From positions 2,232,001 to 2,296,000 of the forward strand of contig CP069394.1 in assembly GCA_016887485.1 (NCBI GenBank): a DNA stretch of 64,000 nt, written 5' to 3'. The notes under the pieces are model-generated. The model saw only the letters and a program-made list of their open reading frames with translations, searched no databases and had not been told where the DNA came from. This document shows positions 1-64,000 of this stretch, one piece after another (position 1 is the stretch's first letter; every line of letters begins with the position of its first letter). This DNA comes from Chloroflexota bacterium. GTDB lineage: Bacteria > Chloroflexota > Anaerolineae > Anaerolineales > Anaerolineaceae. A program made the position numbers and the translations under genes.

Positions 1-2972
1 AGACCGCCGTAACCGATGTCATACGCCCAGCCGTCACCACCGAGGATCCAGACACTCTTGCGCACCAGATAGTCAGCAACGGAAAGCAGGTTGCGGGCTT
101 CGGGGGTGTCGATCTTCTCAAGTTTCTTCTTGAGTTCCACCACCCGGGCACGTTGTTCTGCCAGGTCGGCTTCGGTCTTTTGGCTGGCGTTCACCAGGTT
201 ATCGGCAAGTTCTTTGCCGATCTTGTCGGAGAGTTTGACGACCAGTTCCTGGGCCATTTCGACGAATTTGTCGATGGTCAGGCGCATACCGAGGCCGAAT
301 TCAGCGTTATCCTCGAAGAGGGAGTTGGACCAGGCGGGGCCGCGTCCGTCAGCGTTGAAGGTGTAAGGCGTGGTGGGCAGGTTGCCGCCATAGATGGAGG
401 AACAACCGGTTGCATTGGCGATCACCATGCGGTCACCGAAGAGCTGAGTGGCCAGGCGGATGTAGGGGGTTTCACCACAGCCAGCGCAAGCGCCGGAGAA
501 CTCGAAGAGCGGTTCAAGCTGCTGAGAGTTCTTGACGGTGTGGGGCTCGAAGGACTTGCGATCCGGGTAAGGAATATCGTTGAAGAAGGCCCAGTTTTCA
601 GCTTCCTGCTCCCGAATTGGGGGCTGGGGCATCATATTGATGGCCTTATGTTCTGGGTTCTCACGGTCCTTGGCGGGGCAGTTCTCAACGCACACTCCAC
701 AGCCGGTGCAGTCTTCAGGAGCGATCTGGACAGTGAATGACCAGCCATCACGGAACTCACGGAATTTGGCATTGGTGTGTTTGAAGGTTTCCGGTGCATT
801 TTCCAGATAGGAGTCTTCGTAAGCCTTGGTGCGAATAGTGGCATGGGGGCAGACGAAGGCACATTTACCGCACTGGATACAGAGGTCGGGGTCCCAAACG
901 GGGATCTCGAGAGCAACGTTGCGCTTTTCCCATTGGGTTGTGCCGCTGGGGAAGGTGCCGTCCACAGGCATTTCGCTCACGAGGACATTGTCGCCATCGC
1001 GGTCGATGATCTTGCCAAGGACATCACGGACATACTCAGGGGCCTCGGCAGGAACTGCTGGGCGCATTGGGATGTCGCTGGTGACTTTGTCGGGCACGGT
1101 GATCAGATTCAGGTGCGAAAGGGCGTTGTCAACAGCATCGTAGTTTTGCTTCACAACGGCTTCACCACGCTTGCTGTAGGTCTTCTTGATGGATTTCTTG
1201 ATTTCGGAAATCGCCTCATCTTTGGGCAGGATGCCGCTGATGGCGAAGAAACAGGTCTGCATGATGGTGTTGATGCGCTGACCCATGTTGGTCTTGCGGG
1301 CAACTTCGTAAGCATCAATCGCATAGAATTTGAGGTTCTTCTTGATCAGGGTTTCCTGAACCTTCTTGGGCAGGTGATCCCAGATCTCATCCGGACCGTA
1401 AATGCTGTTCAGCAGGAAGATGCCACCGGGTCGGGAGAATTTCAGCATGTTGTATTTTTCGAGGAAGCTGAATTGATGGCAGGCCAGGAAGTTGGCTTCG
1501 TTTTCAGCGATCTGATAAGGGGCACGGACCGGGTTGGGGCCGAAGCGAAGGTGGGAAACGGTCACTGCGCCGGATTTCTTCGAGTCATACTGGAAGTAGC
1601 CCTGAGCGAAGTTGTCAGTGTCGCCACCGATGATCTTGATGGAGTTTTTGTTTGCGCCCACGGTGCCGTCTGCGCCGAGGCCGAAGAACATAGCCTGAAC
1701 AACGTCGTCGCCGAGGATTTCAAAGGAGGGGTCCCACTCGATGCTGGTATTGCTCACATCGTCATGGATACCGATGGTGAAATGGGTCTTGGGTTTGGCT
1801 TTGGCCATTTCATCGTAGACACCCTTGACCATAGCGGGGGTGAATTCCTTGGAGGAAAGACCATAGCGGCCGCCGATGATCTTGGGGGTATTTTCGAAGG
1901 GGGCAATGTCGGTTTCCATAGCTTCTTTGACCGCATTGACGATATCGAGATAGAGCGGTTCGCCGCCGGCACCGGGTTCTTTGGTGCGGTCGAGGGCAGC
2001 GATGACCTTGACAGTGGCGGGCAGGGCTTCCATCAGGTGTTTGACGGAGAAGGGGCGGTAGAGTCGAACAGAAATAACGCCGACTTTCTCACCCTTCTTC
2101 ACGAGGGCTTTGGCAGTTTCTTCCGTGGTTTCAGCGCCGGAGCCCATCAGGATGATCACACGATCGGCATCGGGGGCACCGACATAGTCAAAGAGGTGGT
2201 AGCTGCGGCCAACCTGCTTAGCAAATCGGTCCATCGCATCCTGGACGATCTCGGGGGTTTTCTCATAGAATGGGTTGACCGTCTCACGACCCTGGAAGAA
2301 GACATCGGGGTTCTGAGCGGTGCCGCGGATCACTGGATGATCAGGGGAGAGGGCGCGGGAACGATGGGCAGCGACGGTGTCGTCGTCAATCAGAGCACGC
2401 AGGTCAGCTTCGTCCAGACGTTCGATCTTGCTGATCTCATGGGAGCTGCGGAAGCCATCAAAGAAGTGCAGGAAAGGCACCCGGCTGCGAAGTGTCGAAG
2501 CCTGGGCGATCAGGGCCATATCCTGGGCCTCCTGCACAGAGTTGCTGGCGAGGAAGGCGAAGCCTGTGGCTCGGGCGGCGGTCACATCAGAGTGATCACC
2601 AAAAATTGAAAGGGCCTGAGCGGCAAGTGAACGAGCGCTCACATTGAAGACTGTGGAGGTCAGTTCGCCGGCAATTTTGTACATGTTGGGGATCATCAGG
2701 AGCAACCCCTGAGAAGCCGTAAAGGTGGTTGTGAGGCCGCCAGCCTGCAATGCGCCATGCACTGCACCAGCTGCGCCACCCTCTGCTTGCATTTCTGTGA
2801 CGTCAGGCACGGTTCCCCAGATGTTGGGGATGCCTTGCGCAGACCAGGCATCGGCATATTCGCCCATCGGAGAGGATGGGGTGATCGGGTAAATTGCGAT
2901 GATCTCATTCAACCGGTAAGCGACCCAGGCTGTTGCCTCGTTTGCATCAGTCATTACCATTTGACGCGTCAT
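1..2972 (-). CDS. nifJ: Pyruvate:ferredoxin (flavodoxin) oxidoreductase, 5' part (C-terminus outside window)
   Basis: Cytoplasmic enzyme that oxidises pyruvate and CoA to acetyl-CoA and CO2 and reduces ferredoxin or flavodoxin, central to anaerobic fermentation. About 990 residues are read from the ATG at 2972; the family is about 1170-1200 residues, so the last fifth is cut off by the window edge. The pyruvate-binding segment YPITPSSPMGE is near residue 28. Two 4Fe-4S ferredoxin motifs, CIQCGKCAFVCP and CTGCGVCVENCP, lie near residues 695 and 757. The thiamine-diphosphate domain begins with CAGCGETPYIRL near 830 and continues with NATGCSSIYGG and GGDGWAYDIGYGG at the edge. An AGAAGGAG ribosome-binding site precedes the ATG. 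It is the single-chain form, with all domains fused. Many antisense open frames overlie it and are not genes. Confidence 0.97.
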   Translation of the reverse strand, partial: MTRQMVMTDANEATAWVAYRLNEIIAIYPITPSSPMGEYADAWSAQGIPNIWGTVPDVTEMQAEGGAAGAVHGALQAGGLTTTFTASQGLLLMIPNMYKIAGELTSTVFNVSARSLAAQALSIFGDHSDVTAARATGFAFLASNSVQEAQDMALIAQASTLRSRVPFLHFFDGFRSSHEISKIERLDEADLRALIDDDTVAAHRSRALSPDHPVIRGTAQNPDVFFQGRETVNPFYEKTPEIVQDAMDRFAKQVGRSYHLFDYVGAPDADRVIILMGSGAETTEETAKALVKKGEKVGVISVRLYRPFSVKHLMEALPATVKVIAALDRTKEPGAGGEPLYLDIVNAVKEAMETDIAPFENTPKIIGGRYGLSSKEFTPAMVKGVYDEMAKAKPKTHFTIGIHDDVSNTSIEWDPSFEILGDDVVQAMFFGLGADGTVGANKNSIKIIGGDTDNFAQGYFQYDSKKSGAVTVSHLRFGPNPVRAPYQIAENEANFLACHQFSFLEKYNMLKFSRPGGIFLLNSIYGPDEIWDHLPKKVQETLIKKNLKFYAIDAYEVARKTNMGQRINTIMQTCFFAISGILPKDEAISEIKKSIKKTYSKRGEAVVKQNYDAVDNALSHLNLITVPDKVTSDIPMRPAVPAEAPEYVRDVLGKIIDRDGDNVLVSEMPVDGTFPSGTTQWEKRNVALEIPVWDPDLCIQCGKCAFVCPHATIRTKAYEDSYLENAPETFKHTNAKFREFRDGWSFTVQIAPEDCTGCGVCVENCPAKDRENPEHKAINMMPQPPIREQEAENWAFFNDIPYPDRKSFEPHTVKNSQQLEPLFEFSGACAGCGETPYIRLATQLFGDRMVIANATGCSSIYGGNLPTTPYTFNADGRGPAWSNSLFEDNAEFGLGMRLTIDKFVEMAQELVVKLSDKIGKELADNLVNASQKTEADLAEQRARVVELKKKLEKIDTPEARNLLSVADYLVRKSVWILGGDGWAYDIGYGG

Positions 2973-3174
2973 GAATAATACTCCTTCTGTTAGGATAATC
3001 TATTAAACGTTCTTGGAACGGGATTTTGCCAGGGGATAGGACTTAGCATCTTTCTGGTTTTATCCAAATGTTAAGTATAACCTGATTCCCAGGCACCATG
3101 ACGTTATTTCTTTCATATTTGCCCATGTAACCTGTCACGATTCATTTTTGGGGTTTTAATTAAGGAAATAACAC

Positions 3175-3711
3175 TCACTTTACCGGTAAAAGATATTTCT
3201 CGGCGAGCAACAGCGCGGCGAGTGACTTACTGTCGGAAAATTTACCTTCCCGGGCCATCTGATAGGCCTCCTGGATGGAAAAGGAGACCACATTTAGGAA
3301 CTCATCCGCATCAGGCGCCAGGGGAGCTTCATAAAGCCCCTGAGCCAGGAAAATGGTCATGTATTCATTGGCATAGCCGGCAGCCAAATAAAAGCCGCCC
3401 AGGGCTTGCATCTTCTCTGCCGCCAGGCCGATCTCTTCCCGAACTTCCCGTTCGGCGCATTCAAGTGCCGTTTCCCCTGTCTCCATCACCCCGGCGGGCA
3501 GCTCCAATAGATCGCTTTCTGAACCAATTCGGTATTGTGAGACAAAATAAATCCTGCCTTGCGCGTCCACGGGGACAATGGCGATGGAGTCCGAATGTTG
3601 GACCAGGTCATAATCGCGTTCTTTGCCGTTTGGGAGCTTGGCGTGGACTTTGGCCACGTCGAATGCGTGCCCTTGATATTGTTTTTCTTTATTGAGAATG
3701 GTGAATGTCAT
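3175..3711 (-). CDS. Nudix hydrolase, ADP-ribose pyrophosphatase-like
   Basis: A 178-residue Nudix hydrolase, probably cleaving ADP-ribose or a related nucleoside diphosphate sugar. The Nudix box is complete: a Gly, five residues, Glu, seven residues, then REVREEIGL (start GVMETGE near residue 97). The N-terminal beta-strand region and the ELPAGVMETGE context resemble the NudF/ADPRase branch. The reading frame stays open to 3786, but that longer start lies inside the terminator hairpin of the upstream LysM gene, so the ATG at 3711 (MTFTILNKEK) is preferred; its ribosome-binding site is weak. Substrate is inferred from the family only. Confidence 0.9.
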   Translation of the reverse strand: MTFTILNKEKQYQGHAFDVAKVHAKLPNGKERDYDLVQHSDSIAIVPVDAQGRIYFVSQYRIGSESDLLELPAGVMETGETALECAEREVREEIGLAAEKMQALGGFYLAAGYANEYMTIFLAQGLYEAPLAPDADEFLNVVSFSIQEAYQMAREGKFSDSKSLAALLLAEKYLLPVK

Positions 3712-3740
3712 AAAGAGCGCCTTACTTGATAAAGTTGAAT

Positions 3741-3784
3741 TAAAAGAAGATACTGCGCCGTTGATTCTATGCTGGCGCAGTATC
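3741..3784 (-). terminator. Intrinsic terminator of the LysM lipoprotein gene
   Basis: A perfect 11-bp stem, GATACTGCGCC at 3749-3759 against GGCGCAGTATC at 3774-3784, with a 14-nt loop. On the minus strand it is followed by TTCTTTTAA. It lies 30 bp past the LysM gene stop and before the Nudix start, so it separates the two units. Confidence 0.8.
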
Positions 3785-3814
3785 AATACTTAGCAAATTA
3801 TATTTACCCGAGAT

Positions 3815-4417
3815 TTAGGGGATATCCAACACCTGACCGGCATGCAGGGTGTAGGGTGCCTCGAGTTCATTGGCGGCAATGATCGCTTCCGGTGAGACGT
3901 CACCGTAGTAGCAGGCGATGGAATAGATCGTTTCGCCGGAGCTGACGGTGTAGGTGTCCGGATGGGCATTGCGCACGCGGCCCTCACCAATCCAGGTACC
4001 GGATTGCGGGATCTGGAGTGTGGTGCCGGGGCTGACCAGTTCATCCGCTGTGAGTCCGTTGAGGCTGATCAGATCAGCGGGGTCCAGATTGAAGCGCCGG
4101 GCGATGCAGTAGGGGAATTCACCCTCTTGCAGAACATAGGTTGCCGGTCGGGTAACGGTCGGGATTACAATATTTGAGGTCGGTTCAGGCGTGCTGGTGG
4201 CTGTGGCGCTTGGTGAGATCAATGTGCTCGTTGCGGGTAATTTTGCCACACTTGTCTGGGTCATACTCTCAGGAGAATCGGTTTGCAGACTGATCGGCGT
4301 CGTCATAGCCTGGCTAGCTTCGGTCTCTGGTGCTTGGGAGGCAGGTAATTGGCAGCCTGATAGCACTAAGGTGAGTAAGACAACACAAACAATGACCAGA
4401 TTAAATCTTTTTGTCAT
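3815..4417 (-). CDS. Lipoprotein with two LysM domains
   Basis: A 200-residue secreted lipoprotein. The N-terminus has a basic start, a hydrophobic stretch and a lipobox LSGC (Cys near residue 22), followed by a Thr/Ser/Pro-rich linker. Two LysM peptidoglycan/chitin-binding repeats follow: one starting YVLQEGEFPYCIARRF and one starting YTVSSGETIYSIACYY, each ending in a typical LQIP or LDIP. There is no catalytic domain, so it probably acts as a wall-binding anchor or adaptor. Good AGGAG ribosome-binding site 10 nt before the ATG. It is divergent from the HtrA gene and ends at a strong terminator. Confidence 0.9.
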   Translation of the reverse strand: MTKRFNLVIVCVVLLTLVLSGCQLPASQAPETEASQAMTTPISLQTDSPESMTQTSVAKLPATSTLISPSATATSTPEPTSNIVIPTVTRPATYVLQEGEFPYCIARRFNLDPADLISLNGLTADELVSPGTTLQIPQSGTWIGEGRVRNAHPDTYTVSSGETIYSIACYYGDVSPEAIIAANELEAPYTLHAGQVLDIP

Positions 4418-4597
4418 TGAGTCATCTCCTTCATTTTTCTACTTTGATTTGATAATAATTATCTGAATAGGATGTTATTAAGATAGTAGCATAATCCCCT
4501 TTAAGCGTCAAGTTAGGGTAAATTCATAAATAACGAAAAAATATGAAGGCGAAGTTTGGGTGATCTTTATCAAAAATGAATAGATCGGGGATAGGAT

Positions 4598-4625
4598 TTG
4601 ACATAAAATGGACTAATAATATTCT
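4598..4625 (+). promoter_or_regulatory. Candidate promoter of the HtrA-like gene
   Basis: TTGACA at 4598-4603, a 16-bp spacer, then TATTCT at 4620-4625, followed by the HtrA gene 64 bp downstream. The -35 hexamer is perfect and the -10 is weaker. Confidence 0.4.
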
Positions 4626-4688
4626 TCGGACGTTAATAACTATTTTATCAATCCGGGATATGATAAGGCAGGAAAGGACTATCAAATT

Positions 4689-5906
4689 ATGAGGAACGTC
4701 AAGACCTCCAAACTTTGGATTATCATGATGGTGGTCAGCCTGACATTGATGTCATGCGTTTTGCCTACCACCATTTCACAGTTAATCAATTCATCTCCGA
4801 CAGCGACTGCTGAGCCTGCCATTGAGGTGACGGATATCACGCCGTCGGTCACCGAAACCGCCGATACCGCTGCCGATGTCTCCACAGCCACATATTTGAT
4901 CCCGGATGAAATCCTGCAGCAGGATGCCCTGATCAGCCTTTATGATAACGTCAACCCTGGGATTGTTTCGATCCAGGTGGTGACTGCTGATGGAGCTGCC
5001 TTAGGTTCAGGCTTCGTGGTAGACAGGGCCGGTCATATTGTGACGAATTATCACGTGGTTGAAGACGCCACCAGCGTGGAAGTGGATTTTGTGAGTGGCC
5101 TCAAGGTCTATGCTAACGTGATTGGAGTAGATCTGGATTCTGACCTGGCAGTTCTCCAGGTGGATGTCGCTGAGGATGAACTTTTCCCTTTAACGATTGG
5201 TGATTCCAGCCAGGTCAAAGTTGGGCAAACTGTCGTTGCGATTGGGAATCCTTATGGACTCAGTGGCACCATGACAGTTGGGATTGTCTCGGCGCTAGGA
5301 CGTACCCTGGATTCGATCCGTCAGACGACTGAAGGCAGCTATTTCTCCGCGGCCGACCTGATCCAAACCGATGCCACGATTAACCCCGGCAACTCCGGTG
5401 GCCCCTTGCTGAATCTCAATGGTGAGGTGATTGGGATCAATCGAGCCATTCAGGTGGCGGGAACAACATTTAGTGGTGATAACGCCAACACAGGGATCGG
5501 ATTTGCGATTTCTTCCAATATCCTCAGCCTGGTTCTGCCATCATTGATTAATGGCGAAACCTACATTTACCCGTATTTGGGCGTTTCAGCTTATCCTTCA
5601 TTGACTTTATCAGAAGCTGATTATCTGGGCTTGTCCGAAGCGACGGGGGCGTATATTCTGGAAGTGGTACCTGGCGGACCTGCCGATCAGGCTGGATTGC
5701 AGGCCGGTAACCAGCTTACCCAGGTTCAGGGCCTTTATGGCGGGGGCGATTTGATCGTCGCCGTGGATGGTCAAGAGATTGTCCAGTTCAGTGAGCTGCT
5801 TAACTATATGATGCTCAATAAGCATCCTGGTGATCAGATGGTGCTGACGGTTTTACGCGGCGATCAAACCCTTGATCTGACCGTTACCCTCGGCGAGCGC
5901 CAATAA
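4689..5906 (+). CDS. HtrA/DegP-family serine protease lipoprotein with PDZ domain
   Basis: A 405-residue envelope protease of the trypsin-like HtrA family, involved in quality control of extracytoplasmic proteins. It has a lipobox LMSC (Cys23) and a long Thr/Ala-rich linker to about residue 70. The catalytic triad is His122 (TNYHVVE), Asp152 (DLDSDLAVLQV) and Ser236 (NPGNSGGPL), followed by a C-terminal PDZ domain (about 295-400). Both the triad and the oxyanion GNSGG loop look intact, so it should be active. Most HtrA proteins are anchored by a transmembrane helix; here a lipid anchor is predicted instead. Ribosome-binding site AGGAAAGGA. A terminator follows at 5930. Confidence 0.93.
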   Translation: MRNVKTSKLWIIMMVVSLTLMSCVLPTTISQLINSSPTATAEPAIEVTDITPSVTETADTAADVSTATYLIPDEILQQDALISLYDNVNPGIVSIQVVTADGAALGSGFVVDRAGHIVTNYHVVEDATSVEVDFVSGLKVYANVIGVDLDSDLAVLQVDVAEDELFPLTIGDSSQVKVGQTVVAIGNPYGLSGTMTVGIVSALGRTLDSIRQTTEGSYFSAADLIQTDATINPGNSGGPLLNLNGEVIGINRAIQVAGTTFSGDNANTGIGFAISSNILSLVLPSLINGETYIYPYLGVSAYPSLTLSEADYLGLSEATGAYILEVVPGGPADQAGLQAGNQLTQVQGLYGGGDLIVAVDGQEIVQFSELLNYMMLNKHPGDQMVLTVLRGDQTLDLTVTLGERQ

Positions 5907-5929
5907 GAAATATCCGGATTAGGAGTATT

Positions 5930-5967
5930 CACTGCCGCAGACGATAAATCTGTGGCAGTGTTGTTTT
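5930..5967 (+). terminator. Intrinsic terminator after the HtrA-like gene
   Basis: A 12-bp stem CACTGCCGCAGA / TCTGTGGCAGTG (one G-T pair), loop CGATAAA, then TTGTTTT. Confidence 0.8.
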
Positions 5968-6088
5968 AAAGTGAATTAAATACGTTTGGCCTTTGAATTA
6001 GAACCTGTAATCGTATAAAATTAAGGTATCTCCAATCGATGGGGATAGTTTTCACTGGTAAAACTCACAATTAAAAATGGAGGCGGTC

Positions 6089-7192
6089 ATGTTTTCCGAG
6101 AAAGACCTGCAATCGCTACTGGATTATTCCACCGAAGGCGGACAGGTTCTAAGTTTGTATTTAAACACCGACCCCGGGGAAAGGAGTGCTGAGGCTACTC
6201 AGTTGGCCCTGCGGCACTTGCTTGAATCGAGTGGCCTGCCGGACGATGTCCAGGCGATCGAACAATATGTGAACCTTACCTATGATTGGGCTTCAAAGGG
6301 ACTGGTGATTTTCTCGCAGCAGGGTGAACAAACCTTGTTTGAGGTCTTTAAGTTAAATTTACCCATCCATGATCAGGTTGCGATGGGGACAAGGCCTTTA
6401 TTACGTCCCTTGGTCAGGTTGATGGACACTTTCTCAGGTTGGGGAATCGCTTTGGTGGATAGCCAAAAAGTTCGGTTGTTCTCATTCGATATGGGTGAAG
6501 TGGAGGAGGAAAGGGTCGTTCTTGGGGAAGATATCAAACAGGTCAAACACGGTGGGGGGACGGCTGTGGCCGGACGGATGGGCGGCACAGGGGCCGGGTC
6601 AAGCGTGGATAATGTGATTGACCGGAATGTCAAGGAAGCGGCTGAAGTTGCCGCTGGTTTCTTCTCCCGCAGGCACATCCGCCGAGTCATGATTTGCGGC
6701 ACAGAAGAGAATATCGCCCGATTCAAACAGGCCCTGCCAAAAGCCTGGCAGTCTCTGGTTGTGGTGGATCTCCCGATGCAGATGTCATCCAGTGAGTTTG
6801 ACATTGTAGAAACGGTGTTGAAGGAAGCAGAAGCTGTTCAGGAAGGGCTTGCGGCTCGTTTGGTTGACCAGGCCATCGCCCTGGCGGCCATGGGTGGCCC
6901 AGGTGCTGTTGGCCTGATTGACACTCTGAATGCCAACCATGAGGGGCGGATCAAGACCCTTTTGGTGATAGAGGGTTATGAGCAGGCGGGTTACCGTTGT
7001 TTGGGTTGTGGTTATTTGACGGTACAGGACTTGGATCAATGTCCTTTCTGCGGTGGCACGTTTGAGATGATTCGTAGAGCTGTTGAAATGGCCGTTCAGG
7101 AGTCGCTCATCAAAAATGCGGAAGTTAAAGTGCTTATAGAAAACAAGGCGCTGACAGAAGTTGGGCAAATTGCAGCGATTTTGAGGTACTGA
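6089..7192 (+). CDS. Bacterial eRF1-like (baeRF/Vms1-like release factor) family protein
   Basis: A 367-residue cytoplasmic protein resembling archaeo-eukaryotic release factor eRF1 domains 2 and 3. Bacterial members are proposed to act on stalled ribosomes or peptidyl-tRNA; the exact role here is inference. Seen: an N-terminal segment typical of the family (SLYLNTDPGERS), a glycine-rich stretch where eRF1 carries GGQ (HGGGTAVAGRMGGTGAGS, about residues 154-171), and an eL30-like C-terminal region with a four-Cys zinc ribbon, CLGCG and CPFCGG, near residues 306-325. An ATG at 6077 is in frame, but GGAGG sits 5 nt before the ATG at 6089, so the shorter start is used. It is a single-gene unit with a terminator at 7224. 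Confidence 0.75.
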   Translation: MFSEKDLQSLLDYSTEGGQVLSLYLNTDPGERSAEATQLALRHLLESSGLPDDVQAIEQYVNLTYDWASKGLVIFSQQGEQTLFEVFKLNLPIHDQVAMGTRPLLRPLVRLMDTFSGWGIALVDSQKVRLFSFDMGEVEEERVVLGEDIKQVKHGGGTAVAGRMGGTGAGSSVDNVIDRNVKEAAEVAAGFFSRRHIRRVMICGTEENIARFKQALPKAWQSLVVVDLPMQMSSSEFDIVETVLKEAEAVQEGLAARLVDQAIALAAMGGPGAVGLIDTLNANHEGRIKTLLVIEGYEQAGYRCLGCGYLTVQDLDQCPFCGGTFEMIRRAVEMAVQESLIKNAEVKVLIENKALTEVGQIAAILRY

Positions 7193-7223
7193 ATCTCCAC
7201 AATTTGATGAGAATTTGAACCAG

Positions 7224-7250
7224 GGAGGCCCCACTTATGGGCCTCCTTTT
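7224..7250 (+). terminator. Intrinsic terminator of the eRF1-like gene
   Basis: Perfect 8-bp stem GGAGGCCC / GGGCCTCC with loop CACTTAT, followed by TTTT. Confidence 0.85.
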
Positions 7251-7391
7251 GGGTTAATGTCGGTTAGGTCGAATCCGATATATCACAAATTATGCCAATA
7301 TATGATTTTTTATTGGTAAAAGATTTAATCTGTTAATCAATTATTAACTTTAAGACCAGAATTAATGTAACTGTTCTTAACATTGCTCATA

Positions 7392-7397
7392 TATAAT
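7392..7397 (+). promoter_or_regulatory. Candidate -10 element of the small membrane peptide gene
   Basis: A perfect TATAAT 32 bp before the TTG start of the 34-residue frame. No convincing -35 hexamer is seen at the usual distance. Confidence 0.4.
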
Positions 7398-7428
7398 CGT
7401 GAAAATCTTAACCACGGAGAGGTATGAG

Positions 7429-7533
7429 TTGATCGCAGAGTTCAGCTACTTGATTATTATCGTCATCCTTTGGGTGCTTTACATGTTTATGTATAAGCGC
7501 CAATTCGTGGTTGGGAAGGTAAGGTCAACCTAA
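7429..7533 (+). CDS. Small single-pass membrane peptide, 34 residues
   Basis: A short frame starting at TTG (7429) preceded by GGAGAGG six bases upstream; a nearby ATG at 7424 is stopped after one more codon. The product has a short acidic N-terminus (IAEFSY), one strongly hydrophobic helix of about 17 residues (LIIIVILWVLYMFM with flanks) and a basic tail (YKRQFVVGKVRST), so it should sit in the membrane with the tail in the cytoplasm. It has its own TATAAT box and a strong terminator right after it, which argues for a real small gene. Function unknown. The layout resembles small membrane regulators or type I toxins, but no antisense RNA is visible. Confidence 0.5.
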   Translation: MIAEFSYLIIIVILWVLYMFMYKRQFVVGKVRST

Positions 7534-7566
7534 TTTCAAGGTAGACGAGGACTTAGTAAAGACAAA

Positions 7567-7596
7567 GCCACCCCAGCCAAATGGGGTGGCTTTTTT
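7567..7596 (+). terminator. Intrinsic terminator after the small membrane peptide gene
   Basis: Perfect 8-bp stem GCCACCCC / GGGGTGGC with an 8-nt loop, followed by six T. Confidence 0.88.
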
Positions 7597-7729
7597 CCTT
7601 AAACCGATGATAAGGAAAAGCTGAGTGTTGAACAGGAGGTGCCCTGATCTGGAACTTGTTTGTGAACATTATTGTGTCTTAGAAGTTGATATCTTAGAAA
7701 TCTAGTTATTCAAACAGAGGAGAAGAATA

Positions 7730-8992
7730 ATGAAGTTTAAGAGTTTATTTTTATTGATGGTTATCTTTGTTTTGGCTTTGGGCGCATGTGCACCTGCACC
7801 AGTTGAGGAGACTGCTGCTCCCGAAGTCGAAGCAACCGAAGCGCCAGTTGACGACGCTGCATTGCCAGCTGCTTGTCAAGAAGATGCCTTTGGTTGTGCA
7901 GTGATCCCTGCTGGTGAAACAATCAAGATAGGTATGGGCGCTCCTTTGTTGGGAGACTATTCCATGTTTGGAATTGATATCAGCCAGGGCGTCGCGCTTA
8001 ACCTCGCTGAGGATGATGGTTTTGAAGGCTGGTCCTACGAACTTATCGCTGAGGACACCAATTCTGGCTCAGGTGAAGGTGGGGCGGCGGTTGCCAATAA
8101 GATGGTTACGGATCCCACCGTTGTAGCTATTGCAGGACATATCTTTACTGACTCAAGCGCCGCTGCAATGCCGATTTATGAAAAAGCCGGTCTTCCGATG
8201 ATGTCACCTTCGGCGACCAATCCTTTACTGACCCAAAAAGGTTCTCAAGTCTTCAACCGCTTGGCCTTTACAGATGCGGCTCAAGGTGCTTTTGCAGCAG
8301 ATCTTTTATTCAATTCTCTTGGTTTTACAAAGATCGCAGTCATACATGACGGCAGTGGTTATGGACAGGGCTTGGCCGATGAAGTCAAGGCTGGTTTTGA
8401 AAGTTTTGGCGGTGAGGTTGTGGCTTATGAAGCGGTCACACCAGGTGAGGCTGACTATGTTGCCCCGCTATCGGCAGTAGCCGCAGCTGAGCCGCAGGCT
8501 GTATACTTTGGTGGTTATGCTGCTGAGGCCATTGTCATGATGAATCAGTGGGCGCAGGCTGGTCTGGATGGTGTTCAGTTCTTTGGTTGTGATGGCACTT
8601 ATGGTGTTGAATTCACCGAGAAGACTGGCCCCAATGGTGAAGGCGCGATTGCAGTCTCGCTGGTGCCACCCGATTCCGATGAAAAAATTGCCTTTGATGT
8701 ATTGTATAGCGAGACTTACCCGACCATGGCTGGTGAATTAAGCGCCTTTACATGGGCAGCATGGGATACGGGTGGAGTCTTGGTGCAAGCAATCGAATCG
8801 GTTGCATTTGTGGATAATGGTACGCTTTACGTCCCACGAGGGGCATTAATTCAAGCCGTCCGCGGTCTTGAGTATGTTGGCCTGACAGGTTTAGTCAAAT
8901 GTGACGAAGTAGGTGAATGTAACGCTTCTGGCCCAGCTTTCTACCAGGTTGTAGATGGTGACTGGGTTCCCTTGGATCTTGCCAGCGAATAA
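7730..8992 (+). CDS. livJ: Branched-chain amino acid ABC transporter substrate-binding lipoprotein
   Basis: A 420-residue extracytoplasmic solute-binding protein of the Leu/Ile/Val (type I periplasmic-binding) family. A signal sequence ends in the lipobox LGAC (Cys20), followed by an acidic, Ala/Pro/Glu-rich linker. The mature part starts IKIGMGAPLLGDYSMFG, the usual N-terminal strand of LivJ/LivK proteins, and includes VAIAGHIFTDSSAAAMPIYE, typical of the ligand pocket. Ribosome-binding site GAGGAGA. It is the first gene of livJHMGF. A strong terminator just downstream should make it more abundant than the membrane and ATPase subunits. Substrate is taken from the family; related transporters also carry amides, urea or other amino acids. 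Confidence 0.93.
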   Translation: MKFKSLFLLMVIFVLALGACAPAPVEETAAPEVEATEAPVDDAALPAACQEDAFGCAVIPAGETIKIGMGAPLLGDYSMFGIDISQGVALNLAEDDGFEGWSYELIAEDTNSGSGEGGAAVANKMVTDPTVVAIAGHIFTDSSAAAMPIYEKAGLPMMSPSATNPLLTQKGSQVFNRLAFTDAAQGAFAADLLFNSLGFTKIAVIHDGSGYGQGLADEVKAGFESFGGEVVAYEAVTPGEADYVAPLSAVAAAEPQAVYFGGYAAEAIVMMNQWAQAGLDGVQFFGCDGTYGVEFTEKTGPNGEGAIAVSLVPPDSDEKIAFDVLYSETYPTMAGELSAFTWAAWDTGGVLVQAIESVAFVDNGTLYVPRGALIQAVRGLEYVGLTGLVKCDEVGECNASGPAFYQVVDGDWVPLDLASE

Positions 8993-9009
8993 TCGCTTTC
9001 TCCTATGAT

Positions 9010-9043
9010 GGATGGGGAAGTTAATGACTTCCCCATCCTTTTT
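9010..9043 (+). terminator. Intra-operon terminator between livJ and livH
   Basis: A perfect 12-bp stem GGATGGGGAAGT / ACTTCCCCATCC with loop TAATG, then five T. It lies in the 77-bp gap before livH, so only read-through transcripts reach the permease and ATPase genes unless there is another promoter. Confidence 0.88.
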
Positions 9044-9069
9044 CTCACTGCTAATGGAATTGTCGCATT

Positions 9070-10167
9070 ATGATCAAGAAATTAAGAAACTTAAAACTTA
9101 CACCAGCACTGATCCTACGCCTTTTGGTAGGATTAGTGGTGTTGATTTACCTGGGATGGCGAATTTACCAAACCGCATTCGGCGAAGGGGTCTACGGACC
9201 AGACACGTGGATGCGGTTTTTGATTACCGGACTGGTTGTGGGGGGCATGTATGCATTGATCGCGATTGGCTACACTTTGGTCTATGGGATCCTTTTTATG
9301 ATCAACTTTGCCCACGGCGAGGTGATGATGTTGGGGACCTTCGCTGGGTATTTTGTACTGGAGGCCTTCTCGGCCATTCCAGCCCCTTCGGCTGCAGACC
9401 CAAGTCTGAGTTTTCTGAACGCCTATCCTGTCATTGCGCTTGTGTTGACATTTATCGCCGGTGCGGGGACTTCCGCACTGGTAGGTTTCCTGCTTGAAAA
9501 GATTGCCTATCGGCCATTGCGCGGTGCTCCTCGCCTGGTTCCGTTGATCAGCGCCATCGGTGCCTCCATCTTTCTTCAAAACGCTGCCCAGCTATTATTT
9601 GGACCTCAGCGCCGCCAATATGCTAACCCCGATATTCTCTGGCGCGGGACGGGTTGGATGATCCCTGTTGGAGGAAAAGAGGTCATGCTCACCTATACTG
9701 GCGTGTTCTCTTTTGTGCTTTCAATCCTTTTGATGGTGGGTTTGTTCATTATGGTAAAGAAAACCAAGTTGGGCAAATCCATGCGCGCCGTGGCAGAAAA
9801 CAAACAGGCTGCCGCCTTAATGGGAATAGATGTCGATTCAGTCATCAGCAAAACCTTCATTATTAGTGGTATTTTAGCTGGGTCAGCCGGCGTGATGTGG
9901 GGGATCCATAATGGCCTCTTCAACCACTACGTAGGGTTCCTTCCTGGCATCAAGGCCTTTACCGCCGCTGTTCTGGGCGGGATTGGAAACATCCCCGGCG
10001 CAATGATGGGTGGAATGCTGCTTGGGCTGTTTGAGTCCCTGGGACCCGCCTTGCTGGGCCTGGATTTCCAGTTGAAGGATGTGATTGCATTCACCATCCT
10101 CATTCTGGTATTGATCTTCAAACCATCCGGGTTACTGGGTGAGGCATTATCGGAGGAGAAAGTCTAA
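9070..10167 (+). CDS. livH: Branched-chain amino acid ABC transporter permease LivH
   Basis: A 365-residue inner-membrane permease. After an N-terminal helix (LILRLLVGLVVLIYLGW) comes the LivH signature region FLITGLVVGGMYALIAIGYT and VYGILFMINFAHGEVMMLG, then further hydrophobic segments, and a C-terminal AFTAAVLGGIGNIPGAMMG, the conserved loop that contacts the ATPases. It forms the membrane channel with LivM. The length is somewhat over the common 290-310 because of an extra N-terminal helix and a longer first loop. The ribosome-binding site is weak. Its stop codon overlaps the livM start by one base (TAATG), so the two are probably translationally coupled. Confidence 0.93.
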   Translation: MIKKLRNLKLTPALILRLLVGLVVLIYLGWRIYQTAFGEGVYGPDTWMRFLITGLVVGGMYALIAIGYTLVYGILFMINFAHGEVMMLGTFAGYFVLEAFSAIPAPSAADPSLSFLNAYPVIALVLTFIAGAGTSALVGFLLEKIAYRPLRGAPRLVPLISAIGASIFLQNAAQLLFGPQRRQYANPDILWRGTGWMIPVGGKEVMLTYTGVFSFVLSILLMVGLFIMVKKTKLGKSMRAVAENKQAAALMGIDVDSVISKTFIISGILAGSAGVMWGIHNGLFNHYVGFLPGIKAFTAAVLGGIGNIPGAMMGGMLLGLFESLGPALLGLDFQLKDVIAFTILILVLIFKPSGLLGEALSEEKV

Positions 10168-11729
10168 TGAAAACTGCTTTGAAAAAAGGACTGAGCTCCG
10201 GTGTTATTTTTGGGATTGTGTTTGTTTTCTTATTGTTGATTGGCTTCATCAATGTTGGTTCAGGAATGATTGGCGACCTCCTTGGAAATACAAAGGGCCT
10301 TAGCAATCAAGACACTTTATCGGTGAACAATTTACTGGCAGTTTTGGCCATTTTAGGCTTTTTCACCGGATTCATCGCTCGTCGCGGGCAGGATGAATCC
10401 AAATGGTGGGTGTCCTTCCTGGGTGGCCTGACAGCCGGTCTGGTCAGCGGCAGTTTAGCCTGGTTGGGGATCTGGCTGACGGGAACCCTGTCTGTTCAAG
10501 GGGTGGATCTTCAGACCTACCTTCCGAATATGGACCCGGACGATTTAAATTACCTGCGGTTCTATAGTACACCATTTGCTGCTGCGAACACTTATATGAT
10601 TTACTTCACAGTTTTCAGCCTGGCTGGTTCGGCTGTAAATTGGTTGTTATCAATCAAGGCCTGGTTCGCCAAGTGTGTGGCGGGCTGTAAACGAGGAGTT
10701 TCCTCCTGGAAGAAATCCAGTGATATCAAAGGTCTCTTCGATAACCCTTGGGTGATGCTGGTTCTATTCCTTGTCACGGCTGTCGTGCTTTATTATTTGC
10801 CGTTGGCCTGGGGTTCCTATTGGAATTACATCATGGGCACCGTGGCGATCTATGTCCTTCTGGGCCTGGGGCTGAATATCATTGTTGGGTATTCCGGCCA
10901 GCTGGTGCTGGGTTACGTGGCCTTCTTTGCCGTTGGTGCCTACACCTTTGCCCTGCTGACCGCTCCTGAGCCGCATGGCATTGGACTAAGCTTGTGGCTG
11001 GCTGCAGGTGCTTCGATAGTTACCTCCACGTTGACGGGTCTCTTGTTGGGTTTGCCGATCTTGAATCTGCGGGGAGATTACCTAGCCATAGTGACCCTTG
11101 GCTTTGGTGAGATCATTCGTATTTTGATCAGGAGCGATTTACTCACAAGAATAACTAACGGCCCCAAGGGTGTAACCAATGTTGGGCAGCCGGTCTGGCG
11201 TGGTGAGGTTTTTTCCGATGTGAACTATATGCACCTATTGATGCTGTTGGTTCTGGTCGCGCTGTTCATTGCCAAGCGCTTGAAGGATTCCCGCACCGGG
11301 CGTGCCTGGGTGGCGATCCGTGAGGATGAGACAGTGGCTCAGGCCACTGGGGTCAATACCTATCGCTCCAAAATCCTGGCGTTGTTGCTGGGTGCGGCTT
11401 TCGCTGGCCTGGCAGGTGCCATGTTTGCCTCCCGTAACCAATTCACCGGTCCTGAAGATTTCACGATGATGGTGTCGATCAATGTATTGTGTATTGTGAT
11501 CGTTGGCGGCATGGGCAGCCTTCCCGGGATTGTCCTGGGTGCATTTGTGCTCAAGGGCTTGCCGGAACTGTTGCGCGAACTTGAAGACTATCGTCTGTTG
11601 GTCTTTGGCGCTTTATTAGTCGTAATGATGATCGTCCGCCCAGAAGGGCTTTGGCCTGCAGGCCGGGTGAAATTTAAGAAGCCATCCGCAGCGAAAATTC
11701 AAGAAGCTGCAACGGAGGTGGAACCATGA
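10167..11729 (+). CDS. livM: Branched-chain amino acid ABC transporter permease LivM, with N-terminal extension
   Basis: A 520-residue inner-membrane permease. The conserved LivM core covers about residues 210-500: VAIYVLLGLGLNIIVGYSG, GYVAFFAVGAYTFALL, RGDYLAIVTLGFGEIIRI and the C-terminal IVIVGGMGSLPGIVLGA. The first 200 residues add three or more hydrophobic segments (GVIFGIVFVFLLLIGF, LLAVLAILGFFTGFIARRG and others) that ordinary LivM proteins of about 300-420 residues lack or have shorter. The stop overlaps the livG start by four bases (ATGA), giving tight coupling. Confidence 0.92.
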   Translation: MKTALKKGLSSGVIFGIVFVFLLLIGFINVGSGMIGDLLGNTKGLSNQDTLSVNNLLAVLAILGFFTGFIARRGQDESKWWVSFLGGLTAGLVSGSLAWLGIWLTGTLSVQGVDLQTYLPNMDPDDLNYLRFYSTPFAAANTYMIYFTVFSLAGSAVNWLLSIKAWFAKCVAGCKRGVSSWKKSSDIKGLFDNPWVMLVLFLVTAVVLYYLPLAWGSYWNYIMGTVAIYVLLGLGLNIIVGYSGQLVLGYVAFFAVGAYTFALLTAPEPHGIGLSLWLAAGASIVTSTLTGLLLGLPILNLRGDYLAIVTLGFGEIIRILIRSDLLTRITNGPKGVTNVGQPVWRGEVFSDVNYMHLLMLLVLVALFIAKRLKDSRTGRAWVAIREDETVAQATGVNTYRSKILALLLGAAFAGLAGAMFASRNQFTGPEDFTMMVSINVLCIVIVGGMGSLPGIVLGAFVLKGLPELLRELEDYRLLVFGALLVVMMIVRPEGLWPAGRVKFKKPSAAKIQEAATEVEP

Positions 11730-12541
11730 CCCGCGCCGTGATTGAAGCAAAACATGTTACCAAACGGTTTGGCGGTCTGACTGCTGTAGATAATGTCGAT
11801 TTAGTCGTCCAGGAACATTCTATATCCAGCATCATTGGTCCGAACGGTGCCGGGAAGACCACGCTGTTCAATTGCGTCTCCGGTTTTTATGTACCTGAGG
11901 AAGGCGAGATGTTGTTTTTTGGTGAACCGATTAAGGGCCTGCCCACGCACAAGGTCTGCCAACTTGGGATTTCCAGGACATACCAGAATATCCGCCTGTT
12001 CGGTGAGATGACCGCACTTGAGAATATTTTGGTGGGTGAACACGTCCGTCTGAAAACGAATTGGTTGGAGGCGATTGTCCATGATCCCCGATATAAGCAC
12101 GAAGAAAAAGAATCAGTGGCCCGGGCATATGAGCTTTTGGAGTATGTGGGCCTTTCCGGCCTGGAAAATACGCCTGCCCGCAACCTGCCATATGGCGCGC
12201 AGCGTCGCCTGGAGATTGCCCGGGCCCTGGCCAGCCAGCCGGCGTTGCTCTTATTGGATGAGCCAACCGCAGGTATGAACCCGCAGGAAACCGACGAGAT
12301 GGTGGCCTTCATTCGAGACCTCCGCGATAGCCGCAAGATCACGATCCTGTTGATTGAGCACGATATGCGGGTGATTATGGATATCTCCGACCAGATCACC
12401 GTTCTTGATTACGGTCTCAAGATCGCTGAGGGCCAGCCCGAAGAGATCCAATCCAACCAACGGGTGATTGAAGCCTACCTGGGGCCCGGCGCGGCAGCAC
12501 TTTCAGAAAAATTCAAACAGAAGAAGGCCCAGCATGCTTAA
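11726..12541 (+). CDS. livG: Branched-chain amino acid ABC transporter ATPase LivG
   Basis: A 271-residue cytoplasmic ATPase that powers the Liv transporter together with LivF. It has Walker A GPNGAGKTT (residues 38-46), a Q-loop SRTYQNIRLF, an ABC signature LPYGAQRRLEIARAL (a variant of LSGGQ that is common in LivG) and Walker B LLLLDEPTAGMNP followed by the H-loop LLIEHDM. The C-terminal IEAYLG motif is typical of the LivG/LivF family. The ATG overlaps the livM stop by four bases. Length and motifs are normal. Confidence 0.95.
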   Translation: MTRAVIEAKHVTKRFGGLTAVDNVDLVVQEHSISSIIGPNGAGKTTLFNCVSGFYVPEEGEMLFFGEPIKGLPTHKVCQLGISRTYQNIRLFGEMTALENILVGEHVRLKTNWLEAIVHDPRYKHEEKESVARAYELLEYVGLSGLENTPARNLPYGAQRRLEIARALASQPALLLLDEPTAGMNPQETDEMVAFIRDLRDSRKITILLIEHDMRVIMDISDQITVLDYGLKIAEGQPEEIQSNQRVIEAYLGPGAAALSEKFKQKKAQHA

Positions 12542-13238
12542 AGTCAATGAACTCAATGTGTCGTATGGCGCGATCCATGCTTTGAAAGGCATCTCGTTTG
12601 ACCTGAATGAAGGTGAGATCGTCGCCCTGATTGGCGCGAATGGCGCCGGAAAGAGCACCACGCTGAATACCATTTCCGGGATCATGAAACCCGATTCCGG
12701 CACGGTGATCTTTGAAGAGGAAGAAATTTCCCAGATTTCACCGGCGCATATTGTGGAAAAAGGGATTGTACAGGTGCCTGAAGGGCGCAAGATCTTTGCC
12801 CGGATGAGTGTTTTGGAAAATCTGGAGTTGGGAGCTTATACCATCAAGGATAAGGACGTCATCAGTGCTCATATGGATGAGGTTTTTAATATCTTCCCCC
12901 GTCTGGAGGAACGCCAACGCCAGATGGGCGGGACTCTTTCCGGTGGTGAACAGCAGATGCTGGCAATCGGGCGGGCGCTGATGGCAAACCCCAGGTTATT
13001 ACTGCTGGATGAACCATCAATGGGCCTCGCCCCGATTTTGGTGGAGCAGATTTTTGAGATCATCCAAAAGATTAATGAAGAGGGTGTAACCATCTTGCTC
13101 GTGGAACAAAATGCCCAGATGGCGCTCTCCATTGCCGACCGGGGCTATGTGCTGGAAACCGGCACTGTGGCCCTCTCCGGTGATGCGGATGACCTGATGG
13201 AAAATCCGGAAGTGCAGGCTGCCTATTTAGGCGGTTAG
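12534..13238 (+). CDS. livF: Branched-chain amino acid ABC transporter ATPase LivF
   Basis: A 234-residue ATPase, the second nucleotide-binding subunit of the Liv transporter. It has Walker A GANGAGKST (34-42), Q-loop VQVPEGRKIF, signature LSGGEQQMLAIGRAL, Walker B LLLLDEPSMGLAP and H-loop LLVEQN. The frame is open further upstream, but the ATG at 12534 (MLKVNELNV) matches the family start, has AAGAAGG in front and overlaps the end of livG by eight bases. It ends the operon; a terminator follows at 13259. Confidence 0.95.
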   Translation: MLKVNELNVSYGAIHALKGISFDLNEGEIVALIGANGAGKSTTLNTISGIMKPDSGTVIFEEEEISQISPAHIVEKGIVQVPEGRKIFARMSVLENLELGAYTIKDKDVISAHMDEVFNIFPRLEERQRQMGGTLSGGEQQMLAIGRALMANPRLLLLDEPSMGLAPILVEQIFEIIQKINEEGVTILLVEQNAQMALSIADRGYVLETGTVALSGDADDLMENPEVQAAYLGG

Positions 13239-13258
13239 CACATATGTTGTCTAGGAGA

Positions 13259-13288
13259 AGAGACGCTGGTATTTCAGCGTCTCTTTTT
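13259..13288 (+). terminator. Terminator of the liv operon
   Basis: Stem AGAGACGCTG / CAGCGTCTCT, 10 bp perfect, loop GTATTT, then TTTT. Confidence 0.88.
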
Positions 13289-13339
13289 GTATTAACAATC
13301 TTTTTTATGTCAGATGTTTTGCCTCTTGGGACCGATAAC

Positions 13340-13951
13340 TTATCCAGAGGTCACCGGATGGCGCAGGATGGTCAGCAGCTTTTCCGGTGCGCAGCGGGTG
13401 GGGTCTTTGAGGTAGATTTCGTGGTGCTTCAGGTGAGGTGTCAGGCCCTGGCTTTCAATGAAGGCGTGGAGGCGGTCAACGGTGGGCTTTTCGTCTGCAT
13501 AAGGTCCGTGGTGCATCACCTGAGCGCTCTGGCCTTCCACCAGTTCACCGAGTCGGACCTGCGGCAGCAGAAGGGGATTGTGCTTCTTAACGACTTTTTC
13601 GCGGGCGGTTGCCACAACCTCGGCAGTCACGGCGGTGGGCTGCATGATCAGCATCGTCCAATACCAATTGCTCTTGTCGCCATAAGAGAATTCATTTAAA
13701 TCCTCCACCCACCAGAGTCCCTCCAGCGGCATTACGCCGAAATCCAGGTCGTATTCGTCCCGCATCAGGAACCGGATGGCATAAGCCAGCTTATAGAGGG
13801 TGCCCACGGATTCGGAATAGATGGGTGCGGTGTTGGGGTCGCCCAGCCCGTCGATCATCAGGTAACTCAGGGACGGCACATCCACCAGGGTGGGATTGTC
13901 CGGAGCCTTATAGAGGGATTTGAATTCCTTTTTAAAATCAATTTTGGCCAT
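13340..13951 (-). CDS. GyrI-like small-molecule-binding protein
   Basis: A 203-residue cytoplasmic protein of the GyrI-like/AraC effector-binding superfamily. Seen: the start MAKIDFKKEFKSLYKAP, then VDVPSLSYLMIDGLGDPN, a pattern typical of the stand-alone GyrI-like group, and later APEKLLTILRHPV near the end. These proteins bind amphipathic ligands or hydrolyse bulky electrophiles in some members; the ligand here is unknown. The ATG at 13951 has AGAAAGGA in front; an earlier in-frame start would run deep into the PadR gene. It overlaps the padR stop by 14 bases, so it is the second gene of a PadR autoregulated unit and may bind the same inducer. Confidence 0.78.
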   Translation of the reverse strand: MAKIDFKKEFKSLYKAPDNPTLVDVPSLSYLMIDGLGDPNTAPIYSESVGTLYKLAYAIRFLMRDEYDLDFGVMPLEGLWWVEDLNEFSYGDKSNWYWTMLIMQPTAVTAEVVATAREKVVKKHNPLLLPQVRLGELVEGQSAQVMHHGPYADEKPTVDRLHAFIESQGLTPHLKHHEIYLKDPTRCAPEKLLTILRHPVTSG

Positions 13952-14483
13952 TTTTATTTTCCTTTCTGGTCTGCAAAAGGGTTTTAACCCAGTCCAGTTC
14001 ACTTTGGATCCGATGCAGACTATGAGCGAACAGAATTTCAACATTTTCCGGCAGATGTCCTCTGCCGCTTCGCTCCCACTGCTGGTTTACCCGCTTAAGG
14101 CCGTCTTCCAGGCTCTGTTGATATTCGTTCAGCGCTTCCGTCACTTGCTCTGGGGGCAGGATGGACATAAACGCCAGGGCGAGGTCGAGTTCGCCGCTGT
14201 TGGGCGTAGGATGGGCCAGTCTCTGGAGCAGTTCGGTGCGTAAGAGTGACCAGCCGGTTTGGGTCAGCGCATAGAGCTTGCGGACAGGTCCTTTTGAGGT
14301 TTCGCCCAGGGTGGAAAGGATCCAGCCCCGGTCTTCCGATTTGTTCAGCAGGTAATAGATGGAGGAGAATCCGATCTCGGTCCATTCTCGCATACCGCGG
14401 GTTTCAATGTCATTTTCCAGTTGGTAGCCGTATTTAGGTCCCTCGGTCAGGAGCCCCAGCAGGGCCAGTTCTTTATTGTTCAT
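13938..14483 (-). CDS. PadR-family transcriptional regulator
   Basis: A 181-residue repressor. The N-terminal winged helix (residues 1-80: ELALLGLLTEGPKYGYQLE, then GFSSIYYLLNKSEDRGWI and KLYALTQTGWSLL) matches PadR. The C-terminal part (about 95-175) is helical and is the usual dimerisation region of the PadR/Vir branch. No ribosome-binding site precedes the ATG. Instead a TTGACA-17-TAGAAT promoter puts the expected transcription start at or next to the ATG, so the message is probably leaderless. A perfect 20-bp palindrome covers the -10 region, which points to autorepression. Cotranscribed with the GyrI-like gene. Confidence 0.9.
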   Translation of the reverse strand: MNNKELALLGLLTEGPKYGYQLENDIETRGMREWTEIGFSSIYYLLNKSEDRGWILSTLGETSKGPVRKLYALTQTGWSLLRTELLQRLAHPTPNSGELDLALAFMSILPPEQVTEALNEYQQSLEDGLKRVNQQWERSGRGHLPENVEILFAHSLHRIQSELDWVKTLLQTRKENKNGQN

Positions 14484-14487
14484 GACT

Positions 14488-14507
14488 CTATTCTAGCGCT
14501 AGAATAG
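14488..14507. promoter_or_regulatory. Palindromic operator of the padR unit
   Basis: A perfect 20-bp palindrome CTATTCTAGC / GCTAGAATAG, four bases upstream of the padR ATG and overlapping its -10 box. Position and symmetry fit a binding site for the PadR dimer. Confidence 0.7.
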
Positions 14508-14518
14508 TAGATTGTCAA
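14490..14518 (-). promoter_or_regulatory. padR promoter (TTGACA / TAGAAT)
   Basis: On the minus strand TTGACA lies at 14518-14513 and TAGAAT at 14495-14490, with a 17-bp spacer. The expected start of transcription, about seven bases downstream, is the A of the padR ATG at 14483. Confidence 0.7.
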
Positions 14519-14554
14519 TACTACCATGGTTTTTAGGGAAATAAGAGGCTAAAA

Positions 14555-14584
14555 AATAAAAAACGCTGCACAGTAGTGCAGCGT
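14555..14584 (-). terminator. Terminator of the NHLP-clan peptide gene
   Basis: Perfect 9-bp stem ACGCTGCAC / GTGCAGCGT around the tetraloop AGTA or its complement; on the minus strand it is followed by TTTTT, A and more T. Confidence 0.88.
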
Positions 14585-14609
14585 CGGAATTTATGGGTTA
14601 ACCGATGAT

Positions 14610-14831
14610 TTAAGTATAGATGATCTTCGTGGCGAACTCTTCCAAAGTCTTGGCGTGGATTTTGGATAGCTGTTCGGCCTGGTCTTTTGCCAATATGAAG
14701 GTTTCATCCCCATATCCCTGAGCAATCGCATTCATAGGATTCTGAAGCAGATCCTTGCGGAACTTCAAACTGACCACTGCAGCGGTCATGATCCGGCTGA
14801 TCTCTTCATGGGGGTAAATCACATTCACCAT
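14610..14831 (-). CDS. Small NHLP-clan (Os1348-like) protein
   Basis: A 73-residue protein with the pattern of the nitrile-hydratase-like leader peptide (NHLP) clan: a basic-hydrophobic helix with FRKDLLQNPMNAIAQGYG, then a Glu/Gln-Lys-rich helix ending LSKIHAKTLEEFATKI. In related proteins this fold is the leader of ribosomally made, modified peptides. Here only IIYT remains after the leader-like part and no modification enzyme is nearby, so it looks like an orphan member with another role. GGAGG lies 11 bases before the ATG at 14831; an in-frame ATG at 14861 would include that site in the coding region. It has its own promoter and terminator. Confidence 0.6.
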   Translation of the reverse strand: MVNVIYPHEEISRIMTAAVVSLKFRKDLLQNPMNAIAQGYGDETFILAKDQAEQLSKIHAKTLEEFATKIIYT

Positions 14832-14900
14832 GATGTTAATTTCCTCCAAATGGTACTTCAACCAATAAAAGTTTTAATTTTGTATTAATTGAGTAACATC

Positions 14901-14929
14901 ATTATATCCAACTTGAATTGATTATTCAA
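14901..14929 (-). promoter_or_regulatory. Promoter of the NHLP-clan peptide gene
   Basis: Minus-strand TTGAAT (14929-14924), 17-bp spacer, TATAAT (14906-14901), giving a leader of about 60 bases before the ATG at 14831. Confidence 0.6.
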
Positions 14930-15048
14930 TAAATTTAGATTGATTCCAGCTCGGATTAATAAGAATGGCAAAGAGAGGACTGGAAAGCGCATAAAATCCA
15001 TTAAAATAGGATACAGGTGAATCTAGTTAATCAAAAAGGTGGTGTTAG

Positions 15049-15846
15049 ATGATGACGACTCTTTTTCAGGTAGATGCTTTTACAAAGGAACCTTTCCATG
15101 GAAATCCGGCAGGTGTGTGCTTATTGACTGAGCCCAAGTCTGCGGAGTGGATGCAGGCGGTTGCTTCGGAGATGAACCTCTCGGAGACGGCATTTCTAAG
15201 GCCGGAGGGCGGTCAGGCGAACTGGCAGTTGTGCTGGTTCACCCCGGCCACTGAGGTGGACCTCTGCGGTCATGCCACCCTGGCCAGCGCTCGAGTGCTT
15301 TTTGAACGGCAGCCGGAATTGCGCAATGGTGCTCTGACTTTTCAGACGCGCTCTGGTGAGTTACGGGCGCATTGGGTGGATGGGGCTGTTGAGTTGGATT
15401 TCCCGGCGATGACTCCCGAACCGTTGGAGATTGAATCGGACGTGAGTGATATCTTGGGATTCCAACCGGTGGCCGCGGCTTATGATGGGAATTATTTCCT
15501 TTTTGAGGCGCCTGATGCCGCAACTGTCCGCAATGCCAAACCGGATTTCTTCGCGCTGATGGAAAGCCAAATGCCCGAGGTGATTATTACCGCCCAGAGC
15601 GACCTAGAGGACTTTGACTTCATTTCGCGTTTCTTTGCTCCGCAATTAGGGGTCAATGAGGACCCGGTCACAGGATCTGCTCATTGCCTGCTTACCCCAT
15701 ATTGGGCGGAAAAACTCGAGAAGACTGAATTAAAGGCTTATCAGGCTTCGGCCAGGGGTGGCGTGTTGAAGGTGCGGCTTGATGGCGGCCGGGTTCGGAT
15801 TGCTGGAGAAGCGACAATTATCTTCAAGGCGGAGCTTTTGGTCTGA
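15049..15846 (+). CDS. PhzF-family isomerase/epimerase-like protein
   Basis: A 265-residue cytoplasmic protein of the PhzF family (diaminopimelate-epimerase-like fold). The N-terminus FQVDAFTKEPFHGNPAGVCLL is the family hallmark. The catalytic Glu is in NLSETAFL (Glu46), the second half-domain starts near TPATEVDLCGHATLASA, and DPVTGSAHCLLTPYW is a conserved C-terminal motif. Family members isomerise small metabolites, but most are of unknown substrate, so no gene name is given. Two adjacent ATG codons are possible starts after AAGGTGG. A strong terminator follows. Confidence 0.9.
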   Translation: MMTTLFQVDAFTKEPFHGNPAGVCLLTEPKSAEWMQAVASEMNLSETAFLRPEGGQANWQLCWFTPATEVDLCGHATLASARVLFERQPELRNGALTFQTRSGELRAHWVDGAVELDFPAMTPEPLEIESDVSDILGFQPVAAAYDGNYFLFEAPDAATVRNAKPDFFALMESQMPEVIITAQSDLEDFDFISRFFAPQLGVNEDPVTGSAHCLLTPYWAEKLEKTELKAYQASARGGVLKVRLDGGRVRIAGEATIIFKAELLV

Positions 15847-15866
15847 GGTGGTTAAGGTATTAAAGG

Positions 15867-15900
15867 ATGCCGTCCGGATTTTTCACCCGGACGGCATTTC
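15867..15900 (+). terminator. Terminator of the phzF-like gene
   Basis: Perfect 11-bp stem ATGCCGTCCGG / CCGGACGGCAT with a 9-nt loop, followed by a short TTTC. Confidence 0.75.
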
Positions 15901-16016
15901 AGGTATTTAGAGTACCTCGCTGAAAGATTTGCTCAACAGAAGTTGAGCTTTGTTTTCATTAGTCTCTATTACTTCTATTATAGAGGATTTAGACTTCATT
16001 TGAAATACGGAAAAGA

Positions 16017-16871
16017 ATGGCTGTGATGGAAATATCAGCTCAGCTAACTTATGGCGGAACCAACTGCATGCTCTTTCGCAAGGGAGAATCTAATCTGCTG
16101 ATTGATCCCCATTTCACCCGCCCTCCCTTCCTGAGCTTATTAGATAAGATCAAACCCTCACCGGAGAAAATCAAGGCAGGCCTGGCGCGTTTGGGCATCC
16201 AAAGCCTGGCCGGGGTCCTGCTGACGCATACCCATTACGACCATGCCCTTGATGCGGTGGAAACGGCCTGCCAGACCGGCGCTCCTCTGTTTGGCTCACC
16301 CTCCTCAGCTCAGTTGGCTGCAGGGGCTGGATTGGCGCCGGATTTGTTCCATCAAATTCAGCAGGGCGAATCCTTGCAGGCAGGGGATTTTACCGTTCGC
16401 TTCCTGCCCAGCCAGCATATTCAATTCCCCAGACCTCTAAGCCGCTTAGCCAGCATTGCAGCCCCCATTCCCCAACCCCTGAGGCCGCCGGCCTGGTTTT
16501 GGCAGTACCGCTGCGGTGAGGTCAGCGCCATCCTGGTGGACCGAACGTTGGTCTTTGGTAGTGCGGCCTTTCTGAGCGGGGCCTATCAGGGTTTGGAGGT
16601 GGAGACGGTCGTTTTGGGTATTGGTGGCTTGGGGTTTCGGCCGCGAAGTTACCTCGAAAAACTCTACCAGGAGACGGTGGTTGCCAGTGGCGCGCGGCAG
16701 GTGCTGATTTCCCATTGGGATAACTTCTTTCGGCCTATAAGGGCTGGTCTGCATTCTCTTGGCAGAGTGGGCTGGACGATGGAGCACTTGAGACCCTTAG
16801 CAGAACGTTACGGGCAGACAATTTCAATATTGAAGTACAACCAGCCTGTGGATTTAGTGGTTTCCCCCTAA
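16017..16871 (+). CDS. Metallo-beta-lactamase-fold hydrolase
   Basis: A 284-residue protein with the MBL fold. The metal motif HTHYDHALD is at residues 71-79, after a first strand NLLIDPHF. Further conserved points are the SPSSAQL region, the FLPSQHIQFPRP segment (a likely metal His) and SHWDNFF near the C-terminus. There is no signal peptide. The overall layout resembles UlaG/L-ascorbate-6-phosphate lactonase-like or N-acyl-PE phospholipase-D-like MBL proteins, but the substrate cannot be named. GGAAAAG lies upstream of the ATG. The gene stands alone between two inverted repeats. Confidence 0.82.
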   Translation: MAVMEISAQLTYGGTNCMLFRKGESNLLIDPHFTRPPFLSLLDKIKPSPEKIKAGLARLGIQSLAGVLLTHTHYDHALDAVETACQTGAPLFGSPSSAQLAAGAGLAPDLFHQIQQGESLQAGDFTVRFLPSQHIQFPRPLSRLASIAAPIPQPLRPPAWFWQYRCGEVSAILVDRTLVFGSAAFLSGAYQGLEVETVVLGIGGLGFRPRSYLEKLYQETVVASGARQVLISHWDNFFRPIRAGLHSLGRVGWTMEHLRPLAERYGQTISILKYNQPVDLVVSP

Positions 16872-16877
16872 CGCGTA

Positions 16878-16902
16878 TCAACGGTTCCCTCTGAACCGTT
16901 GA
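16878..16902 (+). terminator. Hairpin after the MBL-fold gene
   Basis: Perfect 10-bp stem TCAACGGTTC / GAACCGTTGA, loop CCTCT, seven bases past the stop codon. The T-rich stretch is about 20 bases further on, so termination is likely but not certain. Confidence 0.5.
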
Positions 16903-16985
16903 TGGGTGGTGCTGGCTGTATTTTTTATTTTTATTATTTGTTTCTTTCACTTTCTATTCTTATCTTATCTGGAATGGCTTATCGT

Positions 16986-17010
16986 CACCCTAGATTTTCT
17001 AGGGTGTTTT
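16986..17010 (+). terminator. Inverted repeat with T-run just before the L,D-transpeptidase promoter
   Basis: Perfect 9-bp stem CACCCTAGA / TCTAGGGTG, loop TTT, followed by TTTT. It could end transcripts coming from the MBL gene, or act as an operator because it abuts the -35 region of the next promoter. Confidence 0.45.
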
Positions 17011-17034
17011 GACTCCGGTGAGATTAGGTATAAT
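17007..17034 (+). promoter_or_regulatory. Promoter of the L,D-transpeptidase gene
   Basis: A perfect TATAAT at 17029-17034, 16 bp after a weak -35-like TTTTGA (17007-17012), and 30 bp before the start codon. Confidence 0.5.
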
Positions 17035-17063
17035 CAGCGCATAAGCATTGAATTAGAGGAACA

Positions 17064-18218
17064 ATGAAAAAATTTAAATTATTGGTTTGGTCAATACTTT
17101 TACTGCTGATCTTTGGCTTGCCTCAGGCGGCGGTTCAGGCCCAAAGCGAAGTGGAGGATGACTCCTGGATGCCACTTTGTCTGCCGGGCATGCCTAATGA
17201 CGGCACTTGTTTGTTCTATGGCCCTGCTCAGACGGTGGCGGAGATGGAAGCGGAGGGCTTTCCTTACCCGATGACTGAATTGCCGGCCGCCTCGCCTTCA
17301 TCTGATCTGGGCATTTTGCCGGTCTATGTCGCCAAGATCAACCTGGCTGCCGATGAACCGGCTTATACCTACGCCTCAGCGGAAGACGCCGCGGCGGGAA
17401 GGAACCCAATCGGACAAATCGAGACCGGCTCGCTTCGTTACATCAGCTATATCAACCGGGTGGATATTAACGGGAATCCCTATCTGCAGACGACCACCGG
17501 CACCTGGCTGCGGGCTGCACCAGCGGCTTATACGAACTTTCAGGGACTGTTGTTTTATGATAATCCCAGCAATGACTTTGGTTGGGTGGTGGATCGGACT
17601 CCGTCCTACACGGAACCCTCGATCAATGCGCCGGTCAGCGGGAATGAATACGTGCAGATGGACCTGATCCAGGTTTTTAACAGCACAGAAGCCCAAGGGC
17701 TGACCTGGTATGAGATCGCGCCGGATGAGTGGGTGAACAGCCTGAAAGCCCGGGTGGTGCATTTTGACCCCACCCGCCCGGAAGGCGTTCAGGGGGATCG
17801 CTGGATTGAGATCAATTTGTTCCAGCAGACCATGAGCGTGTATGAAGATGGTGACCTTGTATTCGCCACGCTGGTCGCCAGTGGTTTGGACCCTTTCTTT
17901 ACGCGTCCGGGTGTTTTCCAGATTTATGAAAAGAAGCCTTTGGAAACGATGAGCGGCGCGTTTGAAGCCAATCGATCGGATTATTACTATCTAGAAGATG
18001 TTCCCTGGACGATGTATTATGACGAATCCCGTGCTTTACACGCCACCTATTGGCACACCAACCTGGGTTATACGCAGTCTCACGGCTGCGTGAACCTGGC
18101 GCCTGGAGATGCCAACTGGCTGTTCCAATGGGCGGAGGTCGGTGACTACGTTTGGGTGCATGACCCAAGCGGGAACACCCCCGAAGACCCTAATTATTAC
18201 GGCCCCGGTGCGCCGTAG
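17064..18218 (+). CDS. Secreted L,D-transpeptidase (YkuD domain)
   Basis: A 384-residue exported enzyme that makes 3-3 cross-links in peptidoglycan or attaches proteins to it. The signal peptide (KLLVWSILLLLIFGLPQAAVQAQ) is likely cut after about residue 27. The N-terminal half is a beta-rich region without a motif I can name, possibly SH3-like. The YkuD catalytic domain starts near RWIEINLFQQTMSVYEDG and ends with the active-site motif HTNLGYTQSHGCVNL, with the nucleophile Cys342. Ribosome-binding site GAGGAA. It is followed by a terminator. Confidence 0.92.
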   Translation: MKKFKLLVWSILLLLIFGLPQAAVQAQSEVEDDSWMPLCLPGMPNDGTCLFYGPAQTVAEMEAEGFPYPMTELPAASPSSDLGILPVYVAKINLAADEPAYTYASAEDAAAGRNPIGQIETGSLRYISYINRVDINGNPYLQTTTGTWLRAAPAAYTNFQGLLFYDNPSNDFGWVVDRTPSYTEPSINAPVSGNEYVQMDLIQVFNSTEAQGLTWYEIAPDEWVNSLKARVVHFDPTRPEGVQGDRWIEINLFQQTMSVYEDGDLVFATLVASGLDPFFTRPGVFQIYEKKPLETMSGAFEANRSDYYYLEDVPWTMYYDESRALHATYWHTNLGYTQSHGCVNLAPGDANWLFQWAEVGDYVWVHDPSGNTPEDPNYYGPGAP

Positions 18219-18238
18219 AATGATTGGATAAAATCAAA

Positions 18239-18262
18239 CCCCTGATAGTTCAGGGGCTTTTT
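18239..18262 (+). terminator. Terminator of the L,D-transpeptidase gene
   Basis: Perfect 7-bp stem CCCCTGA / TCAGGGG, loop TAGT, then CTTTTT. Confidence 0.82.
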
Positions 18263-18302
18263 GTTTGGAAAAAAGTAGTTGGTAAAAAACCCCTTTCCCA
18301 AT

Positions 18303-18407
18303 CCTTCCCCTCGAGAGGGGAAGGGTGCCGAAGGCGGGATGGGGTTAGAAGTAGGGGAGCCTCTCTGTGGGCTCCCTTATTCTTTGGGCGGCCACAGAGG
18401 GCCGCCC
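18303..18407. repeat. Cluster of GC-rich hairpins, probable dispersed intergenic repeat
   Basis: Three back-to-back inverted repeats in a non-coding gap: a 22-bp palindrome CCTTCCCCTCGA... at 18303-18324, GGGAGCC / GGCTCCC at 18355-18376 and GGGCGGCC / GGCCGCCC at 18386-18407. No gene is seen here. The structure looks like REP/BIME-type intergenic repeats; a genome-wide copy count would be needed to prove it. Confidence 0.45.
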
Positions 18408-18452
18408 CTACAATATTTTGGATTGGGCGAAGGGAAGGGGATTAAATATAAT

Positions 18453-18474
18453 GAGCCGTGGCACACCACGGCTC
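18453..18474 (-). terminator. Terminator of the glycerol operon
   Basis: Perfect 9-bp stem GAGCCGTGG / CCACGGCTC, loop of four, followed on the minus strand by ATTATATTTAAT. It lies 34 bp past the DUF1667 stop. Confidence 0.65.
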
Positions 18475-18508
18475 TATGTCTTTGGCGTAAATGGTCTTGC
18501 TCTATCCC

Positions 18509-18880
18509 CTACGCCGCCACCTTCGGCATATCCCGGCTGGCGACGACGTCAATTCCGGTACCGAGAGCATTGGGCAGTACGACCTGGTTGATCTTCACCG
18601 GCGCGGGAATTTCCACATTGCGCAGCGCCCGGGCCAGATCGGGGATCAGGTGCTTGGGGAAGGCCTTTTTGGTGTAGACGGGCACCAGGGGGTGCAATCC
18701 ACCATCCACCCGTACGGTGGAGGCTACCATCCGGCGGGGGTCCTGCAGTTCACAGATCGCATATTCCTCGCCGCGTTTGCAGCCATCCAGAACTTCCAGC
18801 ACCTGCTTGCCTTCGTGCTTAACCCGCAAGGTGCAGCCTTTGGGGCAGGTCACGCAAATGATTTCACTGATCTCAGCCAT
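18509..18880 (-). CDS. DUF1667 protein linked to glycerol-3-phosphate oxidation
   Basis: A 123-residue cytoplasmic protein of the DUF1667 family. The N-terminus carries IICVTCPKGCTLRV and later LDGCKRGEEYAICEL, so four or five conserved Cys could bind an iron-sulfur cluster or zinc. The family is regularly found next to anaerobic glycerol-3-phosphate dehydrogenase genes, and here it is the last gene of that operon, 35 bp after the GlpB-like gene. It may be the electron-transfer partner replacing GlpC, but this is inference. Confidence 0.85.
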   Translation of the reverse strand: MAEISEIICVTCPKGCTLRVKHEGKQVLEVLDGCKRGEEYAICELQDPRRMVASTVRVDGGLHPLVPVYTKKAFPKHLIPDLARALRNVEIPAPVKINQVVLPNALGTGIDVVASRDMPKVAA

Positions 18881-18915
18881 GTTTCAGTTCCTTTGATCTA
18901 CAAATAAAACCCGGC

Positions 18916-20190
18916 TCAACGTTTGCGAACGTTGACGGTTAGCGAGGTTGCTCTTTGAACGGCTTCATAAGCCTTTGGTTGGATCGCCAGGGTGATGATC
19001 TCACCGGGGCGGGCATAGGGCTCGCCTTTCTTGGTGACCACTTCACCGTTCTGGTCTTCCACGGTCACCAGGACGCGTTCTTCCATCGGGGTGATGGCAC
19101 GCATCTGCAGGCGGACCTGTTCTTCTGCCAGGTGGTTCTTATCAAGCTTGTGGGGTACCACATAGCGGATGTTTTCACCCGCTTTGAGTGGAATTTCCTC
19201 ACCGGTTTCCAGCTTTTCGGCCAGGGCAAACTGCGCCGCGCCTTTGCCGGCAGTTGAACCGGCTTCGGTCACCCAGTCCACCAGATCATAGACCTGCACA
19301 ACATTCCCCGCTGCAAAGATGCCGGGCACATTGGTCATAAATCGGTCATCCACATAGGGACCATTGGTGATCGGGTCCAGCAGCACACCGGCCTTCTTGG
19401 ATAGCTCGTTCTCGGGGATCAGGCCGACCGAGAGCAGAAGGGTGTCGCAGGGGATGATCTCCTTGGTGCCTGGGACGGGCTGCCACTTTTCATCCACCGT
19501 GACGGCCTCAATCGCTTCCACTCGGTCACGGCCGATGATTCGGTTGACTGTGCGGTGTTTTTGGAGAGTGATGCCGTAATCCAGCAGACACTGGACGTAG
19601 TTGCGGGTCAGGCCGGTAAGGTAGGGCATGATTTCCAACACGCGTTCCACCTGTGCGCCTTCAATCGTCAGGCGGCGGGCCATAATCATGCCGATATCGC
19701 CGGAGCCGAGGATCACGAACTTATTGCCCGGCATGTGCCCTTCCACGTTAACGAAGCGCTGGGCGGTACCGGCGGTGTAGACCCCGGCGGGGCGGGCCCC
19801 CGGCAGCATGATCTGGGCCCGGGTGCGTTCCCGGCAGCCCATTGCCAGGACGATCGCTTTGGCCTGAAGGTCCAGATAGCCCAGGTCTTTGTTGATGGCG
19901 AAGATTTCCCGTTGGGGGGAGATATCCAGCACCATTGTATCCATCAGGGTTTCCACCCCGTGGGCTTTAACTTTATCAATGTAATATTGGGCGTAGGTTG
20001 GGCCGGGCATATCTTCATTGAAGAGCTGCAGCCCGAAGCCGTTGTGGATGCATTGCAGTAGAATGCCGCCCAATTCGACGTCCCGTTCGATGATCAGGAC
20101 ATCATCCGCGCCGTTTTCTTTGGCTGCGATGGCGGCCGCCAGACCGCCGGGACCACTACCGATGACGATGACATCATAGTTGGTTTTCAT
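18916..20190 (-). CDS. GlpB-like FAD/NAD(P)-dependent oxidoreductase
   Basis: A 424-residue flavoprotein with an N-terminal dinucleotide-binding motif VIVIGSGPGGLAAAIAA, an active-site-like segment GGILLQCIHNGFGL and a second nucleotide-binding motif FVILGSGDIGMIMARRL. It resembles the NAD(FAD)-dependent dehydrogenases that accompany a GlpA-like protein and DUF1667 in anaerobes. Its start overlaps the stop of the GlpA-like gene by four bases (ATGA). The partner order GlpK, GlpA-like, this gene, DUF1667 suggests a complex passing electrons from glycerol-3-phosphate to NAD(P) or a carrier. It is not a close match to E. coli GlpB, so no symbol is given. Confidence 0.85.
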   Translation of the reverse strand: MKTNYDVIVIGSGPGGLAAAIAAKENGADDVLIIERDVELGGILLQCIHNGFGLQLFNEDMPGPTYAQYYIDKVKAHGVETLMDTMVLDISPQREIFAINKDLGYLDLQAKAIVLAMGCRERTRAQIMLPGARPAGVYTAGTAQRFVNVEGHMPGNKFVILGSGDIGMIMARRLTIEGAQVERVLEIMPYLTGLTRNYVQCLLDYGITLQKHRTVNRIIGRDRVEAIEAVTVDEKWQPVPGTKEIIPCDTLLLSVGLIPENELSKKAGVLLDPITNGPYVDDRFMTNVPGIFAAGNVVQVYDLVDWVTEAGSTAGKGAAQFALAEKLETGEEIPLKAGENIRYVVPHKLDKNHLAEEQVRLQMRAITPMEERVLVTVEDQNGEVVTKKGEPYARPGEIITLAIQPKAYEAVQRATSLTVNVRKR

Positions 20191-21704
20191 ATCAGGTCCT
20201 CCACGACGATGTGATCCTGTTGGACGTCTTTGGTGCGCCGGTAGAGCAGCGGTGAGCCATCGCCTTTCTTGGTGACCTCTTCCGGGGCGATCCCCAGCTC
20301 TTCAGAGAGGATATGGACAACACGGGGCATGTCGAAACCACCCTGACAGCGTCCGGTTCCCAGCCAGGTGCGCCGTTTGATGGCGTCATAGGTTGTGGCG
20401 GGAATCGGGGAATGGATGGCGGCCAGGATTTCGCCTTCGGTGACCATCTCACAGCGGCAGACGATCCGCCCATAGGCGGGTTCTTTGGCAATCAAATCCG
20501 CCTGCTGGTGTTTATCCATGTGCCGGAAGACCGGCGGGGCCTCACGAATGGGGTTCCAATCCGGTTTCTCGATTAGGTCTTCGCCAGCCGCCTTGAGCAG
20601 CTCGATCACCTTGATGGCGATCGCGGGGGAGGCGGTGAAACCGGGGGATTCGATCCCACCCAGGTTCACCAGGCCTTTGACTTCCTCCGGGATCTCGATG
20701 ATGAAGTCCTGGTTGTAATCAATTTCCGGGTTGGGCGAGGGGGCATTGCCCGTGGCCCGCAGCCCGGCGAATTCAGCGATGATGTGCTTGCGGTTCACGC
20801 TGGGAACCAGTTTCTTCCCACCGGACCAGATCTCCTCGACACCTTCGCGGGTCATGTCCTTATCGGTCTTATCTTCAACGAAGTTGGCATTGGGGCCAAT
20901 GATCACATTGCCGTGCAGGGTGGAGGCCACCAAAATGCCCTTGCCTTTGTTGGAAGGGGCGGGGAAGAGGATCGTGTTTTGTGTTAACTGGAATTCAACT
21001 TTATCGAGGATCAGATATTCACCCCGGCGAGGATGGATCACGAAATCGGGCCTGACGCCGGCTTTGTGCATCACCTCATCGGCATACAGCCCGGCGGCAT
21101 TGACCACCCAGCGGCTTTCAAAGTCGCCCTGGTTGGTGCGGATGCCGGTGATGGTGTTCCCGTCCATCAGGAAATCTTCAAAGGCTGTGTTGAGCATCAC
21201 TGTAACGCCGTTCATCACCGCGTTCTCGGCCACAGCTACGGTGGCTGTGAGGGGGTCGCTGATCCCGCCGGTGGGTGCCCAGAGGGCGCCAATGGCATCC
21301 GGCCGGATGAGGGGTTCACGACGGCGCATTTCTTCACCGGAGATGATTTCCAAACCTGGGACGCCGTTTTCCTTACCGCGTTCCAGCAGGATATTCAGCA
21401 TCGTCATGTCTTCATCACTGACGGCGACCACATAATCGCCACAGCGTTCGTAGGGGATTCCGAGCTCCTCGGAGACCTGGGGCCACATCTCAACTCCCAT
21501 GACGTTTGTGAGCGCTTTATTAGAACCAGGCAAGGCGTCATAACCGGCATGAACGGCCGCGGAGTTGGCAGAGCTGGTGCCCATGCCCACATCGCTGTCT
21601 TTGTCGATCAACAAGATATCAAGTTTATATTTGGATAGAAAACGTGCCACCATGCTGCCGACAATTCCCGCACCAATGATGATGACGTCGTAAGATTGAG
21701 CCAT
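20187..21704 (-). CDS. glpA: GlpA-like anaerobic glycerol-3-phosphate dehydrogenase with BFD-type [2Fe-2S] domain
   Basis: A 505-residue FAD enzyme that oxidises glycerol-3-phosphate to dihydroxyacetone phosphate. It has an N-terminal FAD motif VIIIGAGIVGSMVARFL, a DAO-type substrate domain, and a C-terminal BFD-like [2Fe-2S] domain with Cys residues in GRIVCRCEMV and LGTGRCQGGFDMPRV. The ATG at 21704 (MAQSYD) is preceded by CGGAGG; a longer frame reaching 21734 has no such site. It follows the glycerol kinase gene after 180 bp, where a TATAAT (minus strand, 21754-21749) may give it a separate promoter. Confidence 0.9.
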   Translation of the reverse strand: MAQSYDVIIIGAGIVGSMVARFLSKYKLDILLIDKDSDVGMGTSSANSAAVHAGYDALPGSNKALTNVMGVEMWPQVSEELGIPYERCGDYVVAVSDEDMTMLNILLERGKENGVPGLEIISGEEMRRREPLIRPDAIGALWAPTGGISDPLTATVAVAENAVMNGVTVMLNTAFEDFLMDGNTITGIRTNQGDFESRWVVNAAGLYADEVMHKAGVRPDFVIHPRRGEYLILDKVEFQLTQNTILFPAPSNKGKGILVASTLHGNVIIGPNANFVEDKTDKDMTREGVEEIWSGGKKLVPSVNRKHIIAEFAGLRATGNAPSPNPEIDYNQDFIIEIPEEVKGLVNLGGIESPGFTASPAIAIKVIELLKAAGEDLIEKPDWNPIREAPPVFRHMDKHQQADLIAKEPAYGRIVCRCEMVTEGEILAAIHSPIPATTYDAIKRRTWLGTGRCQGGFDMPRVVHILSEELGIAPEEVTKKGDGSPLLYRRTKDVQQDHIVVEDLI

Positions 21705-21884
21705 CCAAGCCTCCGTCGTGAAAATTATTACCATATAGGCAACAAAATATTATACCTGTGATTGCCTGGGTCGAATGGCTCACAGTTTTTCTCTATTGAT
21801 TATCCGGTCAGGGCAGTAGAAATAAATGGGCTTTTGTCCTCATCCTGAATGTCATAAGTCTTAATGTCCCGGTGCAGGTTGAAG

Positions 21885-23396
21885 TTATTCACCTTCCACC
21901 CAATTGAAAGTCCGGCTGACGGCCTTCTTCCATTCCCGATATTTGGCATCAAACAGGGGGCTTTTGGGGTCAGGTTCCCAGGTTTTGTCCTTGATCCAGT
22001 TGGCGCGCATCTCGTCTTTGTTCTTCCAGAATTTCACGGCCAACCCTGCGGCGTAGGCCGCGCCAAGGGCCGTGGTTTCGGCGACTTTGGGCCGGATGAC
22101 CGGTACCTTAAGCACATCCGCCTGGATCTGCATCAGCAGGTCGTTGGCCACCATTCCGCCATCCACTTTGAGGATGGTCAGATCCACTCCAGAGTCAATT
22201 TTCATCACATCGAGCACTTCCCGGGTCTGGAAAGCAGTTGCTTCCAGCGTGGCCCGGGCAATATGCCCCCGATTGACGAAGCGGGTCATGCCAACGATGG
22301 CGCCGCGGGCATCGGAGCGCCAATAGGGGGCGAAAAGGCCGGAAAAGGCGGGCACAAAGTAGATTCCACCGTTGTCCTCAACGGTTTTCGCCAGTGTTTC
22401 CACATCGGAGGATTTTTGGATCAGGCCAAGGTTGTCACGCAGCCACTGAACAAGCGCCCCGGTGATCGCAATGGAACCTTCCAGGGCATAGACGGGTTTC
22501 TCGCCCTCAAAATGGTAGCAAAGGGTTGTTAATAAGCCGTTCTTGGAGAAAACCAACTCATCACCGGTGTTGAGGATCGTGAAACAGCCGGTACCGTAAG
22601 TGTTTTTAGCCTCACCAGGATTAAAGCAGGTCTGTCCAACTGTTGCGGCCTGCTGATCGCCCAAATCGCCGGACACCGGGATCGCACCGCCAAAGGGGCC
22701 GTTCTCTTTGGTCATGCCATAAATTTGAGATGATGGCCGAATTTCCGGGAGCATTTGCATCGGGATGCCCATGATCTGACAAATTTCCTCATCCCAGCGC
22801 AAAGTTTTGAGATCCATGAGCATCGTTCGGCTGGCGTTGGTCACATCGGTGATGTGCAGGCCGCCATCCACACCACCGGTCAGGTTCCAGATGACCCAGG
22901 TGTCGATATTGCCGAAGATTGCTCTGCCCTGCTCCGCTGCTTCACGAACGCCCTCAACATTATCCAGGATCCAGCGGATTTTTGGCCCGGAGAAATAGGT
23001 TGCCAGCGGCAGCCCCACCCGCTCCTGAAAGCGGTTATTACCGATCGCTCCGGCAAATTCCGCACAGATTTTACTGGTTCGGGTATCCTGCCAGACAATC
23101 GCGTTGTAGTAGGGTTGGCCGGTTTCCCGATCCCAGACAATGGTGGTTTCTCTTTGGTTGGTGACGCCCACCGCTGCAATATCGCAGGCTTTGGCGTTGG
23201 CTTTGGTCATCGCACCCTGGATGACGTCATGACAGCGATCCCAGATCTCAATCGGGTTATGTTCCACCCAGCCCGGTTTGGGAAAGATCTGTTCATGTTC
23301 CAATTGGTGGGTGCTGACAATTTCGCCGCTGTGGTTGAATAAGATACACCGCGTACTGGTTGTCCCCTGGTCAATGGAGGCTACGTATTTATTCAT
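21885..23396 (-). CDS. glpK: Glycerol kinase
   Basis: A 503-residue cytoplasmic FGGY-family kinase that phosphorylates glycerol to glycerol-3-phosphate. The N-terminus [20 protein letters not shown] carries the phosphate-binding loop, [20 protein letters not shown] is the conserved glycerol-kinase segment, and [11 protein letters not shown] and [12 protein letters not shown] are the second phosphate and adenosine motifs. The length is exactly usual. It is the first gene of the glycerol module; a TATAAT on the minus strand at 23452-23447 is a candidate promoter element. No glycerol facilitator gene is seen nearby. Confidence 0.97.
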
Positions 23397-23514
23397 GCTG
23401 GTTCCCTTATAAGGTTCGAGGCTAGATGTGTGTTGATTTATCCCCTATTATAAGGGTAGTCCGGGAGAGCAAATGATCTATTTTTGATTGGAAGATGGGT
23501 TTTTGGGTGAAAGA

Positions 23515-24255
23515 TCAGGGCGCCAGGGTGAGCGGGAGGCTGTCCAGAACGATATTGGCTGTATGGCTATCCATCGTCTGCCGGATGATAAGGCGCACAT
23601 CACGGACCGTGCTGATGAAGCCATAGTTGATGGTGATCTCAAAGGCGATGGTTTCGCCGGGTTGATCAACGGCGAGTTGGGCGGAGCCGATCTGGCCGCC
23701 ACTGTCAGAGATCAATTCAAAGGTGACCGGTCGATCGGTGACTGGTGTGAGGGTGCCCTGAACGACGAACTGGCCGCCGCTGATGGAGGCGTTGGGTTCC
23801 GGCGAGCTGATTTCCAGCCACTGACCCGATACTGGGTTGGGCTGCACCTGAACCTCGCCGCTGTCATCCAGAACAACCAGCACGGAGCGTTCGGCTAATG
23901 GGCGGTGATATTCATCCTGGGTGGCGAGGGTCAGCAACCCTTCCAGCCCTGGATAGGGGATTTCGAACAGGATTTGGGAGTCCAGATTGATTTCTTCACC
24001 ATTGACGGCATCCACCCGGATCAGTTGCCTCGAGAGGACGCGATCAAAATTATCGGTCAGTGTGATCCTGAGCAGGTTATCTGCCCCAGGCCGAACGACA
24101 GCAGAGACCAGGATCGGTGATGCAACGGTGGAACCTTCACCCGGGGAGAGGATGGTCATGGAGGGAGAGGGCGCGGCGAATGACGCCCGCGGTAGAAGCA
24201 GGGACAAACTGAGGATGATTAGGAGGGCAAATGTGCTACGATGTTTCAAGAGCAT
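23515..24255 (-). CDS. Secreted protein with Ig-like beta-sandwich domains
   Basis: A 246-residue exported protein of unknown function. A signal peptide (LLIILSLSLLLPRASFA) is followed by two beta-rich repeats: one starting MTILSPGEGSTVASPILVSA and one starting LEISSPEPNASISGGQFVVQ. Both have the 'SP-x-x-x-x-x-S/V' opening of Gmad2/Ig-like domains of bacterial surface proteins. No catalytic motif, lipobox or anchor is seen. It stands alone and is probably an extracellular accessory protein. Confidence 0.7.
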   Translation of the reverse strand: MLLKHRSTFALLIILSLSLLLPRASFAAPSPSMTILSPGEGSTVASPILVSAVVRPGADNLLRITLTDNFDRVLSRQLIRVDAVNGEEINLDSQILFEIPYPGLEGLLTLATQDEYHRPLAERSVLVVLDDSGEVQVQPNPVSGQWLEISSPEPNASISGGQFVVQGTLTPVTDRPVTFELISDSGGQIGSAQLAVDQPGETIAFEITINYGFISTVRDVRLIIRQTMDSHTANIVLDSLPLTLAP

Positions 24256-24314
24256 GAGGTTATTATACAGAGCGATGGTTTAATCACAGTAAAGGATAGG
24301 GGCTAAAATCAAGA

Positions 24315-24343
24315 ACAGAGGCGACCCATGAGGTCGCCTCTGT
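24315..24343 (-). terminator. Terminator of the PGDH-like/M32 unit
   Basis: Perfect 12-bp stem ACAGAGGCGACC / GGTCGCCTCTGT, loop CATGA, with a modest TTCTTGATTTT on the minus strand. Confidence 0.75.
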
Positions 24344-24363
24344 GGTTAAACAATCGAGGCCGG

Positions 24364-25884
24364 TTAGAGATCGTAGATCTCGCCGTACTTGGTCTTGAGG
24401 TAGTTAATATAGGGTTCCGGGGTGATCTTGCTGCCGGTCGCCATGACCATCAATTCCTGCGGTTCATACTTCGAGCCGTATTGATGGATGTGTTCCCGCA
24501 TCCAACCTAGGATGGTATCGAATTTACCCTGAGCGATCTCATCCGGGATGTTGGGGTTTTCTTCCAGCATCTTATCCCAAAGCTGAACGGAAGCCAGGTT
24601 ACCAAGGGCATAGGTTGGGAAGTAGCCGATCATCCCACCGGACCAGTGCACGTCCTGCAGGACGCCTTCACCATCATTCTTCGGAGTGATACCGAGATAG
24701 TCCTGCATCTTGGCGTTCCAAATATCAGGCAGGTCGGCGACCTGGATGGTGCCTTCCATCAGGCCCATTTCAATTTCGAGACGCAGCATAACATGCATGT
24801 TGTAGGTTGCTTCGTCAGCTTCGACCCGGACCATTGAAGGTTCCACCTTGTTGATGCCGCGATAGAAGTCGTTCATTGAGACATTACCGAGAATCTCAGG
24901 GAAGAGCATCTGGGCACTCGGGTAGAAGTAGGTCCAGAATTCTTTGCTGCGGCCGACCAGGTTTTCCCACAGACGGGATTGGGATTCATGGATAGCAAGT
25001 GAGGCTGGCCCGCTGAGGGGGTGCCGGTTGTATTTGCCGGAGACGCCTTGCTCATACATGGCATGCCCGGCTTCGTGCATTGTGCTGAAGAGGGCCGATC
25101 CACCGTCGTCATCCAGATAGCGGGTGGTGATGCGCACATCGCCCTGACCGAATCCGGTGGTGAAGGGGTGGGCTGTGGTGTCCAGACGGCCCCGATTCCA
25201 GTCATAACCAAAGCGGGTGATCACATGGCGGCCGAGGAGTGCCTGATATTCTGCCTTATAATCCTGCTTGATGAAGGAATTATCGGGGGGTTCCTTTTCG
25301 GCGATTGCCTTGAGAAGTTCCACCTGTTGGGGGCGCAATTTGTTGAAGATTTCCTTGACATCTGCGGTCTTCATGCCTGGCTCAAAATCGTCCAGCAGGG
25401 CATCGTAGATGTTGTCATAGGGCTGGAAGAGCTTGGCATATTCGATGCGCAGATCAACGATCTTTTGTAGATAGGGCTGGAAGAGGGTGAAGTCGGATTT
25501 GGTTCGGGCTTCCACCCAGGCTTCGTGCGCGCCGGTGGTCACTTTGATAAATTCCATCAGCAGGGGCAGCGGAACCTTGGTTTGCTTTTCGTAGGCTTTC
25601 TTGAACACTTTGACCGAACGGGCTTCGTCGGTATCAGCAGTCAGGTCACCTACTTCGGCTTCCAGATCGGCGAGCAGCTTACCCACCTCATCGGAGGTGA
25701 ATTTCTCGTGCATGAGCCGGCCGATCAGCGAGGATTGCTGGCCGCGTTCTTCAGAGCCGCCGCGGGGCATGTAGACCTGTTGGTCCCATCCCATCAGGGC
25801 CGTGATATGGCCGAGGTCTTCCATTTCAGCGGCCAGGTCAACCAGTTGCTGCATTTTTTCAGAGTATTTTGATTTTTCAGTCAT
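24364..25884 (-). CDS. M32 family metallocarboxypeptidase (carboxypeptidase Taq)
   Basis: A 506-residue cytoplasmic zinc carboxypeptidase removing C-terminal residues from peptides. The zinc motif HEAGH (in STMHEAGHAMYEQG) lies near residue 270, followed by an ESQSRLWENLVGRS helix that contributes the third ligand Glu. Other family marks are ITALMGWDQQVYMPRGG near the N-terminus (the DWD region) and WSGGMIGYFPTYALGN and DVHWSGG near the C-terminus. Length is normal. It follows the dehydrogenase gene by 47 bp and both probably share one transcript. Confidence 0.95.
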   Translation of the reverse strand: MTEKSKYSEKMQQLVDLAAEMEDLGHITALMGWDQQVYMPRGGSEERGQQSSLIGRLMHEKFTSDEVGKLLADLEAEVGDLTADTDEARSVKVFKKAYEKQTKVPLPLLMEFIKVTTGAHEAWVEARTKSDFTLFQPYLQKIVDLRIEYAKLFQPYDNIYDALLDDFEPGMKTADVKEIFNKLRPQQVELLKAIAEKEPPDNSFIKQDYKAEYQALLGRHVITRFGYDWNRGRLDTTAHPFTTGFGQGDVRITTRYLDDDGGSALFSTMHEAGHAMYEQGVSGKYNRHPLSGPASLAIHESQSRLWENLVGRSKEFWTYFYPSAQMLFPEILGNVSMNDFYRGINKVEPSMVRVEADEATYNMHVMLRLEIEMGLMEGTIQVADLPDIWNAKMQDYLGITPKNDGEGVLQDVHWSGGMIGYFPTYALGNLASVQLWDKMLEENPNIPDEIAQGKFDTILGWMREHIHQYGSKYEPQELMVMATGSKITPEPYINYLKTKYGEIYDL

Positions 25885-25931
25885 TGGCTATCCTTGTAAA
25901 TTAGTTTAATTGAGCGCGGTTGTCGTGTTAA

Positions 25932-26870
25932 TCAGGCTACCCGCCAGCGCAGGGGTTCTTCATCCAGCCCGGCGATCACCTCTGAGAGGATATCGTGACC
26001 TGCCCGAAGTTGGGCTTCTTTGGTCTGAGCGCCAACATGGGGCGTACCGACCACCAGGGGGTGCTTTGCAAGCGGGGAATCTCCAGGGGGTTCAGTCTCG
26101 TAAACATCGAGCGCGGCACCGGCGACCTTGCCACTTTCGAGGGCATCCAACAGGGCGGCTTCTTCGATCACACCGCCGCGGGCGGCACAGATGATCCGTA
26201 CACCGGGTTTCATCTTTGCGAAGGCTTCCGCGTTGAGGATGTAATGGGTGGGTGGAATATGGGGAATGTGCAGAGTGATCAAGTCCGCTTCGGCAAACAG
26301 GGTATCCAGGTCAACGGGGGTGGCCCCGGCAGCCTTGATGTCCTCCGCAGGGCGGATGGGATCATAAGCGAGCACTTTCATATCGAAAGCCATCGCACGT
26401 TTGCCGACAGATTCGCCGATATGACCATAGCCGATCACGCCCAGGGTCTTTTGGAAAAGTTCGGTACCGACCAGTTCTTTCTTCAGCCATTGTCCGGCTT
26501 TCATACCGGCATCCGCTTTGGGAATGCCCCGGATCAGGCTCAGCATCAATCCCATGGTCAGTTCTGCGACTGAGACGGTGGTGGCTATTGGGGCATTGAC
26601 AACGACCACGCCGTGGTTCTTGGCGGCCTGCAGGTCAATATTATCCACGCCAACGCCCATCCGGCCGACAACTTTCAGTTTCTTGCCAGCGGCGAGTACT
26701 TCTTCGGTGACCTTGGTCCTGCCGCGGACGATCAGAGCGTCATAATCGCCGATAACTTCCAGCAGTTCTTCAGCTGAGATGCCTTTCTTATCCACCATTT
26801 CAGCTTTGGCGAGCAGGGCATCATCTGAAATCTTAGCTAGTCCATCCGTGAGTAAAATCTTCCATTGCAT
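25932..26870 (-). CDS. D-3-phosphoglycerate dehydrogenase-like 2-hydroxyacid dehydrogenase
   Basis: A 312-residue NAD-dependent D-2-hydroxyacid dehydrogenase. Seen: VVGRMGVGVDNIDL, the NAD motif LGVIGYGHIGESVGKRA, the catalytic Arg in ICAARGGVIEE, a Glu in DVYETEPP and the active-site His in GTPHVGAQT. It lacks the C-terminal ACT/ASB regulatory domains of long PGDH forms, so it is the short form of SerA or a related enzyme such as hydroxypyruvate reductase. The ATG at 26870 (MQWKILLTDG) has GGAGGAG ten bases upstream; the longer frame begins at a TTG. Confidence 0.9.
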   Translation of the reverse strand: MQWKILLTDGLAKISDDALLAKAEMVDKKGISAEELLEVIGDYDALIVRGRTKVTEEVLAAGKKLKVVGRMGVGVDNIDLQAAKNHGVVVVNAPIATTVSVAELTMGLMLSLIRGIPKADAGMKAGQWLKKELVGTELFQKTLGVIGYGHIGESVGKRAMAFDMKVLAYDPIRPAEDIKAAGATPVDLDTLFAEADLITLHIPHIPPTHYILNAEAFAKMKPGVRIICAARGGVIEEAALLDALESGKVAGAALDVYETEPPGDSPLAKHPLVVGTPHVGAQTKEAQLRAGHDILSEVIAGLDEEPLRWRVA

Positions 26871-27056
26871 GAGTTTAAGACTCCTCCACAAGTGAGATAT
26901 TTGGTGAGTGTTTTTCAATTTTACCGCAGATTGAACTTTAGTTATCTGGAGCGGTTTGAATCATACGGATTAATCTTGAAAATATTAAAGGGGAAATTTG
27001 GAAAATTAAAGTTTGGAGAAGATTATTGAAATACGAGGGTTAATGGTTGTCCTGGA

Positions 27057-28937
27057 TTAGGATTTCTTTTTCAATTCCCGTCCATCACCTTTGCGCACTG
27101 TGATTCCCCTGGCGTCCAAATCTTCCAGCACCGCAACTGCATACTTCCGGCTGGTCTGGAAACGGTCGCGCAATTCGGCCAGGGTGACGCTGCCGTTCTG
27201 TTGGATGATCTCAATTACGGCATCCTGCATTTCCTGCAGTACAGCCGGCTGAAGCAGGACATCTTCTCCCAGTTGGGCAAGCTGTCCGGTTTGGACTAGC
27301 ACGGTCACCAGTTCTTGCCCGGTGATATCTTGGCTTTCTTTGACCGAGGGTGGGGTGTAAGGCTGGGCGTCGAATGCCTTCATCAGGGAATTCACTTTGG
27401 CTTGCTGGGCATCGGTCAGTTTTACGGTATGCTCTGCCAGTCGGACGAAGGCGTTTTCGGCAACGATTTCACCGCTGGCAGCCAGTCGGGTCACCATCGC
27501 GTCAAATAGGTCTGCAGAGAGCTTATTCTCGGTGCGCAGCTGCTCTCGGGGCATCCCGAATTGCAGTGGGTTTTGTTCGTGAAAATTAGCCAGGGTTCGC
27601 AGCAGATCGGTTTGCAGTTGGACTAATTGAGCGGTGGGGACCAGCAGTTTTTTCCCGGTGAGGACAATCAACTCGCCGCTCTCCAATAGGCCATCAATGG
27701 CAGCCTGAGCCTGTCCGGGTTCAAGACCGGCAATTTCAATCAACTTTGCCTGACTGATCGCACCGGATTGGCGAGCGGACTGCATCAGGATCTCTTCAGG
27801 TGTGCCCATCATCATCTGCGCCAACTCTTCGAGTTTGGTCTCGTTGAAGCGCCTATAACGGCGTTTGGGGTGAGGGTTCACCACCTGACCGCCGCCGATG
27901 GTTTCGGCTGGTGAAGGCCGCCGCAGGATGAACCGGTCCTGTCGCAAGGCCACCACCGGATGTTCCAGCATCAATTGCAGGAAGCCTTCCTCGCCTGGCT
28001 TGAGTTCCTGCGTGCCCAATAACCTGACACGGGCGATCACCTCAGCCGCGCCGAGGAATAATTTCATTTCGCTGTTGTGTTTGAGGGGTGCGCTGGCATC
28101 CTTCAAAAGGCGAACCCAAACGTCAATCATGGTTGTGGGCTGGTACGTGCCGGGGTGAATGATGACATCTCCGCGGCGAATTTGATCCACGCTCACACCG
28201 GAGATGTTGACAGCGGTGCGGCTACCGGGTTGGGCCTTTTCTTCAGCTTGTTTATGGGTTTGGAGCCCCCGAATGCGCCCTTCTATTCCTTCCGGGAGGA
28301 TCTCCAAGGAATCCCCAACGGAGAGATGCCCGTCGGTCAGGGTGCCGGTAACAACTGTGCCAAATCCGGGGAGGGTGAAGACCCGATCAATCGGCAGGCG
28401 GGGTCGTCCAAGGTCAGGGCGGTGGGGGTGCGCTGCCAGCACATCTTGCAATGTTTGAACCAGAGCATCCAGGCCTTCACCACTGCGAGCGCTGACCCGC
28501 ACAATTGGTGCATTTTCCAGGGCGGTACCCTTCAATGTGTCCTGCAGGTCCGCTTCAACCAGGTCCAGCCATTCAGCATCCGGCACCAGGTCAATTTTGG
28601 TGAGGGCGACGACGGCTGCGGGAATTTGGAGGAGGTCAAGGATGGCAAGGTGTTCGCGGGTTTGGGGCATCACGCCCTCATCAGCCGCGACCACAAACAG
28701 GGCAGCATCAATCCCGCCGATGCCGGCCAGCATGTTCTCGATGAAATCCCGGTGGCCGGGCACATCAACAATACCGATGTCTTCACCGTTGGGAAGTTCG
28801 AACCAGGCAAAGCCCAGCTCAATGCTCATCTCCCGGTCCTGTTCTACCTTGAGACGGTCCGGGTTGATCCCGGTCAGCCGGTTGATGAGAGTAGATTTTC
28901 CGTGGTCAACATGTCCGGCGGTGCCAATGACTTGCAC
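27057..28937 (-). CDS. selB: Selenocysteine-specific elongation factor SelB
   Basis: A 626-residue translational GTPase that brings selenocysteinyl-tRNA to UGA codons with a SECIS hairpin. The G domain has GTAGHVDHGKST, IDVPGHRDFI-type DVPGH and LTKIDL. The two beta-barrel domains follow, and the C-terminal third (about 370-626) contains the winged-helix repeats that bind SECIS RNA. Length and domain order match bacterial SelB. No selA, selD, selC tRNA or obvious selenoprotein gene is seen in this window, so they must lie elsewhere. It follows a coiled-coil protein gene by 22 bp. Confidence 0.95.
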   Translation of the reverse strand: MQVIGTAGHVDHGKSTLINRLTGINPDRLKVEQDREMSIELGFAWFELPNGEDIGIVDVPGHRDFIENMLAGIGGIDAALFVVAADEGVMPQTREHLAILDLLQIPAAVVALTKIDLVPDAEWLDLVEADLQDTLKGTALENAPIVRVSARSGEGLDALVQTLQDVLAAHPHRPDLGRPRLPIDRVFTLPGFGTVVTGTLTDGHLSVGDSLEILPEGIEGRIRGLQTHKQAEEKAQPGSRTAVNISGVSVDQIRRGDVIIHPGTYQPTTMIDVWVRLLKDASAPLKHNSEMKLFLGAAEVIARVRLLGTQELKPGEEGFLQLMLEHPVVALRQDRFILRRPSPAETIGGGQVVNPHPKRRYRRFNETKLEELAQMMMGTPEEILMQSARQSGAISQAKLIEIAGLEPGQAQAAIDGLLESGELIVLTGKKLLVPTAQLVQLQTDLLRTLANFHEQNPLQFGMPREQLRTENKLSADLFDAMVTRLAASGEIVAENAFVRLAEHTVKLTDAQQAKVNSLMKAFDAQPYTPPSVKESQDITGQELVTVLVQTGQLAQLGEDVLLQPAVLQEMQDAVIEIIQQNGSVTLAELRDRFQTSRKYAVAVLEDLDARGITVRKGDGRELKKKS

Positions 28938-28959
28938 GGGGTTTATCCTGTCTGCTGGT

Positions 28960-30141
28960 TCAGTCCTTGAAAATCGCGTTATACGTTTCGATTGAATCCC
29001 GGAGGGAGTTTAATGAAGCCATCATCCGTTTGATATCCACCTTACCGACCTGCTGCAGGTTGTCCTGCAGGGTTTCCAGACGGTCTTCGAAATTGTCGAT
29101 CCTTGTGCCAAGGTTCTCCAGGTTGCGGTTCATTTCACGGTGTTGCTCTTCCTGCGAGAGGATATAGTTGGACCATCGTTTTTGGTCATCAGATTTGAAA
29201 GTGGTCCATTCTTGGCGGAAGCGATCCTCATTGAGGCGTTGGATTTCTGTGATCTCGTTGATCCGGCGTTCAAAGCGCTGGGTAATTTCGTCCATGGCGT
29301 TCTTGGATTGCTTGATAGAGCGGTGGGTGTCTTCCAGACTGGTCAGTTCCGTTTCAATTGCCGTGGTGATTGTTTCCATGGCCTCAAAACGACTGCCCCA
29401 TTCCTTGAAAGTCCGTTCGCGTTCAATCTGACCCAAGTTGAGTTTTTCCATGAAGGCATTTTGAGCTTCCCGGCGCTCGGATTCAGCTTCCAAGAGGTCC
29501 TTGATCCTGGTTTCGAGCTTGCGCATGTTATCCGCTGAAAGGTCCTGCTTTCCGCGAGTCTCATCCTGACGCTGACGGATGGCTGCCATTTCGCCCTGAA
29601 GGTCCATCAGGCGCTTTGAATCCTGACGGCGGGATTCTTCGATCAACCGCATGGAGCGACGGTAATTCTCGTCCACCCCTTCAACCTCACTGAGGCGGGT
29701 ATTATGTTCCTCAAGGGTGCGATTGATCCGCTGGTTTTCTTCCTGGGACTTTTGCAGGGAGCTTTGAATGGGTTCCAATTCCTGGAAACGGCGCTGCACA
29801 CTGATGAAGGTCTGGTTGATCCCTTCAATTTCCTGACCGTGTCTCTCTGAGATCATGGACTGGTCGTGAAGTGAATCTTTGAGCGACTCAGCCTGTTTCG
29901 TGGCCTCCGTTCGCAGGCCGGAGACTTCCATTTCAAACTGTTCCAGCTTGGCCATAAGGGTGTTCAGGCGGGTAATTTCACTTTCCATATCCGCCAGGCG
30001 GGTGCGGAGAGCGGTGTTTTCAGTATCCAGATTCTCAAGTTTATTCTGGAGAGCGGCAATAATGGTTTTGTCATTGTTGCGTTCGCTGTCCAGATATTCA
30101 ATCTGTTTTTTTAGTTTTCCATAATCCAATGTATCATCCAT
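28960..30141 (-). CDS. Long coiled-coil protein
   Basis: A 393-residue protein that is almost entirely predicted coiled coil: heptad-like runs of Leu/Ile with Glu, Gln, Arg and Lys from about residue 10 to 370. No signal peptide, membrane segment or enzymatic motif is seen. It could be structural or chromosome/cell-shape related. Chance similarity to SMC, tropomyosin-like and other coiled coils makes any closer name unsafe. GATAGGTG lies in front of the ATG at 30141; the longer frame starts at a GTG nine bases upstream. It is cotranscribed with selB. Confidence 0.75.
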   Translation of the reverse strand: MDDTLDYGKLKKQIEYLDSERNNDKTIIAALQNKLENLDTENTALRTRLADMESEITRLNTLMAKLEQFEMEVSGLRTEATKQAESLKDSLHDQSMISERHGQEIEGINQTFISVQRRFQELEPIQSSLQKSQEENQRINRTLEEHNTRLSEVEGVDENYRRSMRLIEESRRQDSKRLMDLQGEMAAIRQRQDETRGKQDLSADNMRKLETRIKDLLEAESERREAQNAFMEKLNLGQIERERTFKEWGSRFEAMETITTAIETELTSLEDTHRSIKQSKNAMDEITQRFERRINEITEIQRLNEDRFRQEWTTFKSDDQKRWSNYILSQEEQHREMNRNLENLGTRIDNFEDRLETLQDNLQQVGKVDIKRMMASLNSLRDSIETYNAIFKD

Positions 30142-30420
30142 ACTGTTCACCTATCTCGTTGGGGTGATAAAAAACCCGAAAAATATGGGGTTTGTTCGTC
30201 AATTAGTGACCCAAATTATACTCAATAAATCATTGTTTTGGTTTTAGCGCATAATTTAAGCATTTGATGGTTCGGTAGATAAATGCTTTTCTGAAGTTCA
30301 ATAGGATATTTGATAATTAATGAATATAGATTTAAACTTTAAGGTTTTATAAATGTAGCGTCATAAAAAAAAGTTTAATATCGACTAAAATTGTACTACG
30401 ACGACAAAAGGAGCAATTGA

Positions 30421-31161
30421 GTGATGGAAAATAACAACGAGTTTGAAATCTCAATTAGCGGCGGGGAACAAAAAGGTATTGTTCATCAATTTAGTAATGC
30501 TGTTGATTTTGATGATCTTGAACGGATGGTTAAACCTGCCATTGACCTTGTTTTTGTGATTGATACAACGGGTTCAATGTCCAGAAAGATTGAAAGTCTG
30601 CTGGCAACCTGTGAACGTTTCGTAGATGAGTTTGCGTCAATGGACTTGGATCATCGGATTGCTGTGGTCGCTTTTGGCGATTTACGGGTTCCACATGACA
30701 GAATTGAGCGGACTGGCTTTACGTCAGATATTGATATTACTCGGAAAAGCCTACGCAGTATTCCACGATTTAATGGTGGGGGAAATCAAGGTGAATCTCC
30801 CTTGGAAGCCATTCAGGCAGCCAGAGAAATGTCTTATCGGTTGGATGCTGTAAAAGTATTGATTTTAATCACAGATGAGCCGGCCCACCAGGATAAATTC
30901 ACAGCGGCTGAAATGACTTCCTTACTCACAGAGGATGAATTCTTGGTTTTTGTTGTTTCGCCATCGCTTAATTATTACAAAACGATGGCCAAGAAAAATG
31001 GTGGCAAGTGGTATCAAATCTCAGCGAATACCGATTTTACAGATCTTTTGGATATGTTCAATGATTTGGCCGCTAAAGTTTCTGATACAGTCTCAAATGT
31101 CTATAAATTGAGCGACGGGAATGTGTCCCAATATTTACAACTAAATTCTCCAGAGGAATAA
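30421..31161 (+). CDS. von Willebrand factor A domain protein
   Basis: A 246-residue cytoplasmic VWA protein. The metal-ion-dependent adhesion site is intact: DTTGSMSRK (DxTxS, near residue 43), a Thr in the ERTGFTSD region and an Asp in LITDEPAHQD. VWA modules bind protein partners through a divalent cation. The start is GTG at 30421 or ATG at 30424, both after AAAGGAG. The J-domain gene begins four bases after its stop, so the two proteins probably work together. The block is AT-richer than its neighbours, which suggests it may have been acquired. Confidence 0.85.
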   Translation: MMENNNEFEISISGGEQKGIVHQFSNAVDFDDLERMVKPAIDLVFVIDTTGSMSRKIESLLATCERFVDEFASMDLDHRIAVVAFGDLRVPHDRIERTGFTSDIDITRKSLRSIPRFNGGGNQGESPLEAIQAAREMSYRLDAVKVLILITDEPAHQDKFTAAEMTSLLTEDEFLVFVVSPSLNYYKTMAKKNGGKWYQISANTDFTDLLDMFNDLAAKVSDTVSNVYKLSDGNVSQYLQLNSPEE

Positions 31162-31165
31162 TAAA

Positions 31166-32788
31166 TTGAGTAAAACTGAGAAGGACTTTTATCAGATTTT
31201 AGAAGTATCTCCTGAAGCGACTCAAGAAGAAATTCAGGCAAAATATCGTAAGCTGACGATGGTTTTTCATCCTGACTATGCAAGCAATACACGCCAAAAG
31301 GAATATTTTGAGGAAAAGTTAAAAAACATCAATAAAGCTTATGGCATTCTATCAAATCCAGCTGAACGTAAGATTTATGATTCCCAATTTATGGCTCAAT
31401 CGCGTAAACGATCTGAAGTTTTTGAAGTCTCGCCCAGAATTGTTGATTTTGGTACTATGGTTTCTGGGGAGGGTAAGAGCAGCATAATTATTTTGGATTA
31501 TGTAGGCGAGTCTGAGAAACTGAAATTTGATCCTCCTTCATGTTCGTGGCTAAAATTTGGAAAAATTACAAAACTTAATCCCCCCGAGAAATTGCCGATC
31601 CAAATTGAACTTGTAGCTAATGCTGACGGATTAACTGCTGGGCGTAATTACGCAGAAATATTGTTATTTGGAATCGGTAACCAGGTTGCGAAGGTATCTG
31701 TAGTATTAAAAGTGCAGGACAATCCTAAAGAACCTACGGTACCGAGAACCTTTCGTTTTCGTTCCGGGGACATAGCTCAAAATCCGATTGAGCTAGTACC
31801 TCTCTGTGACCGCCATTGGGATGAAGCTAAATCATATTTATATGACAATAAACAGTTTATTCAATGGTTCATTGATATCCGGCGAAATGATCTTGTCGCC
31901 CTGGTGGAAGAATCACGAGAAGCAAGTAATCAGGACATTGGATTAGAGAACTTCCTAAAGGGTTTGAACCCCAAGCTGGTCGGTCCAAGAATTTCAATAG
32001 AGACAAAGCTGCGAGACATTCCAAAGTATGATTTCTCTTCATCAAAGCAAGCTCAACCGAAAATAATCATTAAGAATGGCGGTCGGGGGTGTTGTTTTGG
32101 CACTGTTGATGTAAATAGCAAAGAAAAATGGTTGACGCCCAGAAACCATGATTTTTCTGTGCCTGCTGGAAACACAATTGAAATTTTGCTTGATGTTAAG
32201 TCTTCTGCCTTGATCTGGGAAAGCCGGCACTCCGCAAAAGCGACGATAACTTCTAACAGTGAGAATCTGAAGAAGGGCGATTATACATTTACCATTTCAA
32301 CGCCCCGTTATCCTGGGCTCACTGAAGTTGAAACGCTCCGGAGTGAAGGGAAATGGCAGTTAGCCTTTGAAAAATTAGAAGAAATTAGTAACACCAGTGA
32401 AGTCAACCCAATTGCTGAGAAACTTAAAGCTTCAATTACAGAAGAAAAGAAGAAATTCCTGATAAAGGTTTCTTTGATCAATTTTTTTCTTTATGCTGCA
32501 ATCGGTGGATTTGCCACGAATATCTTCTGGTACCCAGATTATACATTGGGCATAGGAGTGGTTGGTGCTTTGCTTGGGCCGGTTGTTGGACTTGTTTTCA
32601 ATACGTCGGTGGGTGGAAAAAAAGGCCGAACATGGGATTATGTATTTAGTATTTTGGCCCCACTTGGTGTTGTACTCGCTGTGGCTTTGCTTGCAGGACT
32701 GATCTATCTCGTTGTGCAAATAATCATCGGTTTATTTTTACTAATTCTTGTCTTTGCAGCAATTGGGGCCATTCTGGGCGGTGGATAG
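31166..32788 (+). CDS. Membrane-anchored J-domain protein with Ig-like domains
   Basis: A 540-residue protein. The J domain (residues 5-68) has the HPD motif in VFHPDYASN and a KNINKAYGILSNPAERKIYD helix, so it should stimulate an Hsp70 ATPase. Two beta-rich segments follow (about 90-190 and 290-380), opening FEVSPRIVDFGTMVSGEG, like hydin/ASPM-type Ig domains. A charged linker leads to two or three membrane segments at the C-terminus (about 430-540). The start codon is TTG after AGAGGAA. The topology places the J domain and the Ig-like part in the cytoplasm. With the VWA gene it makes a compact pair of unknown function. Confidence 0.78.
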   Translation: MSKTEKDFYQILEVSPEATQEEIQAKYRKLTMVFHPDYASNTRQKEYFEEKLKNINKAYGILSNPAERKIYDSQFMAQSRKRSEVFEVSPRIVDFGTMVSGEGKSSIIILDYVGESEKLKFDPPSCSWLKFGKITKLNPPEKLPIQIELVANADGLTAGRNYAEILLFGIGNQVAKVSVVLKVQDNPKEPTVPRTFRFRSGDIAQNPIELVPLCDRHWDEAKSYLYDNKQFIQWFIDIRRNDLVALVEESREASNQDIGLENFLKGLNPKLVGPRISIETKLRDIPKYDFSSSKQAQPKIIIKNGGRGCCFGTVDVNSKEKWLTPRNHDFSVPAGNTIEILLDVKSSALIWESRHSAKATITSNSENLKKGDYTFTISTPRYPGLTEVETLRSEGKWQLAFEKLEEISNTSEVNPIAEKLKASITEEKKKFLIKVSLINFFLYAAIGGFATNIFWYPDYTLGIGVVGALLGPVVGLVFNTSVGGKKGRTWDYVFSILAPLGVVLAVALLAGLIYLVVQIIIGLFLLILVFAAIGAILGGG

Positions 32789-32802
32789 GGGTTATCGGTA
32801 AA

Positions 32803-33369
32803 ATGGCGGAGCGAAAGCGGTTATTAATTTTTCGAGACCTTATATTGCCTATTGGAATTATGGTGGGGGCTACCCTGTTGGTAACCCTTTATCGTGATGA
32901 GATAAAAGGCCTTGCCACTTTTGGTTATTCAGGAATTTTTATTGCTTGTTTAGCAGCAAATGCCACGGTTTTTCTACCAGCTCCCAGCTCAGCTATCGTT
33001 TTTGCCTTTGCCAGTATTTACTCTCCGCTTTGGGTTGCCTTAGTGGGCGGTTTAGGGGCGGCTTGTGGTGAGTTAGTCGGCTATTTTGGGGGTCTTTCGG
33101 GGCATAGGTTGGTTGAATCGACAGCTATCGGGCTTAAAGTGCAGAAATGGTTTTCCAAACACGCTGTACTGACAGTCTTTGTGTTAGCCTTCCTGCCCAT
33201 TCCAATTTTTGATCTTGCTGGTGTATTGGCTGGTGCTTCAAAAATGAAACTCTCCGTTTTTCTTCCTGTTGTCAGTGTTGGGAAAGTGCTAAAAATGGTA
33301 ATTTATGCATTATTAGGGGCAAATATTATTCCAGGATTGTCCGCCTATTTCAACGACGCCTGGAAATAA
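32803..33369 (+). CDS. VTT-domain (DedA/YqaA-like) membrane protein
   Basis: A 188-residue inner-membrane protein of the VTT/SNARE-associated family with about five hydrophobic segments. The reentrant-loop motif FLPAPSSAIVFAFAS and a second FLPIPIFDLAGVLAGAS with conserved Pro and Gly are typical. DedA-type relatives act in lipid transport and membrane homeostasis. It starts 14 bp after the J-domain gene and may be in the same operon. The stop lies only 11 bp from the end of the convergent antiporter-like gene. Confidence 0.85.
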   Translation: MAERKRLLIFRDLILPIGIMVGATLLVTLYRDEIKGLATFGYSGIFIACLAANATVFLPAPSSAIVFAFASIYSPLWVALVGGLGAACGELVGYFGGLSGHRLVESTAIGLKVQKWFSKHAVLTVFVLAFLPIPIFDLAGVLAGASKMKLSVFLPVVSVGKVLKMVIYALLGANIIPGLSAYFNDAWK

Positions 33370-33380
33370 AGCCTAACTTT

Positions 33381-34793
33381 CTATTTCAATTGGCTAAAAG
33401 CTGTCAAAGTTTGGAGGATGTTGGATAGAAGCGCCTGAGGGAAAAGCCCGATGATAATGAGGATAATGACCATTCCTACAACCGGGATTATTTCATCCCG
33501 ATGCTCTGATATCCGCCACTGCCTGGGTTCGTCCTCGGGAAGAGGCTTCACCAGGTGAATTAACAGGCGGAGGGTGAAGAGGAACAGCCCTAAGGCGCCG
33601 ATGAACCCCCAAATACCTAAAACCGGGCTGCTATTGAAGGCCGCCGACAGCAAAGAGAGCTTGGTCGGAAATTCCGCCAAGAGGGGCATCCCTGCCACAC
33701 TTAATTGGGCCAATAACAAGCCAATCGAGAGGATGGGGAATTGACGGGCGAACCCATCAATTTTTGCCAGGTCGGTGGTACCAAGGTGATCTTCAATCAG
33801 GGTCAGGATATATCCCCAAAGCCAATAGCTCAAGGCCCGGGCAGGCATTAATGCCATCAGCCAGGTCAGTCCACCGTCGTTAGCCAGGCCGATTGCCAGG
33901 AGGGAGAAGCCTGTCTCCACCAGAGTTGAAAAGCCAAAGGCGCGCTTCAGGTTCTTTTGCACGGCTGTCCAAGCGCCACCCAGGGCGATCATGATGATGC
34001 CGATGGCCTGCAGTATTTGATAAAGCCCTTCGGCCTCCCGTAAGAAAGTATAGCGGTTTAGGAAATTCAGGCTGAAAATCATCACCACGGAGGGGATCAT
34101 GAACTGCAGGAAGCTGGTGACCAGCGGGTTGCTGGATTCAAACACCATTGGCACCCAGGAGTGGAAGGGGAAGACCGCCAGCCACAATGAGATGCCCAGC
34201 CAGAGGATCAGAGCGGATTGGAGGATCAGGGGGCTTTCAGGCGGGAGGGCTTCCACGCCGGAAAGCAGCCAGCCCGCGAGCAGTATAAAGGGCATAGCCA
34301 GAGTCTGAAGCGTCAGATAACGCAGGATGCCTGGATGGGGGGCTTTTCCCAGTGGGGAGAGCATTGGGATTGAGAACAAGACCGCCGTTTCGATCAACAG
34401 AGCGGCATAGAGGAAGGGCTGCACGCCCAGAGCGGCTGTTAGCAGGGCTGTGACGGCCAGGCTGGTCGGACGGAAGATCTTCGAGACGCCCTTGATGCCG
34501 CTGCCCAGCGCCCAGAGGCCGGTGAAGAAATAGATCATGCTGATGAAGGGCAGGATTTCATATCTGAGCGTTATCTCACGGCCCAGAATGCCCAGGCTTT
34601 CCGTGAAGGTCAGGTTGAGCGGCCCAATGGCGAATTCCATTGATGCTGGGAATGTATAGGCCATGACAGAAAGCGCAAAGGCGGTGATGCTGGTCAGCAG
34701 GATGCTGAATTTCTTGCGGTTATAAGCGGCAAGAGCCACTAACGCGATGCCGAAAGGCAGGAGGACCCAGAGGATCGGGGTGCTGAGCGTCAT
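33381..34793 (-). CDS. Antiporter-like membrane subunit (NuoN/HyfF-type) with altered channel residue
   Basis: A 470-residue, highly hydrophobic protein with about 12-14 membrane segments, related to the proton-pumping subunits of complex I, Mrp antiporters and hydrogenase-4. The diagnostic segment is WLGISLWLAVFPFHSWVPM. In typical members this reads G-x-x-x-K before the P-x-H-x-W, but here the Lys position is Trp. Acidic residues elsewhere, for example in the first third, cannot be assigned. It is the last of three membrane genes and overlaps the middle gene by four bases. No hydrogenase or NADH-dehydrogenase peripheral subunit lies nearby. Confidence 0.78.
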   Translation of the reverse strand: MTLSTPILWVLLPFGIALVALAAYNRKKFSILLTSITAFALSVMAYTFPASMEFAIGPLNLTFTESLGILGREITLRYEILPFISMIYFFTGLWALGSGIKGVSKIFRPTSLAVTALLTAALGVQPFLYAALLIETAVLFSIPMLSPLGKAPHPGILRYLTLQTLAMPFILLAGWLLSGVEALPPESPLILQSALILWLGISLWLAVFPFHSWVPMVFESSNPLVTSFLQFMIPSVVMIFSLNFLNRYTFLREAEGLYQILQAIGIIMIALGGAWTAVQKNLKRAFGFSTLVETGFSLLAIGLANDGGLTWLMALMPARALSYWLWGYILTLIEDHLGTTDLAKIDGFARQFPILSIGLLLAQLSVAGMPLLAEFPTKLSLLSAAFNSSPVLGIWGFIGALGLFLFTLRLLIHLVKPLPEDEPRQWRISEHRDEIIPVVGMVIILIIIGLFPQALLSNILQTLTAFSQLK

Positions 34794-35401
34794 TGTTGAT
34801 CCTCCTCGCTTTGAACGATGGCAACTTCCTCGTTGATTTTGACGATGAAGTAGACCCCCACCAGCGACAGGCCGAGATTGACAATAGCCAACAGCCCTGT
34901 CAGCAGGGTGGAAAGCTCAAGACCGGCGTAGATGATCTCAAAACCGGAGAGCAGGCTCAACAGGCTGACGATCGTCAGAAAAGTGCCCTGGGTTGTTCCT
35001 AGTTGCATCAGTGCAAGGCCAACCAGCATCAGCCCACCTTGCAGAACCAATAAATCCAATCCGGGGAACATATTGGCTTGCAGTTTGGGGGCGGCGATGA
35101 ATATCGTCAGGATGACCAGCAGCCCAATCAGGCCGCGGAAGATGAAGCTGGAAGGCGTTTCCGAGAAAAGAGGTATATTCTCCCGCCGGAAATAGGTCAG
35201 CGAAATGGCCGCGGTTGCCATCCAGCCGACGATCAGTTTGACCACTGCCATCCCAACCGGCCAGGATTGGGTGACCAGGGTAAAAGCACCCAGATATTGC
35301 AGAACCAACGCAACGGAGACAATTCGCCAATCCCGAAAGACCAGGATGCTCATTGCGGTGATGACGATCAGCACGAAAGCGAGTACGGAGAGGATTTGCA
35401 T
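34790..35401 (-). CDS. HyfE/NuoK-like membrane subunit
   Basis: A 203-residue protein with six or seven membrane segments. The C-terminal half (SLLSLLSGFEIIYAGLELST, then LLAIVNLGLSLVGVYFIVK) resembles HyfE/NuoK-type subunits of membrane-bound hydrogenases and complex I, including a membrane Glu. The ATG at 35401 (MQILSVLAF) follows the upstream stop by one base. It should be the small membrane partner of the two large antiporter-like proteins. Confidence 0.65.
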   Translation of the reverse strand: MQILSVLAFVLIVITAMSILVFRDWRIVSVALVLQYLGAFTLVTQSWPVGMAVVKLIVGWMATAAISLTYFRRENIPLFSETPSSFIFRGLIGLLVILTIFIAAPKLQANMFPGLDLLVLQGGLMLVGLALMQLGTTQGTFLTIVSLLSLLSGFEIIYAGLELSTLLTGLLAIVNLGLSLVGVYFIVKINEEVAIVQSEEDQQ

Positions 35402-35402
35402 T

Positions 35403-37019
35403 TTAGAAGTAGCCTCCGCCAGCAAACGCTGAGATCAACAGCAAGAGCAGTAAGAGCGTCCAGAGGATGCCGCCTTCGCCTTCCAGAATTTTGGAGAATA
35501 TCTGGAGAATTCGCCCGATGAAGCTGTAGATGGACCAGAGGAGCCGATAGAGCCATTCCAGGCGGAAGAGTGGTTCAATTCGGGGGGAGACCCAATCGAG
35601 GATACCTGCCAGCTTGCTACTGGCCGGAAGCTGCAGATAGGGCGCTGAAATGCCCAGCCGGCGGATCAGGATAAATGCGATGAGCGCCAGAACGGAGCTG
35701 ATGAGCGGGAGCCACAACCTGCCCACTGTGAGGGAGCCGGGCCATCCGATCAGGTCCAGGGTCAGGATTGCCTGGATGATGATAATCAGCCCTAAGGGGT
35801 AGACAACCCGTGACCAGGATTCCAACGCGCCAGCCTCACCGCCTGGCTGCAGGATGCGGTTGATATACCCCAAAACCATCAACGTGTGCACCAGGATGAA
35901 GAAGACCGTCCAGAGGTTGAAGCCATTGCCCACCAGCCCCAGCCAGCCGCTGGCAAGCGGCGTGTAGGGCAGGCCGATCAATCCGATCAGACCAAAGTAG
36001 AGCAAGAAGTTCATCCGCTGGACGCGGGGATAATACAGGAAGAGCAGGCTGCCCGGCAGAAGCAGTGCCAGTCCCCAAGGCAGGCTGGCCTGGGGCTGTC
36101 CGTTCAGGACCGATACCGTGGCCAGTGACGCCAGGGCCACAATCCAGAATGGTCGTCCTTCGATTTCATCCTTGGCCGAAAGCCACCGAAAAGCCGCGTA
36201 AAGGGCGGAGATTGCCAGCAGCGCAAAGAAAATCCAGGAATAGCCGCTCAAACTTTCAGGCAGGATATTCGCGGGCAGCCGGGCTAAGAGCACCAGACTG
36301 GATGCTACTGGAGCCAGCCGCAGGATATTCCCACCACCGCGCCGCAGGACCGGCTCGTGCAGGAAGGGCATATTCAATGGAAGCACGCCCAGCCTCAGGC
36401 CGGCCGCGATCAGGAAGAATATGGCTGCATTTTGTGGGATTGCCGTCAGATCGAATGATCCTACGGATTGCCAGCCGATCATTGTGGCCAGGAAGAGCAT
36501 CAAAATGGAGGCCATCCGAACGCCATAGGCGACGATGATCCGGAAGTTGAATTCAGGAGTCTCTGCCAGACGCAGAAGATAGAACAATTCAAAAAGATCG
36601 GCAATCGCCCAGACCGCCATCATCGTCAGGCTGGTCCCGGCTTGCAGGGCCACCAATCCCAGGGCGGTTATGGTCATGCTGGCCGCCCAGGCGCGGGGTG
36701 TGCTGTCATAACGGGCGCGGGCTGCGCCGGTCAGCACAATGGCCAGGGTGATGGTGATCAGCGCCAGGACATAGGGCCAGGATTGGTAATCCAGAATCAG
36801 CGAAAAACGACCCAACAGATCCAGGTCGGTGCCTTCCCAGGAAAGGATGGGCAGCGTGGTGGGCAGCCTTAGGCGGAAGATAAAGACCGTCAGCCAGGCG
36901 AAAACACTGGCGCCGGTCGCGATCAACCAGGCCGTACCGAATTTGGGGCGGACGCGGTCCAAAATGGTGATGACCAGGGCGGCCACCAGCAGAAATCCAA
37001 TGGGAAGCAGGATTAACAT
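35403..37019 (-). CDS. Antiporter-like membrane subunit (NuoL/NuoM/HyfB-type)
   Basis: A 538-residue protein with about 14 membrane segments plus two more near the C-terminus. MAVWAIADLFELFYLL corresponds to the TM5 helix of antiporter subunits (with a Glu), and AAGLRLGVLPLNMPFLHEP corresponds to the TM7-8 region where a Lys is normally found; here it is Arg. The C-terminal third carries an amphipathic lateral stretch like NuoL. It starts 17 bp after the dihydropyrimidinase gene and is followed at once by the HyfE-like gene, so the four genes may be one transcript. Confidence 0.75.
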   Translation of the reverse strand: MLILLPIGFLLVAALVITILDRVRPKFGTAWLIATGASVFAWLTVFIFRLRLPTTLPILSWEGTDLDLLGRFSLILDYQSWPYVLALITITLAIVLTGAARARYDSTPRAWAASMTITALGLVALQAGTSLTMMAVWAIADLFELFYLLRLAETPEFNFRIIVAYGVRMASILMLFLATMIGWQSVGSFDLTAIPQNAAIFFLIAAGLRLGVLPLNMPFLHEPVLRRGGGNILRLAPVASSLVLLARLPANILPESLSGYSWIFFALLAISALYAAFRWLSAKDEIEGRPFWIVALASLATVSVLNGQPQASLPWGLALLLPGSLLFLYYPRVQRMNFLLYFGLIGLIGLPYTPLASGWLGLVGNGFNLWTVFFILVHTLMVLGYINRILQPGGEAGALESWSRVVYPLGLIIIIQAILTLDLIGWPGSLTVGRLWLPLISSVLALIAFILIRRLGISAPYLQLPASSKLAGILDWVSPRIEPLFRLEWLYRLLWSIYSFIGRILQIFSKILEGEGGILWTLLLLLLLISAFAGGGYF

Positions 37020-37036
37020 CGGGAATCAGTTAGGGC

Positions 37037-38458
37037 TCAGGCCAGGATTTCGCCTTCACGCCGGTGCAGGAATTTTCCCATACCGGGTTTACCATACCAG
37101 TTGCCATGATCCACGATCTTCTGCCCGCGCAAGAAGACCATTACAGGGAAGCCCTTGAGCTGCCAGCCTTCATAAAGGTTGTAGTCTGTGCGGTGCTTGG
37201 CGACCTCAACGCCATAGGTCAGTTCCTTGTTGGGGTCCCAAATGGCAATGTCGGCATCCGCACCGGGGATCAGGGAGCCTTTCTGGGGGTAAAGCCCGAA
37301 GATACGGGCCGGGTTGGTGGCATGCAGGGCGACGAACTGGTTGGGTGTCAGCCGGTCGCTGTCAACAGCTTCAGTCCAGAGTACCGGCATCCGGTCACCC
37401 ACGCCGGGCAGGCCGTTGGGAATCTTGGTGAAATCGCCTCCACCGAGTTCTTTACCGGGGATGGCGACGGGCTTGCCTTCGTAGTCGATCGGCTGGGTGC
37501 CGTCATAGAAGAAGGGGCAGTGATCGGTGGAGACGACCTGGATGATACCTTTCTCCAGACCTTCCCAAACGCGCTCGTTATCCGCGCGGGTGCGCATGGG
37601 TGGTGAACAGATCCATTTAGCGCCATCGGGACGGCGCAGATCGTTTTCGTCAAAGAACAGGTACTGTGGACAGGTTTCGCCCATCATATTGAGGCCGTGT
37701 TCGCGGGCATATTGCAGCTGGTCCACTTCACCGGCGGTGTTCATATGCACGAGATAGAGCGGGGCATCGCCAGCCTGAGCGGCCAGGGCGGCTGCCCGCA
37801 AGGACGCTTCCACCTCACCCCAGGCGGGGCGGGTCTTGGCATGATAGATTGGATCGGTGTTGCCGGCCTGCAGGGCTTCTTCGACCAGGATGTCAATCAC
37901 ATCCCCGTTCTCTGCGTGCACCAGGGTCAGGATTCCGGCCGATTTGGCCACCCGCATCACCCGAAAGATCTCGCCATCCTGCAAGCGCAGGCGGCCGTTG
38001 TAGGCAGTAAAGACCTTGAGGCTGGTGATCCCAAGATCGGGCAGACTGAAGATCTCCTTGGCCACGTCTTTATCGAAGCGGGTGATGTTCATATGGAAGC
38101 CGTAATCTAGTGCAGCTTTCGGGTCCGCTTTGGCACGCCAGCGATCAATATTTTCCGCCAGGGTGCCTTCATCCTGAGGAACAAAGTCGATTACCGTGGT
38201 GGTGCCGCCAAAAGCCGCGGCTTTCATCCCGGTGTAATGGTCATCGGAGGATACCGTGCCGAACATTGGCAAGTCCAGGTGGACATGGGCATCAACCCCG
38301 CCCGGGAGAACATAGAGTCCTGTGGCATCAACGACATCCGCGTTGGGATGGGAAAGGTTTTTGCCAATCAGGGCGATCTTTTCATTTTCAATGAGAATGT
38401 CGGCTTTATAAGTTTCACTGGCCGTGATTAAGGTGCCGTTTTTTATCAAAGTAGCCAT
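37037..38458 (-). CDS. Dihydropyrimidinase / hydantoinase
   Basis: A 473-residue binuclear metalloenzyme of the cyclic-amidase family that opens dihydropyrimidine or hydantoin rings. Metal ligands are His58 and His60 (DAHVHLD), the Lys148 that is carboxylated in SLKVFTAYNG, a His in HAENGD, a His in LVHMNTAGE and Asp in STDHCPF. The substrate-binding Tyr region is present in KVFTAYNG. The gene is in the same orientation as the carbamoyltransferase/carbamate kinase genes a few kb away, which suggests it opens a cyclic ureide in that route. Allantoinase or dihydroorotase activity cannot be excluded. Confidence 0.92.
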   Translation of the reverse strand: MATLIKNGTLITASETYKADILIENEKIALIGKNLSHPNADVVDATGLYVLPGGVDAHVHLDLPMFGTVSSDDHYTGMKAAAFGGTTTVIDFVPQDEGTLAENIDRWRAKADPKAALDYGFHMNITRFDKDVAKEIFSLPDLGITSLKVFTAYNGRLRLQDGEIFRVMRVAKSAGILTLVHAENGDVIDILVEEALQAGNTDPIYHAKTRPAWGEVEASLRAAALAAQAGDAPLYLVHMNTAGEVDQLQYAREHGLNMMGETCPQYLFFDENDLRRPDGAKWICSPPMRTRADNERVWEGLEKGIIQVVSTDHCPFFYDGTQPIDYEGKPVAIPGKELGGGDFTKIPNGLPGVGDRMPVLWTEAVDSDRLTPNQFVALHATNPARIFGLYPQKGSLIPGADADIAIWDPNKELTYGVEVAKHRTDYNLYEGWQLKGFPVMVFLRGQKIVDHGNWYGKPGMGKFLHRREGEILA

Positions 38459-38585
38459 TTTGATGCTCCAAAATATGCTGATGTGGATAAATTTTCCTCG
38501 TTAATGATTTTAGCAGATATTGGGTAAAAGGATAAGCCGCCGGAATTTGTGGCGTGACCATGAGTCATTCTCTAAAATTGTATGA

Positions 38586-38613
38586 TTGACAAATTTATTT
38601 TATATGGTATAGT
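38586..38613 (+). promoter_or_regulatory. Promoter of the cold-shock gene
   Basis: TTGACA (38586-38591), 16-bp spacer, TATAGT (38608-38613). Expected start of transcription near 38620, giving an untranslated leader of about 125 bases. Confidence 0.75.
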
Positions 38614-38623
38614 GGTTGTTGAA

Positions 38624-38708
38624 GTGAAGTCAGTTTTTGGAAAGGTAGCGACCATCCAGACTTGCGGAGACTGGGTGGTGCTTTTTTTTCCACTAATGAG
38701 GACTTCAC
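38624..38708 (+). promoter_or_regulatory. Attenuator-like leader of the cold-shock gene
   Basis: The leader contains GTGAAGTC (38624-38631) and its exact complement GACTTCAC (38701-38708), which would close a long-range stem around a strong terminator-like hairpin at 38648-38689. A terminator inside the 5' leader suggests that the downstream gene is expressed only when the hairpin is melted, for instance by low temperature or by the Csp protein itself. This mechanism is inferred. Confidence 0.6.
38648..38689 (+). terminator. Terminator hairpin within the csp leader
   Basis: Stem GCGACCATCCAG (38648-38659) against CTGGGTGGTGC (38671-38681), with one bulge and one G-T pair, an 11-nt loop and eight T (38682-38689). 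The csp start codon lies 55 bp downstream. Confidence 0.72.
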
Positions 38709-38743
38709 AATAGTCAACACTTTTACAAAAGGAAACAGTTAGA

Positions 38744-38953
38744 ATGGCAGAAAAAGAAATTGGAACCGTGAAATGGTTCAATGATGCAAAAGGCTTTGGT
38801 TTTATCGCTCGTGAGCAGGGAGATGACGTATTCGTACATTTCTCCGCGATCACTGGTTCAGGCTTCAAATCCCTGAAAGAGGACCAGAAAGTCGAATTTT
38901 CCGTGGAACAAGGCCCCAAGGGTCTTCAGGCCAAGGATGTCCTACCCCTGTAA
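38744..38953 (+). CDS. cspA: Cold-shock protein (CspA family)
   Basis: A 69-residue single-stranded nucleic-acid-binding protein of the CSD/OB fold. The RNA-binding motifs are KGFGFIAR (RNP1) and DVFVHFSA (RNP2), with [11 protein letters not shown] at the start. It acts as an RNA chaperone and possible antiterminator. Ribosome-binding site AAAGGAAA. The long leader carries a terminator hairpin, which suggests control at the transcript level. The C-terminal [10 protein letters not shown] is typical. A terminator follows. Confidence 0.95.
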
Positions 38954-38984
38954 GTCGAGAGACTTAAATAATTTAGAAAACAAT

Positions 38985-39022
38985 ACCGGCCAGGTTTCCG
39001 CAAACTGGCCGGTTATTATTTT
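38985..39022 (+). terminator. Terminator of the cold-shock gene
   Basis: Perfect 9-bp stem ACCGGCCAG / CTGGCCGGT, 11-nt loop, then TATTATTTT. Confidence 0.85.
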
Positions 39023-39073
39023 AATATTGGGGGATTGTGAATGGTGAATACTCAACCAATTTTTCCTACTTGC

Positions 39074-39640
39074 TTATTTTGAACCAAAGGAGTTGAGGCC
39101 TCCCAATAGGGCCAGGATGGCTGGGTCCAGGGCTGTATCGGGGAGCGTATCAGCCTGATATTCATTGGACTGTAAGGCTCGCTCGCGCAGGGAATGCCAC
39201 AGCACTTCCCGTTCCTCCTGAGCTTTGACTACCAAGTCGTTGATCGTCTGGGCGGTTTGGAATTGTTCCCCTGTGGTATAGAAGAAAGTGATCCGTTTCC
39301 AGTCACTGGCCGGGATCGGGTGTTCCAGGCGTTGCAGGGGACCGATCTGTAATTTGAAGTATTCCTCCTGCGCCCGGGGGTGATTAGGCTCATCCCTAAT
39401 CAAGTCGCGCCGCCGGGTGAGCTCATGACCGAGGATGCTGGCGACATAAGCGATCTGCCAGCGCTCCGCCTTGCCAAAAACCTTGGTTTGGTAGAAAGCC
39501 AGGTAATCGACAGAGATCACCTTGGGTGCGTTTTTCAGTGGAATGCGATACCAGCCAAACAGGCGAGCGATGTCGAAATCGCGCTGGGAGGGCAGGATGG
39601 CGACCAGGATCAGGGCTGTTTCAGGAAGGATGCTGCTCAT
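39074..39640 (-). CDS. Hypothetical protein, 188 residues
   Basis: I do not recognise this gene. The product starts with a hydrophobic stretch (ETALILVAILPS) followed by RDFDIARLFGWYRIPLKNAP, a basic helical region (GHELTRRRDLIRDEPNHPRA), and a C-terminal charged helix. The N-terminal stretch is not long enough to be a clear signal peptide, so the protein is probably cytoplasmic. GGGGAAATC lies upstream of the ATG. It stands alone between the csp gene and an intergenic repeat. Codon usage resembles the neighbouring core genes, so it is likely real. Confidence 0.6.
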   Translation of the reverse strand: MSSILPETALILVAILPSQRDFDIARLFGWYRIPLKNAPKVISVDYLAFYQTKVFGKAERWQIAYVASILGHELTRRRDLIRDEPNHPRAQEEYFKLQIGPLQRLEHPIPASDWKRITFFYTTGEQFQTAQTINDLVVKAQEEREVLWHSLRERALQSNEYQADTLPDTALDPAILALLGGLNSFGSK

Positions 39641-39704
39641 GATTTCCCCTTTGTTTGTGAGGTCTTTGGGATTCTATCATGGAATTCATCGTGGGAGAAA
39701 GGCT

Positions 39705-39833
39705 GTCACATGCGCTACGCGGCATGTGACCTACTTATTTTCCTTACTTCTTGTCATTGCGAGCCCCGTCAGGGGCGTGGCAATCCCAGAGGCTGCTTTC
39801 CTGGCGAGATTGCTTCGCTACGCTCGCAATGAC
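39705..39833. repeat. Dispersed intergenic repeat, two hairpin units
   Basis: Unit A is GTCACATG / CATGTGAC (39705-39712 and 39723-39730) with CGCTACGCGG in its loop. Unit B spans 39753-39833 and is bounded by GTCATTGCGAG and its exact complement CTCGCAATGAC. A second locus at 50553-50626 carries the same two sequence types in the opposite order. No gene is seen here. Confidence 0.65.
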
Positions 39834-39846
39834 AGGGTAATTTAAT

Positions 39847-39876
39847 CAAAAACTCCCGGCATCTTGCATCCGGGAG
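39847..39876 (-). terminator. Terminator of the PLP-enzyme gene
   Basis: Stem CTCCCGG / CCGGGAG with a 10-nt loop; on the minus strand it is followed by TTTTT. Confidence 0.75.
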
Positions 39877-39902
39877 CTTTTGATTCAACTGTGAAAGGGA
39901 GA

Positions 39903-41369
39903 TTAGAGCAGTCCAACCTTGGCGTTGAACTCCTCGATCTTTTCATCAATAGCGGGGATCTCGGCCTGGAGTTCGGTCCAGTAATCACGCTGGTACCATT
40001 GGTCCTTGATCTCCTGATAGGTCTTGCCCTGTTGTTCAACCCATGTGAAGTACTTCAGGTTATGGATGCGTTTCTGGCCAATGTAAGTCAGGTCTTCGAG
40101 GTAATCGGTAGCGAGGCCCTTCAGCCAGCGGCTGTCATCAACGGCTGCGGCTTTCTCGGAATATTCGCCCATTTCCTCGCGCATTTCGTGCAGACGGCTG
40201 TTGTAAAGTTCCATTGAGTCGGTCAGAACGGTCACAACGATGTCGTTCTCGGTCAGTTCACGATATTTCGCGACTTTGATGGCGGAGAGCACGTTGGAGA
40301 TGCCGGAGAAGCCCAGCAGGTCCAGGTTTTCAACGAGTTCAGTGGGTACACCGGAATTCACCAGGTGCGTCTGGCCTTCGGGTTCGTTGAACAGGCGGGC
40401 CAGATTGACAACAGCGTTGTCGTCAATGGCGACCACAAAATCGGTGTTGCTGGCATGATGAATCCAGGGCACGTGCTTGTCGCCGATGCCTTCGATCCGG
40501 TGAGCGCCGAAACCGTTCTCATAGAGGGTCGGGCATTGGACGGCTTCGGAAGCAGCCACGAAACTGCTGGGGAATTTCTGCTTCATGTAATCGCCGCTGG
40601 CGATTGTCCCGGCGGAACCGGTGGCGGAGACCATACCGCGGTAAGTGTCTTTGGGACCAGCGAGTTGCTGGACCAGTTCTTCAATAGCATGGCCGGTGAT
40701 GTCATAGTGCCAAAGGTAGTTGCCGAATTCATCAAACTGGTTGAAGATCATCAGGTCTTCACCGGAATTGCGCAGTTCCCAGCACTTGTCAAAGATTTCT
40801 TTGACGTTGGATTCGGAACCGGGGGTCTTGATGGTTTCGCCGGCGATGCTGGCGAGCCACTCGAAACGTTCCTTGCTCATCTCTTCCGGGAGGATCGCGA
40901 TGGATTCGCAGGCCAGCAATGCGGAGTCATATGCGCCGCCACGGCAGTAGTTGCCGGTGGAGGGCCATACAGCTTTTTGCTGGGTGGGGTCAAACTGACC
41001 GGTGACCAGGCGGGGTACCAGACAGCCGAAGGCTGCGCCGACTTTGTGCGCGCCGGTGGGGAACCACTTGCCAACCAGGGCCACGATCCGGGCGGGGGTG
41101 CCGGTCAGGCTTTCGGGGAATTCGATATAGTTCAGGCCGCCAAAAAGGCCACCGGAGGCTTTAGGTTCGTTGTGCCAGGTGATCCGGAATAAGTTGCGGG
41201 GATCCAGGTCCCAAAGACCAACGGTTTTCAGTTGTTCTTTGATCTTGTCGGGCACCAGACTTGGATTGCGCATTTGGGCGAAGGTGGGGATGATGATGTT
41301 GCGCTCGCGAACGCGTTGAATCGTTCGTTCAAGTCGATCAGGAAAAACGGTGAGGTCGATTTTTGCCAT
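39903..41369 (-). CDS. Fold-type II PLP-dependent enzyme
   Basis: A 488-residue enzyme of the tryptophan-synthase-beta/cysteine-synthase superfamily. The PLP Lys is in FPTGAHKVGAAFG (near residue 105-115), the cofactor-phosphate loop is in GSAGTIASGDY, and the substrate loop STGNYCRGGAYDSA is also present. It differs from YgeX (diaminopropionate ammonia-lyase) but has a plausible similar role because it shares a candidate operator with the carbamoyltransferase operon. Which amino acid it acts on is not known. It has its own promoter with a TATAAT at 41414-41409 on the minus strand and a terminator. Confidence 0.78.
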   Translation of the reverse strand: MAKIDLTVFPDRLERTIQRVRERNIIIPTFAQMRNPSLVPDKIKEQLKTVGLWDLDPRNLFRITWHNEPKASGGLFGGLNYIEFPESLTGTPARIVALVGKWFPTGAHKVGAAFGCLVPRLVTGQFDPTQQKAVWPSTGNYCRGGAYDSALLACESIAILPEEMSKERFEWLASIAGETIKTPGSESNVKEIFDKCWELRNSGEDLMIFNQFDEFGNYLWHYDITGHAIEELVQQLAGPKDTYRGMVSATGSAGTIASGDYMKQKFPSSFVAASEAVQCPTLYENGFGAHRIEGIGDKHVPWIHHASNTDFVVAIDDNAVVNLARLFNEPEGQTHLVNSGVPTELVENLDLLGFSGISNVLSAIKVAKYRELTENDIVVTVLTDSMELYNSRLHEMREEMGEYSEKAAAVDDSRWLKGLATDYLEDLTYIGQKRIHNLKYFTWVEQQGKTYQEIKDQWYQRDYWTELQAEIPAIDEKIEEFNAKVGLL

Positions 41370-41387
41370 TAAGGGACTCCTTGGTAT

Positions 41388-41398
41388 TTGTCAGACAA
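41388..41398. promoter_or_regulatory. Candidate GntR operator at the PLP-enzyme promoter
   Basis: The palindrome TTGTCAGACAA lies just downstream of the expected transcription start and 18 bp upstream of the ATG. Sites of the same sequence type flank the promoter of the 8-oxoguanine deaminase operon. Confidence 0.6.
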
Positions 41399-41408
41399 TT
41401 ACATGTCT

Positions 41409-41414
41409 ATTATA
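41409..41414 (-). promoter_or_regulatory. -10 element of the PLP-enzyme gene
   Basis: TATAAT on the minus strand. No good -35 is seen; an ATCCTCT / AGAGGAT inverted repeat occupies 41414-41431. Confidence 0.45.
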
Positions 41415-41475
41415 TCCTCTTTTTAGAGGATTGTATTTTGAGATTTTGGACTAATCCGTTTTATAGAAGGCTCGT

Positions 41476-42426
41476 TTAGGCTTCCGGGTTTTCCATGTCT
41501 TCGGGGGCTTCGGCGACGATATAGAGCGGGCGTCCCTTGGCCTCATCATAGATCCGGCCGATGTATTCACCGATGATCCCCAGGCTGATCAGTTGCACGC
41601 CACCGAGGAAGAGCACAATGGTCAAAGTGGTGGCTTGCCCCAGCAGGACTGTCCCTGTTGTGAGGCGCAGGATCGCAACCACGGGGATCGCAATCACAGC
41701 CAAACCGGCGCAAATGAAGCCAAGGTAGGTGGCCAGCTGAAGGGGGAAATAGGAAAAACTGGTGATGGCGTTCAAAGCCAATTGGATCATTTTCTTGAGG
41801 GGATACTTGGTCTCACCGGCAAATCGGGCATGGCGCTTATATTCCACACCGATCTGTTTGAAGCCTACCCAGGTAGACATCCCGCGCAGGAAGCGATGCT
41901 TCTCGCGCATCTTATCCATCACAGCTACAACCTTGCGGTCCATCAGGCGGAAGTCGCCGGTATCCAGCGGAATGTCAACATCGGTGATCTTATAGATCAG
42001 CCGGTAGAAAAGTGCGGCAGTGGTTTTCTTGAACCAGGTTTCGCCCTCGCGCTCAGATCGCACGGCATAGACCACCTCGTAACCCTCGCGCCATTTTTCA
42101 ATGAGTTGAAGGATCACTTCGGGCGGGTCTTGCAGGTCGGCGTCAATGATGATCACGGCGTCACCGCGGCTGAAATCCAGTCCTGCGGTCACGGCGATCT
42201 GGTGACCAAAATTGCGGGCAAAGATGATCGGACGCACCCGTTCATCGTTTTCAGCCAGCTTGCGGATGATCTCTGTTGAGCCATCCTTGGAGCCGTCATC
42301 TATGAGGATCAGTTCCCAGGGTTCGCCGGTCTGATCCATCACATCGCGCACCCGCGGATAAAGCTCAGGGATGTTTTCCAGTTCATTATAGATCGGCGCA
42401 ATAATAGAAAAGGTAGGTTTTTTCAT
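41476..42426 (-). CDS. Family 2 glycosyltransferase, DPM/GtrB type
   Basis: A 316-residue membrane glycosyltransferase. The N-terminal GT-A domain has [26 protein letters not shown] and the metal motif [11 protein letters not shown]. The C-terminal part has two membrane helices (about 228-290) and [15 protein letters not shown], typical of enzymes that load a sugar onto a polyprenyl phosphate. It should therefore supply lipid-linked sugar for glycan modification. Its start overlaps the threonine synthase stop by four bases. Confidence 0.9.
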
Positions 42427-43670
42427 TGAAGCACCTTTTTCACTGCTGAAAGCGTCGGTTCAATGATTGGCGCTTCCTGGACGGCCTGCATCGCAGCTTT
42501 GACGTCCTTGAGGCCGCTGCCTGTGCTGAGCACCAACACCGGATCATCCGGGGCCACGACATGCTCATCCACGGCTTTCACCAGGCCGGCATAGGCGGTG
42601 GCGGCGGCGGGCTCAGCAAAGATCCCGACCTTACCGAGTTCGGCAATCGCATTCAGGATCGCCTGATCGGGGACGATCAGATAGGTGCCGCCGGTCTCTC
42701 GGGCTGCCCGGACAGCGCGCACGCCATCCCGCGGCAGGTCCACGGAGATGCTGTCGGCCAGGGTGCTGGCGCTGACGGGTTTGATGTCTTCATCGCCCTG
42801 GTTAAAGGTGTTGGCAATGGCGGCGGATCCTTCGGATTGGACGCCTATGATGCGCGGGATCTGCGGCAGCCAGCCAAGGGCATGGAGGTCTTTGAAGCCT
42901 TTATGCACACCGGAGATGATGTTGCCATCGCCCACCGGGACGAAGACGGTCAGAGGTTTGCTGCCATTGGGGAGTTGGCGGATGACCTGTTCCCAGATTT
43001 CGAACCCAGCGGTTTTCTTGCCTTCAGCAGTGAAGGGGTTGAAGCCGGTGTTGCGGTTATACCAGCCGAAATTCTCGGTCGCTTCAATACTGAGGTCAAA
43101 AGCCTGGTCATAGGTGCCATCCACCAGCAGCACCTGGGCGCCGAAGACGATCAACTGAGCAATTTTGGCGGGTGGGGCTGTGCGGGGGGCAAAGATCACA
43201 GCCCGCGAGCCAACAGCTGCTGCCATTCCGGCCAGCGCTGCACCGGCATTGCCGGTGGAGGCGGCCACGGTCACTTCCGCACCGATCTGATTGGCACGGG
43301 CGACGACGATCGCACTGGCCCGGTCCTTGAATGAGGCGGTGGGATTGGGGCTTTCATCCTTGATCCAAAGCTTTTGAAGGCCAAGTTTCTCGGCCAGGCG
43401 GGTGGGTTGGTAGACGGGCGTCCAGCCGGCACGCCGGAGAGGTGTTCCCAGGCCGCCGGGATCTCCCACAGGCAGCAGGTTCAGGTAACGCCAGAGCGAG
43501 GCTTCGGGCAGGTTCATGAATTTATCTGGGGAGTATTTGGCTTTAAGGGCTTCGTAATCGAGGATGACGTTCAAGTTGCCGCCGTCTTTGGGACAGGTAT
43601 AGGTCACTTCATCGGGGCCATATTCCGCGCCGCAAAGTGAACATTGGTAATGTGAAAATTTGGGTGTCAT
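42423..43670 (-). CDS. thrC: Threonine synthase
   Basis: A 415-residue PLP enzyme that converts O-phosphohomoserine to threonine. An N-terminal zinc-ribbon-like segment (CSLCGAEYG and CPKDGG) is typical of this branch. The PLP Lys is in [11 protein letters not shown], followed by [13 protein letters not shown] (phosphate-binding) and [17 protein letters not shown]-terminal [12 protein letters not shown] completes the fold. A TATAAT lies on the minus strand at 43733-43728, within the loop of the upstream terminator hairpin. It may also serve related substrates, but the motif set fits ThrC well. Confidence 0.92.
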
Positions 43671-43708
43671 AGTGAATTTCCCTTGAACCAGGACTTGAAT
43701 ATTATGCA

Positions 43709-43741
43709 GAAAAGGGCTGCTATGTTGATTATAACAGCCCT
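43709..43741 (-). terminator. Terminator of the carbamoyltransferase/carbamate kinase operon
   Basis: Stem AGGGCTG / CAGCCCT around a 15-nt loop; on the minus strand it is followed by TTTTC. It lies 14 bp past the carbamate kinase stop. Confidence 0.72.
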
Positions 43742-43754
43742 CGTTTTTTGGAAA

Positions 43755-44702
43755 TTAGGGAAGAATCCAGGTGCCTGTTTTTCCATCCAGGGCTTCACCG
43801 ATGTGTTCGGGGTCGGTGATCAGCGCTTTCTTGCCGCCAGCTTCCAGGTATTTGATGATCGCCTGGACCTTGGGGAGCATGCTGCCCGGTTTGAAGTGCC
43901 CTTCTTCGATGTATTGCTTGGCTTCCGCCACAGTCATCTGGTCGAGCCATTTGACATCGGGGGTGTTGAAGTTCAGAGCCACTTTCTCAACAGCGGTGCT
44001 GATGACAAAAAGGTCCGCATTGATGTTGACTGCCAGCAGAGAGGAGCCGAAATCTTTGTCGATCACGGCATCCACACCCTTGATGATGCCATCTTCGGAT
44101 TTGACGACAGGGATCCCGCCGCCGCCAACGCCAACCACAATGATGCCGGCTTTGATCAGGGCATCAATCACGGGCGCTTCAACGATTTCCTTGGGGAGTG
44201 GGGAGGGAACAACCCGGCGCCAACCACGTCCGGCATCTTCCACCACAGTCCAGCCTTCTTTGGATTCGCGTTCTTTCGCGTCCGCTTCGTCCATGAAGGA
44301 GCCGATCGGTTTGGTCGGGTTTTGGAAGGCAGGATCTTCTTTGCTGACAATGGTCTGGGTCACAACAGTTGCTGCGTCTTTCTTGATGCCGCGGCGTTCG
44401 AATTCATTGTGCAGGGCTTTCTGGAACATGTAGCCAATAGCACCCTGAGTATCCGCACCGCAGTAATCCAGCGGCACTTCATGCAGCTCGTGTTTGGAAA
44501 GTTCGGAACGACGCAGGATGAATCCAACCTGGGGACCGTTCCCATGCGTGACGACCACATCCCAGCCTTTTTCGATCATGTCCACAATGTGGCCCATGGT
44601 CTCCTTGGCTGCATCAAATTGGTCTTCAACAGTTTTATGAGCTTTATCTTTAATTAATGCGTTACCGCCAACGGCGACAACTGCAATTCCCTTTTTTTCC
44701 AT
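43755..44702 (-). CDS. arcC: Carbamate kinase
   Basis: A 315-residue cytoplasmic kinase that makes ATP from carbamoyl phosphate and ADP. The N-terminal AVVAVGGNALIKD, VTHGNGPQVGFI, the catalytic Lys in VDAVIDKDF and GSMLPKVQAI are standard. In E. coli the homologue YqeA lies beside YgeW. It follows the YgeW-type gene by 30 bp and ends the operon at a terminator. Together the two carbamoyltransferases and this kinase give a route from ureido compounds to ATP, CO2 and ammonia. Confidence 0.96.
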   Translation of the reverse strand: MEKKGIAVVAVGGNALIKDKAHKTVEDQFDAAKETMGHIVDMIEKGWDVVVTHGNGPQVGFILRRSELSKHELHEVPLDYCGADTQGAIGYMFQKALHNEFERRGIKKDAATVVTQTIVSKEDPAFQNPTKPIGSFMDEADAKERESKEGWTVVEDAGRGWRRVVPSPLPKEIVEAPVIDALIKAGIIVVGVGGGGIPVVKSEDGIIKGVDAVIDKDFGSSLLAVNINADLFVISTAVEKVALNFNTPDVKWLDQMTVAEAKQYIEEGHFKPGSMLPKVQAIIKYLEAGGKKALITDPEHIGEALDGKTGTWILP

Positions 44703-44732
44703 TGGGTTATTCTCTCCTAATAGTGGTTGAAT

Positions 44733-45713
44733 TTAGGCCATGGTCAAAGCCATGACGGCTTTCTGGGCATGCAAGCGGTTCTCAGCTTCATCGAACACCA
44801 CAGAATGCGGGCCATCGATCACGCCATCGGTCACTTCGATGTTGCGGTCGGCTGGCAGGGGGTGCATATAGATCGAATCATCCTTCGCCAGGGCGATCTT
44901 CTTCTCGTCGGTGATCCAGCTTTCGTACTTCTGAGTGATCTTGGTGATTTCGGCAGGATCTTCGGTGGTGATCAGGGGGCCCCAGGATTTGGCATAGACG
45001 ATATCGGCATCTTTAAAGCCTTCTTCCATGCTGTCCACGACCTCAAAGCCGGTGTTGTACTTACGGGCTTGTTCTTTGGCCTGGTCCATGATCTCGGGCA
45101 TCAGTTTGAACTCTGGTGGGTGCGCCAGGGTGACATCCAGACCGAAGCGGGGCATCTGGAGGATTAGAGATTGAGGCACGGAGATCGGTTTGGAATAGGA
45201 GGCTGCATAGGCCCAGGAAACGACGATCTTCTTGCCGCGCAGGTCACGGCCTTTCTTTTCCCAGATAGTCATCAGGTCGGCCAGGCATTGATGCGGATGA
45301 TAGAAGTCATCCTGCATGTTCAATACAGGCACTCTGGAGGCTTTGGCAACCAGGTTCAAATAGCGGTTGCCGATGCCCCAGTCACAATGGCGGATGGCGA
45401 TGCCATCGAAATACCGGCCGAGGATCTCGCCGATCTCGGTTTCGGTGTCGCCATGGGAGATCTGAGTGGATTTGGATTCGATGAAGGCTGCATGGCCGCC
45501 CAATTGGGCCATGCCGGCTTCGAAGGAGCATCGGGTGCGGGTGCTGGAGAAGAAGAACAGCATCCCCAGGACTTTGTCGCGCAGGTAGGCATGCGGCTCA
45601 TGCAGAGCGCGTTTGCGCTTGAGATCAAAAGCCACATCCAATACGGTTTCGACCTCTTCCTTGCTGAAATCGAGGTCGCTGATCAAGTCACGTCCGCGTA
45701 AATCGGTGATCAT
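44733..45713 (-). CDS. ygeW: YgeW-type carbamoyltransferase
   Basis: A 326-residue member of the aspartate/ornithine carbamoyltransferase family. The carbamoyl-phosphate loop is STRTR (57-61, in FFFSSTRTRCSFEAG), HPHQCLADL corresponds to the HPxQ loop, and the segment KPISVPQSLILQMPRFGLDV closely follows the E. coli YgeW pattern. C-terminal YMHPLPADRN is the HCLP-like motif. Its substrate in E. coli is not settled; in the present operon a role in phosphorolysis of a ureido amino acid is likely. Downstream is carbamate kinase. Confidence 0.88.
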   Translation of the reverse strand: MITDLRGRDLISDLDFSKEEVETVLDVAFDLKRKRALHEPHAYLRDKVLGMLFFFSSTRTRCSFEAGMAQLGGHAAFIESKSTQISHGDTETEIGEILGRYFDGIAIRHCDWGIGNRYLNLVAKASRVPVLNMQDDFYHPHQCLADLMTIWEKKGRDLRGKKIVVSWAYAASYSKPISVPQSLILQMPRFGLDVTLAHPPEFKLMPEIMDQAKEQARKYNTGFEVVDSMEEGFKDADIVYAKSWGPLITTEDPAEITKITQKYESWITDEKKIALAKDDSIYMHPLPADRNIEVTDGVIDGPHSVVFDEAENRLHAQKAVMALTMA

Positions 45714-45778
45714 AGGGTTTCTCCTTTAGTCTCATCGGGGTGCCATGAAATTGATGGCACCCTGAAATTTGGGTAAAA

Positions 45779-46732
45779 TTACTCGGTTGCGCCGAGAACA
45801 AGGGCCAGGAGGGCCATTCGCATCACAACGCCATTGAAGGCTTCCTGCCAATAGCGGGACCATTTAGTGATATCCACATCGGGTGGAATTTCATCCATTC
45901 GAGGCAGGGAGTGCAGCAGAATCGCATCGGATTTTGCTTTATTAGCCAGCAAGTCGCGAGTGATTTTGTAGTTGGAGGGCGTCATGCCCACATCGCCATC
46001 GCGCTCGTCGCGGGATTTTGTGTAGTCAGGCTGGACTACAGGTTCCACCAGGATTACATCGGCATCAGCAATTGCTTGCTCAACATGTTCAACTTCTTTG
46101 TAATCCAGGCTGTACTTGTTGAGTTCGGCTTTCATTTCGTCCGTCAGGGACATTTCTGGTGGGGAAACGAAGGTGATCGGGCAGTCGAACTGGGTCAGAC
46201 CGAAGGCCAGGGAGTGCATGGTGCGCATCCGCATATCGCCGACAGCCAGCCATTTCAAACCATCCAGATGGCCTTTCTCACGCAGAACAGTGTAGAAGTC
46301 GGTAAGGATCTGGGTGGGGTGTTCACCCCATCCGTCGCCACCATTGATCACAGGGACGGATGCCCATTTTGCGGCTTCAGCAGGCGCACCCTGCTGGAAA
46401 TGGCGCATCACGATTACATCACCATAGAACTCTAGCATTTTGACGGTGTCTTTGATCGATTCCTGATAGAAATCTCCGGCACGGGTCATCTTGGCATCGG
46501 AGAAGCCGGTCACCTGGCCGCCCAGGCGGATCATCGCTGCTTCATGGGCCAGCCGGGTTCGGGTGCTGGGCTGGTAGAAAGCGGTGACCAAGGTTTTTTC
46601 CTTAAGAAGATCGGAATTTAGCCGGTTACGAGCGATGGGTTCAACTTCTTCGGCGATTTCGAAGACGCGGAAAAATTCATTGCGTTCGAAATCCTTTAAT
46701 GATAGTATGTCACGACCAGAAAAACTACGCAT
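45779..46732 (-). CDS. Aspartate carbamoyltransferase-like enzyme
   Basis: A 317-residue carbamoyltransferase with YQPSTRTRLAHEAAM (STRTR at 56-60), GDGWGEHPTQ and HSLPRMDEIPPDVD. The LPR motif and the HPTQ loop fit aspartate carbamoyltransferase (PyrB). It is unusual in sitting next to YgeW and carbamate kinase under a GntR gene rather than with pyrimidine genes. It might serve pyrimidine synthesis, but a catabolic role on a related carbamoyl amino acid is equally possible. No PyrI partner is seen. The gene starts 53 bp after the regulator. Confidence 0.85.
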   Translation of the reverse strand: MRSFSGRDILSLKDFERNEFFRVFEIAEEVEPIARNRLNSDLLKEKTLVTAFYQPSTRTRLAHEAAMIRLGGQVTGFSDAKMTRAGDFYQESIKDTVKMLEFYGDVIVMRHFQQGAPAEAAKWASVPVINGGDGWGEHPTQILTDFYTVLREKGHLDGLKWLAVGDMRMRTMHSLAFGLTQFDCPITFVSPPEMSLTDEMKAELNKYSLDYKEVEHVEQAIADADVILVEPVVQPDYTKSRDERDGDVGMTPSNYKITRDLLANKAKSDAILLHSLPRMDEIPPDVDITKWSRYWQEAFNGVVMRMALLALVLGATE

Positions 46733-46785
46733 GATTCTACTACTCCTTTACATGATAAGGTAAGTTGTTTAAAGGTGGTGCGCTA

Positions 46786-47517
46786 TTAGGGAGTCACACC
46801 ACCAATTTTCCGAATAATGTGTAGACGGAAATACCCAGGCAAGAAGTAGCTGTAGGAATAGTCGATAGGGTTACCGTCGTCGTCAAAAAGAAGACCATTA
46901 AGCAGGAGCAGGGTATCACCGCGTTGGATATTCATTGCTTTGGCGACTTCTGCGGGGGCGCTGATCGCGCTTATCTCGGTCTTTGAAATGGACAGCGGGG
47001 GTTCACCGAGGTGAATCAATAGATCAAGTACTGAGCCTGTGAATCGGGTTGACAGGGCTTCGGGAGAGATCATATCCTCTGGGAGGATATCTACCAAATA
47101 AGCCACAGGAGAGCTATCTGAGAGGATAACTCTGCGTACTTCAAGTAGAGAATCACCAATTTGGATCTCGAGTTGGTTTGCAAGGTGGGCGTCAGTATCG
47201 ATGTGGGTGATTTTCAATTCACCCATCTCCAAATGGAGGTCGATTTTTTCAGCCAGTTTTTCAAGGCTTTCTAATACTTCAAGCCCCGAATCAATCACGC
47301 GGGTGGGGCCGACCACAAAGGTACCTAAACCTTGACGCCGCCGAAGCATGCCCTGGCTCTCAAAGGTGCGCATGGCTTCCCGTAAAGTCGCTCGGGATAC
47401 GCCCAATTGATCCGCCAATTTGGGTTCAGATGGCAGCTTGGTTCCCTTCGGCGATCTTTCTATAAGGTCCCTAAGCTCATTCTGTAAACGCTGATAAGTT
47501 GAAGGTTCTGTGGTCAT
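46786..47517 (-). CDS. GntR-family (HutC/UbiC-type) transcriptional regulator
   Basis: A 243-residue regulator. The N-terminal winged helix has YQRLQNELRDLIERSPKGTK, then LPSEPKLADQLGVSRATLRE and MLRRRQGLGTFVVG. The C-terminal UTRA-type effector domain (about 85-240) has ISKTEISAISAPAEVAKAMN and DYSYSYFLPGYFRLHI, so a small molecule should control binding. The start ATG at 47517 has AGGAAAAGG upstream. It lies inside the operon it probably regulates. The palindrome TTGTCWGACAA, found near 41.39 kb and at two places near 50.34-50.40 kb, is a good candidate operator. Confidence 0.9.
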   Translation of the reverse strand: MTTEPSTYQRLQNELRDLIERSPKGTKLPSEPKLADQLGVSRATLREAMRTFESQGMLRRRQGLGTFVVGPTRVIDSGLEVLESLEKLAEKIDLHLEMGELKITHIDTDAHLANQLEIQIGDSLLEVRRVILSDSSPVAYLVDILPEDMISPEALSTRFTGSVLDLLIHLGEPPLSISKTEISAISAPAEVAKAMNIQRGDTLLLLNGLLFDDDGNPIDYSYSYFLPGYFRLHIIRKIGGVTP

Positions 47518-47568
47518 GCCTTTTCCTGATTGTAAGTTATAAACGATCACTTGAAAAATGATGTGGAA

Positions 47569-48813
47569 TCAATTCATTGGATAGCTGAAGGTTTCAAGTT
47601 CCAATTGTTTGCCGATCAGATGACTGATTACTGCATAGAATTCTGTGGCTTTGACGACATCATTTAGATTTACACTGTCTAGATCTGTGTGAGCTGTTTC
47701 CTCGTCGCCAGGGCCAAAGCCAATCGATGGAATTCCAGCCTTACCATTCCAATAAATACCATTGGTAGAGAAATCCCATTTACCGACTTTTGATTCTGGC
47801 AACCCGATTAATTCCCGCGCGTGAACGCCCGCCTCTACCAGCGGGTGATTTTCGTTGGTTTCACAGACTGGAAAATATTTTTCCACAGGGAAAACGAAAC
47901 CTGTATAGGAAGGTTCATTGTAGAAAAGGGGTTCAATCGTTATTGAATCTTCAAATTCTGTTGGGATTAACGCCCGGATTTGTTGTAAAGCTTCCTCTTT
48001 GGTCTCACCGTAGGTCATCCGGCGGTCAATGTAAATCACTGCCTCATCAGGAACGGCATTGATTGAGGGGGTTTGCACTTTCATATCCGACACTGTTATC
48101 TTTCCAGGTCCCAGGAAATCATCATTTCCCAATTGGGGTTCCAGGTTGCGGATTCCCTCAATCACAGGTAACAAAAGGTAGATGGCATTTTTGCCCAATT
48201 GGTTGGACGCGGCATGGGCGGATTTTCCTTTTGCCGTGACTTTGAACTCAATCCGGCCTTTGTGCCCCCGGTAGATATTCATCTTGGTTGGTTCGCCAAT
48301 GATGACGAAATCCGGTTTAATCCCCGGATCTTCTTCAACAAAGCTGTTGGGAGCGATGCCGTCGCACCATTCTTCCATATTCCCAAAATAATAAACAGTC
48401 CAATCGTCCAATAAACCCAAGTCGCGTGCAATTGCCAGGCCATACACCATTCCTGGCGTGGAGCCTTTATCATCACAAGTCCCCCGGGCATAAAACATGT
48501 CGCCTTCAATTTTGCCAATAAAGGGATCCCATTCCCAGGTGGTAGGATCACCAATTCCGACAGTATCAATATGGGAGTCAAAGACAATGGTCTGTTTACC
48601 GTTTCCGATTCTGCCTAATATGTTCCCCATTTTATCTAGGCGGACTTCGTCATAGTTTAGTTTAATCATTTCAGAGCGAATTCTCTCGCAGACCGGACCA
48701 ATCTGTGAGTCCATACTTGGAATAGCGACGATCTCTCGCAAGAATTGTATGATGTCTGAGCGGTTTTGTTCAACTCTTTTGTGAATTTCATTCAGTAGTG
48801 AAGCGGTGATCAT
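47569..48813 (-). CDS. ygeY: YgeY-family M20 hydrolase (selenium-metabolism-associated)
   Basis: A 414-residue metallo-aminohydrolase of the M20 peptidase/deacylase family. Metal ligands: His in FDSHIDTV, Asp in RGTCDDKGS, the Glu pair in NMEEWCDG, an Asp/Glu-region in IGEPTKMNIYRGHKG, and a His near the C-terminus in GDEETAHTDLDSV. The YgeY family was defined in part by co-occurrence with selenium-dependent molybdenum hydroxylases, and SelB lies 20 kb away in this window. It should cleave a ureido or peptide-like intermediate. It lies between the deaminase and the GntR gene in the operon. Confidence 0.88.
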   Translation of the reverse strand: MITASLLNEIHKRVEQNRSDIIQFLREIVAIPSMDSQIGPVCERIRSEMIKLNYDEVRLDKMGNILGRIGNGKQTIVFDSHIDTVGIGDPTTWEWDPFIGKIEGDMFYARGTCDDKGSTPGMVYGLAIARDLGLLDDWTVYYFGNMEEWCDGIAPNSFVEEDPGIKPDFVIIGEPTKMNIYRGHKGRIEFKVTAKGKSAHAASNQLGKNAIYLLLPVIEGIRNLEPQLGNDDFLGPGKITVSDMKVQTPSINAVPDEAVIYIDRRMTYGETKEEALQQIRALIPTEFEDSITIEPLFYNEPSYTGFVFPVEKYFPVCETNENHPLVEAGVHARELIGLPESKVGKWDFSTNGIYWNGKAGIPSIGFGPGDEETAHTDLDSVNLNDVVKATEFYAVISHLIGKQLELETFSYPMN

Positions 48814-48904
48814 TTTTCCTATTTTTCCTTTGTTTCTCTAATGTAGATTATTGGTGATGTGATAAAGATGGAATCTCTGATTGTGTACCAGTGGATAATT
48901 CTGG

Positions 48905-50296
48905 CTACAGATCGTGAGTCAATAAACGGGTAGTCGCCTGATTGTGCTTTTTTATAAGAGTGGGTTCATCAACCGTTACCATTCGGGCATCTTTGACGAT
49001 TACCTTGCCGCCAACGATATTCAGGTCCACTTTTTGCGGGGTGCAGAACAGCGCTGCAGCCACCGGGTCGTGGAGGGCACCGGCATAATCAATCCGATGG
49101 AGATTGATGGCAAAGAGGTCGGCGCATTTGCCGACTTCGAGTGAACCGATGTCGTCTCGCCCCAAAACGGCAGCGCCGCCGCGGGTGGCAATTTCGAGCG
49201 CCTGGCGGGCGGTCATCAGTGGGGGAGCGTCGTCGCTGGAGCGGGAGGCACCCATCATACCGGCGCCAACCCGGGAGAGCAGCATTGCCTGACGGGCTTC
49301 GGCCAGCAGGTGAGAACTGTCATTGCTGGCAGAGCCATCCACACCCAGCCCAACCTTCACGCCACTGGTGAGCATTTCCAGGATCGGAGCGATGCCGGAG
49401 GCCAGCCGCATATTGGAGCTGGGGCAGTGGGCCACGCCGCAGCCGGTGTGGGCATAGAGCTCGATTTCGTCATGGTTGACATGCACGCTGTGGGCAAACC
49501 AGACATCGTTGCCGATCCAGCCGACTTCCTGCATATAGGCAACCGGCCGGTGACCGAACATGTCGAGGCAGAAGTCCTCTTCGTCAGCGGTTTCAGCCAG
49601 ATGCGTGTGCAGATGCACGCCGTATTCCCGGGCCAGAACAGCCGATTGGCGCATCAGTTCAGTGGTCACGCTGAAGGGAGAACAGGGCGCCAGAACGATC
49701 TGTACCATTGAGCCGGGGTTCGGGTCGTGATAGGTTTCGATCAGGCGTTGGCTGTCGGCCAGGATGTGTGCTTCGGTGTCAACCACGCTGTCCGGGGGCA
49801 GACCGCCCTGGGATTCGCCCAGGCTCATTGAGCCGCGGGAGGCATGCAGCCGTAAACCAACTTCCCCTGCGGCTGCAATCTCATCATCGAGTTTGGAGTC
49901 GTTGGGGAAGAGGTAGAGGTGGTCTGAAGCTGTGGTGCAGCCCGAGAGCGCCAGTTCCGAAAGCGCGGTCTGCGTGGAAATGTAGATGTCCTCAGCGGTC
50001 ATTCGAGCCCAAATCGGGTAGAGTGTGGTCAGCCAGTTAAAAAGGTTGGCGTCCTGGGCCTTGGGGACCGCTCGGGTCAGTGTTTGATAGAAATGGTGAT
50101 GGGTGTTGATCAGGCCGGGGAAAACGATATGGCCCGAAAGGTCAATGACCTCATCAACTGTGGCGGGCATGTCTTGCGCGTCGCCAATGGCCTGGATGAA
50201 GCCGTTGTTGATGTAGATATTGGTGCGTTGAAGTTCACGACGCTGGTCGTCCATGGTAACCAGCATCTCAATGTTTTTGAGGAGTAAGGTAGACAT
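48905..50296 (-). CDS. 8-oxoguanine deaminase (amidohydrolase)
   Basis: A 463-residue zinc amidohydrolase of the TrzN/AtzB group. The metal site has His66 and His68 (NTHHHFYQ), HLHTHLAET, HSVHVNHDE and the Asp in LGVDGSASND. The segments ASRGSMSLGESQGGLPPD and CPSSNMRLASGIAP closely match the 8-oxoguanine deaminases, which release ammonia and form urate. It is the first gene of the six-gene operon, with GGAGGG before the ATG at 50296 (MSTLLLKNIE); the frame is open further upstream but without a site. SsnA is a related alternative name in other clusters, but the sequence fits 8-oxoguanine deaminase better. Confidence 0.85.
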   Translation of the reverse strand: MSTLLLKNIEMLVTMDDQRRELQRTNIYINNGFIQAIGDAQDMPATVDEVIDLSGHIVFPGLINTHHHFYQTLTRAVPKAQDANLFNWLTTLYPIWARMTAEDIYISTQTALSELALSGCTTASDHLYLFPNDSKLDDEIAAAGEVGLRLHASRGSMSLGESQGGLPPDSVVDTEAHILADSQRLIETYHDPNPGSMVQIVLAPCSPFSVTTELMRQSAVLAREYGVHLHTHLAETADEEDFCLDMFGHRPVAYMQEVGWIGNDVWFAHSVHVNHDEIELYAHTGCGVAHCPSSNMRLASGIAPILEMLTSGVKVGLGVDGSASNDSSHLLAEARQAMLLSRVGAGMMGASRSSDDAPPLMTARQALEIATRGGAAVLGRDDIGSLEVGKCADLFAINLHRIDYAGALHDPVAAALFCTPQKVDLNIVGGKVIVKDARMVTVDEPTLIKKHNQATTRLLTHDL

Positions 50297-50336
50297 ATCC
50301 CTCCACCTAGGTTTTGGTGAGTTGGCTAGACAATAA

Positions 50337-50347
50337 TTGTCTGACAC
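50337..50347. promoter_or_regulatory. Candidate GntR operator 1 of the deaminase operon
   Basis: TTGTCTGACAC, one mismatch from the palindrome TTGTCWGACAA, just downstream of the expected transcription start. It overlaps a second palindrome AGACAAT-A-ATTGTCT (50328-50342). Confidence 0.55.
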
Positions 50348-50357
50348 TTGCAACTTT

Positions 50358-50386
50358 AGTTTAACGAAATAGTATGATTCTGTCAA
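50358..50386 (-). promoter_or_regulatory. Promoter of the deaminase operon
   Basis: Minus-strand TTGACA (50386-50381), 17-bp spacer, TAAACT (50363-50358). It is flanked on both sides by the candidate GntR sites. Confidence 0.55.
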
Positions 50387-50398
50387 TTGTCTGACAAT
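50386..50398. promoter_or_regulatory. Candidate GntR operator 2 of the deaminase operon
   Basis: Perfect 13-bp palindrome ATTGTC-T-GACAAT, abutting the upstream edge of the -35 box. Confidence 0.65.
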
Positions 50399-50552
50399 AG
50401 AAAAGGGGGAAATTGGGGGGATGGTGAATGGATAAATTTGGTATCAGGTATTAGGTAATAGGAAAATAAACGTAAGCGTGGGGTGGGTTGCCAACCCACC
50501 GTATATAAGGATCCTGAAGGTAACATGCAGCGTGGACAGCCTATAGAAAATT

Positions 50553-50626
50553 GTCATTGCGAGCGTAGCGAAGCAATCTGGGATAATTGGGATATATGTT
50601 GTCACGTGCGCTGCGCGGCACGTGAT
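50553..50626. repeat. Dispersed intergenic repeat, second locus
   Basis: GTCATTGCGAGCGTAGCGAA (50553 on) followed by the hairpin GTCACGTG / CACGTGAT (50601-50626) with CGCTGCGCGG in its loop. The two parts match the locus at 39705-39833 but in the opposite order. Confidence 0.65.
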
Positions 50627-50635
50627 CTACAATAG

Positions 50636-51406
50636 CTACAATGGATTTATTCCCCATAGAGCCGCACCAAGACCTACTGCCAGCACACCTAACCCAAGCA
50701 ACGCCTCTGCCTGGGTTTCATCACCTATTCCCCCATCCACGATCACCGGAATTCTACTCTTCACCGCCTCCCGGGCGGCATTCAACATTAAAGGAAACAC
50801 CGCTGGGCCGTAGAGCCTTCCCGATACCAAGGGTTCATCCGGTCCGGGCAGGGTACCGCGCGGCTGGGTCAGGTGGAGGGCAATCGGGTTCAGCTCCTGC
50901 AGGGTGGGCAGCAACACAGGCAGCTGCTCCGGGCTCAGGCAGACCACTGCGGGCAGCTCTCCCTCGGCCACAGTCAGGTAATCCGCCAGCTGTTCGGGTG
51001 GGCAGTTCGGCGCCAGGCCTAATTCAACCGCCAGCAGGTTTTCCAACCCTTCCAGCTTGCGAACCATCTCCGCCAGCGAGCCGGGATCTTCGGCCAGCAG
51101 GTGCACGATGATCGGCAGGTCGGCTGAGGCCCATCGGCGGCGGTATTGGCGGATGACTGCACTGATCCCGGGGTTGGGTAAGCCGGTATGCAGCAGGAAT
51201 CCGCCTGGATAGGGCAGGCAGCAGCGGCTTCCGGCGGGCTGGCGCGGGCGGCGGCTGATCGGGTTGGTGATGAAAGCGCCCAGTTGACCCAAGAAAGGCA
51301 TTGACCGAGGATCGGGAGCAAAGCCCAGCATGCCCGCCGCGTTGACGAAGGGCTTTTCCAGGTAGAGGTCCTGTTTGCGAATTGGGGCATCCTCACTCAG
51401 CCACAT
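50636..51406 (-). CDS. Dihydroorotate-dehydrogenase-like protein, degenerate
   Basis: A 256-residue TIM-barrel protein related to PyrD class 1B. Recognisable parts are LEKPFVNAAGMLGF, the HTGLPNPG segment, and a C-terminal GGIGDETQAEALLGLGV that fits the FMN-phosphate site. It is shorter than the usual 300 residues. Where class 1B enzymes have the Asn-x-Ser-Cys-Pro-Asn active-site loop, this has ELGLAPNCPPEQ, and the expected Lys in VKLSP is Cys (VVCLSP). It may therefore be an altered or inactive relative. The ATG at 51406 has GAGGTG and overlaps the PyrK-like gene by 14 bases. Confidence 0.72.
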   Translation of the reverse strand: MWLSEDAPIRKQDLYLEKPFVNAAGMLGFAPDPRSMPFLGQLGAFITNPISRRPRQPAGSRCCLPYPGGFLLHTGLPNPGISAVIRQYRRRWASADLPIIVHLLAEDPGSLAEMVRKLEGLENLLAVELGLAPNCPPEQLADYLTVAEGELPAVVCLSPEQLPVLLPTLQELNPIALHLTQPRGTLPGPDEPLVSGRLYGPAVFPLMLNAAREAVKSRIPVIVDGGIGDETQAEALLGLGVLAVGLGAALWGINPL

Positions 51407-52091
51407 GCAGCACCTCATTCAAGTCAAAAACAGGTCCCTCACTGCAGGCCAGCTTCATCCCGTGGCGGGTTTCCACCGCGCAAACGCCACATTCCCCCAG
51501 TCCGTGGCAAGGCATATTTGTTCGCACCAGAATCTGTCCATCAAAAGGCAGGCTGTCGAGTGCGATTATCTCATCCAATTGCGGCAGGGATTCCCGCGGC
51601 AGGTCAAGAGCCAGATACTCCGGCCAATCCAGATTATCCGTCAAAGTTGAGAGTGGCGCAATTTCCACCACAGATGGGATCAGGTGCAGGATATCCGGGG
51701 AGGGTTGGGGATCGCAAAACAGTGTCACGGTGGCGTTTTGGTCCACTGCCAGCGGGATCAATGGCATCAACCGGCTGGGGTCCACGCCGATGGCGCACAA
51801 GGCCACCCGCCGCACAGAGGCTGGCAGTTGAAATCCCTGTCCCTGTGGAGGGAGCATGGCCAGCTGGTCACCGGGCTGCCAGCCCGGAGGAAGCGGGGCC
51901 AGCGGCAGGCGTTCTGTTTCGGTGCCAACACGGAAAAGGGGTGTGGGGAGGATTTCGGAAGTGTCCGCAAGCGCCTGCGCGGGCAGGTACTGACCGGGTA
52001 TGGGCCAGGTTTTGTGCGGCAGGTCCAGAATCCCCGCGCGGGAACCGCCAAGGCTGAAAATTTCGACTAATTTGGCCGTAAGTTCAGGCAT
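51393..52091 (-). CDS. PyrK-like electron-transfer subunit
   Basis: A 232-residue flavoprotein related to the dihydroorotate dehydrogenase electron-transfer subunit. The C-terminal [2Fe-2S] motif MPCHGLGECGVCAVETRHG with a later Cys in KLACSEG is clear. The N-terminal barrel (PGQYLPAQA) and the dinucleotide region (VALCAIGVDPSRLMPLI) are recognisable but diverged. It should pass electrons between NAD(H) and the PyrD-like partner, whose gene overlaps it. It starts 28 bp after the ProRS stop, so the three genes may share a transcript. Confidence 0.75.
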   Translation of the reverse strand: MPELTAKLVEIFSLGGSRAGILDLPHKTWPIPGQYLPAQALADTSEILPTPLFRVGTETERLPLAPLPPGWQPGDQLAMLPPQGQGFQLPASVRRVALCAIGVDPSRLMPLIPLAVDQNATVTLFCDPQPSPDILHLIPSVVEIAPLSTLTDNLDWPEYLALDLPRESLPQLDEIIALDSLPFDGQILVRTNMPCHGLGECGVCAVETRHGMKLACSEGPVFDLNEVLHVAE

Positions 52092-52119
52092 GGCGGTTAC
52101 CTCAGAGGATAATCAAAAA

Positions 52120-53892
52120 TTAGAGCTTGAAATGGTCTTTTTGGCTTTGCGCCATCTCGGCCAGGATCTTCTGGATCGTGGGGAGGGCTTCATCCGCGGG
52201 GACCACCCAGCGATCTTCCTGATCGCGGCGTTTGAACTCGTAGCCGCCCTGAGACATGGCCCGGTGCGATACGGTGACCCGCAGGGGCAGACCGATCAGG
52301 TCGGCATCGTTGAATTTAACCCCGGCGCGCTCGTCGCGGTCATCATAGAGCGGCTCCAGCCCGGCTTCCACCAGCTCAGCATAGAGCTTTTCAGCGGCGA
52401 TCTCAGCGGAGCCATCCTTGCTGTTGAGCACGACCAGATGGATGGGATAAGGTGCGATGCTGACGGGCCAAATCAGGCCCATCTCGTCATTGTATTCTTC
52501 GGCCACACAGGCCAACAACCGGCCCACACCGATGCCGTAGGAGCCCATGATGATCGGGTGCGCTTCCCCTTCATCGTCCAGGAAAGTCGCGCCCAGGGAT
52601 TCGGTATAGCGGGTGCCCAGCTTGAAGATATTACCCACTTCCACGCCGCGTTTGGCTTCCAGTTTGCCGCCGCACTGTGGACAGGGCGCCTCATCTTCCG
52701 CCTGCGCGATGTCGGCGATGACATCCGCCTGATAATCCCGGCCCAGATTGGTGTTGCGCAGGTGGTATCCAACTTCATTGGCTCCTGCCACCATGTTGGG
52801 GGAGTGTTCCAGCAGGTCATCTGCTATCACCAGCACGTTCTTCCGCTCGATGCCAATCGGGGAGGCATAGCCCGGCACGGCTCCAACCCGCTCGATCTCC
52901 TCATTGAGCGCAGGTCGCAGGCTGCGGACAGCGCCTTTGTCAGCCGCACTCACGGCATTGGCAAGCTTGGTCTCATTGAGCGCCATGTCGCCGCGCAGGA
53001 CGGCGAAGACCAGCAAGGGTTGTTCCCGGTCGGATACTTCCGCGGTCATAAAGACGGCTTTGGCAGTCCTGGTGGGGGAAATATCCAGGAAAGCGGTCAG
53101 ATCTGCAATGGAGGTGACATCCGGGGTGGCGACTTTTTCCACCGGCAGCAATTCTTCCGCCGCTGGGTGGGGTTTGGCAAAGGCGGCCACCTGACGGTTG
53201 GCTGAATAGTCGCAGGAATCACAGAACATCAATGTGTCCTCGCCCACAGGGGTCAGGTACATATATTCATGGGCTTCCTTGCCGCCCATCATCCCGGTAT
53301 CCGAGCCGACTGCCCGAACAGGCAGCCCGCAGCGGTTGAAAATCCGGAAATAGGCGTCATAGTGCGCCTGATACTGTCCGTCCAACCCATCCCAATCGCG
53401 GTCCAGGCTGTAGCTGTCGAGCATGGTGAATTCGCGTACACGGATCAGCCCTGCGCGCGGGCGGGGGTCATCACGGAATTTGGTCTGGATATGGTAGATC
53501 AACTGAGGGAGCTGACGGTAGGACTGGATCTCACGCCGGGCCAGGTCAGTGACGACCTCCTCATGGGTCATCGCCAGCACCATGTCGTGCCCGGTGCGGT
53601 CCTTGAAGCGGGCCATCTCATCACCGATTTGCGACCAGCGGCCGGTCTCCTGCCAAACATCGGCGGGATGCACCACCGGCATGGTCAATTCCTGACCACC
53701 GATGGCATTGATCTCTTCGCGCATGATGGTCTCGATCCGGTTCAGGGATCGCCGTGCAAGAGGTAAATAGGTAAAGATGCCGGCACCCAGTTGGCGGATG
53801 AAACCCGCCCGCAGCAGGAGTTGGTGGCTGATGGTTTCAGCATCAGATGGCACCTCCCGCAGGGTGGTGCTAAAGGCTTTTGAGAGGCGCAT
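52120..53892 (-). CDS. proS: Prolyl-tRNA synthetase, bacterial type
   Basis: A 590-residue class II aminoacyl-tRNA synthetase that charges tRNA-Pro. Class II motifs: TYLPLARRSLNRIETIMREE (motif 1 region), FRDDPRPRAGLIRVREF (motif 2) and GSYGIGVGRLLACVAEEY (motif 3). Between motifs 2 and 3 is the editing insertion (YbaK-like, about 220-400), typical of the bacterial form, and a C-terminal anticodon-binding domain follows. Length is usual. It starts three bases after the bactofilin stop. No T-box leader is seen, as the gene is internal to a transcript. Confidence 0.96.
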   Translation of the reverse strand: MRLSKAFSTTLREVPSDAETISHQLLLRAGFIRQLGAGIFTYLPLARRSLNRIETIMREEINAIGGQELTMPVVHPADVWQETGRWSQIGDEMARFKDRTGHDMVLAMTHEEVVTDLARREIQSYRQLPQLIYHIQTKFRDDPRPRAGLIRVREFTMLDSYSLDRDWDGLDGQYQAHYDAYFRIFNRCGLPVRAVGSDTGMMGGKEAHEYMYLTPVGEDTLMFCDSCDYSANRQVAAFAKPHPAAEELLPVEKVATPDVTSIADLTAFLDISPTRTAKAVFMTAEVSDREQPLLVFAVLRGDMALNETKLANAVSAADKGAVRSLRPALNEEIERVGAVPGYASPIGIERKNVLVIADDLLEHSPNMVAGANEVGYHLRNTNLGRDYQADVIADIAQAEDEAPCPQCGGKLEAKRGVEVGNIFKLGTRYTESLGATFLDDEGEAHPIIMGSYGIGVGRLLACVAEEYNDEMGLIWPVSIAPYPIHLVVLNSKDGSAEIAAEKLYAELVEAGLEPLYDDRDERAGVKFNDADLIGLPLRVTVSHRAMSQGGYEFKRRDQEDRWVVPADEALPTIQKILAEMAQSQKDHFKL

Positions 53893-53895
53893 GAC

Positions 53896-54366
53896 TTAAT
53901 TATCGCTTTCCGGTGAGGTTTCGTCGTTGGGGGTGGGTTCGTTTTCAATCGCCGTCTCAGCAGGCGGCTCTGGCAGGTCGGAGAGGTCCACTTTTTCTTC
54001 CATCGTGACCTTGCCGCGCAGGAAGGCGCCTTCTTCGGTGGCGAAGGACTGGGTGGTCACGTCGCCATAGACCCGACCGGTGGCGCGGATCTCAAGCTTT
54101 TCGGCGATGATCGGCGCATTGACCGTACCCGCTACGATGACCGTCCCGGCTTTGAGCGCGTTGCAGGTCACCCGGCCGGTCTCGCCCACGATCACCAGAC
54201 CGCGTACGGCGATTTCGCCTTCGAGGGTGCCTTCGATCCGAACGCCACCCTTACCGCGCAGGTCGCCTTTCCAGTTAATGCCGGGGCCGAGAACGGTGGT
54301 GACCCGTGCGACCGGGCCGACCGAAGTTTGTGTGTTTGTGGGTTTGTTCTTATTGCCGAATAACAT
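53896..54366 (-). CDS. Bactofilin
   Basis: A 156-residue cytoskeletal protein. After a short N-terminal tail the bactofilin beta-helix (about 28-125) shows the repeated short strands VLGPGINWKGDLRGKGGVRI and GTLEGEIAVRGLVIVGETG. A Pro/Glu-rich acidic tail follows. Bactofilins polymerise and organise cell-envelope enzymes. Several terminal residues of the beta-helix and the tail are variable in the family. It is directly upstream of proS. Confidence 0.9.
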   Translation of the reverse strand: MLFGNKNKPTNTQTSVGPVARVTTVLGPGINWKGDLRGKGGVRIEGTLEGEIAVRGLVIVGETGRVTCNALKAGTVIVAGTVNAPIIAEKLEIRATGRVYGDVTTQSFATEEGAFLRGKVTMEEKVDLSDLPEPPAETAIENEPTPNDETSPESDN

Positions 54367-54419
54367 GGATAATGCCTTTCTATTTAATTACTCATCCGAT
54401 CAAGCGCTTTAGGCAGCCG

Positions 54420-55529
54420 TCAGTTATGAGGCGGCCAGATCGTTCCAGCCGGGACCACACCGCGATCCGGTACATTCGCTTTGACCGTTGCCCCGTTACC
54501 AACCAGGGCATAGGCCCCAATTTTGACATTGAGGTTGACCGTGGCGCGCATGCCGATCAGCGTGCCTTCACCTACCGTCACGCCGCCGGCCAGGGTTGCG
54601 CCAGGGGAGAGGTTCACGGTTTTACCCAGCTGGCAGTCATGCGAGACGATCGCGCCGGTGTTGATGATTGTGCCGAAGCCGGCAGTCACTTCCGTGCCGA
54701 CATAGGCCAGGGGAAAAACCTGCACCCCATCGATCAGATCGGCGCTGTCTTCAATAAAAGCGGTGGGGTGGATCACTTTCGGGAATTGGAAACCAGCCTG
54801 CCGCAGCAGGTCAAAGACGGATAAGCGGGCATTCAGATTGCCGATTCCGCCCACGCCATTGATCGCCAGCCGAATGCCGTCGGCGGCCAACTTTGCCAGA
54901 GTATCCCGCCCCCCAAGGACAGGCAGCCCCAGCACGGTCTCACCGGCAGGGACGCCGTCATCGACGAAGCCCAGCAGGTCAAATCCGCCCATCTTTTGGA
55001 TCAACGCGGCCAGTGAACGGCCGTGCCCACCTGCGCCAAAGATCACCAACCTTTTCTCGCCTTCCGAGACGGGGGGTAAATTGGCAGCGGCTTTTTGAGC
55101 GAGCAGTTCTGCGACCATCTGGCGGGTGACCAACGGGCCAAGGGGCAGCGCTGCCAGGTCCAGGCCGTTACCTTCAGCCAGTTCCCGTGCAGGGGTGGTG
55201 ATCCGTAAGCCTTGCGGGGCAGCTTCTTCAGCAGCTTCAACAGCTTTTGCCCAGGGAGATAAGTTTGGGTCGCTGGAATCGGGTGATTCTCCAATATAAG
55301 CCAGCACTTCGCCGGCAATCATCGACTGGCCGGGCTGATAACGTACACCAACCAGATAACCCGCGGCAGGGGCGTTCACTTCACCGGTGGATTTGGTGGT
55401 TTCTACCACAGCGATCACATCATCCTGCTGGACAGCTTCCCCTTCCGCCGCTTCCAGAGCGACGAGCAGGGCTTCCTTCTCGTTTGGGTTGAGCAGGGGC
55501 ACTTGGATCGGGATCAGTTTCTCACTCAT
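54420..55529 (-). CDS. Lipoyl / E3-binding / NeuD-type acyltransferase fusion (E2-like)
   Basis: A 369-residue protein of unusual build. Residues 1-80 are a lipoyl domain with Lys46 in VETTKSTGEV, as in E2 enzymes. Residues about 100-140 (ITTPARELAEGNGLDLAALP then VTRQMVAELL) resemble the peripheral subunit-binding domain. From about 155 on is a NeuD-type sugar acyltransferase: LVIFGAGGHGRSLAALI (Rossmann-like) and a left-handed beta-helix with hexapeptide repeats ending VPAGTIWPPHN. The chloramphenicol-acetyltransferase-like catalytic domain of normal E2 (DHRxxDG) is absent. It overlaps the E1-beta stop by four bases. I infer that the E1 pair acylates the lipoyl group and that the NeuD part passes the acyl unit to a sugar or other acceptor. 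Confidence 0.85.
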   Translation of the reverse strand: MSEKLIPIQVPLLNPNEKEALLVALEAAEGEAVQQDDVIAVVETTKSTGEVNAPAAGYLVGVRYQPGQSMIAGEVLAYIGESPDSSDPNLSPWAKAVEAAEEAAPQGLRITTPARELAEGNGLDLAALPLGPLVTRQMVAELLAQKAAANLPPVSEGEKRLVIFGAGGHGRSLAALIQKMGGFDLLGFVDDGVPAGETVLGLPVLGGRDTLAKLAADGIRLAINGVGGIGNLNARLSVFDLLRQAGFQFPKVIHPTAFIEDSADLIDGVQVFPLAYVGTEVTAGFGTIINTGAIVSHDCQLGKTVNLSPGATLAGGVTVGEGTLIGMRATVNLNVKIGAYALVGNGATVKANVPDRGVVPAGTIWPPHN

Positions 55530-56575
55530 GCTTGCACCATTTCTCTGGCTTGCGAGATGATATCACTAACTTGCGGCAGGCAGGCCTCTTCCAGGTCTGC
55601 AGCCACCGGGATAACGGTTTCCTGAGCGGCGATCCGCCCTGCCCGTTTTAGTTTTGGCCCCAAGGTTTCGGCCGCGCGGGCCAGCACTTCCGCACCCCAG
55701 CCCCAGGATCCGGTCCCTTCTTCCACGGCCAACAATCTGCCGGATCGCTGAAGGGATTCGATAAGCGGATCAAGATGGGCGGGGGAGAGGCGGGTTGGGA
55801 TCACCAGTTCCGCGAAAATTTCATGCTCATAGGCCAGGCTGTGCAGTGCTTGCAGCGCTAGGTGGGCCATATAACTATAAGCGGTCAGGGTGATCTGCGG
55901 CTTCGGTGCGCCGCGCAGGGAGAGTGTCGTGCAGGTCGCCGGGAAGCCGTCTTTAGGGAGGCTTTCCGATACCTCATAATCCTGAAGGTCCTCCGAAGTG
56001 AGGAGTTTCAAGAGATATTGCAGTTTGTTTTCCACGAAGAAGGTCGGCCCATCCTGGTGGAGGATGGCGTCATGGAGCAGTTGCCCCGCTGCGCCGATTT
56101 CTGAGCTGCCCTGCAGGTGGGAAGGTGCAAGGACGGTCAGCCCCGGCGTGCCGAGGAAGAGCTTCTCGAGTGTTTGGCTGTGAGTGGGCCCGTAACCGCG
56201 GCGGGCGCCCATTGGCGTGCGGATCACAACCGGTGCATTCACCTGGCTGTTGTACATGCCGTGGAATTTGGCGATGTGATTGATAATCTGATCGGCGATC
56301 AGGGTGGCAAAGTCTCCAAACATGATCTCGACCACCGGGCGCATGCCGCGCAGGGCCATCCCGCCAGCCATGCCGGTGATTCCAGCCTCGGAGATCGGGG
56401 TGGTCAATACCCGGTCGGGGAACGCCGTGGAAAGTCCACGGGTTACTTTGAAGGAGCCGCCATAGGGGTCGAGGATATCTTCACCCAACAGGACGACCTG
56501 GGGATTATCCGCCAGGACCTGATGCAGGGCCTGGTTAAGGGATTGCAGTACGGTGCGGGGGAGGGCGTCGGTCAT
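55526..56575 (-). CDS. 2-oxoacid dehydrogenase E1 component, beta subunit
   Basis: A 349-residue beta subunit of a thiamine-diphosphate-dependent dehydrogenase. Conserved parts: LGEDILDPYGGSFKVTRGLS, the TPISEAGITGMAGGMALRGM region, and VVIRTPMGARRGYGPTHSQT. The C-terminal part has the usual transketolase C-domain. It overlaps E1-alpha by four bases on one side and the E2-like fusion by four on the other, so the three should be made in fixed ratio. Pyruvate, branched-chain or acetoin-type substrates cannot be told apart from sequence alone. Confidence 0.9.
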   Translation of the reverse strand: MTDALPRTVLQSLNQALHQVLADNPQVVLLGEDILDPYGGSFKVTRGLSTAFPDRVLTTPISEAGITGMAGGMALRGMRPVVEIMFGDFATLIADQIINHIAKFHGMYNSQVNAPVVIRTPMGARRGYGPTHSQTLEKLFLGTPGLTVLAPSHLQGSSEIGAAGQLLHDAILHQDGPTFFVENKLQYLLKLLTSEDLQDYEVSESLPKDGFPATCTTLSLRGAPKPQITLTAYSYMAHLALQALHSLAYEHEIFAELVIPTRLSPAHLDPLIESLQRSGRLLAVEEGTGSWGWGAEVLARAAETLGPKLKRAGRIAAQETVIPVAADLEEACLPQVSDIISQAREMVQA

Positions 56576-57459
56576 GCGGACCTCCCTTCCATCGCCAAGG
56601 CCGTGTCAAAGGCCGACTGGATTTGGTCCAAGATTCTGAATTGGATAGCTGCCCGTTCCTGATCCGTCAAAAATAAGCCGACAAATTCCACCGGGTCCCG
56701 GAAGGTCCAGAGCAGTTCAACCTCTGTTGGGTCACGGGTGTCATCCCCTTTGGAATGCGTGCCCAGCCGGGAGGTTTCGATCGCCAGGGCCTGAGGGCGA
56801 CTTTCACGGCGGATCAGCCGAGTCAGTTCGCCGGCCACCGGGAGGATTTCGGTCACGTCGTGGGTGTCAAGGTGGGTGGTGGGGATGCCAAAGGCTTCAA
56901 AGCGTTTTGTCATGCTGCCTGCCACGGCTTTTTCAGTGGGGGTGGTTTGGGCGATATGGTTGTTTTCGAGCACGATCAGGATTGGCAGCGACCAGAGTGA
57001 GATCATGTTCAGGCATTCATAAACGATCCCCTCACCGAGGGTGCCGTCGCCCATGAAGTCAAACACGATGGCATTGCGGCCGGCGCGCTTCTCGGCGAAA
57101 GCCATCCCTGCCGCCATCGCCAAGGTGCCGCCCTGGATGCCGTTGGAGTAGAAGTTGCGCCACTGCAGGTGCTGTGAGCCGCCCACCCCGCCGCAAATCC
57201 CGCCGGGTTTGCCCATCAATTCAGCATAGAGGGCGGTTGGGTCGCCGCCATAGGCGAGGAAGTGTCCATGACAGCGGTGGTTGCTGACCACCACGTCATT
57301 TTCCTGCACATGGGAAAGCACACCCACCGCATTGGCTTCATGCCCCAGGCTGGTATGGGTTGTGCCGGGGAAGATGCCGCTGGAAAATTTATCCAGCAGC
57401 AGGGTTTCGAAGCTGCGGATGGTGTATAGTTTTTCGTAGAGCTGGGCGTAGTCAGTCAA
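56572..57459 (-). CDS. 2-oxoacid dehydrogenase E1 component, alpha subunit
   Basis: A 295-residue alpha subunit. The thiamine diphosphate motif is GDGTLGEG followed after the usual distance by ENN (in LIVLENNHIAQTT). GGSQHLQWRNFYSNGIQGGT is the conserved active-site stretch. It is shorter than the usual 320-360 residues, lacking some N-terminal residues. The start codon is TTG with GGAGGAG six bases upstream, overlapping the end of the DNA glycosylase gene by eight bases. It is the first E1 gene of the operon. Confidence 0.88.
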   Translation of the reverse strand: MTDYAQLYEKLYTIRSFETLLLDKFSSGIFPGTTHTSLGHEANAVGVLSHVQENDVVVSNHRCHGHFLAYGGDPTALYAELMGKPGGICGGVGGSQHLQWRNFYSNGIQGGTLAMAAGMAFAEKRAGRNAIVFDFMGDGTLGEGIVYECLNMISLWSLPILIVLENNHIAQTTPTEKAVAGSMTKRFEAFGIPTTHLDTHDVTEILPVAGELTRLIRRESRPQALAIETSRLGTHSKGDDTRDPTEVELLWTFRDPVEFVGLFLTDQERAAIQFRILDQIQSAFDTALAMEGRSA

Positions 57460-58045
57460 GCAGCTCTCCTCCGTTCACGTTGAATCGCCAGGGTTTTGAG
57501 CGCCAGGGTTCCGGCACGCTGTTAAGCCCAATCCGGGCGGAACGCTGCACCCGGTCATCGGGAACAGATTCGCCGGATTCGATCCACAAGCCGTCCCCTG
57601 GTGTGCAGAGATCTATTGTATTAAAAGTCTTGTCAATCGCCAAAGCCTGCGTCAGCTTGGCGGGGCCATCGGTCCAACCGCGCTTACCGGCGTTATAGGG
57701 TCGATTTTGCGTCATCAGGTCCTGTCCCTCTATCGGCTGGATCGCACGGATCAGCACGGCTGAAGGCGTTTCGGGTTGGTCCGTGACCGCATTGAGCATC
57801 CAGTGCATGCCATAGGTGAAGTAGACATAGGCATGGCCCGGCTCGCCATACATCACTGCTGTGCGGGGTGTTTTACCCGCGGAGGCATGGCAGCCAAGGT
57901 CCTCTTCACCCTGATAGGCTTCGCTTTCGAGGATCAGCCCTGCCAGGCGCTGCCCGTTCATCATCCGAACCAAACGGCAGCCCAGCAGGTCCCGCGCCAC
58001 ATCCAGCGCAGAGCGATTGTAAAAGTCACGTTCCAGAATGGACAT
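57452..58045 (-). CDS. Alkyladenine (3-methyladenine) DNA glycosylase, AAG/Mpg type
   Basis: A 197-residue base-excision DNA repair enzyme. Conserved parts: VARDLLGCRLVR, LILESEAYQGEEDLGCHAS (with the catalytic Glu), AYVYFTYGMHWMLNAVT and DGPAKLTQAL. All fit the AAG/Mpg family, which removes alkylated purines. It lies upstream of E1-alpha and overlaps it, an unexpected operon partner with no evident functional tie. Confidence 0.93.
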   Translation of the reverse strand: MSILERDFYNRSALDVARDLLGCRLVRMMNGQRLAGLILESEAYQGEEDLGCHASAGKTPRTAVMYGEPGHAYVYFTYGMHWMLNAVTDQPETPSAVLIRAIQPIEGQDLMTQNRPYNAGKRGWTDGPAKLTQALAIDKTFNTIDLCTPGDGLWIESGESVPDDRVQRSARIGLNSVPEPWRSKPWRFNVNGGELLD

Positions 58046-58141
58046 GCTGTTATTTTACTTGATTAACAGGTGGGAATGCGGAAAGGACGGGTGTTATCCC
58101 GCTGATCCAGGATGCCGGTTGGAACCAAAATCAAACCGCTG

Positions 58142-59074
58142 TTATTTCCCGTTTTGGAATTGGGGGTCTTTTTCGAGGGTCAGCCGCAGGCCGTTTTCGA
58201 GTGAGATCAGCGGAACGTAATTCAGAGCGTTCTTGGCTTTACTGATATCCGCGCACATCCGGGAAACGCCGCTCCCCACTCGAGGGTTGTAGACCTCTTC
58301 GGGTTTGCCGCCGGTGATATCAATCACCTGGCGTGCCAATTCGCGCACGCTGGTTTCCTGCCCGCTGCCGACATTGATCACTTCGCCGTTCAAACCCTGC
58401 GCAGTGGCGGCAGCAACCAGGGCATTGACCACGTCGTCCACATAGACATAGTCACGGGTCTGGTTGCCATCGCCGTGGAAGATCAATGTGCCGTTTTGTT
58501 TAGCCTGGCGGATGAAGTTGGGGATGACTGGCGGGTGGGCGGGGGGAATCCGCTGGCCGGGACCATAGGCGTTGAAAATCCGCAGGATCAGGGTTTCAAC
58601 GCCGGAGAGATCACCGATTGTGCGGACGTACCATTCTGCTGCCAGTTTGGATGCTGCATAGGGTGATTGCGGATGGGGTGACATGGTTTCAACCATCATG
58701 GTAGATTCCTGGTTGCCATAAACGGCGCCGGAAGAGGTCAGCACCACCCGAGGAGTCCCGGCATCGCGAATGGCTTCCATTAGCGTGGCAGTACCGCCGG
58801 TATTCACTTCATTATAATCACGCGGGAAAAGCACTGATTCCGGAACGGAGACCCGGGCGGCTAGGTGGTAGACGCAATGGATATCCTGGAGGAGGGTCCA
58901 GAGCTTGGGGCGGTCGTTGATGTCGCCGCGGGTGAAGTGGATTTCGGGGTCGAGGGCATCGGGGTTGCCTGTGGATAGATCATCCAACACGCGGACATGA
59001 TGCCCCTGCCTGAGTAACCGGTTGCTTAAAGCGGAGCCAAGAAACCCCGCTCCGCCTGTGATCAAAAAATTCAT
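58142..59074 (-). CDS. NAD-dependent sugar epimerase/dehydratase
   Basis: A 310-residue short-chain dehydrogenase of the UDP-glucose epimerase/GalE-like family. The nucleotide motif is GGAGFLGSALS and the catalytic Tyr-Lys pair is in SPYAASKLAAEWY (YxxxK). TSSGAVYGNQES and FHGDGNQTRDYVYVDDVVNA are typical. It should epimerise or dehydrate a nucleotide sugar for glycan synthesis, which fits the NeuD-type acyltransferase about 3 kb away. The substrate cannot be named. Confidence 0.88.
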   Translation of the reverse strand: MNFLITGGAGFLGSALSNRLLRQGHHVRVLDDLSTGNPDALDPEIHFTRGDINDRPKLWTLLQDIHCVYHLAARVSVPESVLFPRDYNEVNTGGTATLMEAIRDAGTPRVVLTSSGAVYGNQESTMMVETMSPHPQSPYAASKLAAEWYVRTIGDLSGVETLILRIFNAYGPGQRIPPAHPPVIPNFIRQAKQNGTLIFHGDGNQTRDYVYVDDVVNALVAAATAQGLNGEVINVGSGQETSVRELARQVIDITGGKPEEVYNPRVGSGVSRMCADISKAKNALNYVPLISLENGLRLTLEKDPQFQNGK

Positions 59075-59137
59075 AATTTACGCCCTCAATACGTTCTGCC
59101 AGTCATCATAGCACAGGATGATTAAATTTGGGAAGGA

Positions 59138-60061
59138 TTAGTAAATTGCTTCAATGCCCAGCTTTTCAGCCAGCAGGGCGGGCGTGTCGGTGGTCAGATC
59201 GTCAATGCCGAGATCCACCAGGGTTTCTGCCAGTTTAATATCCTTGGGATTATTTGCGTCAATGGTCCAGCCATCCACCTGGCAACCATGCTGGTGCAGG
59301 AACTGGATCCAGTCGAAGCCAGCCTTGAGCGCTTTATCCAATAGCTCTGCACGGATGAACCATTGGGCCCCTTCCGGTGCCTGAACAAGCAGGGCGGCGG
59401 CTCGAGCGGCGAAATATTCACCCATCGGGCCCCATTCGAAGGCAGAAAGGGGATGATCGTCCCGCAGCCCATAAGCACCCACCCGGAAAGGCGGGATGCC
59501 ATCCGGACGGGGTTCGTCATCTACCAGGTCCAAATAGAGCAAGGGGTCAAATCCCAGAGAGAGCTCTGGTGAGAACCGGCGCAATGAGCGCACAGCCCAA
59601 TCGGAAACGGAAGTTACCTGGATGCGGTCCAATACGGGAGACAGGATGCGCACAAATTCCCGCAGAATAGCCTGGGTGAGCGGCGTGTAGGGTTTGAGAT
59701 CCAGCTGTAAACGGAGGGCGTCCGGATAGGCAGCGAAGATCTCAATGGCGTCTTCCAGAAAGCCGACCTTGTGTTTAGTGACTTCACCATTGACTTTATA
59801 GTTCAATTTTCTCACCTGCTTGCGAGTGGCCTGAATGGCGTCACCCGAGCCGCTGGTCTCAACGCTCAGGTCACGGTCGTGGATCAGGGCGAAGCTGCCA
59901 TCGGCCAGGGGAATGACATCAATTTCAATAATGGCGGAACCCGCCCTAAGGCAGCCTTCGAGGGCGGCAGGTGAGCCGGGTGGGTAAGATTGTTTACAGT
60001 TGGCGGCGTGATGGATCAGACGGACCGGATTTTCGCGCTGGATGAGGGAAATGGGGAGCAT
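59138..60061 (-). CDS. Glycerophosphodiester phosphodiesterase family protein
   Basis: A 307-residue TIM-barrel protein of the GDPD family that cleaves glycerophosphodiesters to glycerol-3-phosphate. Seen: the opening IHHAANCK (family HR-x, here His-His), the metal site IEIDVIPLADGSFALIHDRD and a C-terminal VDGWTIDANNP. No signal peptide is visible. The unusual His-His at the start and the loss of the usual Arg may affect activity. The product would feed the glycerol-3-phosphate genes at 18.9-21.7 kb. Confidence 0.82.
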   Translation of the reverse strand: MLPISLIQRENPVRLIHHAANCKQSYPPGSPAALEGCLRAGSAIIEIDVIPLADGSFALIHDRDLSVETSGSGDAIQATRKQVRKLNYKVNGEVTKHKVGFLEDAIEIFAAYPDALRLQLDLKPYTPLTQAILREFVRILSPVLDRIQVTSVSDWAVRSLRRFSPELSLGFDPLLYLDLVDDEPRPDGIPPFRVGAYGLRDDHPLSAFEWGPMGEYFAARAAALLVQAPEGAQWFIRAELLDKALKAGFDWIQFLHQHGCQVDGWTIDANNPKDIKLAETLVDLGIDDLTTDTPALLAEKLGIEAIY

Positions 60062-60143
60062 AGATTCTCCTATGGGTTTTTAATCTTATTTCATTACGTG
60101 TGTTGATGTAGGCAAAACATAATTGAAGTCTTCGCACTGTTGT

Positions 60144-60668
60144 TTATATATCATCCATAATTGAAAATTGAAGATTATCAATAAACTGCGGATTACCTAA
60201 TGATAATACTGAGCTGTAATTAAATGGTAATGAAATCTCAAGATCTTTGATGTCATCATTCGAAATATAACAAAACCCTTGTGGAGGAGTAAAACTATTC
60301 CAGGTTTGTTTAAGAGTTTGTAGGGATATTGGAATAGAGAACTTGAACAGAGATTGAATATAAATCCCTATTCCAAATTCCTTATCTTTGTAGTAATTAT
60401 CAAACTCTGTTTTAGATATACCAGCAATGAATCGCACATGATTCCATAGATCATCTTTGGATGTTTCGATAACCTTTTCGACGATAAATCCACCTTGAAT
60501 TGATTGAACTGGTGAAGAAACGTAGAGTAACACTAGACTGCCATTCGTTAAGTGCTTTGGCCGAAATTTCCGTAACTCAACAGTCTTTTCATTTCGGAAT
60601 ATTTTTTCTGCATAAGGTGGTTTTATTGAGAAGATTATTATTTGATGATTAATCATGGATTTTCTCAT
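60144..60668 (-). CDS. ASCH/PUA-like domain protein
   Basis: A 174-residue protein with an N-terminal ASCH-type (PUA-fold) domain: IIIFSIKPPYAEKIFRNEKT, VELRKFRP, then VLLYVSSPVQSIQGGFIVEKV. ASCH domains bind RNA or modified nucleotides. The C-terminal 60 residues are without a known motif. AAGGGCG lies before the ATG at 60668, which overlaps the upstream GNAT-PIN stop by four bases. Its AT content is much higher than the neighbouring core genes, which suggests transfer as a pair with that gene. Confidence 0.75.
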   Translation of the reverse strand: MRKSMINHQIIIFSIKPPYAEKIFRNEKTVELRKFRPKHLTNGSLVLLYVSSPVQSIQGGFIVEKVIETSKDDLWNHVRFIAGISKTEFDNYYKDKEFGIGIYIQSLFKFSIPISLQTLKQTWNSFTPPQGFCYISNDDIKDLEISLPFNYSSVLSLGNPQFIDNLQFSIMDDI

Positions 60669-62761
60669 TCGCCCTTCATCCCTATTGAATAAATCAGATG
60701 AAATAACTCATTTGAAATTTTCATTGGTCCTTGGGGGTGAAAATTTTTATTTTCAGTTTCTTCCCAGATTTTTCTGATTTTATTTAGATTGATCGGAAAG
60801 GTAAAAAGCTCAGTATGGCTAAATTTAAATGCCATAATATCTTTATTTATATCATTTTTTGCAGTATCGTATACTTGTTTCCAGCTATAAGTCCCCGTTT
60901 TTTTAAATTCTTGATAAAGCGTTTTGGGTTTATCGATTATTACTTCGTTTAAATATGAACAGGCTCGAATTGATTGTATATCTGTGTAGGGGGATTTGCT
61001 GTTACTTATATACCATAATATCCGTCCAGGTGATTTGAGGACGTTTGGCTTGCTGGATCGAAAATAAACATTTTCTGTAATTAGAACTTGTGTTGGCTTT
61101 CCTCCAAACAGTTCCTGGTTTCCTAAATTGCTATCAAATAAATTTAATGCAAAACTTGGTTGAATTGGGACTAAGAAGTTGTTAAACCGTATATTAGAGA
61201 ATTTTATAGGCCATATTGTTTTTTCTAATTCAATATCAAAGTAATCGTCATTTATTTGAGCTACTTGGTTAATAGAATCGATTAATTGATTTAAATAGGT
61301 TATATCTGGGAGATCCACATGTTTCAGAACTTCTATTTTTTGAATTAATTCATCTGATGAATATTGACCATACATTGATAGTCGCCAATAACTATTACCG
61401 TTAGGAACAAAGCCATAGCTACGAAGAATCTGTTTAATATTTTCTAGTAAGTACTTTTCATTGAGTTTTATAAGAGAAATTTCTTCTTCAATCGCTTTTT
61501 GAATAATGTATAGGATTAGATATTCACTTAATGGATTTATTAACTCGCATTTCTTTATTCGGAAAATTGGAACTTCGAGAATGTATTTATCTTCTTTATT
61601 TAACACAATAACACTAAGATATTTTTCTTTGGCCTTTACCACTAGAGTTTCAAATTTAACCGGATTAGAAGAATACTTCCTAAGAGATTTTAAAAAATGG
61701 CTCTTAGTTTCTTCATTGGTCCAAAGAAATGTGTTTGCTAATAAGTCTATCTCATGCGGACCGACTTTATTAATTAGGATATTTAATCCAGCTAGTCTAG
61801 TGGGGTGATACTCTTTGCTTCTTCGAATTCTATCAATATGGATGATTAGCTCAGCTGGAGTCCACACAAAGAGGCCAACGTTGGATTCGAGTGGCGAAGA
61901 TTTATTTATTAAATTCTGGTCATGGGTTATAAAATATTTAACATTGCTTGCGACAGTTCTCTCAATTTGTCTTTTGTCTGAATGATCTTGTTCTGTAAGA
62001 ATATCGCCAAAAACCTTATCGATCGCAGATTGATTTTCGTCAGATATGTCTTCACGGAATGGGATTATTGTAAATAAATTGACTGATGCACGAGTTCTTT
62101 CTCGAGTTATGGGATTATCACTACGAGCTATTTCGTTAAAAATTTCCTCTGTTACGCATAACTCAATTTCACTTGATAGCCATTCGCTTAGAAGAGCATT
62201 GCTATCCTCTTTATTTCTAGAGTCTTTATAAATTAAGTCGTAGAAGATATTTGCATCAATAACCACATGGATCTTGTCATCAATTGATGAAAAAAAATCA
62301 GCTGAAAACAAATCTGAATAACCATGATCATACAGGAAAATCGTTAATGTGCTTCCAGATTTACTTCTACCCTTTTTTTCTCCCTTTGCGATGAAGCCCA
62401 TTTTCGGCCAAAAGCTATGAGCTTTCCAGTCTCGCCTGCAATGTACTCGAATCGCATAACTGTTTTGCTTTGAAATAACTTTTAAATGTTTAACTAACTC
62501 CTTGGCATAGTTCTTACCTCTATACTCCTCTTTTATGCATAAATGAGTTATTGAAGTAAGTCTTAGTTTCAAGTTGTGGTTAAATAAGAGATATCCAACG
62601 AAATTCTTTTTTTCATCAATTGCAACAAGAATTTTGTTCTCGATGGCAGCATTTTGGAAGGCCACCTTAGGCAAAAACCCCAAGGTGTCACTGTTCTTAT
62701 CCCCTAAATCAATAACTGATTTTAGGTAAGGGGAGCTACTATTAATCCTGATTATTTCCAT
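60665..62761 (-). CDS. Multidomain protein with GNAT and PIN domains
   Basis: A 698-residue protein. Residues 1-150 form a GNAT acetyltransferase: THLCIKEEYRGKNYAKELV (acetyl-CoA loop) and FWPKMGFIAKGEKK. Residues about 163-310 form a PIN-type nuclease domain with VVIDANIFYDLI (Asp169), EEIFNEIARSD and YFITHDQNLI, so the acidic metal site looks intact. The remaining part has a long linker, then about 560-640 a segment (PTQVLITENVYFRSSK, GRILWYISNSK) resembling another ASCH/PUA-like fold. It is AT-rich like its partner. The set suggests an RNA-directed effector, perhaps for defence or stress, but that is inference. Confidence 0.75.
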   Translation of the reverse strand: MEIIRINSSSPYLKSVIDLGDKNSDTLGFLPKVAFQNAAIENKILVAIDEKKNFVGYLLFNHNLKLRLTSITHLCIKEEYRGKNYAKELVKHLKVISKQNSYAIRVHCRRDWKAHSFWPKMGFIAKGEKKGRSKSGSTLTIFLYDHGYSDLFSADFFSSIDDKIHVVIDANIFYDLIYKDSRNKEDSNALLSEWLSSEIELCVTEEIFNEIARSDNPITRERTRASVNLFTIIPFREDISDENQSAIDKVFGDILTEQDHSDKRQIERTVASNVKYFITHDQNLINKSSPLESNVGLFVWTPAELIIHIDRIRRSKEYHPTRLAGLNILINKVGPHEIDLLANTFLWTNEETKSHFLKSLRKYSSNPVKFETLVVKAKEKYLSVIVLNKEDKYILEVPIFRIKKCELINPLSEYLILYIIQKAIEEEISLIKLNEKYLLENIKQILRSYGFVPNGNSYWRLSMYGQYSSDELIQKIEVLKHVDLPDITYLNQLIDSINQVAQINDDYFDIELEKTIWPIKFSNIRFNNFLVPIQPSFALNLFDSNLGNQELFGGKPTQVLITENVYFRSSKPNVLKSPGRILWYISNSKSPYTDIQSIRACSYLNEVIIDKPKTLYQEFKKTGTYSWKQVYDTAKNDINKDIMAFKFSHTELFTFPINLNKIRKIWEETENKNFHPQGPMKISNELFHLIYSIGMKGE

Positions 62762-62908
62762 GGCCCCAACTCGCTAATAGTATTATGAAAAAACATTATT
62801 ATTATAAGGGATTTGCTATTAATCGGACCAGGAAAATCAGTATTATCCATGGGGCAATTAAGGAGGTAACAAACTGTTGTGTTGGCAGATTGTTGTTATA
62901 TTTGTGGG

Positions 62909-62914
62909 TATAAT
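62909..62914 (+). promoter_or_regulatory. -10 element of the aldolase gene
   Basis: A perfect TATAAT 83 bp before the aldolase ATG. No clear -35 at normal spacing. Confidence 0.4.
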
Positions 62915-62932
62915 AAAATGTTAGGTGCTTTC

Positions 62933-62956
62933 CGTGGCGGAAATTGCATCGCCACG
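62933..62956 (+). other. Leader hairpin of the aldolase gene
   Basis: Perfect 7-bp stem CGTGGCG / CGCCACG with a 10-nt loop, followed by TTATTTA, 41 bp before the ATG. It may influence transcript stability or be a weak attenuator. Confidence 0.4.
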
Positions 62957-62996
62957 TTATTTAGTCATATATTATTAATATTTCAAGGAGTTTAAG

Positions 62997-63947
62997 ATGA
63001 TCGTTACGACTAAAAAACTGTTTGAGCATGCGTATGGTAAATATGCCATCGGCGCTTATAACATCAACAACCTGGAACAGACCGTCGGTTTATTCCGCGG
63101 CAACCTGCAATCAAAAGCCCCCTTCATTATCCAGATCAGCAAAGGCGCTCGTTCCTATACCGATAAACTATTCCTCGAAGGCCTGATCCGCAGCGCTGAC
63201 GAAGTTTTCCCCGAGGCGATCTTCGCTGTGCATTTGGACCACGGCGACGAAGAAACCTGCTATGACTGCATCGACTCTGGCTTCTACAGCTCTGTGATGA
63301 TTGACGCAAGCCATGAATCTTTTGATGAAAATATTGCAATTACCAAGCGTGTGGTGGATGCTGCGCATGCCAAGGGTATTGTGGTGGAAGCGGAACTCGG
63401 TCAGTTAGGTGGCGTGGAAGAGCATGTCAAGGTGGACGAAGCCGATGCCAAGCTCACTAACCCCGCTCAGGCGAAGGAATTTATGGAACGCTCCGGTTGT
63501 GACTCGCTGGCCGTTGCAATCGGCACCAGCCACGGCGCTTTCAAATTCTCCGGCAGCCAGTCCCTGCATTTCGACGTCCTTGCCGAAATCCAGAAACAGC
63601 TCCCCGGCTTCCCGCTGGTCATGCACGGTTCCAGCTCCGTCCCACAGGAAGAAGTGGCTCGGATTAACGCTGCTGGTGGGGACATCAAAGGCGCGAAGGG
63701 CGTGGATGCCAGCCAATTCCGCGAAGCTGCCACATTGGGCGTGACCAAGATCAACATCGACACCGACGGCCGCCTGGTTTGGACCCGCGTGCACCGTGAG
63801 GTTTTCCGTGACCATCCTGAGGTATTTGACCTGCGCAACCCCGGCAAGATCTTCATGCAAGCCTATGCCGATTTCATTGCTCAGAAGAACGACTACCTTG
63901 GCAGCGCCGGCGAACTGGAAAGTGTTCGCGAATACCTCTCCAAGTAG
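62997..63947 (+). CDS. fba: Class II fructose-bisphosphate aldolase
   Basis: A 316-residue zinc-dependent aldolase of glycolysis and gluconeogenesis. Conserved points: GAYNINNLEQ, AVHLDHGDEE (zinc His and catalytic Asp), EAELGQLGGVEE, AIGTSHGAFKF (second zinc His), LVMHGSSSVP (third) and KINIDTDGRL (substrate phosphate). The ribosome-binding site is AAGGAG. A perfect TATAAT and a leader hairpin lie upstream. The next gene starts eight bases past its stop. Confidence 0.95.
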   Translation: MIVTTKKLFEHAYGKYAIGAYNINNLEQTVGLFRGNLQSKAPFIIQISKGARSYTDKLFLEGLIRSADEVFPEAIFAVHLDHGDEETCYDCIDSGFYSSVMIDASHESFDENIAITKRVVDAAHAKGIVVEAELGQLGGVEEHVKVDEADAKLTNPAQAKEFMERSGCDSLAVAIGTSHGAFKFSGSQSLHFDVLAEIQKQLPGFPLVMHGSSSVPQEEVARINAAGGDIKGAKGVDASQFREAATLGVTKINIDTDGRLVWTRVHREVFRDHPEVFDLRNPGKIFMQAYADFIAQKNDYLGSAGELESVREYLSK

Positions 63948-63955
63948 GAGGATTT

Positions 63956-64000
63956 ATGAAGCCGATTGAGATCCGACCAGGGATCTGGTGGGTCGGGATT
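63956..64000 (+). CDS. Probable flavodiiron protein (FprA-like), first codons only
   Basis: Only 15 codons are visible, reading MKPIEIRPGIWWVGI, after a perfect GGAGG four bases upstream. The pattern of x-I-x-I-x-P-G-I-x-W-V-G is typical of the N-terminus of A-type flavoproteins (flavodiiron proteins) that scavenge oxygen or nitric oxide in anaerobes. The identification is tentative because the sequence is cut by the window. Confidence 0.4.
   Translation, partial: MKPIEIRPGIWWVGI

Follow-up and report, generated by a model that had tools for sequence, protein, structure and literature searches.

A lipoyl-NeuD fusion encoded with a 2-oxoacid dehydrogenase E1 pair suggests an undescribed acyl-loading route for cell-surface amino sugars

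Introduction

Three overlapping genes in the genome of a Chloroflexota bacterium of the Anaerolineaceae (GCA_016887485.1) encode the E1-alpha and E1-beta subunits of a thiamine diphosphate (ThDP)-dependent 2-oxoacid dehydrogenase and, in place of the E2 acyltransferase, a fusion of a lipoyl domain, a subunit-binding domain (PSBD) and a NeuD/PglD-type N-acyltransferase. This arrangement suggests an undescribed acyl-loading route for cell-surface amino sugars. The trio is probably a sugar N-acylating 2-oxoacid dehydrogenase complex with direct transfer of acyl groups from lipoyl to sugar and, with slightly less assurance, we favor a coupling of the oxidative decarboxylation of a 2-oxoacid to amide formation on an amino sugar through a protein-bound lipoyl arm that bypasses CoA. 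The computed support consists of the domains, their conservation, the pairing with E1, the gene context and the presence of a lipoate synthase in the genome. As far as is known, the acyl groups carried by the lipoyl arms of 2-oxoacid dehydrogenases end up on CoA, and the donors of sugar N-acyltransferases are acyl-CoA, acyl-ACP or similar compounds. A literature search yielded neither a lipoyl-NeuD protein nor an E1 in a sugar pathway among the matches listed.

In the proposed cycle, E1-alpha and E1-beta would decarboxylate a 2-oxoacid on ThDP and then reductively acylate the lipoyl group predicted on Lys46 of the fusion. The lipoyl domain would then swing its acyl-dihydrolipoyl thioester into the catalytic site of the NeuD/PglD part of the fusion, presumably a trimer, where His297 would act as general base. 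From there, the acyl group would go directly, without CoA, to the amino group on C4 of a putative acceptor, a nucleotide-activated 4-amino-4,6-dideoxy sugar. The PSBD would recruit E3 (or E1), and E3 would reoxidize dihydrolipoate with NAD+. In Chloroflexota and Myxococcota, the acylated sugar may become part of an undecaprenyl-linked glycan of the PglC type, and in some Pseudomonadota and SAR324 it may end up in sugars of the nonulosonate type.

The gene trio

The window, i.e., the whole stretch of 64,000 nucleotides that was analyzed, covers positions 2,232,001-2,296,000 of contig CP069394.1, and the trio occupies its positions 54420-57459 on the minus strand. E1-alpha (295 aa, 56572..57459) has a TTG start with GGAGG just upstream, E1-beta (349 aa) lies at 55526..56575 and the fusion (369 aa) at 54420..55529; open reading frames and domains thus match the layout given in the original prediction. 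Four-base overlaps link the fusion to E1-beta (55526-55529) and E1-beta to E1-alpha (56572-56575). The overlaps do not establish the fixed stoichiometry that had been considered likely from them: in other genomes, the genes are spaced apart or separated by insertions, or E1 forms a single open reading frame.

Compared with a locus of the same genus (L036), the trio genes show dN/dS values of 0.12-0.23, with dS of 1.4-2.0 and thus close to saturation. Chance or misread open reading frames are ruled out by these values and by the recurrence of the three genes together across many genomes; an assembly error is likewise ruled out as the origin of the fusion, which was found at 65 loci on separate contigs.

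The three flanking genes described here are on the minus strand. Upstream lies a 3-methyladenine DNA glycosylase gene (57452..58045, PF02245), which overlaps E1-alpha by eight bases and is a conserved neighbor in close relatives; it is probably outside the mechanism of the trio. A NAD-dependent epimerase/dehydratase gene (58142..59074, PF01370) is also conserved next to the trio in close relatives. Downstream, a bactofilin gene (53896..54366, PF04519) is a conserved neighbor of the NeuD gene across the family, with or without E1.

The E1 subunits

E1-alpha matches PF00676 (4.9e-43), with human PDH E1-alpha as best PDB match, and scores 206 bits against the NCBIfam equivalog TIGR03182, under its cut-off of 394. 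E1-beta matches PF02779 (1.5e-29) and PF02780 (8.5e-13), finds E1-beta subunits in the PDB and reaches 181 bits against PRK09212, under its cut-off of 321. The pair can be assigned to E1 on the presence of both subunits, the ThDP domains and the catalytic histidines. His235 of E1-alpha (56755..56757, minus strand), in an HSKGDD loop, occupies the column of the canonical E1 HS and is invariant in all 81 aligned E1-alpha sequences, as well as in an alignment of seven sequences, two of them canonical E1-alphas encoded in the same genome. His132 of E1-beta (56180..56182, minus strand) is invariant in 77/77 aligned E1-beta and aligns with H128-beta of Geobacillus stearothermophilus E1p, described in PMC2663715 as the proposed proton donor in the reductive acylation of lipoate.

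The substrate of this E1 may not be pyruvate, since His61 of E1-alpha stands where human PDH has Tyr; its retention in 81/81 sequences is a biased count, the loci having been gathered with scan peptides spanning that region. The same His61 favors another reading, to which we give little credence, in which the lipoyl domain is merely a redox element or tether, E1 performs other thiamine chemistry (e.g., a two-carbon unit joined to a sugar, or oxidation of a hydroxyketone as in acetoin dehydrogenase) and NeuD independently uses acetyl-CoA. Against this reading, both lipoyl-acylation histidines are kept, an E3 gene as required by an oxidative lipoyl cycle occurs in the cluster of locus L203, and trio-type E1, lysine and PSBD are absent together in one genome (G216).

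The lipoyl arm and the subunit-binding domain

The fusion yields an AlphaFold model with a mean pLDDT of 92.9 and a pTM of 0.74. Residues 6-80 (55290..55514, minus strand) form a lipoyl domain with the corresponding strands in the model, a PF00364 match over residues 8-79 (6.4e-11) and a Foldseek match to 3crk_C, the L2 domain of the PDHK2-L2 complex (TM 0.84 by target). Lys46 (55392..55394, minus strand), the predicted lipoylation site within ETTKS, falls at the lipoyl lysine position (ETTK), as had been anticipated from the sequence, and is Lys in 79/80 aligned fusion-family proteins. These comprise a 63-protein alignment, made without five truncated fusions (L078, L089, L090, L094 and L113), and 17 added proteins originating from 15/20 full-length places plus L191 and L192. 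The exception, L039, belongs to a genome in which an E1-alpha of the trio type was not found. LipA is encoded in the window genome (377 bits vs. a cut-off of 310). PF00364 (Biotin_lipoyl) does not separate lipoyl from biotin domains. Lys46 might carry biotin or no modification at all, with an N-terminal part that just tethers E1 to NeuD; we consider this very improbable given the E2-type PSBD that follows the domain, its structural match to a PDH E2 lipoyl domain and the lipoyl-acylating histidines of the partner E1.

Pfam finds no PSBD in the segment of residues 107-149 (55083..55211, minus strand). A profile of 44 homologous segments matches the PSBDs of PDH E2 proteins in the PDB (1w4i, 0.0013; 2eq8_C, 0.002; 1w4j, 0.0058), and the model helices at 112-120 and 136-149 are the pair expected for such a domain, in agreement with the E3-binding-like segment originally proposed. 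The top Foldseek matches are PSBDs or E2 models, with E-values of at least 0.13. The same profile also matches an unrelated hydrolase (7qjm, 0.0029 over 16 residues). In the L043 fusion, the PSBD is unrecognizable.

The NeuD/PglD-type acyltransferase domain

The fusion therefore has the lipoyl domain with conserved lysine and the PSBD of an E2, but lacks the CAT core: the domain search returned no PF00198 match, which rules out an ordinary CAT domain. Residues 159-369 (54423..55055, minus strand) instead form a NeuD/PglD-type left-handed beta-helix N-acyltransferase domain, with 185.6 bits against TIGR03570 (NeuD; cut-off 160.8), PglD_N at 160-240, Hexapep matches and a structural match to a PerB mutant (4eab, rmsd 1.1 Å). 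The replacement of the CAT core foreseen from the sequence is thus confirmed.

Its assignment to the NeuD family follows from the profile score above cut-off, the catalytic histidine and the nucleotide-sugar residues. The catalytic His297 is kept in 80/80 aligned proteins. Asp190-Asp191 corresponds to the nucleotide-binding Asp residues of PglD and Pcryo_0637 (PMC8040287); the pair is kept in 77/80, being broken in L181, L202 and L203. His169, at a nucleotide-sugar position named in PMC8040287, is kept in 75/80.

Three likely CoA-binding positions differ between the main fusion clade and a set of 22 stand-alone NeuDs, all out of 301 genomes: Asn345 (60/60 vs. Ala in 20/22), Ala361 (58/60 vs. 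Gly in 22/22) and Gly362 (58/60 vs. Val in 18/22). In the fusions L043 and L118, the residue aligned with Ala361 is still Gly, and the GVPAK ending is intact in L043. The joining of E1-lipoyl and NeuD parts may have arisen separately in the main fusion clade, in L043 and in L118.

These residues bear on the possibility, rather unlikely in our opinion, that CoA is still the carrier. In this scheme, CoA would receive the acyl group supplied by E1 and the lipoyl arm, assisted by the NeuD domain or by a CAT protein encoded in the genome. The NeuD domain would next acylate the sugar from acyl-CoA, like PglD, and the fusion would provide a local supply of an unusual acyl-CoA. The altered main-clade residues speak against it, whereas the CoA-type ending of L043 and the structures of PerB, PglB, PglD and Pcryo_0637 solved with CoA or acetyl-CoA (structure titles; PMC8040287) speak for it. 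So do L039, L040 and L041, stand-alone relatives of the same family, which keep the NeuD part without a trio-type E1 or a working lipoyl domain and nest within the fusion clade (63 tips, support 0.968; FastTree with midpoint root, all 17 added proteins left out). This position rules out stand-alone NeuDs of the family as the ancestral state and indicates that this NeuD type can use another donor, probably CoA; since L039-L041 keep the altered residues at the putative CoA site, these residues are weaker evidence for lipoate. Regarding the predicted hand-over of the acyl group to a sugar or other acceptor rather than to CoA, architecture, conservation, E1 pairing and glycan context give good support to a sugar acyltransferase that is supplied by E1 and a lipoyl arm, while we infer the CoA-free step.

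Distribution, E1 pairing and ordinary E2s

E1-alpha relatives were gathered by scanning with two peptides, [NE]DVV[VF]SNH and RCHGHFLA, which biases conservation at E1-alpha residues about 54-69. Among the best 80 of 129 relatives, 65 loci carry the fusion and two a CAT-type E2; 10 of the remaining 13 end inside or before the expected place of the fusion. Three of the scanned loci (L049, L052 and L108) lie on contigs equal in length to those of G168, G200 and G072. The suggested survey for the same gene order thus recovered E1 with the fusion at a large number of loci. Outside Chloroflexota, full-length fusions were found in 14/282 genomes of Myxococcota and 4/398 of Pseudomonadota. A plasmid search matched 65 records, none covering 80% of the query.

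Seven whole genomes were searched for trio-type E1-alpha. A match better than 1e-105 is present in each of the four genomes that retain the lysine; in the three with a NeuD missing the lysine or the lipoyl domain, no match surpasses 1e-57, a level reached by canonical E1 in these searches. Fusions without adjacent E1 can be dismissed as evidence against pairing, as G640 and G504, two of the four, encode a trio-type E1-alpha away from the fusion.

The window genome encodes three ordinary CAT E2s, each adjoined by an E1 of its own, either a subunit pair or a fused form, and one lone CAT-like open reading frame of 268 residues with no adjacent E1. A normal E2 elsewhere that pairs with the E1 of the trio had been named as refuting the original prediction. 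The three full CAT E2s were rejected as partners since each adjoins its own E1, the case being less firm for the lone 268-residue frame; overall, pairing with a normal E2 is unlikely. For CoA as the carrier, these four CAT-type genes count as support, against which it must be set that every full CAT E2 has its own E1 and that a CAT gene appears at only 2 of the best 80 (of 129) loci in the fetched stretches, many of which end early.

Gene context

A glycan role had been proposed from the adjacent epimerase gene, an argument that we dropped because this gene is merely a conserved neighbor; the DegT aminotransferase, PglC-like transferase and nonulosonate genes of relatives are better evidence. 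DegT or a PglC-like transferase is encoded near 41 of the best 80 (of 129) E1-alpha loci. For the fusion loci, this proportion is 34/65 vs. 0/20 canonical E2 loci (chosen for contig room from 65 matches and belonging to 13 genomes), the loci being related by descent so that the Fisher value of this comparison is not a true probability. Only 5/30 loci from L098 to L127 have DegT or the transferase nearby.

The trio of the window lies outside any sugar cluster and has no adjacent E3 gene. Elsewhere in its genome are encoded a 632-residue protein of the 4,6-dehydratase type and, away from the trio, a DegT and a transferase that are 64% and 68% identical to their L058 counterparts. The transferase has N,N'-diacetylbacillosaminyl-1-phosphate transferase (PglC) as best PDB match (255 bits vs. 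134 for the next type), and DegT falls under the PseC and LegC cut-offs, with perosamine synthetase as best PDB match. In Pseudomonadota, the L204 cluster combines PseB, PseC and PseF, all over cut-off, with E1 and the fusion, and that of L203 harbors lipoamide dehydrogenase (TIGR01350) and NeuC, both over cut-off, NeuB-like and PseF-like genes, E1 and the fusion. Although L203 offers the most telling gene context, its broken Asp pair makes a different acceptor possible there.

Relation to known systems and implications

With PDH, BCKDH and acetoin dehydrogenase, the trio shares E1-alpha and E1-beta, the lipoyl domain and the PSBD, as well as E3 in the L203 cluster, but it has a NeuD-type acyltransferase instead of the CAT core and, in many relatives, a glycan context. 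With the NeuD/PglD/PerB/VioB N-acetyltransferases, whose known members use acetyl-CoA as donor, the fusion shares the fold, the catalytic His, the Asp pair and the DegT partner; it differs by the added lipoyl and PSBD domains, the E1 partner genes and, in the main clade, an altered C-terminal coil. All types of the Campylobacter Pgl system (PglF, PglE, PglD and PglC), i.e., dehydratase, aminotransferase, acyltransferase and PglC-like transferase, are present in the window genome, and transferase and DegT adjoin the trio in relatives; in these bacteria, E1 and the lipoyl fusion would serve the PglD step. The pseudaminic, legionaminic and sialic acid pathways are represented with the trio by PseB/PseC/PseF in L204 and by NeuC and the NeuB-like and PseF-like genes in L203, these clusters differing from known nonulosonic acid pathways by E1 and the lipoyl-NeuD fusion, and by E3 in L203. 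The annotated subset of their proteins includes no PseH-type GNAT.

The fusion can be seen as an E2 that retained its arm and binding domain and exchanged its catalytic core. If the proposed direct transfer is correct, joining a lipoyl arm to a sugar N-acyltransferase would be a new biological acylation route, which would explain how unusual N-acyl groups might reach bacterial surface sugars and would make a bacterial glycan trait dependent on lipoate.

A lipoyl-NeuD fusion in the position of E2

Three consecutive genes on the minus strand of the window encode E1-alpha (56572-57459; Pfam E1_dh), E1-beta (55526-56575; Pfam transketolase pyrimidine and C-terminal domains) and a 369-residue fusion protein (54420-55529) with Pfam matches to Biotin_lipoyl (residues 8-79), PglD_N (160-240) and Hexapep. 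NCBIfam assigns the fusion, with a score above cut-off, to the NeuD/PglB/VioB sugar acetyltransferases, and among PDB sequences its C-terminal half best matches perosamine N-acetyltransferase, the pilin glycosylation protein PglB of Neisseria, VioB and Campylobacter PglD. Its AlphaFold model, obtained with 47 homologues as input (mean pLDDT 92.9, pTM 0.74), has lipoyl-type strands up to residue 80 and helices at 112-120 and 136-149, followed by the N-terminal and beta-helix parts of NeuD. With Foldseek, the NeuD part superposes on PerB at 1.1 Å, and the N-terminal part was aligned with the L2 lipoyl domain of the PDHK2-L2 complex. The middle segment has no Pfam match, even at E = 5. A profile of 44 such segments matches the peripheral subunit-binding domains (PSBDs) of PDH E2 (E 0.0013, 0.002 and 0.0058), together with an unrelated hydrolase (0.0029), and PSBDs rank first in a fold search, at E-values of 0.13 and above. 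The E1 pair and lipoyl-PSBD-NeuD fusion proposed for 54420-57459 are borne out by Pfam, NCBIfam, AlphaFold, Foldseek and the PSBD profile. From the lipoyl, PSBD-like and NeuD matches (AlphaFold, Foldseek, profile), we read the fusion as an E2 whose catalytic (CAT) core was swapped for NeuD. In contrast to a canonical 2-oxoacid dehydrogenase E2, it carries NeuD where the CAT core would stand; because that core was searched for and is absent, the trio is classed as E1 plus NeuD family members and not as E2.

On the E1 side, His235 of the HS loop of E1-alpha is kept in 81/81 aligned sequences and His132 of E1-beta in 77/77. The latter aligns with H128-beta, a residue proposed as proton donor for acetyl transfer to lipoate (PMC2663715). 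Lipoate synthase is encoded in the same genome (2.9 Mb, two contigs). According to the original prediction, no normal E2 encoded elsewhere should pair with this E1. This stands for the three full CAT-type E2 genes of the genome, each of which adjoins its own E1 pair or fused E1, but less firmly for a lone CAT-like ORF of 268 residues (L048:3691-4497; matches of 7.8e-9 and 6.6e-8), which has no E1 or lipoyl gene adjoining. At 60665-62761 of the window, a 698-residue ORF, which by eye resembles a GNAT acetyltransferase followed by a PIN-type domain, is overlapped by a 174-residue ORF. The trio is a variant of the 2-oxoacid dehydrogenase complex so far undescribed in the open-access literature searched, where no description of an E1 plus lipoyl-NeuD system was found.

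Distribution of the trio

The gene order was surveyed by an E1-alpha scan of the GTDB contig collection. Among the best 80 of 129 relatives, E1-beta is present at 78 loci and the fusion at 65; the arrangement of the window recurs widely. Among the relatives listed, the nearest named ones are Anaerolineaceae and Brevefilum metagenome assemblies, which makes Chloroflexota the very probable phylum of the window. Of the 15 fusion-less loci, three end with the contig inside an apparent lipoyl domain (L075, L111, L128), seven end in E1 or shortly past E1-beta (L060, L067, L092, L095, L099, L101, L105), and L103 and L125 have no match in their remaining 546 and 794 bases. At L084, E1-alpha (7983-8870) lies with a glycosylase, while E1-beta (6260-7282) and the fusion (7279-8409) of the same genome sit with a bactofilin inside a separate contig (L191), as if a rearrangement had cut the operon in two. 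The last two, the Magnetococcales loci L122 and L124, have a CAT E2 instead.

In these Magnetococcales, an E1 of the same subfamily accompanies a short lipoyl-CAT E2 of about 380 residues (L122:9989-11122; L124 from 9983), possibly the ancestral arrangement. In the E1-alpha tree, both branch outside all other scan loci (support 0.946 for the 79 others and 0.76 at the node enclosing them), a pattern that would fit an exchange of CAT.

Full-length fusions occur in at least 5/301 genomes of the window's phylum (G000, G200, G168, G072 and G158), with a degenerate one in G216, in 14/282 Myxococcota (phylum of the L126 genome) and in 4/398 Pseudomonadota (phylum of the L128 genome). E1 adjoins the fusion at 14 of the 15 Myxococcota and Pseudomonadota places examined out of 20, L200 being the exception. 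E1-alpha and E1-beta are joined in a single ORF (about 640-710 residues) at L059, L060, L062, L063, L072, L091, L100, L122, L124, L128, L203 and L204, and also at L067, where it is cut. An opposite-strand ORF lies between E1-beta and the fusion at L114, L116, L117, L119 (L119:9994-10674), L120, L121 and L127; Pfam assigns the L116 and L119 ORFs to DUF4013, and the others are similar in size.

Glycan context and proposed reaction

The genes of L058 run sugar-1-phosphate transferase, E1-alpha, E1-beta, beta-propeller protein, fusion, DegT aminotransferase and UbiA. DegT or a transferase of this type is found at 41/80 scan loci and 34/65 fusion loci, against 0/20 control loci (canonical E2s from the same taxonomic order). 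The low frequency at L098-L127 (5/30) counts against a glycan context. L043 holds the trio amid GFO/IDH/MocA, DegT, Wzz, Wzy and glycosyltransferase genes. The transferase comes after the fusion at L193, L194, L195, L201 and L206, and L118 has NeuB ahead of E1 and DegT after the fusion. L203 encodes on a single strand a PseF-like cytidylyltransferase, a NeuB-like protein, NeuC, dihydrolipoyl dehydrogenase (447 bits, cut-off 409), polysaccharide deacetylase, fused E1, the fusion and an ABC transporter. At L204, PseB, PseC and PseF, each above cut-off, precede a second DegT, fused E1 and the fusion, with a NeuB-family gene about 13 kb off. In the window genome, the candidate sugar-pathway partners are dispersed and include a CapD-type dehydratase, a DegT (64% identity to that of L058) and a transferase (68% identity to its L058 counterpart) whose top PDB match is N,N'-diacetylbacillosaminyl-1-phosphate transferase.

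Taken together, the evidence fits a sugar N-acylation step driven by oxidative decarboxylation. A dehydratase would yield a 4-keto sugar, DegT would place an amine at C4, and the trio would then acylate the amino sugar, a step for which known pathways use PglD, LegH or PseH. The central idea of the original prediction, an E1-lipoyl system predicted to feed a sugar acyltransferase, is largely upheld, on stronger evidence than it had at the outset. In a PglD relative, the tetrahedral intermediate between acetyl-CoA and the UDP-4-amino sugar has been trapped, and a histidine is the likely base (PMC8040287). In the fusion, a dihydrolipoyl thioester could replace CoA as donor. In the main fusion clade, Asn345, Ala361-Gly362 and Trp365 stand where stand-alone family members have other residues, at positions that we take to be CoA-holding from the family GAG and GVPAK pattern. 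These changes may point away from a CoA donor, but are suggestive only, because L043 has a CoA-type ending and the stand-alone L039-L041 retain the changed residues. An E1 reserved for this step would be easiest to explain if the acyl group were not acetyl.

Conservation and apparent loss

Among 80 aligned proteins (63 plus a further 17), the catalytic histidine is present in all, the nucleotide-binding Asp pair in 77 (broken in L181, L202 and L203), and Lys46, the predicted lipoylation site, in 79. The one protein without the lysine, L039, comes from a member of the same family as the window (G216); it lacks the PSBD and keeps a lipoyl-like remnant.

This type of E1-alpha was sought in seven whole genomes. 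In three of them (G216, G104, G176), NeuD is missing the lysine or its entire lipoyl part, and no hit there is stronger than 1e-57, a value on a par with canonical E1 in the window genome. The four with the lysine in their fusion (G000, G072, G640, G504) gave hits stronger than 1e-105. Two lysine-bearing fusions have no E1 nearby (L200:9075-10112 in G640; L192:3980-5356 in G504); both genomes encode this E1-alpha type at another place, which in G640 is on the contig that carries the fusion.

Two fusions, L043 and L118, are placed by the NeuD tree outside the main fusion clade, and the joining of lipoyl and NeuD domains may therefore have had more than one origin. L039 and the stand-alone NeuDs L040 and L041 nest within the fusion clade. 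In these close relatives, NeuD adjoins a bactofilin, with no E1 (L039:9507-10616, L040:9762-10439, L041:9339-10019). Judged from the tree, their placement reads as a joint loss of E1, PSBD and lysine, which would make L039-L041 a natural experiment on the loss of the complex.
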